From: Thioalkalivibrio sp. ALJ12
GTDB taxonomy: Bacteria; Pseudomonadota; Gammaproteobacteria; Ectothiorhodospirales; Ectothiorhodospiraceae
Assembly (NCBI RefSeq): GCF_000378305.1
Contig: NZ_KB899541.1
Coordinates: 1 to 50,061 of the forward strand
Reading direction: 5' to 3'
DNA: 50,061 nt
This document shows positions 1-50,061 of the stretch, piece by piece (positions within the stretch are counted from its first letter, which is position 1; every line of letters starts with the position of its first letter). The notes beneath the pieces are model-generated. The model was not told the DNA's origin. It saw only the letters and a list, made by a program, of their open reading frames with translations, and ran no database searches. A program made the translations under genes and the position numbers.

Positions 1-2279
1 ACGAGGTCGCGTGCCTGCCCGGCGGAGGCCAGCTGCAGGCCCATCAATTGATCGAGGCTTGCCATTTCGCCGAACGCCGGGCCACTCGATCGACCCGACA
101 TGCGGCCATTGAGGCCGGAGCGGAAGCGCTGGGCACCGCGCAGACCGATCTGTTGAACATGCGTGTGTTCGACGCCGGACAGGTCATCCAGCGCGGCGCG
201 TGCTTGATCTTCGTCCATCGACAAGATCGCGCTGGTGATGGTGTTGGCGCCCTGATCTTTGACTTGCGTATCCAGGGCAGTGCCGACCGCCCGCTGGTTG
301 GGCGTGCGGGCGACGTCCCCAAGATCGGCCACCTGGGTGAGGGTGAGGAATACCGCGTCCTCGCCGTATTCCAGGGAAGGGGACAGGAAGGCGAAATCGT
401 CGGTCACTTCGGAGAACTCGCCCTGCACCTCCTGTTCCGCGCTCAGGATGTTGTAGGTGGTCTCCGGTGCATAGGTCGATCCGTCATCGGTGCCGCTCTC
501 CGACGTCACGTGGAGGGAAGCATCCTCGGAAATGACAATGTTTCCCTCGACCGTGACGAAGTCGTTGTTCACACCGGCCTCGTCACCACCGTCATTGACC
601 TCTACCCGGTAGACCGATCCCCCGGCAAATTCAAGATCACCGTTGCCCATGGCGAGGCTTCCGATCGAATTACCCGGGGCCAGCATGCCCTCGACCACGG
701 TGTCCCCGCTGACCACACCGTCGCCTCGCAGCACCCCGCCGGTGCCGACACGGATAACGTCATCGCTGGACATGAAGCCATTGACAACCGCTTCTGCAGA
801 AGACCCCTCGTTCCGTGCAATCCAGATTCCGCTGCCGGCCTGGACTTCTGCGTCGTCGCCCACATGCAGCAGGGCATCGCCATTCAAGCCTACGGTCAGT
901 TCGTTCGATACTGACCAACTGCTGTTTCCCCCTGACAGGCGTACCTCGCCTACGCCCCCTTCGTTGAAGCCAATCCAGCCTGAATTACTGTTAACGGCGC
1001 CACCATCCTGGATATCCAGCTCGGCCTCGCCCTCGCTTCCGATGCGGATGCTGCTAGCGGCGCTCCATCTGGAGCCAGTTCCGGCCACACTCACTGAGGC
1101 CGAGGATCCGGACTGAACGCCGGCAAAGCTTAGGCCATCGCTCTCGACGCTTCCCCCTTCTGTAATTTGGAGTTCGGCTTTGCCGGAGCGGCCGATTCGG
1201 AGGGTGTCGGTGTTCCACGACGAGCCTTCTCCGCTGACCGTTACCGAACCTGAGGAGCCATCTTTCCGTGCTACGTGACTTTCTTCCTGCACGGTTACGC
1301 TGCCGCCAGACTCGATGACCATCGAGCCTACGCCTTCCTGGCTGACGGCAAGCATATCGGTTTCCATCTCTGAATCATCTCCCGTCACGATGATCGTGCC
1401 GGTACCCGTCTCTTGAGTCCCAATGATCGTGGTGGCTTCGCCGTCATCGTCGTTTACTTCTACGGTGGCGCCGTCCTCTATGCGCATTTCTGCGCTGCCA
1501 AGCTGTCCTACTGACAGTGCTTCAGTTTCCCAGCGGGCGCCATCTTTAACCGTCACTTCGGCGCTCCCCGCTTGGCCTAAAAATGAGGAGGCGAAAACAC
1601 TCTCCTCCGCGGTTACCTCGCCGTCACCCTGTACCGTCACGGTGGCTTCGCCTTGCCTCCCGACTGTCAGCTCTCCTGCGTTGGTCCACTCCCCTTCAAC
1701 AGTGACCTCTGCTTCGGAGCCGTCCTCCAGGGCAAGGATGGCGAAGCCGTCATTCGTGAACGTGGCGCCACTTTCGACCTCCAGGCGCGCCAGTTTTCCT
1801 TCGCCGAATCCTGCCCCGAGGCCATCGACGTTTAGCTCGCCTTCGCTTTCAATCGTCACCGTTCCGTAGCCCTGGGTTTCTTCGAACACCGAAGTCCCGA
1901 TCCGCAAGGCTTGTTCGGTTTCCAGCGTGCCTTCAACCTGGAGAGTCGTGTCCTCGTGGCCGGCAACGCCAACGGTGTCGGCCACCGCATTTTCTCCAGA
2001 GTCGGGTATGTGAACCTCGTCGGCATCGGTCAGGAGGTCAACATAGGTCTCGTTGTCCGGAACAGCCTCCGGATCCCAGTTTTCCTCAGTAAACCAATCA
2101 TCATCGGTTGCTCCGGTCCAGACGGTGGTTTCCTCGTTTGCCCAAACGCCGCCGCTACCGATCACCAGGACCGCTGGTGCAATTACGCCTGCTGCGAACG
2201 ACTGCCGAGGCAATGGGTTCGACCGCTGCACAGCAGTTTGAATGGCACGATGTACGGGATTACGGCGGAAAGAGGGCAT
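1..2279 (-). CDS. Autotransporter (type V secretion) with T5SS/PEP-CTERM-type repeats, C-terminus outside window
   Basis: The minus strand is open from an ATG at 2279 to the window edge (759 complete codons). The start has AAGGAG 8 nt upstream. An extended N-terminus of about 48 residues ends in a hydrophobic stretch and VWA-NEE, a likely signal cleavage site. WTG...DW...NW...VP then opens the passenger, followed by many VTV-x-G-x-GS-x-W...L-x-IG-x-x-G-x-A-x-L-x-I-x-x-GG repeats, as in the T5SS/PEP-CTERM-associated repeat family. Near residue 530 comes an APGNSIG motif, then a linker with ARTPNQRAVG, typical of the region just before an autotransporter beta-barrel. The barrel itself lies beyond base 1. 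The likely role is a surface adhesin or biofilm protein. Plus-strand ORFs here are shadows. The gene follows the arabinose-type operon on the same strand after a 146 bp gap. Confidence 0.85.
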   Translation of the reverse strand, partial: MPSFRRNPVHRAIQTAVQRSNPLPRQSFAAGVIAPAVLVIGSGGVWANEETTVWTGATDDDWFTEENWDPEAVPDNETYVDLLTDADEVHIPDSGENAVADTVGVAGHEDTTLQVEGTLETEQALRIGTSVFEETQGYGTVTIESEGELNVDGLGAGFGEGKLARLEVESGATFTNDGFAILALEDGSEAEVTVEGEWTNAGELTVGRQGEATVTVQGDGEVTAEESVFASSFLGQAGSAEVTVKDGARWETEALSVGQLGSAEMRIEDGATVEVNDDDGEATTIIGTQETGTGTIIVTGDDSEMETDMLAVSQEGVGSMVIESGGSVTVQEESHVARKDGSSGSVTVSGEGSSWNTDTLRIGRSGKAELQITEGGSVESDGLSFAGVQSGSSASVSVAGTGSRWSAASSIRIGSEGEAELDIQDGGAVNSNSGWIGFNEGGVGEVRLSGGNSSWSVSNELTVGLNGDALLHVGDDAEVQAGSGIWIARNEGSSAEAVVNGFMSSDDVIRVGTGGVLRGDGVVSGDTVVEGMLAPGNSIGSLAMGNGDLEFAGGSVYRVEVNDGGDEAGVNNDFVTVEGNIVISEDASLHVTSESGTDDGSTYAPETTYNILSAEQEVQGEFSEVTDDFAFLSPSLEYGEDAVFLTLTQVADLGDVARTPNQRAVGTALDTQVKDQGANTITSAILSMDEDQARAALDDLSGVEHTHVQQIGLRGAQRFRSGLNGRMSGRSSGPAFGEMASLDQLMGLQLASAGQARDL

Positions 2280-2425
2280 CAGGGTTCTCCTTGCGAAAGC
2301 GATGGCTTGGGCAATGGTTCCGGGACCCCTCGCGGGGCGTTGCGCCTCAAGATGCCAATGGCACTGGCAGCATGCCCCCTTCAAATAGACGGGGAACACG
2401 AAAGATTCGGTGTGGAGAGCGGGGG
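2280..2425. other. Gap between autotransporter gene and glycosyltransferase gene
   Basis: 146 bp. It contains the AAGGAG ribosome-binding site of the autotransporter gene. I see no convincing terminator or promoter, so co-transcription with the upstream operon is possible but not shown. Confidence 0.4.
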
Positions 2426-3949
2426 CTAGCGGCTGTAGGACGTTGAGTAGCGATCGGTGAAGTCGCAGCGGCCTTCGGGGAGCCAGGCGGGGATAGCGTA
2501 GTAGTCGGCCAGGACCTCGCTCAGCACCTGCTCGTGGTAGGCGTCATAGCGAAATCCGCGGCCCTCGGCGATCTCCCAGTCGATCCCGCGGATCGCCTGG
2601 CGGCGGACCACGACCTCGTCGAAGAAGGGTTCCAGGTCGTCGGGGTCGACCTCGCCGCGGGTCGCAACGTAGAGCAGGTTGGCGCCGTCGAGGGCGCGGA
2701 AGTCGGTCAGCAGGTCGTCCTGGCGGCCGTAGTGCGAGCCGGAGCCGAACACCCCGACGTCGCGTCCGGCGTAGTAGGCGAGTACTGCGGAGCGTGAATA
2801 GCTGCGCGTGAACACGTGCCAGTCCGGCTCGTATTCGTTCACGGCCGCGGCCACGGATTCCGGGGCGAGGTAGTAGACCGCATCGGCGTAACGGTCGTGG
2901 TTCTCGAGCCATTCCACGGGCATCAGCGCGATCATCAGGAGCACCACCGCATGTACGCCGGCCAGGAGGGCCGAGAGCCAGGCGCTGACGTTGAGCGCGC
3001 GGGTGCTCAGGAACAGGGCGGGCAGCAGCAGGAAGGGCACGAACACCGCCAGCCAGTGCAGGCCGATGCTCTTGAACGGCGCCAGCAGGGCGAACACCGC
3101 GAGCGGGATCAGCCCGGCGCTCAGGAAGACCCCGAAGCGATGTTCACGGATGCCGGGCCCCAGTACGCGGAACTCGCGGGCGATGAACCACAGCAGCCAG
3201 GGGGTGAACACATAGACCAGCATCGCCGCGTAGGCGAGCAGGTTGGTCAGGTCGATCCCGTCGCCGCCATGCCGGTTCACGATGTTGAACATCACGTTGT
3301 ACCAGCAGTTGTCCCAGTTCCAGTACAGGTTCAGGGCCACCGCCGGCACCACGCCGAGGATGATCAACAGCAGTCCGCGCCAGTGGCGCGGCGCGAACAG
3401 CAGGATGTGCAGCCCCAGCGCGATCCCGAGCAGCACCGCGAAGTACTTCGACAGGAAGGCCAGCCCCAGCGCGATCCCGGCCAGCAGGAACCAGCCCGGA
3501 CGCCCGGTGCGCAGCGCGTGCCAGGTCAGGCCGGTGGCCAGCAGGCCGAACAGGAGCAGCGGCGTGTCCGTGGCGGTCAGCACCGCGATGAACAGCAGCG
3601 GCATGAACAGGGCGATCAGCGAGACCAGACGCGCCCGGACCGGGTCCTGCCGGTGCCACAGTGCAAGGATCAGCAGGGCGGGGGCCATGGATACGGCGAT
3701 CCCCAGTGACCGGATCGCGAGCGGGTGGTCCGAGATCGCGAGCACCAGGCTCAGCCACCAGCCGACCATCGGGGGGTGGTCGTAGTAGCCGAGATCGGGA
3801 TTCTGCCCCCAGATCAGGAAGTACGCCTCGTCGCCCGTGATCGGCAGGGTCCAGGCGATCAGGATCTTGGCGGCCAGGGCGGTCAGCAGCGCCGCACCGT
3901 AGTGGCGCGCGAGCCAGGGCGCGCCGGGAGGCAGCCGATCTGCACTCAT
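2426..3949 (-). CDS. GT-C glycosyltransferase, family 39 / ArnT-like
   Basis: 507 residues, last gene of a six-gene minus-strand operon. The ATG at 3949 overlaps the stop of the upstream HAD gene as ATGA, so I prefer it to the longer open frame reaching 4243. The protein has about ten or more hydrophobic segments. The first periplasmic loop carries D40-E41 in GDEAYF and YYDHPP at 55-60, the acidic signature of PMT/ArnT-type enzymes, which use polyprenyl-phosphate sugars from the periplasmic face. A soluble tail of about 130 residues follows the membrane part. From the neighbouring DprE1/DprE2 genes I infer that the donor is polyprenyl-phosphate arabinofuranose. The acceptor is unknown; candidates are lipid A, a pilin, a glycan or the adjacent autotransporter. 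Confidence 0.8.
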   Translation of the reverse strand: MSADRLPPGAPWLARHYGAALLTALAAKILIAWTLPITGDEAYFLIWGQNPDLGYYDHPPMVGWWLSLVLAISDHPLAIRSLGIAVSMAPALLILALWHRQDPVRARLVSLIALFMPLLFIAVLTATDTPLLLFGLLATGLTWHALRTGRPGWFLLAGIALGLAFLSKYFAVLLGIALGLHILLFAPRHWRGLLLIILGVVPAVALNLYWNWDNCWYNVMFNIVNRHGGDGIDLTNLLAYAAMLVYVFTPWLLWFIAREFRVLGPGIREHRFGVFLSAGLIPLAVFALLAPFKSIGLHWLAVFVPFLLLPALFLSTRALNVSAWLSALLAGVHAVVLLMIALMPVEWLENHDRYADAVYYLAPESVAAAVNEYEPDWHVFTRSYSRSAVLAYYAGRDVGVFGSGSHYGRQDDLLTDFRALDGANLLYVATRGEVDPDDLEPFFDEVVVRRQAIRGIDWEIAEGRGFRYDAYHEQVLSEVLADYYAIPAWLPEGRCDFTDRYSTSYSR

Positions 3950-4599
3950 GCCGACGACGTGCCCGTCTGGACCGGCTCGAACCGGCCGCCCCGCAGCCGA
4001 TAACCCGTGGTCACCATCTGCAGCATGGGCTCGTCCCCCGCGGTGTCGCCATAGGCGGCGTAGAGATCCACAGGGGTATCCGGATCGAAGCGCCCCAGCC
4101 AGCTGGCGATCGCGGCGGGCTTGGCCGCGCCCTGGCAGTTGGTTCCGTCCAGATGCCCGCTGACGCGGCCGTGCTCGTCGACCGCCAGGCGCGAGCAGAT
4201 CACGTCGGCCAGGCCATGGCGCTCGGCCCAGGGCTGCAGCCACAGATCCAGCGAGGCCGAGACCAGCACGCAGGTGTCGCCGGCCGCCTGATGGTGTTGC
4301 AGGCGTTCCATGCCGGCCGGTCGCAGCAGGCGGTCCAGCACGCGATCCGCGAAGGCATGGCCCCGGGCCTGCAGATCGTCCAGGGATGCGCCGCCGATCA
4401 TCCGCTGGAGCACGGCCTCCTTGGCGACCTGGTTGGCGATGCGGCCGCGCGCGAAGCCCGCCAGTGTCGGCAGGCAGCCGGGCAGGGCCGCGAGAAAGCG
4501 CGGCGTACCCAGCGCGAAGCGCAGGAACGGGAACAGGCTGTCGCGTCGGGTCAGGGTCCCGTCGAAGTCGAACAGCACGATGCGTTGCGGCGCCGTCAT
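3946..4599 (-). CDS. HAD-superfamily phosphatase (HAD-IB/PgpC-like)
   Basis: 217 residues. Start and upstream stop overlap as TAATG (ATG at 4599). Motif I is F10-DFDGT with D11 and D13 as catalytic aspartates; a SAS motif follows mid-protein, then GAAKPAAI (motif III lysine) and GDTAGDEPML (motif IV acidic pair). A hydrophobic patch around residues 24-50 fits membrane association, as in phosphatidylglycerophosphatase C relatives. Its place between dprE2 and the GT-C gene suggests it removes the 5-phosphate from polyprenyl-phospho-5-phosphoribose. In mycobacteria a PAP2-type protein is assigned that step, so a HAD enzyme would be a non-homologous replacement. The specific substrate is inference. 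Confidence 0.8.
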   Translation of the reverse strand: MTAPQRIVLFDFDGTLTRRDSLFPFLRFALGTPRFLAALPGCLPTLAGFARGRIANQVAKEAVLQRMIGGASLDDLQARGHAFADRVLDRLLRPAGMERLQHHQAAGDTCVLVSASLDLWLQPWAERHGLADVICSRLAVDEHGRVSGHLDGTNCQGAAKPAAIASWLGRFDPDTPVDLYAAYGDTAGDEPMLQMVTTGYRLRGGRFEPVQTGTSSA

Positions 4600-5363
4600 T
4601 ACAGCTTCAGGCGTTTGAACAGGTACTCGGGGATCAGGCGGATCACGGTCATGATGCCCCACCAGATCCAGGGCAGGTAGGCGACATCGCGGCCGCGGCG
4701 CATGGCCTTGACGATCCCGCGCGCGACCGTCTCGGGCTCTGCCCACAGCGCGCCGGCGCGGTTGAAGCCCTCGGTCATCGGGGTGCGCACGAAGCCCGGC
4801 TTGATCGTGACCACATCCACGCTGCTGAAGAACAGCCGGTTGCGCAGCCCCTGGAGATAGGTGGCCAGCATGCCCTTGGCGGTGCCGTAGACGTAGTTGC
4901 TCTGACGCCCGCGGTCGCCGGCGACCGACCCGATGGCGGCGATCACGCCACGGCCGCGCTGTTCGAAGTCGGGCGCTATATGGGCCAGGAAGGCGATGGC
5001 GCTGGTGCCGTTCACATGGATTGCCTCCAGCGTGGTCGCGACCGACGCGTTGCACGCGTCCTGATCCGGCAGCGTGCCCCAGGCCAGCAGCACCGCATCG
5101 ATGTTGTCGCCCAGCGCCTCCTGGGCCTGTGTCCACACGTCCGCGTGGGCGTCGACGTCCGCCAGGTCGGCCGTCGTGCCGAGGATGCGCGTGGCGGAGG
5201 CATCGTCGCCGCGTACGCGCAGGTCCTGCAGCAGGGGCTCCAGCCGCTCGCCGTCGCGCGCGACCAGGAACAGTCGGGCGCCGTGTTCGGCGAGTTCGCG
5301 CGCGACGGCGGTGGCGATCGCCGAGGTGGCGCCGAGGATCACGACGGATTGCAAACGGTTCAT
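4599..5363 (-). CDS. dprE2: DprE2-like short-chain dehydrogenase (2'-keto reductase)
   Basis: 254 residues. Rossmann glycine motif GATSAIA at 11-17 and catalytic Tyr159-x3-Lys163 (YGTAK), preceded by a serine in IGSVAG. It lacks the usual GxxxGIG and has the GATSAIA form typical of DprE2. In the mycobacterial pathway DprE2 reduces the 2-keto intermediate made by DprE1, completing epimerisation of decaprenyl-phospho-ribose to arabinose. The start overlaps the dprE1 stop as ATGA, which implies translational coupling. The C-terminus (EYLFKRLKL) is basic and hydrophobic, fitting membrane association. Assignment rests on residues plus the adjacent DprE1; an unrelated SDR is possible but unlikely. 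Confidence 0.85.
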   Translation of the reverse strand: MNRLQSVVILGATSAIATAVARELAEHGARLFLVARDGERLEPLLQDLRVRGDDASATRILGTTADLADVDAHADVWTQAQEALGDNIDAVLLAWGTLPDQDACNASVATTLEAIHVNGTSAIAFLAHIAPDFEQRGRGVIAAIGSVAGDRGRQSNYVYGTAKGMLATYLQGLRNRLFFSSVDVVTIKPGFVRTPMTEGFNRAGALWAEPETVARGIVKAMRRGRDVAYLPWIWWGIMTVIRLIPEYLFKRLKL

Positions 5364-6658
5364 TTGGTTACCCTGCGCCAGAAGCCGGAGGAGAATTCGG
5401 GGTCGACAAAGCTAGCGAACTCCTCCCAGCGGGGAAAGCCGCTGCGGAACAGGTCGGGTGACATGCGCGCATCCTTGGCCGGGTACAGCGCGCCGCCGGC
5501 CTCCTGCACGATGTGGTCCAGGCGCCGGAACAGGTGCTCGGTCTCGTTGCCGCGTTCGGGGAAGTCCAGCGCCAGGGTCGCCCCAGGACGGGGGAATGAC
5601 AGCATGCCCGGCCCCGCGCGATCCCCGAAGCGCTTGAGCACGGCGAGGAACGAGCCCTGGCCGCTGGCGGCCACGCCGTCGAGCAACGCCTGCATGCCGT
5701 CCTTTTGCGCATGCGGGGGCAACACGCACTGGTACTGGTAAAAGCCCTTGTACCCGTAGATGCGGTTCCAGTGGCGGATCGCGTCCAGCGGAAAAAGCCA
5801 GGGCAGGTGATGGACGGCGCGGGCGGTCGGGTGTACGGATTGGCGGTAATAGAGCTGGTTGAACAGCCGCAGGGTCACCCGGTTCACCAGTGAAACCGGC
5901 GGGTCCAGCGGTATGGCACGGCGGGGCTCCCGGTATTGGCTGCGCGCCGGTGCGGTGGTGGCGTGGCGCGCCCCGCTGTAGATGCCGCGCCCGACCTCGC
6001 CGCGCGGGCCCGGGTTCAGGCAGTCGATCCAGGCGACGGTGTAGGGCCATTCGCGCTCGGCCCGGGCGTCCAGCTCCCAGAACTCGTCCAGGCTGTCGAA
6101 GCGCTGCGACCACGCGCGCATCCAGGGCGTGCGTACGGGCACGAGCTGCAGCGTGACCGTCTCGATCAGGCCCGTCAGCCCGAGCCCGCCGACGGTCGCG
6201 GCGAACCAGTCCGGGGTGTCGTCGGGGGTCACCTCGAGGCATTCGCCGTTCGAGCGGCGCAGGGTCATGGCGCGGACGTGCTCGCCGAAGCTGCCGGCAT
6301 GGTGGTGGTTCTTGCCGTGCACGTCGTTGGCCACCGCGCCCCCGAGCGTTACAAAGCGCGTGCCGGGTACCACCGGCACGAACCAGCCGCGCGGGACCGC
6401 GAAGCGCAGCAAGTCGTCCAGGGTCAGGCCGGCCTCGGCGGTAATGCGGCCCGTGTCCGGGTCGAAGGCGATGAAGCGGTCGAGGTCGCGGGTATGCAGC
6501 AGGCTCCCGCCGGGATTCAGGCAGACGTCGCCGTAGCTGCGGCCGAGGCCGTAGGCCAGCAGTGGGTGTGAAGCCCCGGGCAGGGGCTGGCCGCGCCGGT
6601 TCAGCGTGACCTCGGCGGCGTGCGCGACACGCGGGATGCGGTTCCAGCTCGTGGTCAT
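5360..6658 (-). CDS. dprE1: DprE1-like FAD-dependent decaprenylphosphoryl-ribose oxidase
   Basis: 432 residues. The ATG at 6658 overlaps the upstream stop as ATGA, so the longer open frame to 7723 is rejected. The FAD-binding domain shows GLGRSYGD (37-44) and PGTRFVTLGGAVANDVHGKN (98-117) with H114, then HHHAGSFG, all matching DprE1. Near the C-terminus YPAKDAR holds the conserved lysine corresponding to mycobacterial K418. The segment equivalent to the benzothiazinone target Cys387 reads LALDFP, so that cysteine appears to be alanine (alignment from memory). The enzyme oxidises the 2'-hydroxyl of polyprenyl-phosphoryl-ribose. It is strongly linked to the DprE2 gene next door. Confidence 0.9.
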   Translation of the reverse strand: MTTSWNRIPRVAHAAEVTLNRRGQPLPGASHPLLAYGLGRSYGDVCLNPGGSLLHTRDLDRFIAFDPDTGRITAEAGLTLDDLLRFAVPRGWFVPVVPGTRFVTLGGAVANDVHGKNHHHAGSFGEHVRAMTLRRSNGECLEVTPDDTPDWFAATVGGLGLTGLIETVTLQLVPVRTPWMRAWSQRFDSLDEFWELDARAEREWPYTVAWIDCLNPGPRGEVGRGIYSGARHATTAPARSQYREPRRAIPLDPPVSLVNRVTLRLFNQLYYRQSVHPTARAVHHLPWLFPLDAIRHWNRIYGYKGFYQYQCVLPPHAQKDGMQALLDGVAASGQGSFLAVLKRFGDRAGPGMLSFPRPGATLALDFPERGNETEHLFRRLDHIVQEAGGALYPAKDARMSPDLFRSGFPRWEEFASFVDPEFSSGFWRRVTK

Positions 6659-7626
6659 GCCGTGGCCTCCGGTTGTTTGCGGCCGCGAGCCTCGGGGTTG
6701 GTGCCCAGGGCCATCAGGCCCAGGATGACCGCGAACCACAGGGTGGTGAAGCGGATCAGCATGGTGGCGGCGACCGCATCGGCCGCGGGCATGTCGTGCA
6801 GCAGCAACAGGCCGACCATCACGGCCTCGGTCCCGCCGAGCCCGCCGGGCAGGAAGCTCAGCGCGCCGGCCAGCATCGCCAGCGCAAACACGAATGCGGC
6901 GAAGGCAAAGCTGGCCTCGAAGCCCATTGCGTTGAGGATCCACCAGAAGGCGAGCGCCTCCGCGCTCCAGGCGACCACACTCAGAATGGTCGCCCCGGCC
7001 AGCAGGGTGGGGCGGTGGCAGCGCCGGGCCTGCAGCAGGATAGTCGCCAGGTGATGAACGGTCCGCCACAGGCGCTGGCCGGGCCGGTCCGTCCACGTCT
7101 GCAGTCGTGCGAGTGGTCGGCGCCACGACAGGATGACCAGCGCGAGCGCCACCGCACTGGCCCCGGCGAGGATCAGCCAGCCACCCTGGGCCACCAGGGT
7201 GAAGCCCAGCATCGACAGCAGCACGACCGCGATCAGATCGGACAGACGCTCGCTGACGAAGGCCGCGAAGCTGTCGGTATAGGGAACATGGCGTCGCTTC
7301 AGCAATACGCCGCGCAGGGCCTCGCCGGCCTTTCCGGGTGTGGTGGTCAGGGCAAAGCCCGCCAGGTAGATGTGGGCGCTCCTGCGCAGGGGCACGTGGT
7401 GACCCAGCCGGCGCAGATAGAGCTGCCAGCGTGTGAAACGCAGCGAGTAGTTCACCAATGAGAGCGACAGGGCCAGCAGCAGGCCCCCGATCCCCACCAG
7501 CGCGAGGGCATGCCAGACCTCGGCGGCCCCCGCCCACAGCGCAACCCCGAGATACAGCACAACGGCCGCGATGACGGATAGCATCACGGCCCGCATGCGC
7601 CAGCCGGACAGCAGGACCGCACTCAT
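6655..7626 (-). CDS. Flippase-like membrane protein (LPG-synthase TM / UPF0104 family)
   Basis: 323 residues with about seven to eight hydrophobic segments. Conserved features of the family are visible: NYSLRFTRWQLYLRRLG near residue 60, then LTTTPGKAGEALRGVLLKRR and SERLSDLI, and LPGGLGGTEAVMVGLLL in the C-terminal third. These belong to the PF03706 flippase-like fold (MprF N-domain, YbhN). The ATG at 7626 overlaps the UbiA-like stop and the stop overlaps the dprE1 start, both as ATGA. In this operon it could move the polyprenyl-phosphate sugar across the inner membrane to the GT-C enzyme. That role is inference from context. Confidence 0.8.
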   Translation of the reverse strand: MSAVLLSGWRMRAVMLSVIAAVVLYLGVALWAGAAEVWHALALVGIGGLLLALSLSLVNYSLRFTRWQLYLRRLGHHVPLRRSAHIYLAGFALTTTPGKAGEALRGVLLKRRHVPYTDSFAAFVSERLSDLIAVVLLSMLGFTLVAQGGWLILAGASAVALALVILSWRRPLARLQTWTDRPGQRLWRTVHHLATILLQARRCHRPTLLAGATILSVVAWSAEALAFWWILNAMGFEASFAFAAFVFALAMLAGALSFLPGGLGGTEAVMVGLLLLHDMPAADAVAATMLIRFTTLWFAVILGLMALGTNPEARGRKQPEATA

Positions 7627-8498
7627 GCGAGTACGGCGATGGTGACGCCCAGCCAGACGGCAACCGTTGCGAGCAGGTGCGGGTCGGTGACCAGGTCGCG
7701 CGAGGTGTCGTTGCCGCCACCACGGGCGTGCAGCAGGAACAGGTAGCGGAAGATGCCGTAGATCACGAACGGCAGCGTGTAGATCAGTCCATCCGTGCCG
7801 TGCAGGTCGATCGTCTGGGCACTGACCGTGTAGAGCCCGTACGACAGGACTGTGCAGGCCGCGCTGATCGCGATGAACTGGTCCACCAGGCCCACGCTGT
7901 AGTCATTGAGTACGCGGCGCGGGCCTTCCCGTTCGGGAGAGCGCTCGATTGCGGTATCCGCCAGTTCCGCGCGGCGCTTGGCGAAGCCGAGAAACAGTGT
8001 GAGCATCAGGCCGCACAGCAGCAGCCACTGCGAGGGCTCGATCCCGAGCCCGAGCGTGCCGGCCAGGATGCGCAGCATGAAGCCCGCCGAGATGCTGAAC
8101 ACATCCAGGATGACGACATGCTTCAGCCACCAGGAGTAGGCGACGTTCAGCACCAGGTAGGCAAGCACTAGGGCGGTCACGCCGGTGCTGACCATGGCCG
8201 CCAGTATGAGGGCGACCACCACCAGTGTGGCGAAGATCGCCCAGGCCGTCCCGACCGGGATTGCCCCGCTGGCGATGGGCCGGTTGCACTTGACCGGGTG
8301 TTGGCGGTCGGCCTCGACATCGACGATGTCGTTCAGCACATACACCGCACTCGCAATCGCACAGAAGGCGATAAAGGCGACCCCCGCGGCCAGCAGCATC
8401 GCCGGTTCCCACTCGTGGGCGAATACGACGCCCAGCAGGACAAACCCGTTCTTGATGTACTGGTGCGGCCGCAGCAGTTTGATCAGTGGCTGAAGCAT
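7623..8498 (-). CDS. UbiA-family phosphoribosyl-polyprenyl transferase (DPPR-synthase-like)
   Basis: 291 residues from the ATG at 8498; an in-frame ATG at 8516 would add six residues, and neither has a strong ribosome-binding site. Multi-pass UbiA prenyltransferase with LLRPHQYIKN at the start and the Mg-binding NDIVDVEADRQHP motif near residue 60. The RPHQYIKN and NRPIASG signatures are those of decaprenyl-phosphate phosphoribosyltransferases (Rv3806c type), which join PRPP to the lipid carrier. It is the first gene of the operon, and all downstream junctions overlap by 1 or 4 bp. It supplies the substrate for the phosphatase and DprE1/E2. Confidence 0.85.
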   Translation of the reverse strand: MLQPLIKLLRPHQYIKNGFVLLGVVFAHEWEPAMLLAAGVAFIAFCAIASAVYVLNDIVDVEADRQHPVKCNRPIASGAIPVGTAWAIFATLVVVALILAAMVSTGVTALVLAYLVLNVAYSWWLKHVVILDVFSISAGFMLRILAGTLGLGIEPSQWLLLCGLMLTLFLGFAKRRAELADTAIERSPEREGPRRVLNDYSVGLVDQFIAISAACTVLSYGLYTVSAQTIDLHGTDGLIYTLPFVIYGIFRYLFLLHARGGGNDTSRDLVTDPHLLATVAVWLGVTIAVLA

Positions 8499-8671
8499 CG
8501 AGGGGTTCCGGGGCATTTGCTCTGGGAAACACGGACCAACGCGAGTGGGTACATGGGTCGGCGAGTCCGTGAAGTCTACTGGGGCCAGGGATGCGTTACC
8601 ATCGGCGGCGTTTGCCGCGAACGACCGACCGTTCACGGCGCGCATTGTTTCACAGCCCTGGAGGAACCCCC

Positions 8672-9187
8672 ATGAACCGACTGTCCGCACTCCTGCTCGC
8701 CGCGCTAGTGGCGACTTCCACCCTGTTCCTCGCGGCTTGCGATGGCGGTGCCAACGCCTCGGCCGACGAAGTGGCCGAAGGCGAGGCCTTCCCCGAGCGC
8801 ACGCTGAATGACCAGCACGGCAACCCGCTGCAGATCCCGGGTGATGCGCGCGTGATCCTCAAGACGGTGGAGATGGCCCCGGCCGATATCGCCAACGCCG
8901 TGCTCGGCGAGATGACCGAGGAAGAGCGCAACGAGATCGGTGTGATCTACATCGCGGATATCCACCAGATGCCGCCGCACGTGATGGAGAACGTCGTGCT
9001 GCCGCGCATGCAGGCACGTGAATACCCGACGGTGGTGACCCAGTCCGAACAGGACGCGGGCTTCATGCCGCACACACCGGAAGAGGTCACCGTGATCCTG
9101 CTGGACGGTGACGGCACCGTTACCGGTATTCATAGCGCCGCGAACGAGGACCGGCTGAAGGAGTTGCTCGAACAGGCGGGTGAATAA
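8672..9187 (+). CDS. Predicted lipoprotein, possible thioredoxin-fold (YtfJ-like)
   Basis: 171 residues. Start supported by GGAGGAA 6 nt upstream. A signal peptide of about 23 residues ends in the lipobox LAAC, followed by DGG, so the mature protein should be lipidated; Asp at +2 may keep it at the inner membrane. The body begins with FPERTLNDQHGNPLQIPGD, resembling the first strand-turn of AhpC/YtfJ-like thioredoxin folds, but there is no CxxC pair. It is transcribed divergently from the arabinose operon. Function unknown. Confidence 0.7.
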   Translation: MNRLSALLLAALVATSTLFLAACDGGANASADEVAEGEAFPERTLNDQHGNPLQIPGDARVILKTVEMAPADIANAVLGEMTEEERNEIGVIYIADIHQMPPHVMENVVLPRMQAREYPTVVTQSEQDAGFMPHTPEEVTVILLDGDGTVTGIHSAANEDRLKELLEQAGE

Positions 9188-9229
9188 GCCCCTGAAGCGG
9201 CGAGCGCCGGTTTCGCGGCGGCGTCGCTG

Positions 9230-10120
9230 ATGGCCTTTTTCCTCGGACTCCTGACGGCGCTCGGGTTTGGCGCTGGGGATTTCTTTGGTGGCCTGGCCTC
9301 GCGCCGAATCCCCGCGCTCGTGGTGGCCTGCTATTCGCAGTTCCTGGCCACCGGCGCGCTGCTGCTGATCGCCGTTCCGCTTGCGGGGCTGCCGGGCCCG
9401 CAGGCGTTGATCTGGGGGGGTGCCTCCGGGCTGGCGCTGGCGCTGGGCCTTCTCGCCTATTATCGCGGGCTGGCCGAGGGCTCGATGGGCCTGGTGGCGG
9501 CGATTACTGGTGTGATCTCCGCTCTGGTGCCGCTGGGGGTGGGCCTGGCCCTTGGTGAGCGGCCGGGTGTGCTGGCGCTGGTCGGCATTGCCGCCATCGT
9601 GGTGGCCATCGGCATGATCTCGGGCGGGGCGCGCAAGGCCAGCCCGCGGCGTCTGGATCAACCCGTTCGTGGCCTGATTGCGCTGGCGCGGGGTGAGCAT
9701 CCGGTCAAGGGGCTGCTGGACGCCGTGATCGCCGGGGTCTGCTTCGGCCTGGTCTTCGTGTTTCTCGATCAGGCCCAGGCCGGATCACCGTTGTGGCCCG
9801 TGGTGGCCACCTCGGCGGTCGGGGCCCTGACGCTTGCCCTTGTCATGCTGGTCTTGCGGCCCGAACGCGGGATGAGCCGCTCCACCTTCGTGCTGCTGGC
9901 GCTGGCGGGGCTGTTCCAGGCGGCAGCGACCCTGGCCTTTGTCGTGGCCGTACGCATGGGACTGCTGTCGATCATTGCGGTGGCCGGGGCGCTGTCGCCC
10001 GCGCCGACCGCGCTGATGGCCCGCCTGTTTCAGGCCGAGCGTATGTCGCGTGTGCAACTGGCAGGCTTCGTGTTCGCCCTGCTCGGGATCGTGCTGATCG
10101 TCTGGGCGGGTCCAGCGTAG
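9230..10120 (+). CDS. EamA/DMT-family transporter
   Basis: 296 residues with ten hydrophobic segments in two homologous halves (about 1-130 and 160-296), the drug/metabolite transporter layout. The start MAFFLGLLTALGFGAGDFFGG is typical of the first helix of EamA proteins, and the last helix ends QLAGFVFALLGIVLIVW. A hydrophilic cytoplasmic linker of about 30 residues separates the halves. It lies 42 bp after the lipoprotein gene and is probably co-transcribed. Substrate unknown. Confidence 0.85.
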   Translation: MAFFLGLLTALGFGAGDFFGGLASRRIPALVVACYSQFLATGALLLIAVPLAGLPGPQALIWGGASGLALALGLLAYYRGLAEGSMGLVAAITGVISALVPLGVGLALGERPGVLALVGIAAIVVAIGMISGGARKASPRRLDQPVRGLIALARGEHPVKGLLDAVIAGVCFGLVFVFLDQAQAGSPLWPVVATSAVGALTLALVMLVLRPERGMSRSTFVLLALAGLFQAAATLAFVVAVRMGLLSIIAVAGALSPAPTALMARLFQAERMSRVQLAGFVFALLGIVLIVWAGPA

Positions 10121-10214
10121 GGGGGCTTGCGCCTGTCACTGGGTCAGTAGCAGAAGTGCTAGTCTCGGCGAACAGGCTCGCAATGAGCATGACCATGCCG
10201 ACAGGAGGTGCAAG

Positions 10215-10604
10215 GTGAGCGAAGGAACACGACCGGAAGTCGAACCGAGCGATGTGAGCCGCCCCGTGCCGGGTCCGCGCAAGGAGCGCACGATGGTGAC
10301 TGTGGTGTACGTACTGTATCTGGTCAGCTTTCTGACCGCGCTCACCGCGATCGCCGGTTTGATTATTGCTTACATCAAGCGCAACGACGGGGACGCGGTC
10401 AGCGACACGCATTTTACCTACCAGATTCGTACATTCTGGATTGGCTTGCTCGGCGTGATCGTAGGGGCTGTTTTGACCCCGATCGGTATTGGATTCCTGG
10501 TCTTGCTGTTCATGATCGTCTGGCTTTTGGTGCGTTGCATCAAGGGTCTGCTGGCGAATAACGAAGACCGGTCGATCGAGCAGCCGGAGACCTGGCTGTG
10601 GTGA
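10215..10604 (+). CDS. Small membrane protein, DUF4870-like
   Basis: 129 residues starting at GTG 10215, chosen because AGGAGG lies 6 nt upstream. A hydrophilic N-terminus of about 26 residues precedes three hydrophobic segments; FTYQIRTFWIGLLGVIVG and RCIKGL resemble DUF4870-type inner-membrane proteins of unknown function. It lies 94 bp after the transporter gene and is followed by a strong terminator at 10691. Confidence 0.75.
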   Translation: MSEGTRPEVEPSDVSRPVPGPRKERTMVTVVYVLYLVSFLTALTAIAGLIIAYIKRNDGDAVSDTHFTYQIRTFWIGLLGVIVGAVLTPIGIGFLVLLFMIVWLLVRCIKGLLANNEDRSIEQPETWLW

Positions 10605-10927
10605 CATTGGTTAGTGATACTCAGGAATTGTCTCGTGTTTGAGACGTAGTGTCCCCGTATCATACGGTCGGGGATTTTAAATGCATCACAAAAAGGGCCG
10701 CTCTCGAGCGGCCCTTTTTATTTTCGGGCGAATCTGGCTTCGGGAATATTAATGCCCTTCATTAAAATAAATTGTAAGTCTTTTTGGTGGTTAATTTCGC
10801 GCTCCTTGTTTAATGTTGCGATCGTTCTTTTCCCCTATATTCCGGCAGAGACAACGCTGAACTTCCAGCGATGGGTCGGTTGCGTCGAACCGGCAAGTAA
10901 AGCTGGATCTGAACAATAGGGACGGGC
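10605..10927. other. Intergenic region upstream of the sigma54 activator
   Basis: 323 bp, AT-rich in its right half. It holds the terminator at 10691-10718. I find no -24/-12 element or clear sigma70 promoter for the regulator at 10928. Confidence 0.4.
10691..10718 (+). terminator. Intrinsic terminator
   Basis: AAAAGGGCCGCT / AGCGGCCCTTTT with a 4-nt loop, followed by a T-rich tail. It ends the transcript of the 8672-10604 genes. Confidence 0.9.
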
Positions 10928-12376
10928 ATGGCCGGATCGCGAAGGTTGAATGGTTCCTTTTTGCGGTCGGTGGATGGCGGGACTTTCCTGCCCCGGGGGG
11001 ATTCCGACGAATCGCGTTATGCACTGCAGCGCGCCTGTGCGACTGCGATGGTGCGCGAGGTGGCATGGGTAGACGGTGGCGGCGGCGCGGGGGAATCGAT
11101 GCCGAGCTTCTCCGATGCCTGGACGCTGTGGCGCGTCCCGGGGCCGGGTGGGGTAACGGAGGGGACACTCAGCAAGGTGCGTGTTGGGCTTGTCGACCTG
11201 GGCAGCCCCATCCCGAACTGGGTGACCGAGTTTGTACACACTCATCAGCATGTGAAGTGGATCGCGCTCGTTCACCCGGATCTATTACTGCGCGACGACG
11301 TTCGCGAGCTGATCCGGGAGTCCTGTTACGACTTTCATACCCTGCCATTCGACCAGGCGCGCCTTGAAATCACGCTGGGACGGGCATGCGGCATGGCGGC
11401 GCTGGAAGCCCGGCCCACTCGTCCCAATCAGGATGCCGAGTCCGACCATATTCCCATCGTTGGGCATAGCCCGGCGATGCAGGGACTGGCCCGCCAGATC
11501 GAGCGCGTCGCGGGCTCCGAGGCACCGGTGCTCTTTCAGGGCGAGAGCGGCACCGGCAAGGAACTGGCTGCGCTGGCGGTGCACCGACATTCACGAAGGG
11601 CGAACGGGCCTTTTGTGGCAGTGAACTGCGGGGCATTGCCGGCGCAGCTGATCCAGTCGGAACTGTTTGGCCACGAGGCAGGCGCCTTTACCGGGGCGGG
11701 TCGACGCAAGATCGGGCAGTTCGAGCTGGCGCATGGCGGCACGCTGCTGCTGGACGAGATTGGCGATCTCAGCCTGGAGCTACAGGTCAATCTGCTGCGT
11801 TTCCTGCAAGAGGGAACGCTGGTGCGGCTCGGCGGGTTGCAGCCCATCAAGGTGGATGTGCGCGTGCTCGCGGCGACCCATGTCGCGCTGGACGAAGCCG
11901 TCGAGCGCGGTCGTTTCCGCGAGGACCTCTACTACCGCCTGAATGTCATCCAGCTGGATGTGCCCCCGTTGCGAGAGCGGGGCACGGATCTGAAAGAACT
12001 CGCGCGCTTCTATTTCGAGCAGTTCCGCAGCCAGAACCCTCGGCTGCGCGGCTTTACCCAGGCCGCGTGGCAGGCGATGTATGCCCATGCCTGGCCCGGA
12101 AACGTACGCGAGCTGGTGAACCGGGTGCGGCGGGCGGTGACGATGGCGGAGGGACGCCTGATTCGGCCGGAGGATCTGGGACTGGCCGCTTCGGGCAATG
12201 CCGAGAAGCCGCAAACGCTGGCCCAGGCGCGCTCGACCGCCGAACGGGAATTGCTGATCAAGGTGCTGGGCCAGTGCGACAACAATGTCTCGCGGGCCGC
12301 GCGCCAGTTGGGGGTGGGCCGGATGACGCTCTACCGCCTGCTCGACAAGTACGGGCTGCGTTCCAATGCGCCCTGA
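10928..12376 (+). CDS. Sigma54-dependent activator, VpsR-like (Fis-type HTH)
   Basis: 482 residues. The N-terminal about 160 residues look like a receiver-like domain without a clear phospho-acceptor aspartate pocket, as in the VpsR group. The AAA+ domain has Walker A GESGTGKE (205-212), the sigma54-contact loop GAFTGA (252-257), Walker B GGTLLLDEIGDL, and the arginine-finger region FREDLYYRLNV. The C-terminus is a Fis-type helix-turn-helix (NVSRAARQLGVGRMTLYRLL). It sits next to the amyloid-like cluster whose operon has a -24/-12 promoter (16197-16212), so it is the natural candidate activator. VpsR relatives often respond to c-di-GMP; that is family knowledge, not shown here. Confidence 0.9.
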   Translation: MAGSRRLNGSFLRSVDGGTFLPRGDSDESRYALQRACATAMVREVAWVDGGGGAGESMPSFSDAWTLWRVPGPGGVTEGTLSKVRVGLVDLGSPIPNWVTEFVHTHQHVKWIALVHPDLLLRDDVRELIRESCYDFHTLPFDQARLEITLGRACGMAALEARPTRPNQDAESDHIPIVGHSPAMQGLARQIERVAGSEAPVLFQGESGTGKELAALAVHRHSRRANGPFVAVNCGALPAQLIQSELFGHEAGAFTGAGRRKIGQFELAHGGTLLLDEIGDLSLELQVNLLRFLQEGTLVRLGGLQPIKVDVRVLAATHVALDEAVERGRFREDLYYRLNVIQLDVPPLRERGTDLKELARFYFEQFRSQNPRLRGFTQAAWQAMYAHAWPGNVRELVNRVRRAVTMAEGRLIRPEDLGLAASGNAEKPQTLAQARSTAERELLIKVLGQCDNNVSRAARQLGVGRMTLYRLLDKYGLRSNAP

Positions 12377-12443
12377 ATCTTGTGACGGGGAAGAGAGTGG
12401 CCCTTGCGTAACAGTTCGGCCCCTGGGGCCATGGAGAACGACG

Positions 12444-13490
12444 GTGGACAAGCGATGGGTCAGGAGAAGTGGGTTGGGGATCGTACCGTTTTGTATCGGG
12501 TTGGCCGGGCCGGCCGTGGGCCAGGAGGCTCGCGAGGCGGTCGGGGACGCCCCGGTGGATTCGGGCCCCGAGGTGACGGTCTTCGAGGAACGTGGTGTGC
12601 TCACACCGAAGGGGCAGTGGGTAGTGGAGCCGTCGTTGTCGTACGTGCACAGCAGTTCGCTGGATGTGTCGATCGAGGGGTTCACCATCATCCCGGCCCT
12701 GGCGATCGGGCTGATTGATGTCAGCGAGACGGAGCGCGACACGCTGACCGCGGCGGTGAGCTTTCGCTATGGCCTGACCGAGCGGCTGGAGGTCGGGATG
12801 AAGATCCCGTATGTCTACCGCGAGCAGCAGGTGCGCCGGCGCGACATCCTCGAGGCGACCGCGCTGGAGCGTGTGACGGGCTCCACCGGGCAGGGACTGG
12901 GCGATATCGAGTTCGGCGTGTCTTACCAGTTCAACATGGCGGATCGAGGTCGGCCGTTCTTTATCGGCAACCTCAAGGCGAAGAGCACGACTGGTAAGGG
13001 GCCCTTCGATGTCGCCCGCCGCGAGATCCTGGACGATGAGAACAATCGCCTGGGCGAGATCTTCCTCGAGCAGCCCACCGGCTCCGGGTTCTGGAGCATC
13101 CAGCCCAGCGTGACGATGATCTATCCGACCGACCCGGCCGTGATCTTTGCGAACGTCAGCTATCTCTGGAACATCGAGCGCGATGTGGGCGATGGCTATG
13201 GCAAGGTCAATCCCGGCGACGCGGTCGGCATGAGCCTGGGGATGGCCATCAGCCTGAACGACCGCACCTCGATGAGCTTTGGCTACGACCACAGCACGGT
13301 ATTCCGCACGCGGGTGGAGAACGAAAGCGGGCTGGAGCCCGTGTTCGGGCGGCGCCAGGTGGGGACCGTACTGTGGGGGATCTCGCACCGGCTGACGGAC
13401 CGCACCAGTGTGAATTTCTCGCTCGGTGTCGGGGCGACCGAGGCCGCACCGGATGTGCAGGCCACCCTGCGGGTGCCGATCCGTTTTTGA
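12444..13490 (+). CDS. Outer-membrane beta-barrel, FapF-like / phenol-degradation-type barrel fold
   Basis: 348 residues from GTG 12444, preferred because GGAG lies 7 nt upstream and a signal peptide (RRSGLGIVPFCIGLAG...VGQ-EA) follows directly. The open frame extends to an ATG at 12366, but that overlaps the regulator gene. After residue about 30 the sequence alternates polar and hydrophobic residues in short strands and ends in VPIRF with a C-terminal Phe, typical of an outer-membrane barrel. MKIPYVYRE and GLGDIEFGVSY recall the PF13557 barrel family. Next to a C39 peptidase and repeat-rich secreted proteins it may be the export pore (FapF role). It converges with the amyloid operon. Confidence 0.65.
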   Translation: MDKRWVRRSGLGIVPFCIGLAGPAVGQEAREAVGDAPVDSGPEVTVFEERGVLTPKGQWVVEPSLSYVHSSSLDVSIEGFTIIPALAIGLIDVSETERDTLTAAVSFRYGLTERLEVGMKIPYVYREQQVRRRDILEATALERVTGSTGQGLGDIEFGVSYQFNMADRGRPFFIGNLKAKSTTGKGPFDVARREILDDENNRLGEIFLEQPTGSGFWSIQPSVTMIYPTDPAVIFANVSYLWNIERDVGDGYGKVNPGDAVGMSLGMAISLNDRTSMSFGYDHSTVFRTRVENESGLEPVFGRRQVGTVLWGISHRLTDRTSVNFSLGVGATEAAPDVQATLRVPIRF

Positions 13491-13503
13491 GGGGCGCGTT
13501 GCC

Positions 13504-13532
13504 GTGGCGGAGGGTTCAGAAGCCTCCGCCAC
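13504..13532. terminator. Hairpin between converging genes
   Basis: Perfect 10-bp stem GTGGCGGAGG / CCTCCGCCAC with a 9-nt loop holding the stop codon of the minus-strand gene. There is no U-tract, so it is at best a weak bidirectional terminator. Confidence 0.45.
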
Positions 13533-14022
13533 GCTCGAGCATGTGCTGTTCCAGTGCCCGGCCCAGGTCCCCGCGCGGCATCTGCAGATTGCCAAGCTCC
13601 AGTTGCAGGATGGTCTGGTGGCGGATGTCCTGTCCGTCGAGTTCGTTCTGGATCGCAGTGACCCAGCCCATGCCCGAGGTCCAGCTTTCCGCCGGCATCG
13701 CGCCCCCGGTCTGGATGACGACCGAACGCAGGTCGGTGCCGGGCCAGTGGGAGCCGCTGGTGATATCGCTCAGGGGGCGCAGGGTGGAGTGGTTGATCAC
13801 CTCGCCATTGAGTGACGTGATCTGTTCCAGCCCGATCGAGATCTCCAGACCATCGCGCCCGAAGAAGCCGCCGCGCTGGGCCTCCAGTACCGAATCCGGT
13901 ACTACGCGCTCGTCGCCGAGGGGGGGCAGGACATCCAGGGCATGAGCCGTTGTAGCCCATGTCGCGCTGGCCAGGATGACGCCCAGGATGCAGCAGGGCA
14001 GGCGTTTCATCATGGCGCTCAC
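13516..14022 (-). CDS. Secreted protein with double-glycine motif, Fap-like cluster
   Basis: 168 residues from GTG 14022, which overlaps the C39 stop as GTGA; in-frame ATGs at 14013 and 14010 are alternatives, the latter with GGTGAG at good spacing. A signal peptide (LPCCILGVILASATWATTAHA) is followed by VPDSVLEAQRGG with Gly51-Gly52, which resembles a leader cut after GG by C39 peptidases. The rest (ISIGLEQITSLNGEVINHSTL) is a polar, strand-rich domain. The C39 peptidase is encoded directly upstream, so it may be the processing enzyme. I do not recognise a named family. Confidence 0.65.
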   Translation of the reverse strand: MSAMMKRLPCCILGVILASATWATTAHALDVLPPLGDERVVPDSVLEAQRGGFFGRDGLEISIGLEQITSLNGEVINHSTLRPLSDITSGSHWPGTDLRSVVIQTGGAMPAESWTSGMGWVTAIQNELDGQDIRHQTILQLELGNLQMPRGDLGRALEQHMLERGGGF

Positions 14023-14726
14023 CAGTCGCTCGCGCGGGGCAGATGCAGGGTGAAGCTCGCCAGGTCGCTGCGCACGACACCCGACTCGATCGGCGCGCGG
14101 GTCACGGCGGCCCAGGTTTCGGAGGCATTGAAGCGATGCCGGGCGAGGTCCACGTCCTCGCGAATGATGAACAGGATGTCGTTGACCCAGATCTGCTGGA
14201 ACTCGTTACGGGTGTAGCTGTTGACCCCGAGAGCCGGATCTCCCACCAGTACCCGTCCGCCTTCTAGCCCCTTGATTACCACGAAGTGGCGATAGCCCCG
14301 AGTCTCGATCATCGCGATCGCCGGCACCCCGAGATTGTCGAGGTCATCCAGCCCGATGCGAAAGCCGTCGGCGGGCAGGCCCTGTTCGGCCTCCAGGTAG
14401 TGCTTCATGTCGAGCATGGAGAAGCCCTGTTCGCGGATCAGGTCCTGGTCGCCGCGTCGGAACATGCTGTCGAAGGTCTCGACCTCTGTGGTGGGGCGGT
14501 CGTAGTGGTACGTGAGCAGCGTAGCCAGGGCGGCGGAGCCGCAGCTGAAGTCGTATCGCTGCGGGACGATGGAGCGAAAGCGCAGGTCTTTCAGGCTCTC
14601 CACCGGCACGTTCATGCTGCCGATCATGCCCGGGAACTGGGCCCCGCCGGCCCATGCGGACAGGGCAGGCGAAAGCATCAGCGCGGTGGTGATGACTACG
14701 CAGAGGAACCAACGGCGGATGGGCAT
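14019..14726 (-). CDS. Periplasmic C39-family cysteine peptidase (FapD-like)
   Basis: 235 residues with an N-terminal signal peptide (VVITTALMLSPALSAWA). The papain-like C39 core is intact: Cys62 in QRYDFSCGSAALATLL, His147 in YRHFVVIKG and Asp163 in VGDPALG. There is no ABC transporter domain, so this is a free-standing peptidase, as FapD is in the Pseudomonas Fap amyloid operon, where it is of similar length. It lies in an operon with the repeat protein (15208), the small partner (14737) and the GG-motif protein (13516). A likely job is processing a secreted subunit or the barrel. Confidence 0.8.
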   Translation of the reverse strand: MPIRRWFLCVVITTALMLSPALSAWAGGAQFPGMIGSMNVPVESLKDLRFRSIVPQRYDFSCGSAALATLLTYHYDRPTTEVETFDSMFRRGDQDLIREQGFSMLDMKHYLEAEQGLPADGFRIGLDDLDNLGVPAIAMIETRGYRHFVVIKGLEGGRVLVGDPALGVNSYTRNEFQQIWVNDILFIIREDVDLARHRFNASETWAAVTRAPIESGVVRSDLASFTLHLPRASDW

Positions 14727-14736
14727 TGGTGATTCC

Positions 14737-15129
14737 TCAGGGGTTGATCGTGATGTTCACGATCATCGATTCCTGTATGGCGACGTTGTTGCCGCTGTTC
14801 TGAATGACCGTGGAGATCCCGCGGGCATTGTCGAAGGCCCCGGCCGCCACGAAGTTCTTGCCGGTGGTGGAGTTCACGGCGTGGTTGTTCGCGAGGTCAA
14901 TGCGCGAGTGGATCTGACCGAGCTGAATATTGGTCACGCCCTGGCGTGCCCGTTGCGCGTCCAGTGTGGCCAGATCGACCACCTCATAGGCGTCGGGAGC
15001 CGAGCCGAACAGCAGTGCATCGCCGGCCGACGGGACTTCGGCATGGGCGATGGCTGTCACCAGCAGCATGCCGGCGGACAGAAAGGCAGCAGAACCGATG
15101 CCGCCCCGGTGGGCTGACGGATTACACAT
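14737..15129 (-). CDS. Small secreted protein, amyloid partner or minor subunit
   Basis: 130 residues from ATG 15129, which has GAGGG 8 nt upstream; ATGs further upstream would spoil the signal peptide. Signal: FLSAGMLLVTAIAHA. Residues 92-130 share a pattern with the end of the large repeat protein: FVA, then GI-x2-V, then QNSG-x-N, a Gln-rich step and a final N-rich strand. This C-terminal module recalls FapB/C/E-type subunits. Residues 50-64 (VVDLATLDAQRARQG) also resemble the GG-site region of the 13516 protein. It probably nucleates or caps the fibre; this is inference. Confidence 0.65.
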   Translation of the reverse strand: MCNPSAHRGGIGSAAFLSAGMLLVTAIAHAEVPSAGDALLFGSAPDAYEVVDLATLDAQRARQGVTNIQLGQIHSRIDLANNHAVNSTTGKNFVAAGAFDNARGISTVIQNSGNNVAIQESMIVNITINP

Positions 15130-15207
15130 GACCGGACCCTCTTGCATGGCAGGGAGAATGCGGCGGGGATGGCCCCCGCCGCACACCGTTCCGACAGCGC
15201 GTGTCGG

Positions 15208-16113
15208 TTAGTTGCCCAGGTTCAGGTGCGCCTGCACCGAGACCTGCTGCTGGGTCAGGCTGTTTGCGCCGCTGTTCTGCGACACCTGGGTAATCCCCGC
15301 CGGGGCTACGAAGGAATCCGAGCCGATGTAGTTGTGGCTCTCCTGGTTGGCACGACCGGCGATGTCGACGTAGTTCCCGGTCACAGTACCCGACAGTTCG
15401 TTCTGGCTGACCACGGCGTTCACCTGCAGCGACGTGTTGAAGCTGTCAGTTGCGGTGTAGTTGCCGGAATCCATGATGGCCGAGCTGTTGTCGGAGTTGT
15501 CGCTCTGATCACGGGTCACCGAGGCAGTGGAACCGTTGTTGGCGGCTGCACTGTTGTCGTCCGCGTGGGCCATGCTGTTGTCGGAGTTGTCGTTGCCCGA
15601 GTCGGAGATGTTCAGGCTGTTGTCGGAGCTGTCATTCCCGGAGTCGGAGACATTCGTGCTGTTATCGGAGCTGTCATTGCCCGAATCCGAGACATTCAGG
15701 CTGTTGTCCGAATTGTCGTTCCCCGAATCCGAGACTGTGGTGTTGCCGGAGTCGGAGATCGCGGTGCTGTTGTCGGAGCTGTCGTTGCCCGAGTCGGAGA
15801 TGCTCGTGCTGTTGTCGGAGTTGTCATTGCCCGAATCCGAAATGCTCGTGCTGTTGTCGGAGCTGTCATTGCCCGAGTCCGAGATCGCGGTGCTGTTGTC
15901 CGAGCTGTTCGACAGGTCGGAGTCATTGATTGCGAACGCCTGGGAATACTCGTTCGCCGAGGCGCCGCCGCCATCGGCCGAGGAGGTGGCGGTGGCGGTC
16001 TGATCACCGACTTCGCCTTCGGCGGTATTGGTCGGGTTGGCCAGGGCCAGGCCCGAGCTCAGGCCGAAGGCCAGGGCGATAGCGGAAGCAATCAGGGTCT
16101 TTTTGAAGTTCAT
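15208..16113 (-). CDS. Secreted Ser/Asp/Asn repeat protein, putative functional amyloid subunit
   Basis: 301 residues from ATG 16113 (GGAGAC upstream). Signal peptide 1-26 ends ALA. Residues 78-182 consist of a 14-residue repeat SDSGNDSSDNSTxI: seven full copies and one shortened copy (SDSGNTTV). The C-terminal third (about 215-301) is a different domain rich in N, Q, S and V, ending VSQNSGANSLTQQQ and a Leu/Asn strand. Low complexity, Asn/Ser/Gln richness, secretion and the neighbouring C39 peptidase and barrel fit a Fap-like fibre subunit. The very acidic repeat would suit a saline or alkaline exterior. First gene of a four-gene operon with a sigma54 promoter at 16197. Confidence 0.75.
   Translation of the reverse strand: MNFKKTLIASAIALAFGLSSGLALANPTNTAEGEVGDQTATATSSADGGGASANEYSQAFAINDSDLSNSSDNSTAISDSGNDSSDNSTSISDSGNDNSDNSTSISDSGNDSSDNSTAISDSGNTTVSDSGNDNSDNSLNVSDSGNDSSDNSTNVSDSGNDSSDNSLNISDSGNDNSDNSMAHADDNSAAANNGSTASVTRDQSDNSDNSSAIMDSGNYTATDSFNTSLQVNAVVSQNELSGTVTGNYVDIAGRANQESHNYIGSDSFVAPAGITQVSQNSGANSLTQQQVSVQAHLNLGN
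15565..15882 (-). repeat. 42-bp coding tandem repeat in the amyloid-like gene
   Basis: Encodes the 14-residue SDSGND-type units: seven full units and one shortened to 8 codons, third in-frame variations throughout. Copies differ mainly at third codon positions, so the protein repeat is under selection. Confidence 0.9.
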
Positions 16114-16196
16114 GGCTTTGTCTCCATTGGCTAGCCAGCAATAGACGGTTGTCGTAGCCCCGGTGCACGTGGCCCGTGCTACGCAACAACCCAACT

Positions 16197-16212
16197 AGCA
16201 GGACTTGGGCCA
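16197..16212 (-). promoter_or_regulatory. Sigma54 (-24/-12) promoter of the amyloid-like operon
   Basis: Minus-strand TGGCCCAAGTCCTGCT has GG and GC at the 12-nt offset required by RpoN and matches TGGCAC-N5-TTGCW at most positions. Predicted start of transcription is near 16186, about 73 nt before the ATG. The sigma54 activator gene at 10928 supports it. Confidence 0.7.
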
Positions 16213-16237
16213 GCGGACGGTTTGTCCGGGAGAACAA

Positions 16238-16252
16238 TGACTTATAGAGTCA
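16238..16252. promoter_or_regulatory. Inverted repeat upstream of amyloid promoter
   Basis: TGACT-TATAG-AGTCA, perfect 5-bp arms, about 52-66 bp upstream of the predicted start. Candidate protein-binding site. Confidence 0.35.
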
Positions 16253-16363
16253 AGGGGTATCGCGATCGGACCCAATCTGCGCCATCCGCGATACAGTGCG
16301 TGCGCTCGGGCGCGGCCATTCGAGGTTGAACCTATTGAAATCACGAGGGAATCGGGTTTCGCG

Positions 16364-16374
16364 TGAGTGACTCA
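16364..16374. promoter_or_regulatory. Palindrome TGAGTGACTCA, candidate enhancer site
   Basis: Perfect 11-bp palindrome about 180 bp upstream of the predicted sigma54 start, a normal distance for an enhancer-binding protein. Its half-site resembles the inverted repeat at 16238-16252. The remainder of the 16114-16553 gap shows no gene. Confidence 0.35.
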
Positions 16375-16553
16375 ACGAGGAGACACCGGGTACCCCAGCT
16401 ACGGTTGCCGCGGGCTGACTTGCAGGGACGAGGAGGGTGGGTGGTGGTCGGGAAGAAGGCCGTTGCAGCGCATCGGGAGATGCAGAGGGGGGCGCCTGGC
16501 CAGGCGGATGCAGCGAGATTGTGGGGCTGCCTGGCAGCCCCATTGATGCGGAC

Positions 16554-16877
16554 TTAGCGTTCCAGATGCTTCAGCTTGCCCTCGACGCCGTCCCACTCCT
16601 CGGCGTCTTCCGGCGGATCCTTGCGCGCGGTGATCACCGGCCAGGTGCGCGAGAGCTCGGCGTTCAGCTCGATAAACTGGAGCTGGTCTTCCGGGACATC
16701 ATCCTCCGGCACAATCGCCTCGGCCGGGCACTCCGGCTCGCAGAGCGTGCAGTCGATGCACTCGTCAGGGTCGATCGCGAGGAAGTTGGGGCCTTCGTGG
16801 AAGCAGTCGACCGGGCAGACCTCGACGCAATCGGTGTACTTGCACTTGATGCAGTTCTCGAGAACGATGAACGCCAT
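16554..16877 (-). CDS. fdxA: Ferredoxin FdxA (7Fe-8S type)
   Basis: 107 residues from ATG 16877 with GGGAGAA upstream. The first cluster region has C9-x2-C12...C16-x3-CP with the spacing of a 3Fe-4S site ([17 protein letters not shown]), and [12 protein letters not shown] provides the 4Fe-4S ligands. The C-terminal extension ([23 protein letters not shown]) is diagnostic of the FdxA family. It transfers electrons in the cytoplasm. Monocistronic by position. Confidence 0.95.
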
Positions 16878-17030
16878 TGGTTTCTCCCTGAAATCAGTTA
16901 ATTGCGGTCCCGCCTTCCGGTGGTCTGGCGAGCGCCGCCGCGCGTGCCCCCGGGGCCTGCGCATGGGCTGCAGCGCGCATTGTAACGTCAGGCGAGGGGC
17001 GAGACACGTGAATCCCTGCACCCTGCGGGA

Positions 17031-17678
17031 TTACCCTTTGCGGCTGCCATGGGTCACGACGGACTCGATGCGCTGGGCGCGTTCCAGGTCCATGCCATCG
17101 ACCTCGGCCAGTTGCTCGGCATCCGTGTTCAGCACGTCGCGCACGCTGCCGAACTGGCGCAGCAGGTCGCGGGCCAGATCGGGTTCCACACCGGGCAGGC
17201 CGCTGACAATGAACTCCGCCGCTGCACGGCGCTTTTCGGGCTTGGCGGGGCGTGCGATTGGGTCGGGGTCCACCTGGGCGTTCATGCCTAGCAGGTAGAT
17301 CAGCATGCCGCTGGTGTCTTCGTCATTGGAGGGCAGCACACTGATCCCGAGCGCGATCGTCAGATGCGTCAGGGCGCGGTGGATGTCCAGCGCCTGCTGG
17401 TGGAAGCGTGGTTCGTAGAGGTCCCCCTCGACTACGTAGATCACCTTGTCGTGCGTCGCCTTAAGCTTGGCGGCGTTCTCCCACAGGGTCTGGTCCACGA
17501 CGCTCAGCACCATGTCGGTGGCGGACTTGCGCTCCACGACGACCCCACCGGGGAGTTCATAGTCGCCGACATCGAGATCGACGAACTCCAATTCCACGCC
17601 CTCCAGGCGCTCGAGGCGCTGGATGATCTTGCCCTGCTCGCGGCGATCCACGCGGATCGGGAGATGCAACTGACTCAT
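17031..17678 (-). CDS. ERCC4-domain nuclease with helix-hairpin-helix
   Basis: 215 residues from ATG 17678; the longer open frame to 17795 has no better start. The nuclease domain has VDRRE, GDYELPGGVVVERKSATD (the ERKxxxD catalytic motif of XPF/Mus81 nucleases) and continues to about residue 135. A linker rich in Pro/Lys is followed by tandem helix-hairpin-helix motifs (VSGLPGVEPDLARDLLRQFGS and LAEVDGMDLERAQRI). It is an archaeal-XPF-like architecture without helicase. Probable role in repair of branched DNA. Confidence 0.85.
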   Translation of the reverse strand: MSQLHLPIRVDRREQGKIIQRLERLEGVELEFVDLDVGDYELPGGVVVERKSATDMVLSVVDQTLWENAAKLKATHDKVIYVVEGDLYEPRFHQQALDIHRALTHLTIALGISVLPSNDEDTSGMLIYLLGMNAQVDPDPIARPAKPEKRRAAAEFIVSGLPGVEPDLARDLLRQFGSVRDVLNTDAEQLAEVDGMDLERAQRIESVVTHGSRKG

Positions 17679-17863
17679 GCGGTGTACTCCATTGCAGTGA
17701 ATGCGCCGAGTGTAGGGGGCTCGGGGCCGGCGCCCAAAAGGCCCGATCTTCCCCATGTCTCCGCAAACATCGTTCAGGCGTGCGAAAGCGAGCATGTCCC
17801 CTATACTCGGATGGGCATGCCGAACGATGCATGCCGGATATAACGAAAACCAAGGAGGGAGTG

Positions 17864-18235
17864 ATGGCGATTCAGATCGCGATTGTTGGGCTGGGCCGTG
17901 TGGGGGGCCGTTTTCTGGAACTGCTGCTGGACAGCGATACGCCGGGAATGGAGATTTGCGCGGTATCGGAGCAGGGCGAAACGGAGGGCTGCAAACTGGC
18001 GCAGGCGCGCGGGATTCCGCTGGAATCGGTCGAGGACATCCTGGCCCGTGGCGATCAGGTGGATGTGATCTACGACCTCACGGGGCAGGCCGAGGTTCGC
18101 CAGCGCCTGCGCGAGGGGATGCAGCACGGGGGCAATCGCCACACCGTGGTGGCGCCCGAGGTCATGGCGCATCTGACCTGGTCGCTGCTAACGCACGAGG
18201 CCCCGCCGGATGTCCACGCGAACATGGGCTACTGA
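17864..18235 (+). CDS. Short Rossmann-fold NAD(P)-binding protein
   Basis: 123 residues from ATG 17864 with AAGGAGGGAG upstream. The N-terminus IAIVGLGRVGGRFLELLL is a dinucleotide-binding GxGxxG motif as in homoserine dehydrogenase or Gfo/Idh proteins. It keeps strands up to DVIYDLTG but ends before any catalytic domain. It could be a stand-alone regulator or a remnant; the intact ribosome-binding site argues it is expressed. Confidence 0.7.
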   Translation: MAIQIAIVGLGRVGGRFLELLLDSDTPGMEICAVSEQGETEGCKLAQARGIPLESVEDILARGDQVDVIYDLTGQAEVRQRLREGMQHGGNRHTVVAPEVMAHLTWSLLTHEAPPDVHANMGY

Positions 18236-18328
18236 CCGGGGGTTAACCAGGCGGTCGGGATTCGTTCCCGGCCGCACCGGTCTTTCCCGGTATTCAGCCG
18301 GCGACCGACCCGGAACGTCGCTTTTCCG

Positions 18329-18690
18329 CTACCGGAACAGGGCATGGTTCCAGGGGCTTCGGCACATGGATTCCATCAGGCTCTCGTGCGAGACGCGCTC
18401 CGCGACCGTCTTGACCCCGATCACGCGGCCAATGTGGTGGATGCTCTCGACCATCGCGCGGCTGACCCGATCCTCCGCCATGTCGCGCACAAAGCTGCCA
18501 TCGATCTTCAGTGTCTTTTGAGGTAGCCGGTGGGACACGCTTGCGAGGGGCTGGTTGTAGGCGGACGCCTGGTTCCATCCCGTCAGGTGCTCGGCGACCG
18601 GGTTGAGGTAGTTGAGCCGCCCCTCGAGGTCCGTGGTGATCACGCCATCGCCAATGGCATGCGCAGCCAGCAGGGCGAGCCTCAGGCATC
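18329..18690 (-). pseudogene. Remnant of a PAS-GGDEF-EAL c-di-GMP gene with internal deletion
   Basis: The minus-strand frame reads a PAS start (AIGDGVITTDLEGRLNYLNPVAEHLTGW) for about 45 codons and then passes directly into the last third of an EAL domain (LKIDGSFVRDMAEDRVSRAMVESIHHIGRVIGVKTVAE). The end of PAS, all of GGDEF and most of EAL are missing. The EAL end also lacks the usual GxxxAQGYG region. It abuts the stop of the MASE3-type gene at 18682 and has no start of its own. I read it as a decayed gene downstream of a functional c-di-GMP gene. Confidence 0.75.
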
Positions 18691-21210
18691 CAGTTGAGAG
18701 TGGACGGTGGCACGGAATTCTTCCACCGACAGCGCGGGCGAGTAGAACCATCCCTGGTACAGGTCGCAGCCTTCTCGGCGCAGGAAGGCGAGTTGCTCGG
18801 CGGTCTCCACGCCTTCGGCCACCAGCTTCAGGTGCAGGCTGTGGCCGAGGCCCATCACCGAGCGCAGGATCATCTCGGCGTCGCGGTCGTGGCCGATCCC
18901 CGCGATGAACGAGCGGTCAATCTTGATCTTGTCGATCGGCAGCGACTTCAGATAGGCGAGCGAGGAATACCCAGTACCGAAATCATCCAGCGATACGCGC
19001 ACACCGAGCGCCTTGAGCCCGGAGAGGTGCTCGCGCGTCAGGGCGACATCGGCCATGGCCACGGTCTCGGTCACCTCGATCTCGAGGCGTTCGGGCGAAG
19101 CACCGGCCTCCTTCAGTGCCGCTTCGAGTCGGGAGACGAGATCCGGCTGGCGGAACTGAAGCGCCGAGACGTTGATGCAAATGGACGTGTCGACACCCTG
19201 TTGTGCCCAGTCGGCCAGTTGCTGGCAGGCGCGACGGATCACCCAGTCACCGAGTGGCAGGATCAACCCGTTGGCCTCGGCGCTGGGGATAAAGCGCGAT
19301 GGTGGTACGGCACCCAGTTCCCGATCGTTCCAGCGAAGCAGGGCCTCGGCGGCGGTCACGGCCCCGGTGCGGGCATCGATCAACGGCTGGAAATGAAGTG
19401 CCAGCTGGTCATGTTCCAGCGCGTGTTTCAGGCGCTCCTGGAGCTGCTGTTCCGCCCGTACCTGGGCATCCAGGTGTTCGGAATAGAACGCGTAGGTATT
19501 GCGCCCGGAGCGCTTGGCCTCGTACATCGCCATGTCGGCATAGCGCACCAGCGTGTTCGCGTCCCGCGCATCCTGCGGGAACAGCGCGATCCCGAGACTG
19601 GCACTGGAGCTGAACTGGCGCGTGGGGCCGGTCTGAAACGGCCGGTCAAACTGCGCCAGAATCTCCTGGGCCAGCTCCCCGATCTGCAGCTCATCCGTAA
19701 TCTCGGGGACCAGGATCATGAACTCGTCGCCGCCAAAACGCCCGATCGTGGCGTCGTTGCCCGCTGCGTCCTTCAGGCGTTGAGCGACTTCGCGCAGCAG
19801 TTCGTCACCCTCGTGGTGGCCGAAGGTGTCGTTGATCATCTTGAAGTGGTCGAGATCGAGCAGCATCACCGCGATGCGATGATCGTGACGGCTGGCGTGG
19901 GCAATGCTCTGGGCAAGCCGGTCGTGCAGGAGCCAGCGGTTGGGCAGGCCGGTCAGGCTGTCGTGGGTCGCCTGGTGCTGAATGCGGGCCTCGCGGCGCT
20001 GGCGGTCGGAAATGTCCCGGATAAAGGCGGTGATGCGCCGCCCGCCCTGGTCCTCGAAGGCATTCAGGCTGATGTCGACCGGAAACTCGGTGCCGTCGAG
20101 CCGGCGTCCCCGCAGGTCGGGGGCCTGGCCCATGGTCCGTTCCGAGATGTCGTCGCTCTGCTGCTCGCGGACCGATTGGTGGTGTTCGCGCAGGCGCTCG
20201 GGGATCAGGGTCTCCACGGGCTGGCCAATCAGATGCCGTCGCGGGTAACCAAACAGGCGTTCGAGGTTGCGATTGGCCATCAGGATGGTGCCGTCGCCGT
20301 CGGTCACCAGTACCCCGTCCGGCGCCGTGTCGATCAGTTGCTCGTAGCGCTGCTGGCGGAGCTCGACATCCCGGTGGGCGGCCCGGAGTTGTGCCATGGG
20401 CGCGCGTACGCTTTCGATGAAAACCGCCCAGTAAATCAGCGCATAGGCCGCCACCTTGTAGATGTGGCCGAGCACAAAGAAGCCGTCGGACAGGTTGTCG
20501 TACAGGGTAAAAAATACCTCGCTGGCCATCAGGACCATCAGCGCGGCGGCCACCAGCGGCATACCGGGGCGCTGCATGAGCTGAGGGCGCAGCAGCAGGA
20601 CCAGGAGGGTGGCGGCGTGCAGCACCACCACCACGCCCTCCAGCGCGATCTTGAACGGCGTCAGTCCCTCGCCCGGGACGAACAGTGCCGGAATGCGCTG
20701 TTCGTGCCATAGCCCCACCCAGGCAAGCACTGCGACTAGCGCCAAAGCACCCACCAGCATGCCCCTGGGAACGGGTTCCTGGCTTCTTGGCATCAAGGGG
20801 AGTGCCACATACAGGAGGAGCGCCGTTGCGGCGACGAGCCGCGCGGCCAGCCAGAAGAAGATGGTCTGTTGCGAGGAATTGGGCGTGATGAAATCCGGCA
20901 TCTGCGGATAGGTCATCAGGTGCAGGAAATCCAGCAGGCCTACGGCGAGAAACCCAGTGGCGAGGACCAGTGTGGCCATTACCCGACGGCGGTCGCGCAC
21001 ATGATAGGCGACTGCGAACACCCCGATCGCCACGACCACCGCGAACAGTTCGGTCGCGGTGTGGAATGCGGTCATATGCTCCAGCGGCACCAGCGGCGGG
21101 ACCGGGATGCCGACCATCCAGAGCAGTACAGGCAGCATGAACAGTGCCAGCAGTACCAGCCACATCAGGGGCACATAGCGTGAAGCCGGGGAGCGGGGAA
21201 GGGCGTTCAT
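18682..21210 (-). CDS. Membrane c-di-GMP protein: MASE3-like - PAS - GGDEF - EAL
   Basis: 842 residues. Residues 1-265 hold about eight hydrophobic segments with HMTAFHTATELFAVVVAIGVF and LDFLHLMTYPQMPDFITPNS, the pattern of MASE3 sensor domains. A PAS domain follows (about 285-410), then GGDEF with the intact motif RFGGDEFMIL, and EAL with EALLRW, CINVSALQFR, EVTE, DDFGTGYSSL, KIDRSF and VAEGVE, so both catalytic sites look complete. The usual RxxD inhibitory site is not evident (GNDA precedes the active site). It should make and/or degrade c-di-GMP. It is divergent from rhlE. Confidence 0.92.
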   Translation of the reverse strand: MNALPRSPASRYVPLMWLVLLALFMLPVLLWMVGIPVPPLVPLEHMTAFHTATELFAVVVAIGVFAVAYHVRDRRRVMATLVLATGFLAVGLLDFLHLMTYPQMPDFITPNSSQQTIFFWLAARLVAATALLLYVALPLMPRSQEPVPRGMLVGALALVAVLAWVGLWHEQRIPALFVPGEGLTPFKIALEGVVVVLHAATLLVLLLRPQLMQRPGMPLVAAALMVLMASEVFFTLYDNLSDGFFVLGHIYKVAAYALIYWAVFIESVRAPMAQLRAAHRDVELRQQRYEQLIDTAPDGVLVTDGDGTILMANRNLERLFGYPRRHLIGQPVETLIPERLREHHQSVREQQSDDISERTMGQAPDLRGRRLDGTEFPVDISLNAFEDQGGRRITAFIRDISDRQRREARIQHQATHDSLTGLPNRWLLHDRLAQSIAHASRHDHRIAVMLLDLDHFKMINDTFGHHEGDELLREVAQRLKDAAGNDATIGRFGGDEFMILVPEITDELQIGELAQEILAQFDRPFQTGPTRQFSSSASLGIALFPQDARDANTLVRYADMAMYEAKRSGRNTYAFYSEHLDAQVRAEQQLQERLKHALEHDQLALHFQPLIDARTGAVTAAEALLRWNDRELGAVPPSRFIPSAEANGLILPLGDWVIRRACQQLADWAQQGVDTSICINVSALQFRQPDLVSRLEAALKEAGASPERLEIEVTETVAMADVALTREHLSGLKALGVRVSLDDFGTGYSSLAYLKSLPIDKIKIDRSFIAGIGHDRDAEMILRSVMGLGHSLHLKLVAEGVETAEQLAFLRREGCDLYQGWFYSPALSVEEFRATVHSQLDA

Positions 21211-21699
21211 CGGGGCCCCTGAGCGAAATCAGTCATGTGCACGCTCGGGATCGGAAATGGCGACCCATTGCTCGGGCGGCTGCCCCGGACGTACTCATCA
21301 TCGTGCTCCTCCACAGTCGGCAACGGACGATCGAACTACCAGATGTATGCCGTAACCGTGAGGCACGCGCGTCTGACCCTGGGTGCCACACGGATCCGCA
21401 TCGCTGGACCTGCGTCACCCGGCCATCCCTGGCGCGTTTATTCTTATAATCCGTGCATTATACGAGCGTTTGTGGAATCGGCCCAGAGTCTTTACCGCGT
21501 GAATCAGGTATTAAGCGAAAAAACCGCGGAGAATCACTTGCTTTCACCTTCCGACCCGGTATAGTGGCCTCACCGAACGCCCCGCCCGTCAGCGTCCGTT
21601 CACTGATCCGGAACCTTCTCGGTTCCCGTCCCCCCGATTTCGTCATACCCCGATGGGTGCCCCTCGATTGCGAGCGGCGGGTAGCCGTTGGAGTATTGC
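21211..21699. other. Divergent regulatory region
   Basis: 489 bp between the c-di-GMP gene and rhlE. It holds a sigma70-like promoter for rhlE (21538-21565) and an AT-rich patch near 21440-21470 with TATAAT-like boxes on both strands. No gene seen. Confidence 0.45.
21538..21565 (+). promoter_or_regulatory. Candidate sigma70 promoter of rhlE
   Basis: TTGCTT, 16-nt spacer, TATAGT. It would give a 5' leader of about 130 nt, as is common for cold-inducible helicase genes. Confidence 0.5.
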
Positions 21700-23013
21700 A
21701 TGTCTTCTGTTTCTTCCTTTGCCGACCTTGGGTTGGCCGAATCCCTTTTGCGTGCGCTGGACCAGGCCGGCTACAAAACGCCGACCCCGATCCAGACCCA
21801 GGCGATCCCCGAAGTCCTGAAAGGCGGTGACCTGCTGGCCGCCGCCCAGACTGGGACGGGCAAGACCGCCGGTTTTACCCTGCCGATCCTGCAGCGACTG
21901 ACCGATGGCCCGGCGCCCGAGCGCAAGCCGGGGCGTCCGCGGGCGCTGATCCTGACGCCGACCCGCGAGCTGGCCGCTCAGGTCCATGATTCCGTCCGTA
22001 CCTACGGCCGCCACCTGTCGCTGAAGTCGATGACCATCTTTGGCGGCGTGAACATGAACCCACAGATCAAGGCGCTGCGGGGCCCGATGGATATCGTCGT
22101 GGCTACGCCGGGTCGCCTGCTGGACCATGCCAACCAGAAGACGATTGACCTCTCCGGTATCGAGATCCTGGTGCTGGACGAGGCCGATCGCATGCTGGAC
22201 ATGGGCTTCATCCGCGATATTCGCCGCCTGATTGGCCTGATGCCGAAAAAGCGCCAGAACCTGATGTTCTCGGCGACCTTCTCCGGCGAGATCCGCACGC
22301 TGGCGTCGAGCCTGCTGAACAAGCCGGCCGAGGTCGACGTGGCCCCGCGCAATACGGCTGCCGAGACCGTGCAGCAGACGGTACACCTGGTGGAAACCAG
22401 CCGGAAGCGTGAGCTGCTCAGTCATCTGATTCGTACCAACGACTGGGGGCAGGTGCTGGTATTTACCCGCACCAAGCACGGCGCCAACCGTCTCGCGCAG
22501 AAGTTGACGCAGGACGGCGTGCCCTCCGAGGCGATTCACGGCAACAAGAGCCAGGCGGCGCGTACCAAGGCGCTCAAGCAGTTCAAGACCGGGTCCGTGC
22601 CGGTGCTCGTTGCGACCGATATTGCGGCTCGAGGCCTGGATATCGACCAGCTGCCGCAGGTCGTCAACTTCGAGCTGCCGAACGTGCCGGAAGACTACGT
22701 GCACCGCATTGGTCGAACCGGTCGCGCCGGAGCTGCGGGTGCCGCGCTGTCGCTGGTCGATGGCGAAGAGTTGAAGCTCCTGAAGGGTATCGAGCGCCTG
22801 ATCCAGCGCCCGATCGAGCGGATCGAGACCGAAGGGTTCGACGCGCCGAAGCCGGCGGCGAACGATGGCAACGGCCATCGCCGTGGCGCCAAGCCGGGCA
22901 GTGGTGCGCGTAATGGCAAGCCGCGCCAGGGTCGTGGCGGCAAGCCTGGCGGTAACCGCGGGGCTGGACAGGGTCGTGCGGCCCAGGGCAATCGGGCTGC
23001 GCGCAGCCGCTAG
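21700..23013 (+). CDS. rhlE: DEAD-box RNA helicase RhlE
   Basis: 437 residues from ATG 21700, with TTGGAG 6 nt upstream. All core motifs are present: F-x-DLGL and the Q motif ([10 protein letters not shown]), Walker [29 protein letters not shown] in [15 protein letters not shown] in MFSATFS, and [10 protein letters not shown]. The C-terminal about 60 residues are a Gly/Arg/Asn-rich basic tail, typical of RhlE. Role: ATP-dependent RNA remodelling in ribosome assembly and cold adaptation. A strong terminator follows. Confidence 0.95.
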
Positions 23014-23038
23014 ATTCCCGGCCGTCCTGACCGCATCC

Positions 23039-23071
23039 GCCCGCGTCCTCCATTGGGACGCGGGCTTTTTT
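23039..23071 (+). terminator. Intrinsic terminator after rhlE
   Basis: GC-rich stem GCCCGCGTCC / GGACGCGGGC with a short loop, followed by six T. Confidence 0.92.
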
Positions 23072-23194
23072 GTGTCCGCGAACCCGCGTTCGACTTGATC
23101 CGGATCACCTGCTCTTGGTGACCCCTGCGCGAAGATGGGCCCGCTATCAAGAAGCGGCCACCCTGGCCGTTATAGCGGGGAAAGGAGGGACCCC

Positions 23195-24430
23195 ATGAAC
23201 CGGCTTCTGAAGATCGGCGGACTGCGCCTCAAGCTTGTGATCCTTGTGATTCTCGTCAGTACCATCCCCCTCTCGATCATGGGTGGGGTGACCTTCCACA
23301 CGATGAAGGGTGACCTGGCGGCGAATGTCGACGCGGCGCTGGTCGATCAGTTGTGGTGGCTCCTTTGGGGGCTTTGGGTGGTGGCCTTTCTGGTCGCGCT
23401 GGCCATCGGCTGGTTTGCGGCCAACATGCTGGTGCGCCCGCTGGAGCGGCTGGCCTCGGGGCTGGAAGCGATCGCCTCCGGTCAGGCGGACCTTGGCCAT
23501 CGGGTCGAGGTCACCACTGACGATGAGATTGGCCGCACCAGTAACGCATTCAACGCGGTCATGGACCGTCTCTCGGGCCTGATTGCACAGGTCGCGGACG
23601 CGGCCGACGGGATCGCCGCTTCCGCGCGCCAGCTGGAGGGCCGCAGCAACGAGTTGAGTCGCGAGACCGATGACCAGCGCTCGGATGTCGAGCAGGTGGT
23701 CACCGCCATGAACCAGATGTCCGCGACCGTGCAGGAGGTCGCCAACAACACCCAGAGCACGGCGGAGAGCGCCGGGCAGGCCACCCGCGCGGCCGAGGGT
23801 GGGCGTAATGTGGTCCAGGCGACCCAGGGGTCGATCAACGCCCTGGCCAGCGAGATTCGCAAGGCCAGCACGGTGATCGACGAGCTCAAGGGTGACTCCG
23901 ACAATATCGGGTCCATCCTCGAGGTGATCGAGGAGATCGCCGAGAAGACCAACCTGCTGGCGCTTAATGCCGCGATCGAGGCCGCCCGGGCGGGCGAGGC
24001 GGGGCGCGGCTTTGCCGTGGTCGCCGACGAGGTGCGCCACCTGGCGCAGCGTACCAATGACTCGACCGGCGAGATCCGCGAGATCATCCAGCGCCTGCAG
24101 GGTGCGGCCGGCAAGGCCGTGCAGGCAATGGAGGTCAGTCAGCAGCAGGCCGAGTCCTCGGTCAGCAAGGCCGGCGAGGCCGAAGAGACGCTGGAGTACA
24201 TCCACGACTCCGTGACCACCATCGACGACATGACGCGCCAGGTCGCCTCGGCGACCGAGCAGCAGAGCCAGGTCGCCGAGGAGATCAACCGCAACGTACA
24301 CCACATCAACGACATCGCGGTACGCAGCGCCGACGGCGCCCGCGAGATGCAGGAGGCCGTCGAGGCCCTGGAAGGCCTGGCCGAACGTCTGCAGGCCGAG
24401 GTAGCCGGCTTCCGCCAGCAACCCGCCTGA
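23195..24430 (+). CDS. Methyl-accepting chemotaxis protein without periplasmic sensor
   Basis: 411 residues from ATG 23195 with AAAGGAGG upstream. TM1 is about residues 14-32 and TM2 about 53-72, leaving only about 20 residues in the periplasm, so no ligand domain. A HAMP domain follows ([22 protein letters not shown]), then a long coiled coil with the signalling tip [32 protein letters not shown]. There is no CheR-docking pentapeptide at the C-terminus. It may sense membrane state or act with a partner. Confidence 0.93.
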
Positions 24431-24450
24431 CACCCGGGGCCTGCCCTCTA

Positions 24451-24700
24451 CTAGCGTCCTTGAGGCTGGCCCTGGTTCGGCATCCGGTGTTTACGGTGGC
24501 TTCGGCCGGCCGCCTGCCTGCGCTCACTCGCGAGCGCGCCGCGAGGTACTTTCTTGCTTGCCCAAGAAAGTACCCAAAGAAGGGCACCCGGATTCCGCCC
24601 GGGGACCTTGCTCCAGGGCCCTCGGGCCGGCGGCGCTGAAACTCGCTACGCCTTTGGCTTCACTCAGACAGTCAGCGCCTCTCTTCCGTCCCGAGGACCC
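24451..24700 (+). repeat. Dispersed repeat, left inverted copy
   Basis: Starts CTAGCG and shares long blocks with the right copy: TTCGGCATC, GTTTACGGTG, TTCGGCCGGCCGCCTGCC, GGCGCTGAAACTCGCT and CTCAGACAGTCAGCGCC. An internal 12-bp hairpin GGTACTTTCTTG / CAAGAAAGTACC lies at 24545-24574. Confidence 0.85.
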
Positions 24701-24776
24701 TTCCGCAAGGGGCTTCATACGGGGGGATGGAGGTCAAAACAGAAGGTATCCCCGCGCCTGTTTCCAACTCCAGCGC

Positions 24777-24864
24777 CGTAGGGTGCGGTTGAGCGAAGCG
24801 AAACGCACCGTTCCGACGTCGGGGCAACCCCTGATGCGATTCGCGGCGCTCATCACATCCTACG
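24777..24864 (+). repeat. Dispersed intergenic repeat with CGTAGG / CCTACG ends
   Basis: Begins CGTAGGGTGCGGTTGAGCG, continues AGCGAAACGCACCGTTC and ends CATCACATCCTACG. It resembles a repeat family widespread in proteobacterial intergenic DNA (recognised from memory). Confidence 0.6.
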
Positions 24865-25030
24865 ATGGGGTCTGGCGCCCGCCAGCGGGCGCGGCACGCA
24901 GGGCCGAAGGCCGAGCGTGCCCAGGATGTCGGAATACCTAGCCTCCATCCGTGAGCACAATCGTCGGGACAGCTGTTGTCTTGACCTTCTCCCCCGTTGT
25001 CGTCGCGCCGAGTGGAGAGGGTTTTCGCGG

Positions 25031-25350
25031 GACGATTCAAAATAGAAACGGGGGCGCTGACTGTCTGAGCGAAGCCGAAGGCGCAGCGAGTTTCAGCGCC
25101 GCCCGCGAAAACCCTCGGAGCGAGGGAAACCCCGGCCCGCCCAGCGGGCCGGGGTCGCGGCAGTCGGGCGTGTTTCTTGGGTACTTCTTTGCACGAGCAA
25201 AGAAGTCAGTTGTTGATCAAAAACGGGCGCGGCGCGCTGGCGAGACAGCGCATGGCAGGCGGCCGGCCGAAGGCACCGTAAACTCCAGATGCCGAACGAG
25301 GCCCAGCCAAAACGAAACGGGCGAGAGCCACGAGCGCCGGAGCCCGCTAG
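25031..25350 (-). repeat. Dispersed repeat, right inverted copy
   Basis: Read on the minus strand it starts CTAGCG and matches the left copy in the same order, with an internal hairpin ACTTCTTTGC / GCAAAGAAGT. It ends 6 bp from the arsC-like gene stop. Confidence 0.85.
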
Positions 25351-25356
25351 AAACGG

Positions 25357-25710
25357 TTAGCCAGCCCCAAGCTCACGCGCGGTCGCCGCAGTCCAGCCAA
25401 CGTAGACGTCGTCGCCACGCTCGACGACCGGGCGCTTGATCAGCGTCGGATGTTCGAGCATCAGGGCGATTGCACGCTCCTGGTCGATGGCCTCACGCGT
25501 ATCCTCGGGGAGCTGGCGCCAGGTAGTACCGCGCCGGTTCACCAGGGTCTCCCAGCCAACGGCATCCACCCAGCGGCGCAACTGCGCCTCCTCGAGCCCG
25601 TCCTTGCGAAAGTCCACAAAGCGGAAGTCCACGCCGGCCGCATTCAGCGCCCGGCGTGCCTTGCGCACGGTGTCGCAGTTGGCGATCCCGTAGAGGACGA
25701 GATCAGACAT
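25357..25710 (-). CDS. ArsC/Spx-family reductase-like protein (YffB type)
   Basis: 117 residues. [17 protein letters not shown] holds a single Cys in place of the CxxC of glutaredoxins, as in YffB; RGTTWRQL and LIKRPVV are further family markers. The ATG at 25710 overlaps the dapD stop by 8 bp, so it is translated with the lysine-pathway genes, a linkage seen in other gammaproteobacteria. Function is poorly known; a glutathione-dependent thiol role is assumed for the family. Confidence 0.88.
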
Positions 25711-26524
25711 CGCGCAGCAGGGCGTTCAGCCCGACCTTGGCCTTGGTCTTCTCGTCTACGCGCTTCACGATCACCGCGCAGTACAGCGAGTACTTGCCAT
25801 CCTTCGAGGGCAGGTTGCCCGGCACCACTACCGCGCCTGCCGGCACGCGGCCGTACAGGATCTCGTCGTTTTCGCGGTCGTAGATGCGGGTCGACTGGCC
25901 GAGGTACACGCCCATCGAGATCACGGCACCTTCCTCGACGATCACGCCCTCGACCACCTCGGAGCGCGCACCGATAAAGCAGTTGTCTTCGATGATGGTC
26001 GGGGCGGCCTGCAGTGGCTCCAGCACGCCACCGATGCCGACGCCGCCGGACAGATGCACGTTCTTGCCGATCTGCGCGCAGGAGCCGACGGTGGCCCAGG
26101 TATCGACCATCGTGCCTTCGTCGACGTAGGCGCCGATGTTCACGTAGGAGGGCATCAGCACCACGTTGGGAGCGATGTAGCTGCCGCGACGGGCGGTGGC
26201 CGGCGGCACGACGCGCACGCCGCCCTCGCGGAAGTCGCGGCTGGAGGTGTCGGCGTACTTGGACGGTACCTTGTCGTAGTAGTTGGTGAAGCCGCCCTTG
26301 ATGAACTCGTTCTCGGCAATGCGGAACGACAGCAGCACGGCCTTCTTCAGCCACTCGTTGACGACCCAGTCGCCACCCTTTTTCTCGGCAACGCGGGCCT
26401 GGCCGCTGTCCAGCATCTCCATGGCCTCGTTCACGGCGTCACGCACGTTGGTTTCCACGTTGCGCGGATTGATCTCGGCGCGGCTTTCGAAGGCGGTCTC
26501 GATGATGCTCTTGATGTCCGACAT
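25703..26524 (-). CDS. dapD: Tetrahydrodipicolinate N-succinyltransferase DapD
   Basis: 273 residues, the normal DapD length. N-terminal helical domain, then a left-handed beta-helix with hexapeptide repeats ([50 protein letters not shown]). It succinylates tetrahydrodipicolinate in lysine and diaminopimelate synthesis, using succinyl-CoA. It lies 31 bp after dapC, which encodes the next enzyme of the pathway. Confidence 0.96.
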
Positions 26525-26555
26525 GAAACAGTCCTTTTAAGTGTTTAACAATTCG

Positions 26556-27749
26556 TTATTTGTATAGTTCGGCGATGCGTTCGGCCGCCTCGATGCAGGC
26601 CGCCGGTTCGGCGACCAGCGCCATGCGCACGTGTCCGGCCCCGGGATTGTGCCCGGTCTCGGGGTCGCTGCGGGAGAGGTAACGTCCGGCCAGCACCGTG
26701 ACGCCGGCTTCGGCATACAGGCGACGGGCGAAGGCCTCGTCGTCGCCATCCGGCACGCGTGGCCAGAGATAGAAGCCCGCGGCGGGCGGTTCCACGTCCA
26801 GGACCTCCTGCAGGATCGGCACGACCGCGGCGAATTTTTCGGCGTACAGCGCGCGATTATCGGCGACATGGGCCTCGTCCGCCCAGGCCGCCCGACTGAC
26901 CGCCTGCGTGGGCGGCGGCAGGGTGCAGCCGTGATAGGTGCGGTACAGCGCGAAGCGGTCGAGCAGCTCGGCATCGCCGGCGACGAACCCCGAGCGCAGG
27001 CCCGGCAGGTTGGAGCGCTTGGACAGGCTGTGGAACACGATACAGCGCTCGAAGCCGGTACGGCCCATGCGGGCCGCCGCGCCGAGCAGTCCGCCCGGGG
27101 GTTCGGCATCCGGGTGGTAGATCTCGGAGTAGCACTCGTCCGCCGCAATCACGAAGTCGTGCCGGTCGGCGAGGCCGATCAGCTCCTGCATTGCCGACTC
27201 GGACATGCAGGCCCCGGCCGGATTGCCCGGGTTGCAGATATAGACCAGTTGCACCGCATCCCAGGTCGCGGCATCGACCGCGGAGAAATCGGGCAGATAG
27301 CCGTTCTCCGGCGCCAGGTCGTAGAAGGCCGGCTCCGCCCCGGCCAGCAGGGCCGCACCTTCGTAGATCTGATAGAAGGGGTTCGGCATCAGCACGCGCG
27401 CCCTGGGCTTCTCTGCGACGACGGCCTGGGCGATCGCGAACAGGGCCTCGCGGGTACCGCTGACGGGTAGTACCTGCCGGTTGGCGTCCACTCCGTCCAG
27501 CTGGAACCGCCGTTGCAGCCACGCGGCGATGGTCTCGCGCAGCGCGGGCTCGCCGCGGGTGGTGGGGTAGTGGTTGTAGCCCTGGAGGGTGTCGCGCAGC
27601 ACCGGTTCGACAAACCCCGGCAGCGCATGACGCGGCTCGCCGATCGACAGGGCGATCGGCTCCCGGTCGGCGGGTTGTTGCAGATCCGCGAACAGCCGGC
27701 GCAGGCGTTCAAACGGATAGGGCTGTAGCCGGTCCAGGCGCGGGTTCAT
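26556..27749 (-). CDS. dapC: Succinyldiaminopimelate aminotransferase DapC
   Basis: 397 residues from ATG 27749; the open frame extends upstream but MNPRLDRLQPYPFERLRRL is the conserved family start. Fold-type I PLP enzyme with SIGEPRHALP, the NPGNPAG loop, DECYSEIYH and the PLP lysine K244 in FHSLSKRSN. It makes N-succinyl-LL-diaminopimelate after DapD. It is first in the dapC-dapD-arsC-like operon and divergent from the MBL hydrolase gene. Confidence 0.93.
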   Translation of the reverse strand: MNPRLDRLQPYPFERLRRLFADLQQPADREPIALSIGEPRHALPGFVEPVLRDTLQGYNHYPTTRGEPALRETIAAWLQRRFQLDGVDANRQVLPVSGTREALFAIAQAVVAEKPRARVLMPNPFYQIYEGAALLAGAEPAFYDLAPENGYLPDFSAVDAATWDAVQLVYICNPGNPAGACMSESAMQELIGLADRHDFVIAADECYSEIYHPDAEPPGGLLGAAARMGRTGFERCIVFHSLSKRSNLPGLRSGFVAGDAELLDRFALYRTYHGCTLPPPTQAVSRAAWADEAHVADNRALYAEKFAAVVPILQEVLDVEPPAAGFYLWPRVPDGDDEAFARRLYAEAGVTVLAGRYLSRSDPETGHNPGAGHVRMALVAEPAACIEAAERIAELYK

Positions 27750-27916
27750 GGCGGCTCGGGCGTCGTGTTCGAGGGAAACGAAAGACCGCGCAGTATACCG
27801 GAGCCAAACACCAATGGGAGATCCACTCGCTTCCTGTGCGGCCAGTGTGGATGCACTGGTTTTGCTCTCGCGCTGGCCATGCGGCAGGCTTGGCCGTTTC
27901 CGATCGGGAGCGATGC

Positions 27917-28912
27917 ATGGCGTGCAGCCACGACCACACGACGCAGGGGAAGCGGGGCCCAAGTGCCTACCGTAAGGGATTGCATGACTTGGGGAACGGC
28001 GCCTGGGCCTATCTGCAACCCGATGGCGGCTGGGGCTGGAGCAATGCCGGGTTGATCCGCGATGGCGAAGAGGCGCTGCTGGTCGACACCTTGTTCGACG
28101 AGCGCCTGACGGCCGAGATGCTCGCGCAAATGGATGCCGCGACCGGGATCGCCGCGGGGGATATCAATCTCCTGGTCAATACGCATGCCAATGGTGACCA
28201 CACCTTTGGCAACCGCCTGGTGCACCAGGCCGAGATCATTGCTTCACAGGCCAGTGCCGACGAGATGCCGGAGCTGCCGCCGGCGATGCTGGCCGGCCTG
28301 ATGGCGCAAAGCGGCGCGATGGGCGAGGTAGGGCAGTACCTGCAGCGCTCGTTCGGTGCGTTCGATTTCGGTGGAGTGGAGTTGACACTCCCGACCCGCA
28401 CCTTTTCCGGGCGGCTCGATCTGACGGTAGGCGACAAGGCCGTGGAGCTGATCGAGGTGGGTCCCGCTCACACCCAGGGGGATGTGCTGGTGCATGTGCC
28501 GGCTGACCGGGTCGTCTACACCGGCGATATCCTGTTCATCGAAGGGACACCCATCATGTGGGCTGGCCCGGTGGGCAACTGGATCGCCGCGATCGACCGG
28601 ATCCTGGCGATGGATGTCGAGCTGATTGTGCCCGGCCACGGGCCCATCACCGACAAGGCCGGTGCCCGGCGCGTGCGTGACTATCTGGTGTACATCGATG
28701 CGCAGGCGCGGGCGCGTTTCGAAGCCGGAATGCCGGCGGAGGAGGCCGCGTTCGACATCGCGCTGGGCGACTACGCCAACTGGGGGGATGCCGAGCGGAT
28801 CGCGGTCAACGTGGACACGCTGTACCGCGAGTATCGCGGCGATACCGCACCGCCGGACATCATGCGCCTGCTCACGTTAATGGCGCGTCTCGACGCCGCC
28901 CGTCGCCAGTAG
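27917..28912 (+). CDS. Metallo-beta-lactamase-fold hydrolase
   Basis: 331 residues from ATG 27917, with CGGGAG 6 nt upstream and in frame with a longer N-terminus I judge non-coding. The metal motif is THANGDH (an HxxxDH variant: the first His of HxHxDH is kept, the second is replaced by Asn). Later ligands are in GPAHTQGD, YTGDILF and VPGHG. The altered motif resembles quinoprotein-relay-associated and SoxH-like hydrolases, so the metal site may be unusual. Function unknown. Confidence 0.82.
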   Translation: MACSHDHTTQGKRGPSAYRKGLHDLGNGAWAYLQPDGGWGWSNAGLIRDGEEALLVDTLFDERLTAEMLAQMDAATGIAAGDINLLVNTHANGDHTFGNRLVHQAEIIASQASADEMPELPPAMLAGLMAQSGAMGEVGQYLQRSFGAFDFGGVELTLPTRTFSGRLDLTVGDKAVELIEVGPAHTQGDVLVHVPADRVVYTGDILFIEGTPIMWAGPVGNWIAAIDRILAMDVELIVPGHGPITDKAGARRVRDYLVYIDAQARARFEAGMPAEEAAFDIALGDYANWGDAERIAVNVDTLYREYRGDTAPPDIMRLLTLMARLDAARRQ

Positions 28913-28929
28913 CGCTCAACGGGCGCTCA

Positions 28930-29658
28930 TCATCCCTTCGGGCGCGTGTACCAGAACCAGGCCAGCCGGCGCGAGCGCAGGCTCCAGGGCAGTAGCAGGG
29001 CCTGCAGCACCACCAGGATGTGCTGGGCGGGGCTGAACCAGTCCGCCTTGCGTCCCGAGGTCAACACGGGTGTCTCCAGCATCCGGAACCGCTGCCCGTG
29101 GTGGCGGCCCCAGCGCGCCATCGCGCGCGACAGGAACACCTCCTCGCCCGCATAAACCCGCTCGCTGAACCCCCCGACTGCCTCGAAGGCCTCGCGGGTG
29201 CAGAAGACGTAGCAGCCGGCGGCGAGTCCCAGCCGCGCCGACAGGGTGTTCCAGGCCGCCGCACCCCAGCGGTAGATGCGATGGGTCAGGTGATCGAACG
29301 CGACGCGTGCGCCGCCGCCGCAGACCTTGCCGCTGTCCAGGGCGTCGAGTGTCGTGCGGATCAGATCGGCGTCCGGCCAGGTATCGGCATCAACGAACAG
29401 CAGGTAATCGCCGCAGGCGGCCCGGGCACCCGCGTTGCGGGCGCGGCTTATGCGCCGCTCCGGCTCGAACACGACGCGACAGCCGGCTTGCTGTGCGATC
29501 TGCGGGGTGGAATCCGTGGAGGCGTTGTCGACTACGATGATCTCGGTTCGTCGATCCACGTCCGCGAGGGCTTGCTGCAGGGCTGCCAGGGTGTGCGGAA
29601 GCCACTGTGCCTCGTTCCAGGCCGGGACGATGACCGACAGCGCCGGGAGCCCGCGCAC
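28930..29658 (-). CDS. Family 2 glycosyltransferase
   Basis: 242 residues starting at GTG 29658, 6 bp after the rhodanese gene. GT-A fold: SVIVPAWNEAQWLPHTLAAL, VVDNASTDST, RISRARNAGARAA, the metal-binding FVDADTW, and an AGEEVFLSRAM acceptor motif. A hydrophobic C-terminal stretch (ILVVLQALLLPWSLRSRRLAWFW) suggests membrane attachment. Substrate unknown. Confidence 0.88.
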   Translation of the reverse strand: MRGLPALSVIVPAWNEAQWLPHTLAALQQALADVDRRTEIIVVDNASTDSTPQIAQQAGCRVVFEPERRISRARNAGARAACGDYLLFVDADTWPDADLIRTTLDALDSGKVCGGGARVAFDHLTHRIYRWGAAAWNTLSARLGLAAGCYVFCTREAFEAVGGFSERVYAGEEVFLSRAMARWGRHHGQRFRMLETPVLTSGRKADWFSPAQHILVVLQALLLPWSLRSRRLAWFWYTRPKG

Positions 29659-29664
29659 GGGGTA

Positions 29665-29985
29665 TCAGTAGGTCGCCATATGCGGGTCGACGTCACGCGC
29701 CCAGGCGTCGATGCCGCCGGACAGATTGATCACCTTGCTGAAGCCGGCCCGCTGAAGAAACCAGCACACCTGCTGGCTGCGAACTCCGTGGTGACAGATC
29801 ACCACGATCTCGTCGTCCGGGTTCAGCTCCTGGTACGCCGCCGGAATCTCGCCCATCGGGAGCAGCTTCGAGCCGTCGATGCGACAGCGCTGGTATTCCC
29901 AGGGCTCGCGTACATCCAGCAGGACCGGCGGCTGGTCCGTCTCGGCAAGGTGATCCTGCAATTCCCGGGGGGACATCTGGCGCAT
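29665..29985 (-). CDS. Single-domain rhodanese
   Basis: 106 residues. VLLDVREPWEY is the CH2A-type motif and the active-site loop CHHGVRS contains Cys64 with the six-residue length of thiosulfate/persulfide rhodaneses. GIDAWARDVD is the usual C-terminal element. It is GlpE/PspE-like and cytoplasmic. It lies beside the sulfur locus and could carry persulfide sulfur for the DsrE protein, but is on a different transcript. Confidence 0.9.
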   Translation of the reverse strand: MRQMSPRELQDHLAETDQPPVLLDVREPWEYQRCRIDGSKLLPMGEIPAAYQELNPDDEIVVICHHGVRSQQVCWFLQRAGFSKVINLSGGIDAWARDVDPHMATY

Positions 29986-30020
29986 ACGATTGACCGTCTA
30001 GTGTGTTGCGTGTGACATGA

Positions 30021-30048
30021 AAAGCCCCGCCCCGGACGATCGGGGCGG
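30021..30048 (-). terminator. Intrinsic terminator of the sigma54 activator gene
   Basis: Minus-strand stem CCGCCCCG / CGGGGCGG, 6-nt loop, then GGCTTTT, about 45 bp after the stop at 30095. Confidence 0.75.
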
Positions 30049-30094
30049 TCGGTTCGGGACCCAGACCAGGTCCGGCGGCTCGATCAGATTGTGG

Positions 30095-31459
30095 CTAGGT
30101 CATATTGTAACGATGCATCTTGCGCCAGAGTGTGGTGCGGTCGATCCCCAGGGCGCGAGCGGCCCGGGTGCGGTTTCCGGAATTCGCAACCAGGGCTTCG
30201 CGCAGCCGTCGCGCTTCGGGGTGTTCCATCCGGGACGAGGGGGCAGGGGCATAGTCCTGTGCCGCTGCGTTCAGGTTGGAGGTGGCCTCCCGCATTCCGG
30301 CCAGGCCGGGGGCCAGAGGGTCGGAGAGCGGGAAGTCATGTATGACCCCATTTTTGGCGCGCAAGCACATGCACTGGAAGACATTTTCCATCTCGCGGAA
30401 GTTGCCGGGCCAGGAATAGTTCAGCAGCTTGTTGCGCAACGCGTCGGCCACAACCACCTGGTGCCTCTGCTCGAACTGGGAAATGGCTTCGGCGAGATCG
30501 AGCGGGCGTTCCCGTAGTGGCGGCAGGTACACACTGGCCACCGCCAGGCGATAGAACAGGTCGGTGCGGAACTGGTTGTTCGCGGCCATGGCCGTCAGGT
30601 CGCGATTGGATGCGGATATGACCCTGACGTTTACCGAACGCGGCTGATTCTCCCCCACACGTTCGAACGTACCGTCCTGCACCGCGCGCAGAAGCTTGGC
30701 TTGCAGCTTCGGGCTCATCTCGCCGATTTCGTCGAGAAAAAGCGTGCCCCCGTCTGCGGCTTCGAAACGCCCCACCCGGTCGCTGATGGCGCCGGAGAAT
30801 GCCCCCCGAATGTGACCGAAGAGCTCGGACTCCAGGAGTTCCTCGGGGATGGCCGCACAGTTCACCTCGATGAACGGTTCGGATGCCCTCGGGCTGTGGG
30901 CATGCATCGCCCGCGCGACGTGCGTCTTGCCCGTACCCGATTCGCCCAGCAACACGACCCGCACGTCACTCGACGCCACCTTGCGGGCGAAGTGCAGGGC
31001 TTTGCGGCATTCGGGGTCCCGGGAAACCAGCGGATGCACTGGATCCACAACCGCCGACGCAGCCTCCGGGGCCTCCTCTCTGGAGGTCAGGGGTTCGCAG
31101 TTCTCGTCGGGGCGCCTGCGCAGTGGCTGAAGGGTCAACAGGCGGAGACGTTCGTCCCGTTGCATGCGGATCGACTGCGTGATCACGCGCACCGGCAGGG
31201 TTTCGCCGTGCAGTTCGAGTCGGGTGCTGAAGTCGAGGTGAGGCGGGACTTCGGTGGCGGTCATGGGCGAAGCCGCATGCAATTCGGCAAGCAGGTTGAC
31301 GGGGCCCAAATGCTCCAGGGAAAGGGGTATGTCTTCGGATAGTCGGAATAGCTGGAAGAAGGCGGGATTTCCGTAAAGGACCTGATTCTGATGGTCGACG
31401 ATCAGGTGGGGATCGCGGCTGTGCCGTATGCAGATCTTCGCCAACTCCGTACCGGTCAT
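30095..31459 (-). CDS. PAS-containing sigma54-dependent activator of the sulfur locus
   Basis: 454 residues from ATG 31459, which has GGGAGGAGA upstream; the open frame extends to 31552 without a better start. N-terminal PAS-like domain ([21 protein letters not shown]), a linker, then an AAA+ domain with Walker A GESGTGKT (172-179), the sigma54 loop as GAFSGA (219-224) instead of GAFTGA, Walker [13 protein letters not shown] and [11 protein letters not shown]. Fis-type HTH at the end ([19 protein letters not shown]). It is divergent from the RND operon, with phased GTTGC repeats in between, so it is the likely activator of the 31680 and 41749 promoters. The PAS signal is unknown; sulfide or redox state is a guess. 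Confidence 0.9.
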
Positions 31460-31563
31460 GTCTCCTCCCGCCCCGCTTTGTTTGTGCGAGGTCTTGTCTC
31501 GAGCATACGGCCAGTGAAGTAAAGGTGGCAATGGTCCCGGCAGCAAATGCAAGGCCTTTTCTG

Positions 31564-31618
31564 ATTGCAGCAGAACGTTGCGCGTACGTTGCAGGATCGT
31601 TGCATTGCTGTTGCAACA
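31564..31618 (+). promoter_or_regulatory. Four 11-bp-phased GTTGC repeats, activator enhancer site 1
   Basis: GTTGC begins at 31577, 31588, 31599 and 31610, exactly 11 bp apart; an ATTGCA lies at 31564. The last copy is inside the palindrome TGTTGCAACA (31609-31618). Copies sit 71-104 bp upstream of the -24 GG, a normal enhancer position, on one face of the helix. Confidence 0.75.
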
Positions 31619-31647
31619 CCATGTTTAAAAAATAAGAAAATATCGAT

Positions 31648-31660
31648 GAACTTATTGATA
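31648..31660 (-). promoter_or_regulatory. Candidate IHF site
   Basis: Minus-strand TATCAATAAGTTC fits WATCAA-N4-TTR at 12 of 13 positions and lies between the enhancer repeats and the -24/-12 promoter, in an AT-rich stretch. Confidence 0.5.
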
Positions 31661-31679
31661 AATAAGTAGTTTCGTATAT

Positions 31680-31695
31680 TGGCATAGACTCTGCT
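31680..31695 (+). promoter_or_regulatory. Sigma54 promoter of the RND / sulfur-globule operon
   Basis: TGGCATAGACTCTGCT with GG and GC at the correct 12-nt offset. Predicted start near 31706, about 157 nt before the adaptor gene. Confidence 0.8.
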
Positions 31696-31862
31696 TCCTC
31701 CGCCCGGCATGAAGCGGGCCTGCTGTCGAACTGGTGCGGTGTCATCTCTCCCTGTCTCTCCAGGCGTCCAGGCCGCCAAAAGGCCCGTTTCTTCGAAATT
31801 GGGCTATTTATAAAGAACGTCGAGCTCGCCGGAGCCCCGGGGTCCGGCGTAGGAGGGAGAAC

Positions 31863-33062
31863 GTGACAAGGTCATCGAGGGCTGCTCTTGTGGTCCTGTC
31901 CCTGCTCGCCACGATATTGGCGAGTGCCTATGGTACGGCTGCCGCCAGCAGTCAAATGGTCGAGGTCCGGGCGGCGGCTCCTGAATACCGCACGGTCAGT
32001 GGCACCGTTATTCCGTTTCGCGAGGTCACCCTGAGCGCCCAGACCGCGGGGCGGGTCGTGGAACTCACCGGTGCCGAAGGCGATCGCTTCGAGCAGGACG
32101 AGCTCCTGGCACGTATTTCCGACGACCGTCTGCTGGCCCAGCGGCGCGCGGCCATGTCCGAGATGCGGGTGGCCGAGGCCGCGATCAACGAAGCGCGCAT
32201 GCAGTACGGGCGCGAGATGATCTCGCCTCAGTCGCGCAGCCTGGGGCAGATGCCCGGCATGGGTATGCCCTCGATGTTCGACCAGATGTTCACCCGGCCC
32301 ATGGGGCAGTTCATGGGGTTCGGTGATCCTTCGCTGGATCGGCATACCGACCTGTACTCCCGTTACGTCGGCGTCGATCAGGCCCAGGCCCGCTGGGAGC
32401 AGGCGCGGGCGCGAGTGGAGGAACTGGATGCGGCCATTCGCGAGACGCGTTCGGAGGCCCCGTTCGACGGATTGCTGATGCGCAAGCATGTGGAACCGGG
32501 CGACACCGTTCAGCCCGGGCAGCCGCTGGTCACGTTTGGCTATGTCGATTACCTGCGGATTGAAGCGCAGGTACCGGTGCGCCTGGTTGCCGCCTTTTCC
32601 GAGGGCGATGTGGTGCCCGCCCGCCTGGATGCCGGGGGCACGGTCCAGGCACGGGTGTCCCGGATCTTCCCCATGGCTGACCCGCGTCGGCATACCGTGA
32701 CCGTGCAGTTCGATCTGCCACGAGGCGTCTCCGGAGGCCCGGGTATGCACGTTTCGGTCGGTCTGCCGTCAGCCGACAGCGCACCCGGCCATGCGCTGAT
32801 CCCTCAGAGCGCGCTGATTCCGGGCGGGGCGCTGCCGCGCGTCGCGGTGGTCGACGGCGAAGGCCAGTCCCGGATCCGGGCCGTCCGGCTCGGTGCGGTG
32901 CGGGATGGCGAGGTGGTCGTGACCTCGGGTCTGGAGCCTGGCGAGTACGTCCTGCTGCAGGGCGAGCGTCAGCGGCCTTCTCATGCCCCTGCGACGCCTG
33001 GCGCCTCCGGCTACCACCACCCTCCCGCTACTCCGGGCCTCGCGCCCGGGGCGCAGATGTAG
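31863..33062 (+). CDS. RND efflux periplasmic adaptor (HlyD/MFP) with Met-rich insert
   Basis: 399 residues from GTG 31863, chosen because AGGAGGG lies 6 nt upstream and a signal peptide follows (ALVVLSLLATILASAYGTAAA). Lipoyl halves are IPFREVTLSAQTAGRVVEL and APFDGLLMRKHVEPGDTVQPGQPL, with a helical hairpin between them and a beta-barrel and membrane-proximal domain after. Inserted at about residues 129-157, within the hairpin, is a Met/Phe/Gly-rich stretch (PGMGMPSMFDQMF... PMGQFMGFGD). No OMF gene is nearby. It should pair with the RND pump 25 bp downstream. Confidence 0.88.
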   Translation: MTRSSRAALVVLSLLATILASAYGTAAASSQMVEVRAAAPEYRTVSGTVIPFREVTLSAQTAGRVVELTGAEGDRFEQDELLARISDDRLLAQRRAAMSEMRVAEAAINEARMQYGREMISPQSRSLGQMPGMGMPSMFDQMFTRPMGQFMGFGDPSLDRHTDLYSRYVGVDQAQARWEQARARVEELDAAIRETRSEAPFDGLLMRKHVEPGDTVQPGQPLVTFGYVDYLRIEAQVPVRLVAAFSEGDVVPARLDAGGTVQARVSRIFPMADPRRHTVTVQFDLPRGVSGGPGMHVSVGLPSADSAPGHALIPQSALIPGGALPRVAVVDGEGQSRIRAVRLGAVRDGEVVVTSGLEPGEYVLLQGERQRPSHAPATPGASGYHHPPATPGLAPGAQM

Positions 33063-33087
33063 GTGAGGAAGGAACCGACACCGACGC

Positions 33088-36000
33088 ATGTCTGAACACA
33101 CCAACAATCCCTCCGGATCGTCGCCGGAAGACGGTGGTGACAACCACCACCATCAGCCCGGCATCGCCGGTCGCATGGCGGCCGCGTTTATCCATTCGCC
33201 GCTGTCGCCATTGCTGCTGCTGGCCAGTATCGCGATCGGGATCCTCGGGCTCATCGTCACGCCGCGACAGGAAGACCCGCAGATCTCGGTGCCGATGGTC
33301 GACATCATGGTGACCTATCCCGGCGTGCCGTCGGAGCAGGTAGCCAGCCTGGTCGCCCGGCCGCTGGAGCGCCTGATGAGCGAGCTTTCGGGCGTGGACA
33401 ACGTGTACTCCGTCTCTCACCGGGGCGAGGCGATGGTCACCGTGCAGTTTGACGTCGGCGAGGATATGGAATCGTCGATCGTCAAGGTGCATGACAAGCT
33501 GCTGGCCCATCGCGATCTGACCCCTCCCGGGGCCAGCGAGCCACTGGTTCGGGCCAAGGGTGCGGATGACGTGCCGATCGTGAACCTGACCTTCTGGTCG
33601 CACGAGGTGGACGATGCATTGCTGCGGCAGATTGCGCTGGAGGCCAAACAGCAGCTGAATGAGGTCCCCGATACCAGCCAGAGCTTTGTCGTCAGCGGTC
33701 GCAAAGAGACGCTTCGGGTAGAGGTGCAGCCCGATCGCCTGACCGGGTTCGGGGTGAGCCTGGATCAGGTCGAGCAAGCGATCCAGGCGGCCAATCTGGA
33801 AGACACCGCTGGACGCATCGAGAGCGGCGGCCTCAGCACGCCGGTGTATACGGGGCGCTTTTTCACCGGGGCACAGGACCTGGAAAGACTGCTGGTGGCG
33901 GTGGACGACGGGCAGCCGGTCTACCTGCGCGACGTGGCCGAGGTGATCTACGGCCCGGGCGAGGTTGATCAGTTCGTGCGCCACTACTCCGGCGCCGCCG
34001 CCGCGGACCCGGATGCAGCGGCGAATGGTGCTGCCGCTGTGACGCTCGCGATTGCGAAGAAGCCAGGCAGTAACGGGGTAACGGTGGCGAACGGCGTACT
34101 GGAGCGCCTCGAGCAGCTCAAGGGCGACACCATCCCCGACAATGTCGAGGTCGCCGTCTCGCGCGATTACGGCAAGACCGCCAACGACAAGGTCAACGAG
34201 CTGATCTTCAAGCTCTTCATCGCGACGTTTGCGGTGACCATCCTGGTGGGGCTGTTCCTCGGGGTGCGTGCGGCCATCGTGGTGCTGGTGGTCATCCCCG
34301 TGGTCATCCTGTTCACGGTCTTCAGTGCATGGGTGCTGGGATACACCATCGACCGCGTAAGCCTGTTTGCCCTGATCTTTGCCATCGGGATCCTGGTCGA
34401 CGATGCCATCGTGGTGGTGGAAAACATCTATCGCCGCTGGCTGATGAAACGCGGGATCGATGCCGAGACCTCGGTTGATGCGGTCCGCGAGGTGGGCAAT
34501 CCCACGATTCTGGCCACGTTTACCGTAATCGCGGCACTTCTGCCCATGGGCTTCGTGTCCGGAATGATGGGCCCGTACATGCAGCCGATCCCGGTGCTGG
34601 GGTCGGTGGCGATGCTGTTCTCTCTGGTGGCCGCGTTTGTCTTTACCCCCTGGCTGACTCAACGGCTGCGACCCAGCATGGGCTATCTCGCCAAGGCGAC
34701 GGAGAAGGAGCACCGCCAGGCCGAACGACTGGGTGGGTTCTTTCGCTGGGCGATACCCGGGCTGGCCGATCACCGCTGGCGCGGCTACGCGTTTCTGATC
34801 GGGATTGTGTTGGTGTTTTTCCTGGTCGTCAGCCTGTTCTTCACCACTGACGTGCGCGTGAAGATGCTGCCGCTGGACAACAAGCCCGAGTTCCAGGTGA
34901 TAGTCAACTTCCCGGAGGGGACGGCGCTGACCGAGACCGCCACGCTGAGCGAGGAAATGGCCGGTGTGCTGCGCGGCTTCGACGAAGTCACCGGCGTGCA
35001 AAGCTACGTCGGGACTGCTTCGCCGTTCAACTTTAACGGTCTTGTGCGGCACTACTACCTGAGGGACAAGCCCTGGCAGGGCGATCTGCAGGTGCAGCTG
35101 GTGGACAAAGGAGATCGCCGCCGCTCCAGCCACGAGATCGCCACGGAGGCGCGCGAGCGGCTCGCACCGCTCGCGGCAGCCGCGGGTGCTCGCATCCAGG
35201 TGGTCGAGATGCCGCCGGGCCCCCCGGTGCTCCAGTCGGTGGTCGCCGAGGTCTACGGGCCGGATGCCAGTACGCGGCGGACGGTTGCCCGCGATCTGGA
35301 GCAGATGTTCGCCGGTGCCGAGCACATCGACGACGTGGACACCTTCCTGCAGGCGCCGCACAACGTTTGGCACTTCGAAGTCGACCGAGACAAGGCGCTG
35401 CGTCGCGGTGTCACGGTGGAGGCGGTCAACCGCACCCTGCAGACCGCGCTCGACGGTCGGATCGTGGGCGACGTGAAAGCCCAGTCCCTGGTCGAGCCAC
35501 ACCTGATCCAGCTGCGGCTGCCACACGAACAGCGGGTAGACGTGCGGCAGATGGAGCTGCTCCCGGTAGCGTCGCGCAATGGTGATCTGATCCCGCTGGT
35601 CGAGCTGGGTGGCTTCGTCCAGCGCCCGCAGGACGAGCCGATCTACCACAAGAACCTGCGCCCGGTGGAGTATGTGACGGGCGAGGTCGTGGGGCGCCTG
35701 GCTGCGCCGGTGTACGGCATGCTCGAGGTCCAGCAGCAGCTCGCGGACTACACGGCACCGGACGGCAGCGAAGTGCAGCCGCACTGGATCGGGCCCCCAG
35801 CCAACGACGGATCGGTGGCATTCGAGTGGGGCGGCGAGTGGACGGTCACCTACGAGACTTTCCGCGATATGGGCATCGCCTTCGCGATCGCGCTGATCCT
35901 GATCTACATGCTGGTCGTCTGGGAGTTCGGCAACTTTGTTTTGCCGGGCATCATCATGGCGCCGATCCCGTTGACGCTGATCGGGATCATCCCCGGCCAT

Positions 36001-37164
36001 TGGCTGCTCAACGCTGAGTTCACGGCGACCTCGATGATCGGGTTTATCGCCCTCGCGGGGATCATCGTGCGCAACTCCATACTGCTGGTGGACTTCGGCC
36101 GTCAGGCCGTCGATCAGGGCCATGACGTGCGCGAGGCCATGATCATGGCCTGCCAGGCCCGTACGCGCCCGATCATCATCACCGCCTTCGCGCTTCTGGC
36201 CGGGTCCAGCGTGATCTTGTTCGATCCCATCTTCCAGGGCATGGCGATCTCGCTGATGTTCGGCACCGTGGTGGCCACGCTGCTGACCCTGCTAGTGATC
36301 CCGCTGGGCTGTATATCCGGTCGGCGGGCTTTCTGTCCCTCAACGGTCGATGCCGACGGTGGTAACGCCGCGTATTCCGCCGGCCCTGGGCAGGCGCCCC
36401 TGGGTTCGGGTCAGCAGAAGGACCTGTTTGGTCCGCGCGATGGTGGTCCGGTTACTCAGGCGGTCCAGTTGGCCGGCCTGTATCTGAAGAGCCTCGTGCT
36501 GGCATTCCTCGAAGGGATGCGGGACCTGGCGCTGGCGATCTTCCGCCTGCTGCGTAACTGGTGGCGCGGGGGCGGTGGGCCGGGGGGGCCGAGTGGCGGC
36601 GCGGGTCCGCAACCGGGTGGTTCCGGTTCTGGCCCGCAGGGCTCGGGCCCGGCCCACACATCGGGTGGGTCGACCGTCGAAGCCCCCAATGGGGCCGATT
36701 CCTCCGTCGGTCCGGAACACCCCGAGGCCCCCGCGGAACCACCGCCGAAATCCAGTCGCACGAAGTCGAAGAACGAGGACACCTCCCCCGCTGCGAAAGC
36801 GCAGTCAGGTTCCGGGCAGGGTTCTTCCCGGCGTACGAGCGCCGCGCCGGCCACAAAGCAGAAAACAGTGCGCAAGACCAGTACGAAACCGACGCAAGCG
36901 GGGAAGAGCGGTGGCCGGTCTGCAAAGACCTCTTCCAGGTCCTCGTCCAGCCGGTCCGGTACTACGGCCTCCGGCCAGCCGGCGGGCAAGACCCCATCCA
37001 GTTCCGAGTCCAGCAAGAAGAAGGCGACCAGCCAGTCGTCCGCATCAGAAGGAGGCAAGACCTCCAGTACGGCGGGCCGTTCGAGCGGTGCGCGCAAGGG
37101 TACAGGGGGCAGCAGTGGCGGATCCGCCAAAGGCCGCGGGCGACGCGGGATCCGTCTGAAATGA
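33088..37164 (+). CDS. RND transporter permease with long basic disordered cytoplasmic tail
   Basis: 1358 residues; normal RND pumps of this type have about 1030-1080. Residues 1-1075 form a complete HAE1-like pump: TM1 near 35-55, VTPRQEDPQISVPMVDIMVTYPG, the TM4 acidic motif in GILVDDAIVVVENIYRRW, and TM12 ending LLTLLVIPLG. After that comes an extra tail: a hydrophobic/amphipathic segment at about 1122-1157 (LAGLYLKSLVLAFLEGMRDL...) and some 200 residues of Gly/Ser/Lys/Arg/Thr-rich sequence ending RGRRGIRLK. The tail reads in frame with sensible codon use. It could bind DNA, RNA or the ParA protein encoded downstream; that is speculation. Substrate unknown. Confidence 0.9.
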   Translation: MSEHTNNPSGSSPEDGGDNHHHQPGIAGRMAAAFIHSPLSPLLLLASIAIGILGLIVTPRQEDPQISVPMVDIMVTYPGVPSEQVASLVARPLERLMSELSGVDNVYSVSHRGEAMVTVQFDVGEDMESSIVKVHDKLLAHRDLTPPGASEPLVRAKGADDVPIVNLTFWSHEVDDALLRQIALEAKQQLNEVPDTSQSFVVSGRKETLRVEVQPDRLTGFGVSLDQVEQAIQAANLEDTAGRIESGGLSTPVYTGRFFTGAQDLERLLVAVDDGQPVYLRDVAEVIYGPGEVDQFVRHYSGAAAADPDAAANGAAAVTLAIAKKPGSNGVTVANGVLERLEQLKGDTIPDNVEVAVSRDYGKTANDKVNELIFKLFIATFAVTILVGLFLGVRAAIVVLVVIPVVILFTVFSAWVLGYTIDRVSLFALIFAIGILVDDAIVVVENIYRRWLMKRGIDAETSVDAVREVGNPTILATFTVIAALLPMGFVSGMMGPYMQPIPVLGSVAMLFSLVAAFVFTPWLTQRLRPSMGYLAKATEKEHRQAERLGGFFRWAIPGLADHRWRGYAFLIGIVLVFFLVVSLFFTTDVRVKMLPLDNKPEFQVIVNFPEGTALTETATLSEEMAGVLRGFDEVTGVQSYVGTASPFNFNGLVRHYYLRDKPWQGDLQVQLVDKGDRRRSSHEIATEARERLAPLAAAAGARIQVVEMPPGPPVLQSVVAEVYGPDASTRRTVARDLEQMFAGAEHIDDVDTFLQAPHNVWHFEVDRDKALRRGVTVEAVNRTLQTALDGRIVGDVKAQSLVEPHLIQLRLPHEQRVDVRQMELLPVASRNGDLIPLVELGGFVQRPQDEPIYHKNLRPVEYVTGEVVGRLAAPVYGMLEVQQQLADYTAPDGSEVQPHWIGPPANDGSVAFEWGGEWTVTYETFRDMGIAFAIALILIYMLVVWEFGNFVLPGIIMAPIPLTLIGIIPGHWLLNAEFTATSMIGFIALAGIIVRNSILLVDFGRQAVDQGHDVREAMIMACQARTRPIIITAFALLAGSSVILFDPIFQGMAISLMFGTVVATLLTLLVIPLGCISGRRAFCPSTVDADGGNAAYSAGPGQAPLGSGQQKDLFGPRDGGPVTQAVQLAGLYLKSLVLAFLEGMRDLALAIFRLLRNWWRGGGGPGGPSGGAGPQPGGSGSGPQGSGPAHTSGGSTVEAPNGADSSVGPEHPEAPAEPPPKSSRTKSKNEDTSPAAKAQSGSGQGSSRRTSAAPATKQKTVRKTSTKPTQAGKSGGRSAKTSSRSSSSRSGTTASGQPAGKTPSSSESSKKKATSQSSASEGGKTSSTAGRSSGARKGTGGSSGGSAKGRGRRGIRLK

Positions 37165-37200
37165 ACGATCTCGATTCTCTATTCAATCTGGAGGTACGCA

Positions 37201-37890
37201 ATGAAGAAAACATTTGAAAAACCGTTGATCACAGGGCTGACCGGACTCGCCATGGCCACGGCCCTGGCGTTGGGTGCGGCCCAGGCCGACGACTATGCCA
37301 ATGACCAGGACGGCGCCAGTGGCCAGATGGCCCAGCAGGGCGCACCCATGGGTCCCTATGGCCACGGGCCTCAGGGCGGACACGGCTGGGGTGGTCATCC
37401 CGGCGGCGGGATGATGCAGCAGCGGCAGTTCTCCGGCGACATGGGCTTCGGCATGTCCGGTCGCAGTCATGGTCACGGCTATGGCCGCGGCTACGGCCAG
37501 GGTCATGGACAGGGTTATGGCCACGGCTACGGCCAGGGCTATCCGGGCTACGGGCCGGGATACGGACACGGCTACGGACACGGCTACGGCCCGCAGCCGC
37601 AATACGGCATGCCGGGCCCGATGCACGGGCCGGGATATGGCTCCATGCCCGAGTTCGATCCGGATGACCTGCCCGAGGACATGCCGGAAGAAATGCGCGA
37701 GCGCATCAAGAAGCAGCACGCCGAGCGCCAGGAGTACATGGAAGAGATGCAGGCCATGCACGAAGCCCGAATGAAAGCCATGGAAAAGGGCCGCGAGGCG
37801 TACATGGAAGAGATGGAACGCCAGCGCGAAAAACGCATGGAGGCCATGCGCGAGCGCCGCGAGGCTATGGAAGAGCAGGGCGGCTACTGA
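37201..37890 (+). CDS. Secreted Gly/Tyr/His-rich protein with charged coiled-coil end (sulfur-globule-like)
   Basis: 229 residues. Signal peptide LTGLAMATALALGAAQA-DD. Residues about 50-155 are GYG/HGYG/GPGYG repeats rich in Gly, Tyr, His and Met; residues about 160-229 are a Glu/Arg/Met-rich helix (ERIKKQHAERQEYMEEMQAM...) that should form a coiled coil. Gly/Tyr-rich secreted proteins coat sulfur globules in purple sulfur bacteria. The added helix could anchor or polymerise the coat. It lies 36 bp after the RND gene, in the same operon. Confidence 0.75.
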   Translation: MKKTFEKPLITGLTGLAMATALALGAAQADDYANDQDGASGQMAQQGAPMGPYGHGPQGGHGWGGHPGGGMMQQRQFSGDMGFGMSGRSHGHGYGRGYGQGHGQGYGHGYGQGYPGYGPGYGHGYGHGYGPQPQYGMPGPMHGPGYGSMPEFDPDDLPEDMPEEMRERIKKQHAERQEYMEEMQAMHEARMKAMEKGREAYMEEMERQREKRMEAMRERREAMEEQGGY

Positions 37891-37897
37891 GCGACCG

Positions 37898-38347
37898 ATG
37901 GTGAACGCCGTGCACATCGGTTCATGCGCTCGCGGGCTGGCAGCCGGAAGGGGCAAGCCTGTCCTCGGGCTGCTCGTGGCCGTCGTTCTGGCCTGGGGGG
38001 TCTCCGGTGCCAGTGTCGAGGCGCGCGAGCGTGTGAACCCCTGGGCCGGCGTGGCGCCGGCGCCGGAGTTCCCAGCCGCGGAGGCGGCGCAGCCCAGGTT
38101 GCAGTTCCCGGACCCGGACTACGACCCCACCAGAACTCGGGAGCGTGCCGACGTGCTGGCACCACGGACTCACCCCGGTCAACCCCAATGGGGTTACCAC
38201 GGACATGGAGGTCCGTATTCCGGGTATCCGGGCCCTTACGGGGCGTACCCCGGACCTTTCGGGCCCGGTGGATGGGGAGGCCCAGCTGGTGGGCCATTCC
38301 CCTGGATGATGCCGTGGGGTATGGGCGGGTTTCCGTTCACACCCTGA
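37898..38347 (+). CDS. Secreted Gly/Pro/Tyr-rich protein
   Basis: 149 residues; start 8 bp after the preceding stop, ribosome-binding site weak. Hydrophobic signal segment at about 20-42 (GKPVLGLLVAVVLAWGVSGASVEA). The mature part is Pro-rich and ends in a Gly/Pro/Tyr/Trp/Phe block (HGGPYSGYPGPYGAYPGPFG... FPWMMPWGMGGFPF). No known domain. By composition and position it could be a third structural protein of the sulfur-globule set. Confidence 0.65.
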   Translation: MVNAVHIGSCARGLAAGRGKPVLGLLVAVVLAWGVSGASVEARERVNPWAGVAPAPEFPAAEAAQPRLQFPDPDYDPTRTRERADVLAPRTHPGQPQWGYHGHGGPYSGYPGPYGAYPGPFGPGGWGGPAGGPFPWMMPWGMGGFPFTP

Positions 38348-38437
38348 GGGCATAAGTAAAGCGCCGGTGCGGGACCGCCCTCTTCGTCCCGGCGTCACGA
38401 ATATCGAGGGCAACACACTCCAAATGGAGGGAACACC

Positions 38438-38908
38438 ATGAAGACTTTCATTAAAGCAGCCGTTCTTGCGGTTTCCATGGGCGGCCTGGCCGTTCCGATG
38501 ATGGCATCTGCCCAGTGGGGCGGGCCCGGTTATGGCCCGGGTTACGGCTATGGTCCTGGTCCTGGGCATTTCGGCCCGGGGCACTACGGCCCGGGGCACT
38601 ACGGCCCGGGTTACGGCACGCCGTTCTTCGGCGGCCCGGGCTACGGCCGTGGCTGGGGCATGGGCGACATGATGAGCGACATGATGGGCGACTTTGACTT
38701 CTCCGCCCGCGGTCGCGGTCACGGCCATGGCTATGGTCACGGTCACGGCCGCGGTCATGGCTATGGTCACGGGCATGGTTATGGCCCGGGTTACTACGGC
38801 CATCCTGGCTACGGCTGGGGCCCGGGCTATGGCGGCCCGATGCAGCAGCAGATGCCGCAGCAAATGCCGCAGCAGCAGATGCCGCAGGGCGAGGGTGACC
38901 GCAACTGA
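38438..38908 (+). CDS. Sulfur globule protein-like
   Basis: 156 residues with signal peptide (AVLAVSMGGLAVPMMASA-QW). Gly/Pro/Tyr repeats (GPGYGPGYGYGPG, FGPGHYGPGHYGPG) flank a hydrophobic acidic block WGMGDMMSDMMGDFDFSARGRG, which matches the DMM-GD-F-D-F signature of sulfur-globule family proteins, followed by HGYGHGHGRG repeats and a Gln/Met/Pro end. These proteins form the protein shell around periplasmic sulfur globules. A strong terminator follows, so this is probably the last gene of the first sigma54 transcript. Confidence 0.8.
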   Translation: MKTFIKAAVLAVSMGGLAVPMMASAQWGGPGYGPGYGYGPGPGHFGPGHYGPGHYGPGYGTPFFGGPGYGRGWGMGDMMSDMMGDFDFSARGRGHGHGYGHGHGRGHGYGHGHGYGPGYYGHPGYGWGPGYGGPMQQQMPQQMPQQQMPQGEGDRN

Positions 38909-38925
38909 GGTTGCCGGTCATCCGT

Positions 38926-38957
38926 GGGGCCCGTCCACCAGGGGCGGGCCCATTTTT
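38926..38957 (+). terminator. Intrinsic terminator after sulfur globule gene
   Basis: Stem GGGCCCGTCC / GGGCGGGCCC (one G-T pair, 5-nt loop) followed by ATTTTT. Confidence 0.9.
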
Positions 38958-38990
38958 CCCCAGGCAACACGCTGAACCGCGGGAGTATGC

Positions 38991-39641
38991 ATGCGCACCG
39001 TCGTAGCCAATCTGAAAGGCGGTACGGGCAAGAGCACCGTTACCTTCAATCTCGCACTCTGGCTGCTCGAGCAGGGGCGCTCGGTATGCACGGTTGATCT
39101 GGATCCCCAGGGGACCCTTACCGATGTCCTGGAGGTTCGCGAGGAAGAGGGCTACATACCTGCGCTGGAGCATGCAACGTCGCTCAAGGCGGTTGCGGAA
39201 CAGGGTCAGCAGGCTTGGCAGGAGATCCTCGTCGATGTGGGTGCATCCGACATGGGGTCCTTGTTCGAGGCTTTGGAGAGTGCGGATCGCTTGTTGATCC
39301 CCGTCCCCCCGAGTCAGGCCGATGTCTGGTCCACCCAGCGTTTCGTGCGCCGGGTACAGGAGTCACACCAGACGGACGGACGTCCGCAAATCCTGGTGTT
39401 CATTAACCGAGCGGATACGCACCAGGCGGTCCGTGAAACCGACGAGACCTTTGACGCACTGGGGCAGATCCCGGGCGTGAAACGACTCGCTCCCCGATTG
39501 AAACAACGCATGGCGTTTCGTCGTTCGTTCAGCGAAGGACTGTCCGTGCGCGAATTGGAACCCCGTGGCAAGGCTTCACGGGAACTGGAGGCCCTGGCGA
39601 TCGCGTTATTCGGCAAGCCCGGGCGGCGGCGCCGGAAGTAG
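38991..39641 (+). CDS. ParA/MinD-type partition ATPase
   Basis: 216 residues from ATG 38991. Deviant Walker A with the signature lysine: K9-GGTGKST-16. Switch regions are [12 protein letters not shown] and ILVDVGASD. No N-terminal HTH, and short, as in the small ParA proteins that place plasmids or cargo (type Ib, McdA). The C-terminus ends GKPGRRRRK, basic and possibly DNA-binding. No parB-like gene is nearby. Because it sits among sulfur-globule, DsrE and fcc genes it may position sulfur globules or membrane complexes; the likely adaptors are the RND tail or the 40328 protein. That role is inference. Confidence 0.9.
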
Positions 39642-39740
39642 AGCCGGACGACCAACAGTGCAAGCGAGACCGCGAATACGAACAACAAGACGCGCCGCTC
39701 TCACAACAAGCCTGACAAGGCACCAAAGGAGGATAGAGGC

Positions 39741-40328
39741 ATGCGAGTGATCTGGAATGTACTGGCCATTATCGGCCTGCTGGCCGTGATCGCTGTCGGC
39801 TATGCGATCTACGTTCTTCAACCCTACGCCGGGGGCGCTCGGGCCCTCGATTCACAGGCCACGACGGTCTACGCGCGCATGGCGCGCACGGTGCTGGAAA
39901 CCGGCGATATGGCCGAGGCCACGGTATACAAGAGAAAGGTCGAAGAAGGCCTGGACGTTGGCGAGGTGGAAGACACGCTGAGGATGGTCGCCAACGAACT
40001 GAATATTGCCAACGTTGGCGAAATGCCGATGAGCGAGGAGGTGCGTAACGTTACTGGTGAAGACTTCCCGTTCCTGAAGATCTACATGTTCTGCGACGCG
40101 AGAATCGCCGCGCAGATGGTGCGGCACAGCCAGGCCATGGCGGCCTATCTCCCCTGCCGCATCGTGCTCCAGGAAGACGAAGAGGGCCAGCTCTGGCTGA
40201 TGACGCTGAACCTCGATCCGATGATCCACGGTGGCCGGCCGTTGCCGGAAGAACTCTACGAACAGGCGCTGTTTGTCCAAGAGTCGCTCGAGACCATCAT
40301 CGATCGCGCCGCACGGGGTGAGTTCTGA
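39741..40328 (+). CDS. Membrane-anchored DUF302-like protein
   Basis: 195 residues with AAAGGAGG upstream. One N-terminal TM helix (NVLAIIGLLAVIAVGYAIYVL), then a soluble domain probably in the periplasm. The C-terminal half matches the DUF302 pattern: FPFLKIYMFCDARIAAQMV, LPCRIVLQEDEEGQLWL and LNLDP. Two Cys, at about 117 and 138, could be functional. DUF302 proteins are common near sulfur-oxidation genes but have no established function. The stop overlaps the next start as TGATG. Confidence 0.75.
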   Translation: MRVIWNVLAIIGLLAVIAVGYAIYVLQPYAGGARALDSQATTVYARMARTVLETGDMAEATVYKRKVEEGLDVGEVEDTLRMVANELNIANVGEMPMSEEVRNVTGEDFPFLKIYMFCDARIAAQMVRHSQAMAAYLPCRIVLQEDEEGQLWLMTLNLDPMIHGGRPLPEELYEQALFVQESLETIIDRAARGEF

Positions 40329-40870
40329 TGGCGACTGAGGACCCCTATGCGAGAACGTCCCATGGGCCCGGCGTTGATCCGCCGGAGTACGAACGTATTG
40401 CGGAGGAGGCGGATGAGGCCTATCTGAGGGCCCGACGACTGGAGCTTGTCGTGTACTCGGCCCTGACGGCCTTCATCATCCTGGCGATTTACGGGTTCTG
40501 GCTGATCACCAGTCTCACCAACGACGTCAGCCGGCTGACCGAGGAGATTAGCAAGATGACGCGTGTGGTCGATCGCGATCTCTCCGTGATCGCGGGGCAC
40601 ATGTCGGATGTAGACGAACGAATGCAGCAGATCGCCGCCAGCATGGAACGGGTGGACAGCCATGTCGGGACCATCAGCGAGGACACCGCGGCGATGCAGC
40701 TCAGCATTGCCTCGATGACGCGCGATACCGAGCTGATGGCCGCCTCCACGTCCGGCATGCAGCGGGACATGTGGAACCTGAACCGAAACGTGGGCGGACC
40801 GATGGGCACGATGAACATGTTCAACCCGTTTCAGGGTGGCGGGCCCCCGGGGCCCTGGATGCCCCACTGA
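40328..40870 (+). CDS. Bitopic membrane coiled-coil protein with Met/Gly/Pro-rich end
   Basis: 180 residues. A cytoplasmic N-terminus of about 37 residues (acidic, PPEYERIAEEADEAYLRARRLE), one TM helix at about 40-62, then a heptad-like coiled coil of about 90 residues (VSRLTEEISKMTRVVDRDLSVIAGHM...), ending in GGPMGTMNMFNPFQGGGPPG. The last block resembles the sulfur-globule and adaptor Met/Gly-rich segments. The topology could connect a cytoplasmic partner such as ParA to a periplasmic globule. No known family recognised. Confidence 0.75.
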   Translation: MATEDPYARTSHGPGVDPPEYERIAEEADEAYLRARRLELVVYSALTAFIILAIYGFWLITSLTNDVSRLTEEISKMTRVVDRDLSVIAGHMSDVDERMQQIAASMERVDSHVGTISEDTAAMQLSIASMTRDTELMAASTSGMQRDMWNLNRNVGGPMGTMNMFNPFQGGGPPGPWMPH

Positions 40871-40903
40871 CCGACCGGCTTCAAGGGAGCCGAGGAGAAA
40901 ACA

Positions 40904-41071
40904 ATGACCGTGATGGCCTGGGTTCTTTTTGTATTGGCGATGGTGATGGTCCCCATATCCATCTGGGGCACGCTGGCGGCCCTCGGGTTGTGCGTGGGCT
41001 GCACCATGATCCGCGACTGGAATCGAACGCGCCGCGCGAAAGCGGACGGGGGCAACCGAGGATCCATGTAG
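40904..41071 (+). CDS. 55-residue membrane protein
   Basis: Short gene with GAGGAGAAA 5 nt before ATG 40904. One long hydrophobic stretch (VLFVLAMVMVPISIWGTLAAL), then CVGC and a basic end (RDWNRTRRAK). The Cys pair at residues 30 and 33 (CxxC) lies at the end of the hydrophobic segment. Placed between the coiled-coil and DsrE genes, on the same strand. Unknown function. Confidence 0.7.
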   Translation: MTVMAWVLFVLAMVMVPISIWGTLAALGLCVGCTMIRDWNRTRRAKADGGNRGSM

Positions 41072-41110
41072 GCGAGGGTCTGCTTTTTACGAAATCGAAG
41101 GAAGTCTCTT

Positions 41111-41581
41111 ATGAGCGAGCAGAAGAAGCTGGCGATTATCGCCACCAAGGGCAGTCTGGACTGGGGCTATCCCCCGTTCATTCTGGCCTCGACGGCGGCC
41201 GCGCTCGGCTATGAAGTGGAGGTGTTCTTTACCTTCTACGGACTGCAGCTGTTGCGCAAGAAGATGGATCTGCAGGTCACTTCGCTGGGCAATCCGGGGA
41301 TGCCGATGCCCATGCCCATGCCGGTGATGCTCCAGGGGCTGCCGGGCATGCAGCGCATGATGACGACCATGATGAAAAAGAAGATGGCCGCGAAGGGGGT
41401 CTCCGATCTCGAGGAACTGCGCGAGATGTGTCTGGAGGCCGACGTGCGCATGATCGCCTGCCAGATGACCGTAGACCTCTTCGACATGGACACCGACGAG
41501 TTCATCGACGGACTGGAATACGCGGGTGCGGCGGCTTTTTTTGAGTTCGCCGGGGACTCCGATATCTGCCTGTTCATATGA
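41111..41581 (+). CDS. DsrE-family (DsrE2-type) sulfur-relay protein
   Basis: 156 residues. DsrE/F/H-like fold: KKLAIIATKGSLDWGYPPFILASTAAALGYEVEVFFTFYGL, then the characteristic GNPGMPMPMPMP and MMKKKMAAKGVSDLEELREM, and the Cys motif MIACQMT with C117 (also C107). DsrE2-type proteins are found beside rhodanese and TusA in sulfur oxidisers and are thought to bind or move persulfide sulfur in the cytoplasm. No TM helices here. It lies directly upstream of the second sigma54 promoter region. Confidence 0.92.
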   Translation: MSEQKKLAIIATKGSLDWGYPPFILASTAAALGYEVEVFFTFYGLQLLRKKMDLQVTSLGNPGMPMPMPMPVMLQGLPGMQRMMTTMMKKKMAAKGVSDLEELREMCLEADVRMIACQMTVDLFDMDTDEFIDGLEYAGAAAFFEFAGDSDICLFI

Positions 41582-41656
41582 CAATCTCCCGCGGAAACAT
41601 CGTCTTTACATTCTGAAAAAGTAATGGGTGTATATATTCGAACGTTTGGGAGTGCT

Positions 41657-41693
41657 GTTGCAAAAGCGTTGCAACAACGATGCGATCTGCAAC
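41657..41693 (+). promoter_or_regulatory. Phased GTTGC repeats, activator enhancer site 2
   Basis: GTTGC at 41657 and 41668, 11 bp apart, with a degenerate GATGC at 41679 and an inverted TGCAAC at 41688. GTTGCAAC at 41668-41675 is a palindrome. Distances to the -24 GG are 93, 82 and 71 bp, identical to the three right-hand copies of site 1. Confidence 0.75.
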
Positions 41694-41717
41694 GACTGTC
41701 CGCTTCCACATAACCTG

Positions 41718-41730
41718 TAACTCACGGATT
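41718..41730 (-). promoter_or_regulatory. Weak candidate IHF site
   Basis: Minus-strand AATCCGTGAGTTA fits WATCAA-N4-TTR at 11 of 13 positions. It ends 20 bp before the -24 GG; the site at 31648 ends 21 bp before its own. Confidence 0.35.
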
Positions 41731-41748
41731 AAGAGTTTTTTATTAAGC

Positions 41749-41764
41749 TGGCGTGAAGTTTGCT
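41749..41764 (+). promoter_or_regulatory. Sigma54 promoter upstream of fccAB
   Basis: TGGCGTGAAGTTTGCT, a close match to TGGCACG-N4-TTGCT with GG and GC at the right offset. Predicted start near 41775. Confidence 0.82.
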
Positions 41765-41774
41765 GTCGGCCCCA

Positions 41775-42041
41775 AGGACAAGGCCGAGACCCTTGGCCCG
41801 CGAATTCATCACCGCGAATGGACCCCCTGCCATTGAAGCGTTGGTGGCACCCTCCCTCCTGGAGAGGGGCGTGCAGCGTTCGTGCGGAAACAAGGGTCAG
41901 TGGCCGGCTTGAGTTTTGCGGACAAGCCGGCTGTCGGAAGGAAGCATGTTGTCCGGCCAGGATGCCGGCGGTTCCGCTGCGAACCGGCAACATGATTGTT
42001 CTCCGTCGCTTGGGTCGGGTACGCATGCCCGACCCTTTTTT
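41775..42041 (+). ncRNA. Structured leader or sigma54-driven small RNA
   Basis: About 267 nt from the predicted start to an intrinsic terminator. Visible structure: a hairpin near 41847-41874; a perfect 9-bp stem GCCGGCTTG / CAAGCCGGC (41903-41931); and a three-way junction closed by CATGTTG / CAACATG (41945-41951 with 41988-41994) enclosing CCGGC/GCCGG and GGTTC/GAACC hairpins. Then comes the terminator. It could be a stand-alone sRNA or an attenuator controlling fccAB. No homologous RNA family is recognised. Confidence 0.5.
42012..42041 (+). terminator. Intrinsic terminator inside the fccAB leader
   Basis: Perfect stem GGGTCGGG / CCCGACCC, 8-nt loop, then six T. It lies between the sigma54 promoter and fccA. 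Confidence 0.9.
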
Positions 42042-42207
42042 GGCGGGGTGTTCAGGGAATGTCCGGTCCCTGTGAGTGCAGGGACAGAGGCCGGATAAGG
42101 AATGTCAGACCATTCAACCCGGGGCCAACACCGGGATCGAGGAGGAAGGCAGCCCCAGAAGGCGGCCGACAAAGTGGCTATTCACATCAAGTGGAGGAGT
42201 TTGTTCA

Positions 42208-42522
42208 ATGATGACGCGTACATACATGGCGGGGTTTGCGGCCTCGCTGCTGATGGCCGCCGCGGTGCCCGGCACTGTGCTGGCGGATAACGACGAAGTG
42301 ACTCGAGGGCAGCTAATGGCGGCGTCGTGCAAGGCATGTCACAACGCCGCGGGTGCCGAAGAAGGCGTACCGGATCTCGCTCGTCTGTCACCGGAGTTGA
42401 TTGCCAATCAGATGCGGGCATTCCGTGATGGCGATCGTGACGCGACGATCATGGATCGTCACGCCAAGGGTTACACCGACGAAGAAATCGACGCCATGGC
42501 GTCGTACTTCGCCCGATTCTGA
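42208..42522 (+). CDS. fccA: Cytochrome c subunit of flavocytochrome c sulfide dehydrogenase
   Basis: 104 residues from ATG 42208 (GGAGGAG upstream; a second ATG follows at once). Signal peptide about 1-26 (AASLLMAAAVPGTVLA). One haem motif, CKACH at 41-45, with Met82 in TIMDRHA as likely sixth ligand. It is a small mono-haem class I cytochrome, as in Chlorobium FccA, not the di-haem form of Allochromatium. It passes electrons from FccB to the respiratory chain in the periplasm. FccB is encoded 14 bp downstream. Confidence 0.9.
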   Translation: MMTRTYMAGFAASLLMAAAVPGTVLADNDEVTRGQLMAASCKACHNAAGAEEGVPDLARLSPELIANQMRAFRDGDRDATIMDRHAKGYTDEEIDAMASYFARF

Positions 42523-42536
42523 ACAGGGGGTCCATC

Positions 42537-43829
42537 ATGCAACAGTTCAATCGACGCCGCTTCTTGCAGGCGTTCGGCATTACGAGTCTGGCTTCCGTCA
42601 CAGGGGTCAGTGGCGCGATCGCCGGTGGTTATTCCAATGGCGCACGTATCGTCGTGGTCGGCGGCGGTTCGGGTGGGGCAACGGCCGCCAAGTACCTGAA
42701 GACGTTTTCTCCGGGGCTGGACGTGACCCTTATCGAGCCCAATTCGACCTACCACACCTGTTACGGCAGTAACTGGGTGATCGCGGGGTTCGAGGACATG
42801 GACAATATCGCCCAGACGTACGACGCCCTGCGTGACCGGCACGGGATCAAGGTCGTCGCGGACTCGGTGACGGCTGTGGATGCGGACAAGCGTCGCGTCC
42901 ATCTGGCCGGAGGCGACGAGGTCAAGTACGACAAGCTGGTGATGTCGCCGGGTATCGACTTTCGCTATGACGCGGTCGAAGGGATTTCCGAAGACGACGC
43001 CGAGGCGATCCCGCACGCCTGGAAGGCCGGGGAGCAGACCCGCATCTTGCGTTCGCAACTGACCGACATGCCGGATGGCGGCGTGTTCGTGATGGTCGCC
43101 CCACCAAACCCGTTCCGCTGCCCGCCGGGGCCGTACGAACGTGTCTCGCTGATCGCGCATTACTTCAAGCAGGAAAAGCCCAAATCCAAGATCATCGTGC
43201 TCGACGCCAAGGACAACTTCTCCAAGCAGGGCCTGTTCGAGGAAGGCTGGGAAGAGCACTACGGCGACATGATCGAGTGGCGTGGTGCGTCCGACGGTGG
43301 CAACGTCCAGGAGATCGACGTTGGCGAGAAGATGGCGATCACCGAAGAGGGCTTCGAGCGGGTGAAGGCCGACGTGATGAACTTCATACCGCATCAGCAT
43401 GCGGCGAAGATTGCCCACGATGTCGGCCTGACCAATGACGAGGGCTGGGTCCCGGTGGATCAGCGCACCTTCAAGTCGGACATGGACGACAACATCTACG
43501 TACTGGGGGATTCGAGCGTGGCCGGTGCCATGCCGAAGTCCGGTCATTCGGCCAACAACCAGGGCAAGATCGTCGCCGCGGCGATCGTGCGCGAACTGAT
43601 GGATCAGGAGCCCTTCGATCCCTCGTCCGCCAACACCTGCTACAGCTTGATTACGCCCGATCATGGGGTCAGTGTTGCGGCCGTGTATCAATACAAGGAT
43701 GGAGCTCAGGCGGGTGTGGACGGTTCAGGGGGCGTGAGTCCCTCCGGCGAGAGCGCGGATTTCAGGAAGCGGGAAGCCGAATACACCCGAGGTTGGTACA
43801 AGGGCATCACCTACGACATCTGGGGCTAG
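42537..43829 (+). CDS. fccB: Flavocytochrome c sulfide dehydrogenase, flavoprotein subunit
   Basis: 430 residues. The N-terminus has a twin-arginine signal (FNRRRFLQAFG) and a Gly-rich FAD motif VVVGGGSGG (39-47). C75 in YHTCYGSNW is the expected covalent FAD attachment site. C195 in NPFRCPPGPYER and C368 in NTCYSLITP are the expected redox-active cysteine pair. The C-terminal FCSD-type domain continues to the end. It oxidises sulfide to sulfur or polysulfide in the periplasm, giving electrons to FccA. Full length for the family. A terminator follows. Confidence 0.95.
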   Translation: MQQFNRRRFLQAFGITSLASVTGVSGAIAGGYSNGARIVVVGGGSGGATAAKYLKTFSPGLDVTLIEPNSTYHTCYGSNWVIAGFEDMDNIAQTYDALRDRHGIKVVADSVTAVDADKRRVHLAGGDEVKYDKLVMSPGIDFRYDAVEGISEDDAEAIPHAWKAGEQTRILRSQLTDMPDGGVFVMVAPPNPFRCPPGPYERVSLIAHYFKQEKPKSKIIVLDAKDNFSKQGLFEEGWEEHYGDMIEWRGASDGGNVQEIDVGEKMAITEEGFERVKADVMNFIPHQHAAKIAHDVGLTNDEGWVPVDQRTFKSDMDDNIYVLGDSSVAGAMPKSGHSANNQGKIVAAAIVRELMDQEPFDPSSANTCYSLITPDHGVSVAAVYQYKDGAQAGVDGSGGVSPSGESADFRKREAEYTRGWYKGITYDIWG

Positions 43830-43851
43830 TCCGCCTCGGCTGTTCGATTGC

Positions 43852-43887
43852 GCCGGGCATCCCCTTGACGGGGTGTCCGGCTTTTTT
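43852..43887 (+). terminator. Intrinsic terminator after fccB
   Basis: 13-position stem starting GCCGGGCATCCCC with TTGA loop, then six T. Confidence 0.92.
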
Positions 43888-44078
43888 GTGCTTGCGGTTT
43901 CGGCTACGCGTTCGCCAGGGGATCTTCAGCTCCAGCTCCAGGGGCGTCCGGAGATCGACCCGCCAATTTCGGTGCTTTGAACCGTGCCAGATGGTTCCAG
44001 GGGAGCTCGTCACGTGACTGGCTGCTGGCTGGCCTGGCCTGGCCTGGCCTGGCGGGGCGGGAAAGGTGCCCGTGCTGA

Positions 44079-44525
44079 TCAGGTGCGGCGCAGGCGGTCC
44101 TCTTCGCGGCTGCGGCGCTCCAGCCAGCGGCTGCCTTCCTCGGGGCCTAACAGTGTGGCCGCCAGGGCGATCAGGGCGAACCCGGTCGCCGGTGCGACGG
44201 CCCCGGCCAGACCCAGGATGTAGGCGGCATAGGCGGTGGGTACGGCGACGGCCACCGCCAGTACGACCACGCCCGGATAGGCCATGCGGTAGAGCCAGCG
44301 CGGATCGACCGAGAGGGCCAGCACCGCGACTGAGCCCAGCAGGCCGAGCAGGATCCAGCCCGCCGCCGCGGCTTCAAGCTCCGCGGCCAGCAGGGCGATC
44401 GCCAGCACCAGGCCCAGGGCGACGTGCCGCAGGCGGGTAGAGGCCTTTGGTGTGATCAGCGCATCCATCCAGCAGGGACGGAGGCCGGGGATGGAGTCGG
44501 GAGCGGGGGCAGTGGTCTGGTACAT
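44079..44525 (-). CDS. Small integral membrane protein, unknown
   Basis: 148 residues from ATG 44525; an in-frame ATG at 44468 (MDALITPKAS) is an alternative and neither has a strong ribosome-binding site. Four hydrophobic segments (HVALGLVLAIALLAAEL, GWILLGLLGSVAVLAL, YPGVVVLAVAVAVPTAYAAYIL, PATGFALIALAATLLG) and a charged C-terminus (RRSREEDRLRRT). No family recognised. Confidence 0.6.
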   Translation of the reverse strand: MYQTTAPAPDSIPGLRPCWMDALITPKASTRLRHVALGLVLAIALLAAELEAAAAGWILLGLLGSVAVLALSVDPRWLYRMAYPGVVVLAVAVAVPTAYAAYILGLAGAVAPATGFALIALAATLLGPEEGSRWLERRSREEDRLRRT

Positions 44526-44594
44526 GAGGGGCTGTTTGCTTGGTCGGCCGGGCCGCCGCGTTCATCCGGCGGTTCGGTTTCTTGGGGCTTCCTG

Positions 44595-44658
44595 CAAATG
44601 AAAAAGGGCACCCGGATCTGGATGCCCTCTCTCTGAAATATGGCGCGCCCGGAAGGAT
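44595..44658 (-). repeat. Degenerate copy of the tRNA-Arg 3' end and terminator
   Basis: Matches 44776-44839: AAATGAAAAAGGGC, a GGGC/GCCC hairpin, then AATATGGCGCGCCCGGAAGG, the complement of the tRNA 3' end, after which the tRNA match stops. Confidence 0.75.
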
Positions 44659-44775
44659 AGCGGCGGCGCTGCGCGCCTGGCCCTTTCGGGTGTCGGCCCG
44701 TGTCCGACACGTTCCTCGCTGCGCTCGGGATCGAACCAACGAATTTATCGGAGGTTCGAGTCCTTTGAGATCGGA

Positions 44776-44839
44776 CAAATGAAAAAGGGCCACCCGATGT
44801 GGGGGCCCTTTCTCGGGAATATGGCGCGCCCGGAAGGAT
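44776..44839 (-). repeat. Intact copy of the repeated tRNA 3' flank
   Basis: Covers the tRNA-Arg terminator and its last 18 bases. The other copy lies 181 bp away in the same orientation. The DNA between has further tRNA-like fragments, such as GGATCGAACC and GGAGGTTCGAGTCC. Confidence 0.75.
44782..44811 (-). terminator. Terminator of tRNA-Arg
   Basis: Minus-strand stem AAAGGGCC / GGCCCTTT followed by a short U-run, 11 bp after the tRNA CCA end. Confidence 0.85.
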
Positions 44840-44898
44840 TCGAACCTCCGACCACCTGGTTCGTAGCCAGGTACTCTATCCAGCTGAGCTACGGGCGC
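44822..44898 (-). tRNA. tRNA-Arg(ACG)
   Basis: 77 nt with encoded CCA. Acceptor GCGCCCG / CGGGCGC with discriminator G, D-arm around GCTCAGCTGGATAGAG, anticodon stem CCTGG/CCAGG with loop CTACGAA (anticodon ACG), and TPsiC arm GGAGGTTCGAATCCTTCC. Confidence 0.97.
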
Positions 44899-44963
44899 AT
44901 CGACTGAAGGCGCGCATTATCGCGATTGGTCCCGAGGGATGCAAGCGCCATGAGCGATTTGCC

Positions 44964-45671
44964 TCAGCCGCGCGGGATGGGATGGTAGGGCGTGGAGCGC
45001 ACCCGGTCGTGTTCGTGCATGCGGTAGTGGACGAATTCGTCCTGGTCGTGGAAGTGCAGAAACGGGTTGCCCTCGTCCTGTTCCGCCAGGGTGGATTCGG
45101 CCTTCTCCGCATAGTTGTGGCCCGGGTGGATGCAGGTATGCGCCGGGAGCCCCTCGCGCAGCCCGTTCAGCGTATGGAACATCTGCTCGGGGTCGCCCCC
45201 GGACAGGTCGCAGCGGCCGCAGCCGAACACAAACAGCGTGTCACCGGTAATCAGGTCGTCGCCGGCCGGCATGTGGAAGCAGGCGGAGCCGGGGGTGTGG
45301 CCGGGCGTGTGCAGGAAGCGGATTTCGGTATCGCCCAGCTTCATCGTGTCGCCGCCGTGGTGGAGTTCAGGGCGCTCCAGCTCCTTGCCCCAGAACTCGG
45401 CCTCGGGCTTGAGGATATGCAGTCGGGCATTGGGGTACTGCTCCAGGATCGCCTCGACGCCGTTGATGTGGTCGTGGTGGCTGTGGGTCAGCAGGATGTC
45501 GGAGATGGTCACGTCCTGCTCGCGCGCCTGGTTGAGGATCGCGTCCGGCTCCCAGGCCGGGTCCACCACCGCCGCGCGGCGGCTCGCCATGTCCTCGATC
45601 AGGTAGACGAAGTTCTCCATCGGCCCGAGTTCCTGGCGGTGGATGCGGTAGGGCAGGTCGTTGCGGTCCAT
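44964..45671 (-). CDS. Metallo-beta-lactamase-fold hydrolase, glyoxalase II / persulfide dioxygenase-like
   Basis: 235 residues from ATG 45671, which has GGAGG 5 nt upstream. Full metal motif THSHHDH (62-68), then LHTPGHTPGSAC, LITGDTLFVFGCGRCDL and HPGHNY near the C-terminus. The binuclear site is complete. GCGRCD replaces the GRADL of bacterial persulfide dioxygenases and resembles GloB-type enzymes. Likely substrate is a glutathione thioester or glutathione persulfide; in a sulfur oxidiser the latter is plausible but unproven. Confidence 0.85.
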   Translation of the reverse strand: MDRNDLPYRIHRQELGPMENFVYLIEDMASRRAAVVDPAWEPDAILNQAREQDVTISDILLTHSHHDHINGVEAILEQYPNARLHILKPEAEFWGKELERPELHHGGDTMKLGDTEIRFLHTPGHTPGSACFHMPAGDDLITGDTLFVFGCGRCDLSGGDPEQMFHTLNGLREGLPAHTCIHPGHNYAEKAESTLAEQDEGNPFLHFHDQDEFVHYRMHEHDRVRSTPYHPIPRG

Positions 45672-45749
45672 TGCGGCCTCCATTGAGTCGTTTCCAGTTT
45701 GGTAGGGTCCGTTCATTACTGGTTCCATCGTCCGCAGGGAAGGAGAGAG

Positions 45750-46370
45750 ATGCAAAATTCCGAAGAGTCGTCGACCGTTAACGCCGCCCTGGATGCGGAG
45801 GCCGACTGGGAGTCCCGCTATCAGGAGGGCTCCACGCGCTGGGATCGCGGTGGCCCCAGCCCGTCGCTGGAAGCGTGGCTGGCGATCACCGATCTGGCGA
45901 AAGGCGCACGGATCGTGGTGCCGGGCTGCGGTTTCGGACACGAGGTCCCGGCCCTGGCCCGCCACGGATATTACCCGATCGGTCTGGATGTGGCGCCCAC
46001 GCCAGTGCGGCATCTGCGCGAACAGCTGGAGCGGGAGGGGCTGGAGGCGGAGGTCGTCCAGGCCGACATGCTGGCATGGCAGCCGGAGACGCCGGTGGAT
46101 GGCGTCTACGAGCAGACCTCCCTGTGCGCGATCCCGCCCGAGCAGTGGCCCGCCTACGAGCAGCAGCTGCATGCCTGGCTGCGTCCGGACGGCGAGCTGT
46201 TCGCGTGCTTCATGCAGACCGGGCGCGAGGGCGGGCCGCCGTTTCACTGCGAGATGGCGGACATGCGGGCGTTGTTCCCGGACAGTCGCTGGGAGTGGCG
46301 CAACGACGCCGGGCGGACCGAACACACCAATGGCAAGTTCGAGTTGCTTCATCGCCTGATTCGGCGTTGA
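45750..46370 (+). CDS. SAM-dependent methyltransferase, TPMT family
   Basis: 206 residues from ATG 45750 with GGAGAGAG upstream. W-x-SRYQEGSTRWDRGGPSPSLEAWL is the N-terminal family signature, motif I is IVVPGCGFGHEVPALA, and DGVYEQTSLCAIPPEQW follows. Thiopurine-methyltransferase-like proteins of bacteria often methylate thiols, thiocyanate or metalloids. Substrate not determinable here. It is divergent from the hydrolase gene. Confidence 0.88.
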   Translation: MQNSEESSTVNAALDAEADWESRYQEGSTRWDRGGPSPSLEAWLAITDLAKGARIVVPGCGFGHEVPALARHGYYPIGLDVAPTPVRHLREQLEREGLEAEVVQADMLAWQPETPVDGVYEQTSLCAIPPEQWPAYEQQLHAWLRPDGELFACFMQTGREGGPPFHCEMADMRALFPDSRWEWRNDAGRTEHTNGKFELLHRLIRR

Positions 46371-46459
46371 ATCGGGTAAAGGGCACACCCGTGCCCCGAG
46401 TCGGGACCCATGGGTCCCGGCCGGATACCGCGTGAAGTGCCGCGGCAAGGGGGATACTC

Positions 46460-47245
46460 ATGCTTAACTCTATGCCGGAGGGAATGGAGCAGGTTCGCGC
46501 GCTGTTGCTGGACCTCTCCGGTGTGCTGTACGTGGGCGGCGAGGCCCTCCCGGGCGCCATCGAGGCCGTGCAGCGGGCACAGGCCGCCGGGCTCCCGATC
46601 CGTCTGATCACCAACACCACGCGCGAGCCACGCGCGGCCATCATCGACAAGCTGGCCGGCCTCGGCTTCGCGTTCGAGTCTGCGCAGTTGACGACGGCCC
46701 CCTCCGCGATCCGCGAGCGGCTCGAGTCCGAGTCCCGCAGCCCGCTGCTGCTGGTGCACCCGGCGCTGGAACCCGAGTTCGAGGGCGTGCCCACGGGCGA
46801 TCCGGATGTGGTTGTGCTGGGGGATATGGGCGCCGCGTTCGACTACGCCGTGCTCAACCGCGCGTTTCGCGTGTTGATGGAGGGCGCACCGCTGTGGGTG
46901 ATGGGGACCAACCGCTATTTTCGCGAGGCGGATGGCCTGTCGCTGGATATCGGCCCGTTCGTGCGTGCGCTGGAGTACGCCGCCGATCTGAAGGCCGAGA
47001 ACTTCGGCAAGCCGGATGCCCGGCTGTTCCATGCGGCGATTGCGGATCTGGATCTGCCACCGGAGCAGGTGCTGATGGTGGGCGACGATGTGTCGGGGGA
47101 TGTGGACGGCGCACGCGCCGCGGGTCTGACCGCCTGTCTGGTGCGCACCGGCAAGTATCAAGACGGCGACGAACAGCGGGCACAACACCGCGGTGCCGGC
47201 CTGGCGGATCGCCTGGCCGACATCGTGGATGCTTTATTGGGTTGA
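46460..47245 (+). CDS. HAD-IIA phosphatase, LHPP-like
   Basis: 261 residues. Motif I is LLLDLSGVLYVGG, with Ser replacing the second Asp of DxD, the LHPP subfamily mark. ITNTTRE follows (motif II), then GKPDARLFHAA (motif III lysine) and MVGDDVSGDVDGARAAG (motif IV). LHPP-type enzymes hydrolyse phospholysine, phosphohistidine or pyrophosphate. A GC-rich hairpin lies behind the gene. Confidence 0.88.
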   Translation: MLNSMPEGMEQVRALLLDLSGVLYVGGEALPGAIEAVQRAQAAGLPIRLITNTTREPRAAIIDKLAGLGFAFESAQLTTAPSAIRERLESESRSPLLLVHPALEPEFEGVPTGDPDVVVLGDMGAAFDYAVLNRAFRVLMEGAPLWVMGTNRYFREADGLSLDIGPFVRALEYAADLKAENFGKPDARLFHAAIADLDLPPEQVLMVGDDVSGDVDGARAAGLTACLVRTGKYQDGDEQRAQHRGAGLADRLADIVDALLG

Positions 47246-47250
47246 GGTAA

Positions 47251-47282
47251 CCGCGCGCCGGCCGTCAATGACCGGCGCGCGG
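47251..47282. terminator. GC-rich hairpin between convergent genes
   Basis: 11-bp perfect stem CCGCGCGCCGG / CCGGCGCGCGG with a 10-nt loop but no U-tract; possible bidirectional stop signal for the two converging genes. Confidence 0.5.
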
Positions 47283-47295
47283 GTCCTGGCCTTGA

Positions 47296-49179
47296 TCAGG
47301 CGGAGCGGCGCTTGACCGACAGGGTGCCGTCACCGCGGCTGGCGTTGGCCTTGCGGCCCGGTGCCTTGCGCGGCTTTCCGGCGGCCGCATAGGCCGGGCG
47401 CTTGCCGTTGGCCGGAGCCGGGCCACGCCGCTTGGCGGCCGGCTTGCCCGGGCCGTGGGGCTTGCGCGCAGCCGGGGCGTGGCGCTCGGTCGCACGCGAG
47501 TCGCGAGTCGGGACAGAGCGCGCCATTTCCAGGCGACGGTTGGCGATATGGATATTGCCCAGGCGGCGCACCGCGGCCTCGTCCAGCGCGGCCGGCAGGT
47601 CCACATGGCTGTGGTCGTCCTGCAGGCCGATCCGGCCGATGTCGCGGCCGTTCAGGCCACCCTCGTTGGCCAGCGCCCCGACAATGGCGCCGGGGGCGAT
47701 GCCGTGGTTACGCCCGACCGGCATGTAGTAGCGCACCATGTCCGCTTCCGGCCCGCGGTCCTTGCCGCGGCTGGGGCGGGGGGCGCGGTCACGGTTGCGA
47801 TCCGCACGATGACTGTCGCGTTCGGGGCGGCTGGCGGCCGCCGTCACGGGATCGTGCGCGTTGGGCGTGCCATCCAGCGGCGTGCCCTGGGTCGCCAGGG
47901 CGAGCAGGGCGCGGGCGAGATCGCGTTCGCCCATCTGGCCGTTGGCCAGCAGCCGGTCCAGCAGGGCGTCGAGCTGCGGCGACGCTTCGCCGGCCAGCTC
48001 GGCCTGCAGACGCTCGGCCAGGCGCTCCTCGCGGCGGGCGATCACGGCGGCGCGATCCGGGACCTTCTGCTCGCGCACGGGCTTGCCGGTCAGGCGTTCG
48101 ATATCGCGTAGCATGCGCCGCTTGCGCGGCTCCAGGAACAGGATCGCGCGGCCCTTGCGCCCGGCGCGGCCGGTACGGCCGATGCGGTGCACGTACACCT
48201 CGGCATCGCCCGGGGCGTCGTAGTTGAAGACATGGGTGATGCGCGGGACGTCGATGCCGCGGGCGGCCACGTCGGTGGCCACGATCACGTCCAGATGACC
48301 ATCGCGCAGGTCGGCGACCACGCGCTCGCGTTCGCCCTGTTCCATGTCGCCATTGAGCGGGGAGGACTGCACGCCCTGTGCGTTCAGGGCCTCGGCGATC
48401 TCGGCGGTGGCGGCCTTGGTACGGGCGAATACGATCGCCGCGTCCAGTTCCGGCTCCACCTCGATCATCCGGCCCAGGGCCTCGGTCTTGTGGCGCTGGT
48501 CCACCAGGCAGTAGCTCTGATCGATGTCGGTGCCGGCCTCGTTGCCCGCGCCAATGCGGATCTCCTGCGGCTCGCGCATGTGGCGGTGCGCGATGCGGCG
48601 AATCGGCGCCGGCATGGTCGCGGAGAACAGCGTGGTCTGGCGTTCGGCCGGGGTCTGTTCGAGGATCCATTCGATCTCCTCGACAAAGCCCATGCGCAGC
48701 ATCTCGTCGGCCTCGTCCAGCACCACCATGCGCAGCGCATCCAGTGTCAGCGTGCCGCGCTTGATGTGGTCGACCACGCGGCCGGGCGTTCCGACCACGA
48801 CCTGCGCACCATCGCGCAGGGCGCGGATCTGCACGCCCATGGGCTGGCCGCCGTAGACCGGCAGGATCTCGAGCCCGTCGATACTGGCCGCGAAGCCCTC
48901 CAGGGCGGTGGCGACCTGGCCGGCCAGCTCGCGGGTCGGCGCCAGGATCAGCGCCTGCACGCGACGCTGCGCGGGATCGATCGAGTCGATCAGCGGCAGG
49001 CCGAAGGCGCCGGTCTTGCCGGTGCCGGTCTGGGCCTCGCCCAGCACGTCGTCGCCGGCCAGCAGGGCCGGGATACACGCGGCCTGGACCGGGGTCGGGG
49101 TGGTAAAGCCCAGTTGCAACAGGGCACGGGCCAACGACTCGGAAAGGCCGAGTTCGGCGAAGGAGGGGGATTCGGACAT
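47296..49179 (-). CDS. deaD: DEAD-box RNA helicase, DeaD/CsdA-like
   Basis: 627 residues from ATG 49179. Helicase core: Q motif [51 protein letters not shown], and [10 protein letters not shown]. After the core come a linker with ALLDRLLANGQMGERDLARALLAL and a DbpA-type RNA-binding fold (MVRYYMPVGRNHGIAPGAIVGALANEGGLNGRDIGRIGL... HVDLP). The last about 90 residues are Lys/Arg/Pro/Ala-rich. It acts in ribosome assembly and cold adaptation. Confidence 0.93.
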   Translation of the reverse strand: MSESPSFAELGLSESLARALLQLGFTTPTPVQAACIPALLAGDDVLGEAQTGTGKTGAFGLPLIDSIDPAQRRVQALILAPTRELAGQVATALEGFAASIDGLEILPVYGGQPMGVQIRALRDGAQVVVGTPGRVVDHIKRGTLTLDALRMVVLDEADEMLRMGFVEEIEWILEQTPAERQTTLFSATMPAPIRRIAHRHMREPQEIRIGAGNEAGTDIDQSYCLVDQRHKTEALGRMIEVEPELDAAIVFARTKAATAEIAEALNAQGVQSSPLNGDMEQGERERVVADLRDGHLDVIVATDVAARGIDVPRITHVFNYDAPGDAEVYVHRIGRTGRAGRKGRAILFLEPRKRRMLRDIERLTGKPVREQKVPDRAAVIARREERLAERLQAELAGEASPQLDALLDRLLANGQMGERDLARALLALATQGTPLDGTPNAHDPVTAAASRPERDSHRADRNRDRAPRPSRGKDRGPEADMVRYYMPVGRNHGIAPGAIVGALANEGGLNGRDIGRIGLQDDHSHVDLPAALDEAAVRRLGNIHIANRRLEMARSVPTRDSRATERHAPAARKPHGPGKPAAKRRGPAPANGKRPAYAAAGKPRKAPGRKANASRGDGTLSVKRRSA

Positions 49180-49340
49180 TTCAGGGGGTACTCGGGCGGG
49201 CCGGAACAAGGCCCGGCGAAAATCGGATGAATCTACTCAGCGCGCATCATACACGAATTGCGAAACGAAATACGTCTGCGCATATGCAATAAAACTCTTG
49301 CCCGCGAACAAACGCGGGCATTACGAGGGCTTGGGGTCTG

Positions 49341-49841
49341 CTACTTCCCCAGCCCGGTCAGTCGCGCCGGCTCCAGGATCTCGATCCAGTAGCCGTCCAC
49401 GTCCTTCACGAAAGCGATGTCCTTCAGCCCGCCTTCGTCCGGGCGCTTCACGAACTCGACATCGTTCTCGTCGAACCAGTGCACGGCCGCGTCCAGGTCG
49501 GGTACCGAGAAGCAGATGTGGCCGAAGCCCTGCGGCTCCTCGTTGCCGTCGTGGTAGTGGAAGTCGGCGTCCTTTTCGGTGCCGTAGTTGTAGGTCAGCT
49601 CCAGGATGCCGCGCTGGCTGAACATCCAGCGGGTGGCCTCCCCGCCATCCTTGGGCGGGTGCGGCTCGTCCTCGCCGATTTGCGCCAGGAAGTAGAGCGT
49701 GAACTCGAACTCCGGGAAGTCCAGCGTCTTGATCAGCTGCATGCCGAACACCCGCTGGTAGAAGTCCAGCGCCTTCTGCGGATCCTTCACGCGCAGCATG
49801 GTGTGGTTCAAGCGAAAGCCTGCGGTGGGATTGTCGCTCAT
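49341..49841 (-). CDS. gloA: Lactoylglutathione lyase (glyoxalase I)
   Basis: 166 residues. LNHTMLRVKDPQKALDFYQRVFGM begins the first beta-alpha-beta-beta-beta module with metal ligand His; ILELTYNYGTE supplies the Glu ligand; GFGHICFSVPD gives the second His and DGYWIEILEP the second Glu. Length fits the longer GloA form. It converts the methylglyoxal-glutathione hemithioacetal to S-lactoylglutathione. Upstream of it, in the gene direction, lies a dispersed repeat. Confidence 0.94.
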   Translation of the reverse strand: MSDNPTAGFRLNHTMLRVKDPQKALDFYQRVFGMQLIKTLDFPEFEFTLYFLAQIGEDEPHPPKDGGEATRWMFSQRGILELTYNYGTEKDADFHYHDGNEEPQGFGHICFSVPDLDAAVHWFDENDVEFVKRPDEGGLKDIAFVKDVDGYWIEILEPARLTGLGK

Positions 49842-49939
49842 GGTGCGTCCTTGTATCGGCTAAAGGGGGGTGTCCCGGAAGACTGGAACACAGGGGCCGA
49901 GGTTCCCTCAAGTACCACCATCGCGTCGTCCGCGATCCC

Positions 49940-50040
49940 CCGTCACTGCGAGGAGGCGCAGCCGACGCGGCAGTCTGTCGGGTCTGCCCCAACGTTGGTG
50001 CCTGCGTTGGGAGATCGCTTCGCTCGGCTCGCGATGACGG
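49940..50040. repeat. Dispersed intergenic repeat with inverted ends
   Basis: Starts CCGTCACTGCGAG and ends CTCGCGATGACGG, imperfect inverted ends, with GATCGCTTCGCTCGGCTCGC near the right end. It resembles a repeat common in many proteobacterial genomes (from memory). The surrounding 49842-50061 has no gene. Confidence 0.65.
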
Positions 50041-50061
50041 CTGTGTGGACGCGCCGGGCTT

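Follow-up and report, generated by a model that had tools for sequence, protein, structure and literature searches.

In the 50,061-nt window of Thioalkalivibrio sp. ALJ12 (the whole stretch of DNA analysed), a ParA-type ATPase is encoded in a conserved locus for whose association with sulfur storage there is good support. The combination of ParA, an RND pump, globule-like proteins and often a dynamin-like enzyme is common to many sulfur oxidisers, which suggests that stored sulfur droplets may be placed by a dedicated machine; positioning by ParA is what we infer from this arrangement. According to our main reading, to which we assign a probability of about 0.5, the locus would encode a membrane-anchored machine that builds and places periplasmic sulfur globules, with ParA acting on the tail of the RND pump.

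Gene content of the locus

All features given here with window coordinates lie on the + strand. The genes of the block delimited by the first-pass annotation (from sgpL1 to fccAB) are real, as judged by open frames, a coding-bias gene caller and homologues in other genomes, but its limits shifted: the conserved locus reaches further upstream and includes the RND gene and the MFP gene preceding it, and fccAB falls outside. The periplasmic adaptor (MFP) of the pump is encoded at 31890..33062, with the start taken from the coding-bias caller (HlyD_D23, 2.1e-13 for the ORF 31734-33062). By reading, MFP-like genes also precede the RND gene in loci L086, L141 and L144. The label "SCP2-like" for a 131-aa protein beside the MFP gene was dropped, as the protein had no Pfam match. 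The RND (AcrB-type) pump (33088..37164, 1358 aa) matched ACR_tran over residues 31-1073 (3.5e-154). Past this match, a low-complexity, basic and probably cytoplasmic C-terminal tail (36325..37161) ends at the extreme C-terminus with RRGIRLK (37141..37161), the proposed ParA partner peptide.

Three secreted low-complexity proteins follow, one of which matches the Pfam sulfur globule protein (SGP) family. The first, sgpL1 (37201..37890), is Gly/Tyr/His-rich with a Met/Glu/Lys-rich C-terminus and has congener homologues; the second, sgpL2 (37898..38347), is Gly/Pro/Tyr-rich, with congener homologues at 32-39% identity. Neither matched PF17228 or gave a significant family match in the profile scans. 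The third, SGP (38438..38908), carries a signal peptide by eye and matched PF17228 with 36.9 bits (6.9e-9) against a cut-off of 26.7, the only match to this family in its own genome. Behind parA (38991..39641) lie the genes for a TM-DUF302 protein (39741..40328; N-terminal TM segment by eye, DUF302 4.4e-15), a bitopic coiled-coil protein termed coil (40328..40870), a 55-aa membrane protein, s55 (40904..41071; 52-61% identity to homologues in congener loci), and a DsrE2 sulfur carrier protein (41111..41581; NF047629 9e-86, above cut-off). The junction between coil and s55 (40871..40903) holds, in congeners, a GTPase gene that is absent here.

The fccAB genes (42208..43829; fccB matched flavocytochrome c sulfide dehydrogenase and fccA a cytochrome c) were rejected as members of the unit, because fccA/fccB matches occurred in 0/23 related loci (22 congener loci and that of G034, some on short contigs) and a terminator-like hairpin (42012..42035) separates them from dsrE. 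A second such hairpin (38927..38951) lies between SGP and parA; the co-regulation proposed earlier is unsupported. A stable hairpin followed by a T run stood upstream of parA in 14/18 congener loci scanned, and a scan of the window locus for promoters found none.

The ParA-type ATPase (216 aa) matched CbiA (1.8e-14) and NF041546 (7.4e-39, below the cut-off of that family). Residues K9, G10, G11, G13, K14, S15 and T16 of the deviant Walker A motif KGGxGKS/T were invariant in 7/7 aligned ParA sequences, and the profile matched ParA/ParF (4e-13 and 6e-13), Soj (4e-11) and McdA (2e-10) in the PDB. As the first-pass annotation had stated, no ParB partner was present: the ten locus proteins scanned gave no ParB family match, and a ParB-like gene adjoins Soj elsewhere in the genome. 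On these two grounds the protein was rejected as a ParABS component. In the tree it separated, with support 96/96, from the genome's six other ParA/MinD proteins. The nearest of the six, an McdA-like protein 34% identical to ParA, is encoded by a separate gene (G000:C1:1407840) beside genes labelled carboxysome-like by reading; since it is split from the ParA clade with that support, an identity of ParA with McdA was rejected too. ParA-like ATPases can have roles other than positioning, and the protein might thus have lost its positioning function and now regulate the pump or globule formation, or serve either as an assembly ATPase, with no spatial role. The invariant Walker A motif and the closest solved relatives, all partition ATPases, argue against such a role, which appears distinctly unlikely.

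Conservation in sulfur oxidisers

Within the genus, ParA was present in 24/30 genomes, including that of the window, and the ParA clade occurred in 65/369 gammaproteobacteria. We found dsrA in 54/65 ParA-positive and 64/304 ParA-negative genomes (Fisher 3.9e-21; this and the other p-values overstate the evidence, given the kinship among the genomes and the close relatedness of some loci). These counts include seven strong partial matches taken as positive, five of them in ParA-positive genomes; with the strict cut-off the figures were 49/65 and 62/304 (5.3e-17). Either dsrA or soxB was found in 63/65 ParA-positive genomes, with dsrA fragments only in five. SoxB exceeded its cut-off in 9/11 ParA-positive genomes without dsrA vs 8/69 controls, the latter drawn from 218 genomes without ParA, dsrA or the GTPase.

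The globule protein followed the same pattern. Among dsrA-positive genomes, SGP was found in 28/35 with ParA (not found in 7/35) vs 4/34 without (Fisher 8e-9), and within those tested families, six in number, in which both ParA states occur, the contrast was by reading 7/9 vs 2/7. The sample consisted of 35/54 ParA-positive and 34/64 ParA-negative dsrA-positive genomes chosen at random and all 11 ParA-positive genomes without dsrA; matches with E up to 1e-3 were counted, giving 39/80 genomes, 38 over the cut-off. In 11 of the 35 ParA-positive genomes with SGP, from ten families, the gene shared the strand of parA and preceded it by no more than 2.7 kb, four of these 11 matches being below the Pfam cut-off. 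No Pfam match was obtained for the secreted YRFR proteins scanned from L144, L163 and L164. Conservation of the block together with sgp genes among sulfur oxidisers was therefore largely borne out, and the earlier notion of a sulfur-globule-linked ParA system holds in this respect, without fccAB and without proven co-regulation.

Gene order was similarly maintained. Among the best 80 of at least 542 loci, the RND gene lay upstream of parA in 66/69 named loci that had 5 kb or more of upstream sequence, coil lay downstream of parA in 66/69 named loci, and the GTPase gene lay upstream of parA on the other strand in 50/59. L136 and L157 had no coil, L157 had no RND gene either, and L225 had no RND, coil or GTPase gene within 9 kb. 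Outside Gammaproteobacteria, 15 loci were fetched; coil followed parA in 15/15 and RND preceded it on the same strand in 10/15, and no GTPase was found in them. G391 combines ParA, coil, GTPase and pump but has no dsrA, soxB or SGP hit, its dsrA search having yielded only a weak match (3e-13).

Much of the locus can also exist without ParA. Four congeners (G001, G005, G021 and G029) have no ParA, DUF302 protein or coil of this kind and carry a cluster that encodes GTPase, s55 and DsrE2, together with sgp-like genes where inspected, which speaks against tight coupling. In two further congeners the absence of ParA coincides with an incomplete assembly (G014) or a contig edge (G015). G116, G240, G343 and G339, beyond the genus, likewise lack ParA and retain a large part of the locus.

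The GTPase gene that lies between coil and s55 in congeners encodes ~524 aa; the genome of the window holds its own copy in a second, ParA-less cluster (G000:C1:1300865-1302379). The congener product has a dynamin-type G domain (Dynamin_N 2e-14, above cut-off). The assignment rests on sequence, because a fold search with the model (pLDDT 65) gave a weak result, its top hit being LeoA at E 5e-3. The family occurred in 88/369 gammaproteobacteria, 57/88 of them with dsrA, and is thus wider and less tied to dsrA than ParA; both GTPase and ParA were present in 55 genomes, in 32 of which they lay within 3 kb of each other on one strand. This wider distribution, together with the envelope functions of RND, MFP and dynamin-like proteins, would suit a module for export of lipids or hydrophobic compounds and membrane remodelling, in which ParA places the pump for the sake of the envelope and globules are affected indirectly. 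We regard this explanation as unlikely, given that SGP follows ParA among dsrA-positive genomes and is found close upstream of parA in ten families.

The RND tail as candidate partner of ParA

From 144 loci we obtained 110 complete RND C-termini at ≥48% identity, of which that of L233 was moved to the controls, its genome being ParA-negative. RRGIRLK or a near variant closed the tail in 109/109 loci of ParA-positive genomes, vs 1/7 RND proteins of ParA-negative genomes (Fisher 2.4e-9) and 0.2% of shuffled tails. The controls comprised 21 loci of 20 ParA-negative genomes, seven with RND, three of these seven pumps being from one family. The motif was kept in ParA-negative G124, where the contig ends ~700 bp past the pump and the genome is 88% complete. 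For the other-RND control there was one usable paralogue, without the motif, which carries little weight. The tail motif is thus coupled to the presence of ParA across loci. That unrelated genes became linked by chance or hitch-hiking, as fccAB in the window may well have been, is hardly credible beside this coupling and is already largely contradicted by conservation, the gene order being the same in many families and also beyond the class.

On these data the RND pump, not the globule coat, is the likelier partner of ParA, and we propose that the RND tail is this partner and the pump-globule assembly the cargo. The SGP-type and other low-complexity secreted proteins would, as their family and composition suggest, form or coat the globule. 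The MFP-RND pump would sit in the inner membrane at the site of globule assembly and move a putative substrate. ParA may bind the disordered C-terminal tail of the pump via RRGIRLK, a contact proposed by analogy with ParA/MinD-type ATPases, whose partners are bound through charged disordered peptides, and would thereby space or segregate pump-globule assemblies. As a hydrophobic stretch (Kyte-Doolittle ≥1.3) occurs in 92/109 tails, the cytoplasmic side of the tail is probable rather than certain. Coil, as one long membrane-crossing helix, would link both sides, and the EHD/dynamin-like GTPase, where present, would shape the membrane around the globule.

The partner of ParA could instead be coil, with its cytoplasmic N-terminus and juxtamembrane helix binding ParA and its periplasmic end holding the coat. 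The constancy of coil behind parA, inside and outside the class, would fit this, as would the features of the protein itself: it was modelled as a single helix (residues 18-155, mean pLDDT 77.9), and in the alignment a juxtamembrane segment of (K/R)RWEL type is conserved, as is, in most sequences, a C-terminal motif that ends in MPW. The case for coil is weakened because ParA-negative genomes (G116, G240, G343, G339, G213 and G176) keep it, alongside a pump without RRGIRLK. Moreover, the aligned N-terminus shows no marked basic character, whereas PMC10241942, in the part available to us, describes partner N-termini with a positive charge. We therefore consider coil a rather unlikely partner.

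A broader extension of the RND-tail reading, which we put forward tentatively, is that the globules are positioned organelles, that cytoplasmic ParA reaches across the inner membrane through RRGIRLK and that the dynamin-like GTPase remodels the membrane, the whole being kept in purple sulfur bacteria, animal symbionts, soda-lake chemotrophs and probably magnetotactic cocci.

Relation to known systems

How bacteria place their storage inclusions is known in the case of carboxysomes and a small number of other inclusions. The McdAB system of carboxysomes is similar in that a ParA-type ATPase is encoded beside the genes of a protein-coated inclusion, and McdA is among the solved relatives of our ParA. 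It differs in that no McdB-like gene was recognised at the ParA locus, the cargo would be periplasmic and the candidate partner is an RND pump. As described in the accessible sections of PMC10241942, cargo-specific ParA/MinD ATPases, such as those for chemotaxis arrays and flagella, serve one cargo each and have partners with a positively charged disordered peptide. Our candidate partner would likewise offer a charged disordered peptide, here in the form of a transporter's C-terminal tail. If true, this would be a ParA system partnered by a transporter, widening the ParA paradigm to cargo outside the cytoplasm and beyond the membrane, and globule formation would gain a new candidate factor in the RND pump.

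According to the excerpts of PMC10386293 consulted, sulfur globules have a random-looking localisation in many species and a specific placement in some. With the conserved ParA locus, whether and how they are positioned becomes directly testable in culturable purple sulfur bacteria. The same excerpts describe SgpA-D of Allochromatium vinosum as secreted globule proteins, with sgpD adjoining a gene for a hydrophobic/amphiphilic exporter; they mention no ParA or GTPase. The exporter neighbour there parallels the RND neighbour of sgpL1, which is SgpD-like by description only. In A. humboldtianum (L130), no sgpD-like gene was seen beside the RND gene preceding parA. Our search of the open-licence literature, in which the queries with "ParA" and "positioning" were unspecific and covered in part, found no account linking sulfur globules with ParA, dynamin or an RND transporter; the single paper pairing "sulfur globule" with "dynamin" used the term otherwise, as far as its accessible text goes.

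The pump shares the ACR_tran domain with AcrB-type RND pumps and departs from them in its tails of 120-388 aa (109 RND proteins), closing with RRGIRLK or a near variant. The GTPase resembles EHD-type and dynamin-like GTPases in its Dynamin_N domain, and EHD4 and EHD2 were its best PDB sequence matches. Unlike EHD proteins proper, the congener GTPase had no EH domain in Pfam at E up to 1, and in the low-confidence model its C-terminal half is predicted to be long and helical.

Arrangement of the ParA locus in the genus

The window corresponds to contig C4 of a 2.78-Mb genome that is assembled into 6 contigs. On its + strand, the locus comprised, in this order, the adaptor gene (MFP) of an RND pump, the pump itself (33088..37164), two secreted low-complexity proteins, sgpL1 (37201..37890) and sgpL2 (37898..38347), SGP (38438..38908), ParA (38991..39641), a TM-DUF302 protein, a bitopic coiled-coil protein (coil, 40328..40870), a 55-aa transmembrane protein (s55, 40904..41071), and DsrE2. 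Among the three secreted proteins of the locus, only the third, SGP, matched a globule-protein family (PF17228, 6.9e-9); sgpL1 and sgpL2 resemble globule proteins in composition and signal peptide only. The stretch separating SGP from parA also contains a stable hairpin followed by a run of T (38927-38951). A comparable hairpin, with differing stem sequences, was present upstream of parA in 14 of 18 scanned congener loci, and it is possibly a terminator permitting an excess of SGP over ParA.

ParA, DUF302, the coil, and a GTPase were each searched across 58 genomes, including that of the window. ParA of the window type was found in 24 of the 30 genomes of the genus, and the mapped loci repeated the order RND, sgpL1, sgpL2, SGP, ParA, DUF302, coil, GTPase, s55, DsrE2, with individual genes undetected in some loci and contig ends reached in others. 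The linkage of sulfur-globule-like genes with ParA, noticed in the first-pass annotation, is real. That annotation also counted fccAB in the locus. The fccA and fccB genes lie on the + strand, 626 bp downstream of DsrE2, and were found in none of 23 related loci (22 of the genus and that of G034), which makes them mere neighbours. Elsewhere, a DUF302 paralogue adjoined fccAB or a single fcc gene (L063:1097-3671, and likewise L062, L064, and L075), so the pairing of DUF302 with Fcc does not depend on the window block.

The GTPase of the congeners is located between the coil and s55; the window locus lacks it, and its coil and s55 genes are 33 bp apart. The window genome's copy (C1:1300865-1302379) was located within a second cluster, devoid of ParA (about L077:6820-11674), together with secreted proteins of the sgpL1-like and Gln/Pro/Gly-repeat kinds, a bitopic protein that matched TPR weakly, s55, and DsrE2. 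Four congeners (G001, G005, G021, G029) had the GTPase, s55, and DsrE2 in a similar ParA-less cluster, and the searches of the 58 genomes found no ParA, DUF302, or coil of the window kind in these four. Therefore, ParA, DUF302, and the coil form a module that may be missing while the remainder stays linked.

Association with sulfur markers

Among 369 gammaproteobacteria, the ParA clade was present in 65 (E up to 1e-25), coil-like genes in 75 (E up to 1e-6), and the GTPase in 88 (E up to 1e-60). The ParA cut-off sits in a score gap, with clade members scoring at least 149 bits and the proteins ranked below them at most 91 in the 58-genome search. Both GTPase and ParA occurred in 55 genomes, at most 3 kb apart and on one strand in 32 of them.

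The genomes in the sulfur-marker contrasts are related, with p-values computed as if they were independent; dsrA, scored as positive in 111 genomes over the cut-off and 7 with strong partial hits, was present in 54 of 65 ParA-positive and 64 of 304 ParA-negative genomes (49/65 and 62/304 at the strict cut-off). SoxB exceeded its cut-off in 9 of the 11 ParA-positive genomes without dsrA, compared with 8 of 69 controls; thus 63 of 65 ParA-positive genomes hold one marker or the other. The ParA-positive, dsrA-negative G351 had SoxB as a fragment only, and searches of both markers found neither in the ParA-positive G391. The same searches found SoxB, and not dsrA, in the window genome.

To part "sulfur oxidiser" from "globule former", SGP was compared among dsrA-positive genomes only, where it was present in 28 of 35 with ParA versus 4 of 34 without; all four of the latter (G116, G124, G376, G399) had the GTPase. 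Within the six tested mixed-state families (f10, f75, f95, f125, f134, f154), reading gave SGP in 7 of 9 ParA-positive versus 2 of 7 ParA-negative genomes, a weak contrast that agrees in direction with the whole set. In 11 of 35 ParA-positive SGP-matched genomes (G000, G023, G068, G070, G103, G115, G222, G279, G298, G325, G379), parA had an SGP match upstream on its own strand, at a distance of 81 to 2689 bp; the matches of G068, G103, G279, and G325 fell below Pfam's cut-off. The boldest suggestion of the first-pass annotation, ParA-based positioning of sulfur globules, survives a broad test of association. We hypothesize that ParA would space the globules. The system also includes the RND pump and, in many of the relatives, the GTPase as well.

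The RND pump tail and other components

The window RND pump has a low-complexity tail with RRGIRLK at its extreme end (37141-37161). A complete pump C-terminus was obtained from 110 of 144 loci, and the 109 from ParA-positive genomes, many of them close kin, all carried [RK]GI[RKQ][LIM] (exact RGIRL in 101), with a median start 14 residues short of the C-terminus; the motif appeared in 0.2% of shuffled tails. It was kept in the ParA-positive G051 though pump and parA lie on separate contigs (L086, L088). The pump was present in 7 of 21 loci from ParA-negative genomes. The motif was absent from the 36-51 aa tails of G116, G240, and G343 (one family), the 86-aa tail of G339, and the long tails of G213 (72% complete) and G176; the motif was present in the long tail of G124 (88% complete), whose pump-bearing contig ends about 700 bp later.

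The C-termini of AcrB-type pumps are cytoplasmic. Most pump tails had an additional hydrophobic stretch; outside the class, 10 of 11 pumps had none above 1.13 (Kyte-Doolittle), L215 had one, and all 11 kept the motif. On both grounds, we read the tail as probably cytoplasmic. The ParB-like protein of the window genome starts with MAKRGLGRGLDALLSG, and this segment of ParB binds ParA. PMC10241942 describes partners of ParA/MinD ATPases shown or suggested to act via a positively charged, disordered N-terminus, whereas the candidate peptide of the RND pump is C-terminal. Of the candidates for the missing partner of ParA, the pump tail is at present the strongest.

The coil was modelled as a single helix (residues 18 to 155; mean pLDDT 77.9, pTM 0.33), and its membrane segment and C-terminal motif were conserved in the alignment. 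The congener GTPase is dynamin-type, with EHD4 and EHD2 as top PDB sequence matches; the G domain of its model was poorly predicted, and no Foldseek match fell below 1e-3. A tree of 35 ATPases separated the globule-type ParAs from the window genome's six other ParA/MinD proteins (support 96/96). Their nearest neighbour was McdA, uncertain because of long branches. By eye, the window genome also has a carboxysome-like gene cluster that includes a separate McdA-like ParA (L095:829-10883; G000:C1:1398000-1417900).

Named organisms and loci outside the class

Named genomes were scanned with the ParA alignment. The best 80 of 542 relatives, skewed to kin of the first sequence, included Allochromatium, Thiocapsa, Thiocystis, Chromatium, Thiorhodococcus, Thiohalocapsa, Halochromatium, Lamprocystis, Thiodictyon, Thiobaca, Imhoffiella, Thiolapillus, Sedimenticola, Thiodiazotropha, Thiosymbion, and animal endosymbionts. 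These are sulfur oxidisers, many of which store globules. The remaining records bore class, order, or family labels only; one was from Methylococcales (L157), at whose locus neither RND nor coil was found. Among the best 80, RND was upstream of parA in 66 of 69 loci with at least 5 kb upstream. Loci with at least 3 kb downstream of parA had the coil there in 66 of 69 cases and DUF302 in 28 of 69. Of 59 loci with at least 9.5 kb, 50 had the GTPase upstream of parA on the opposite strand.

In the phylum-wide sample of 131 genomes, the ParA clade was present in 30 outside the class (47-55% identity). The coil followed parA in 15 of 15 loci there, and 10 of the 15 had RND on the parA strand, upstream of that gene; the GTPase was not seen in the fetched stretches of these 15.

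Among the best 80, 52 of 70 loci contained, between RND and ParA, an ORF that combines a signal-like start with [YF]RFR; 63 such ORFs were in this interval, 1 elsewhere on the same strand, and 3 on the opposite strand. The secreted, Pro/Tyr/Arg-rich YRFR proteins at L144:7461-9928, L163:8595-9944, and L164:8228-9016 gave no Pfam match where scanned, and are candidates for unrecognised globule coat proteins. A tubeworm endosymbiont scaffold (L169:8571-9943) showed an N run, and both the parA start and the YRFR protein seem to be partly duplicated on it, perhaps through faulty assembly. We also observed a 131-aa protein between the GTPase and MFP genes at L144:1418-1813 (without Pfam match) and L086:8273-8668.
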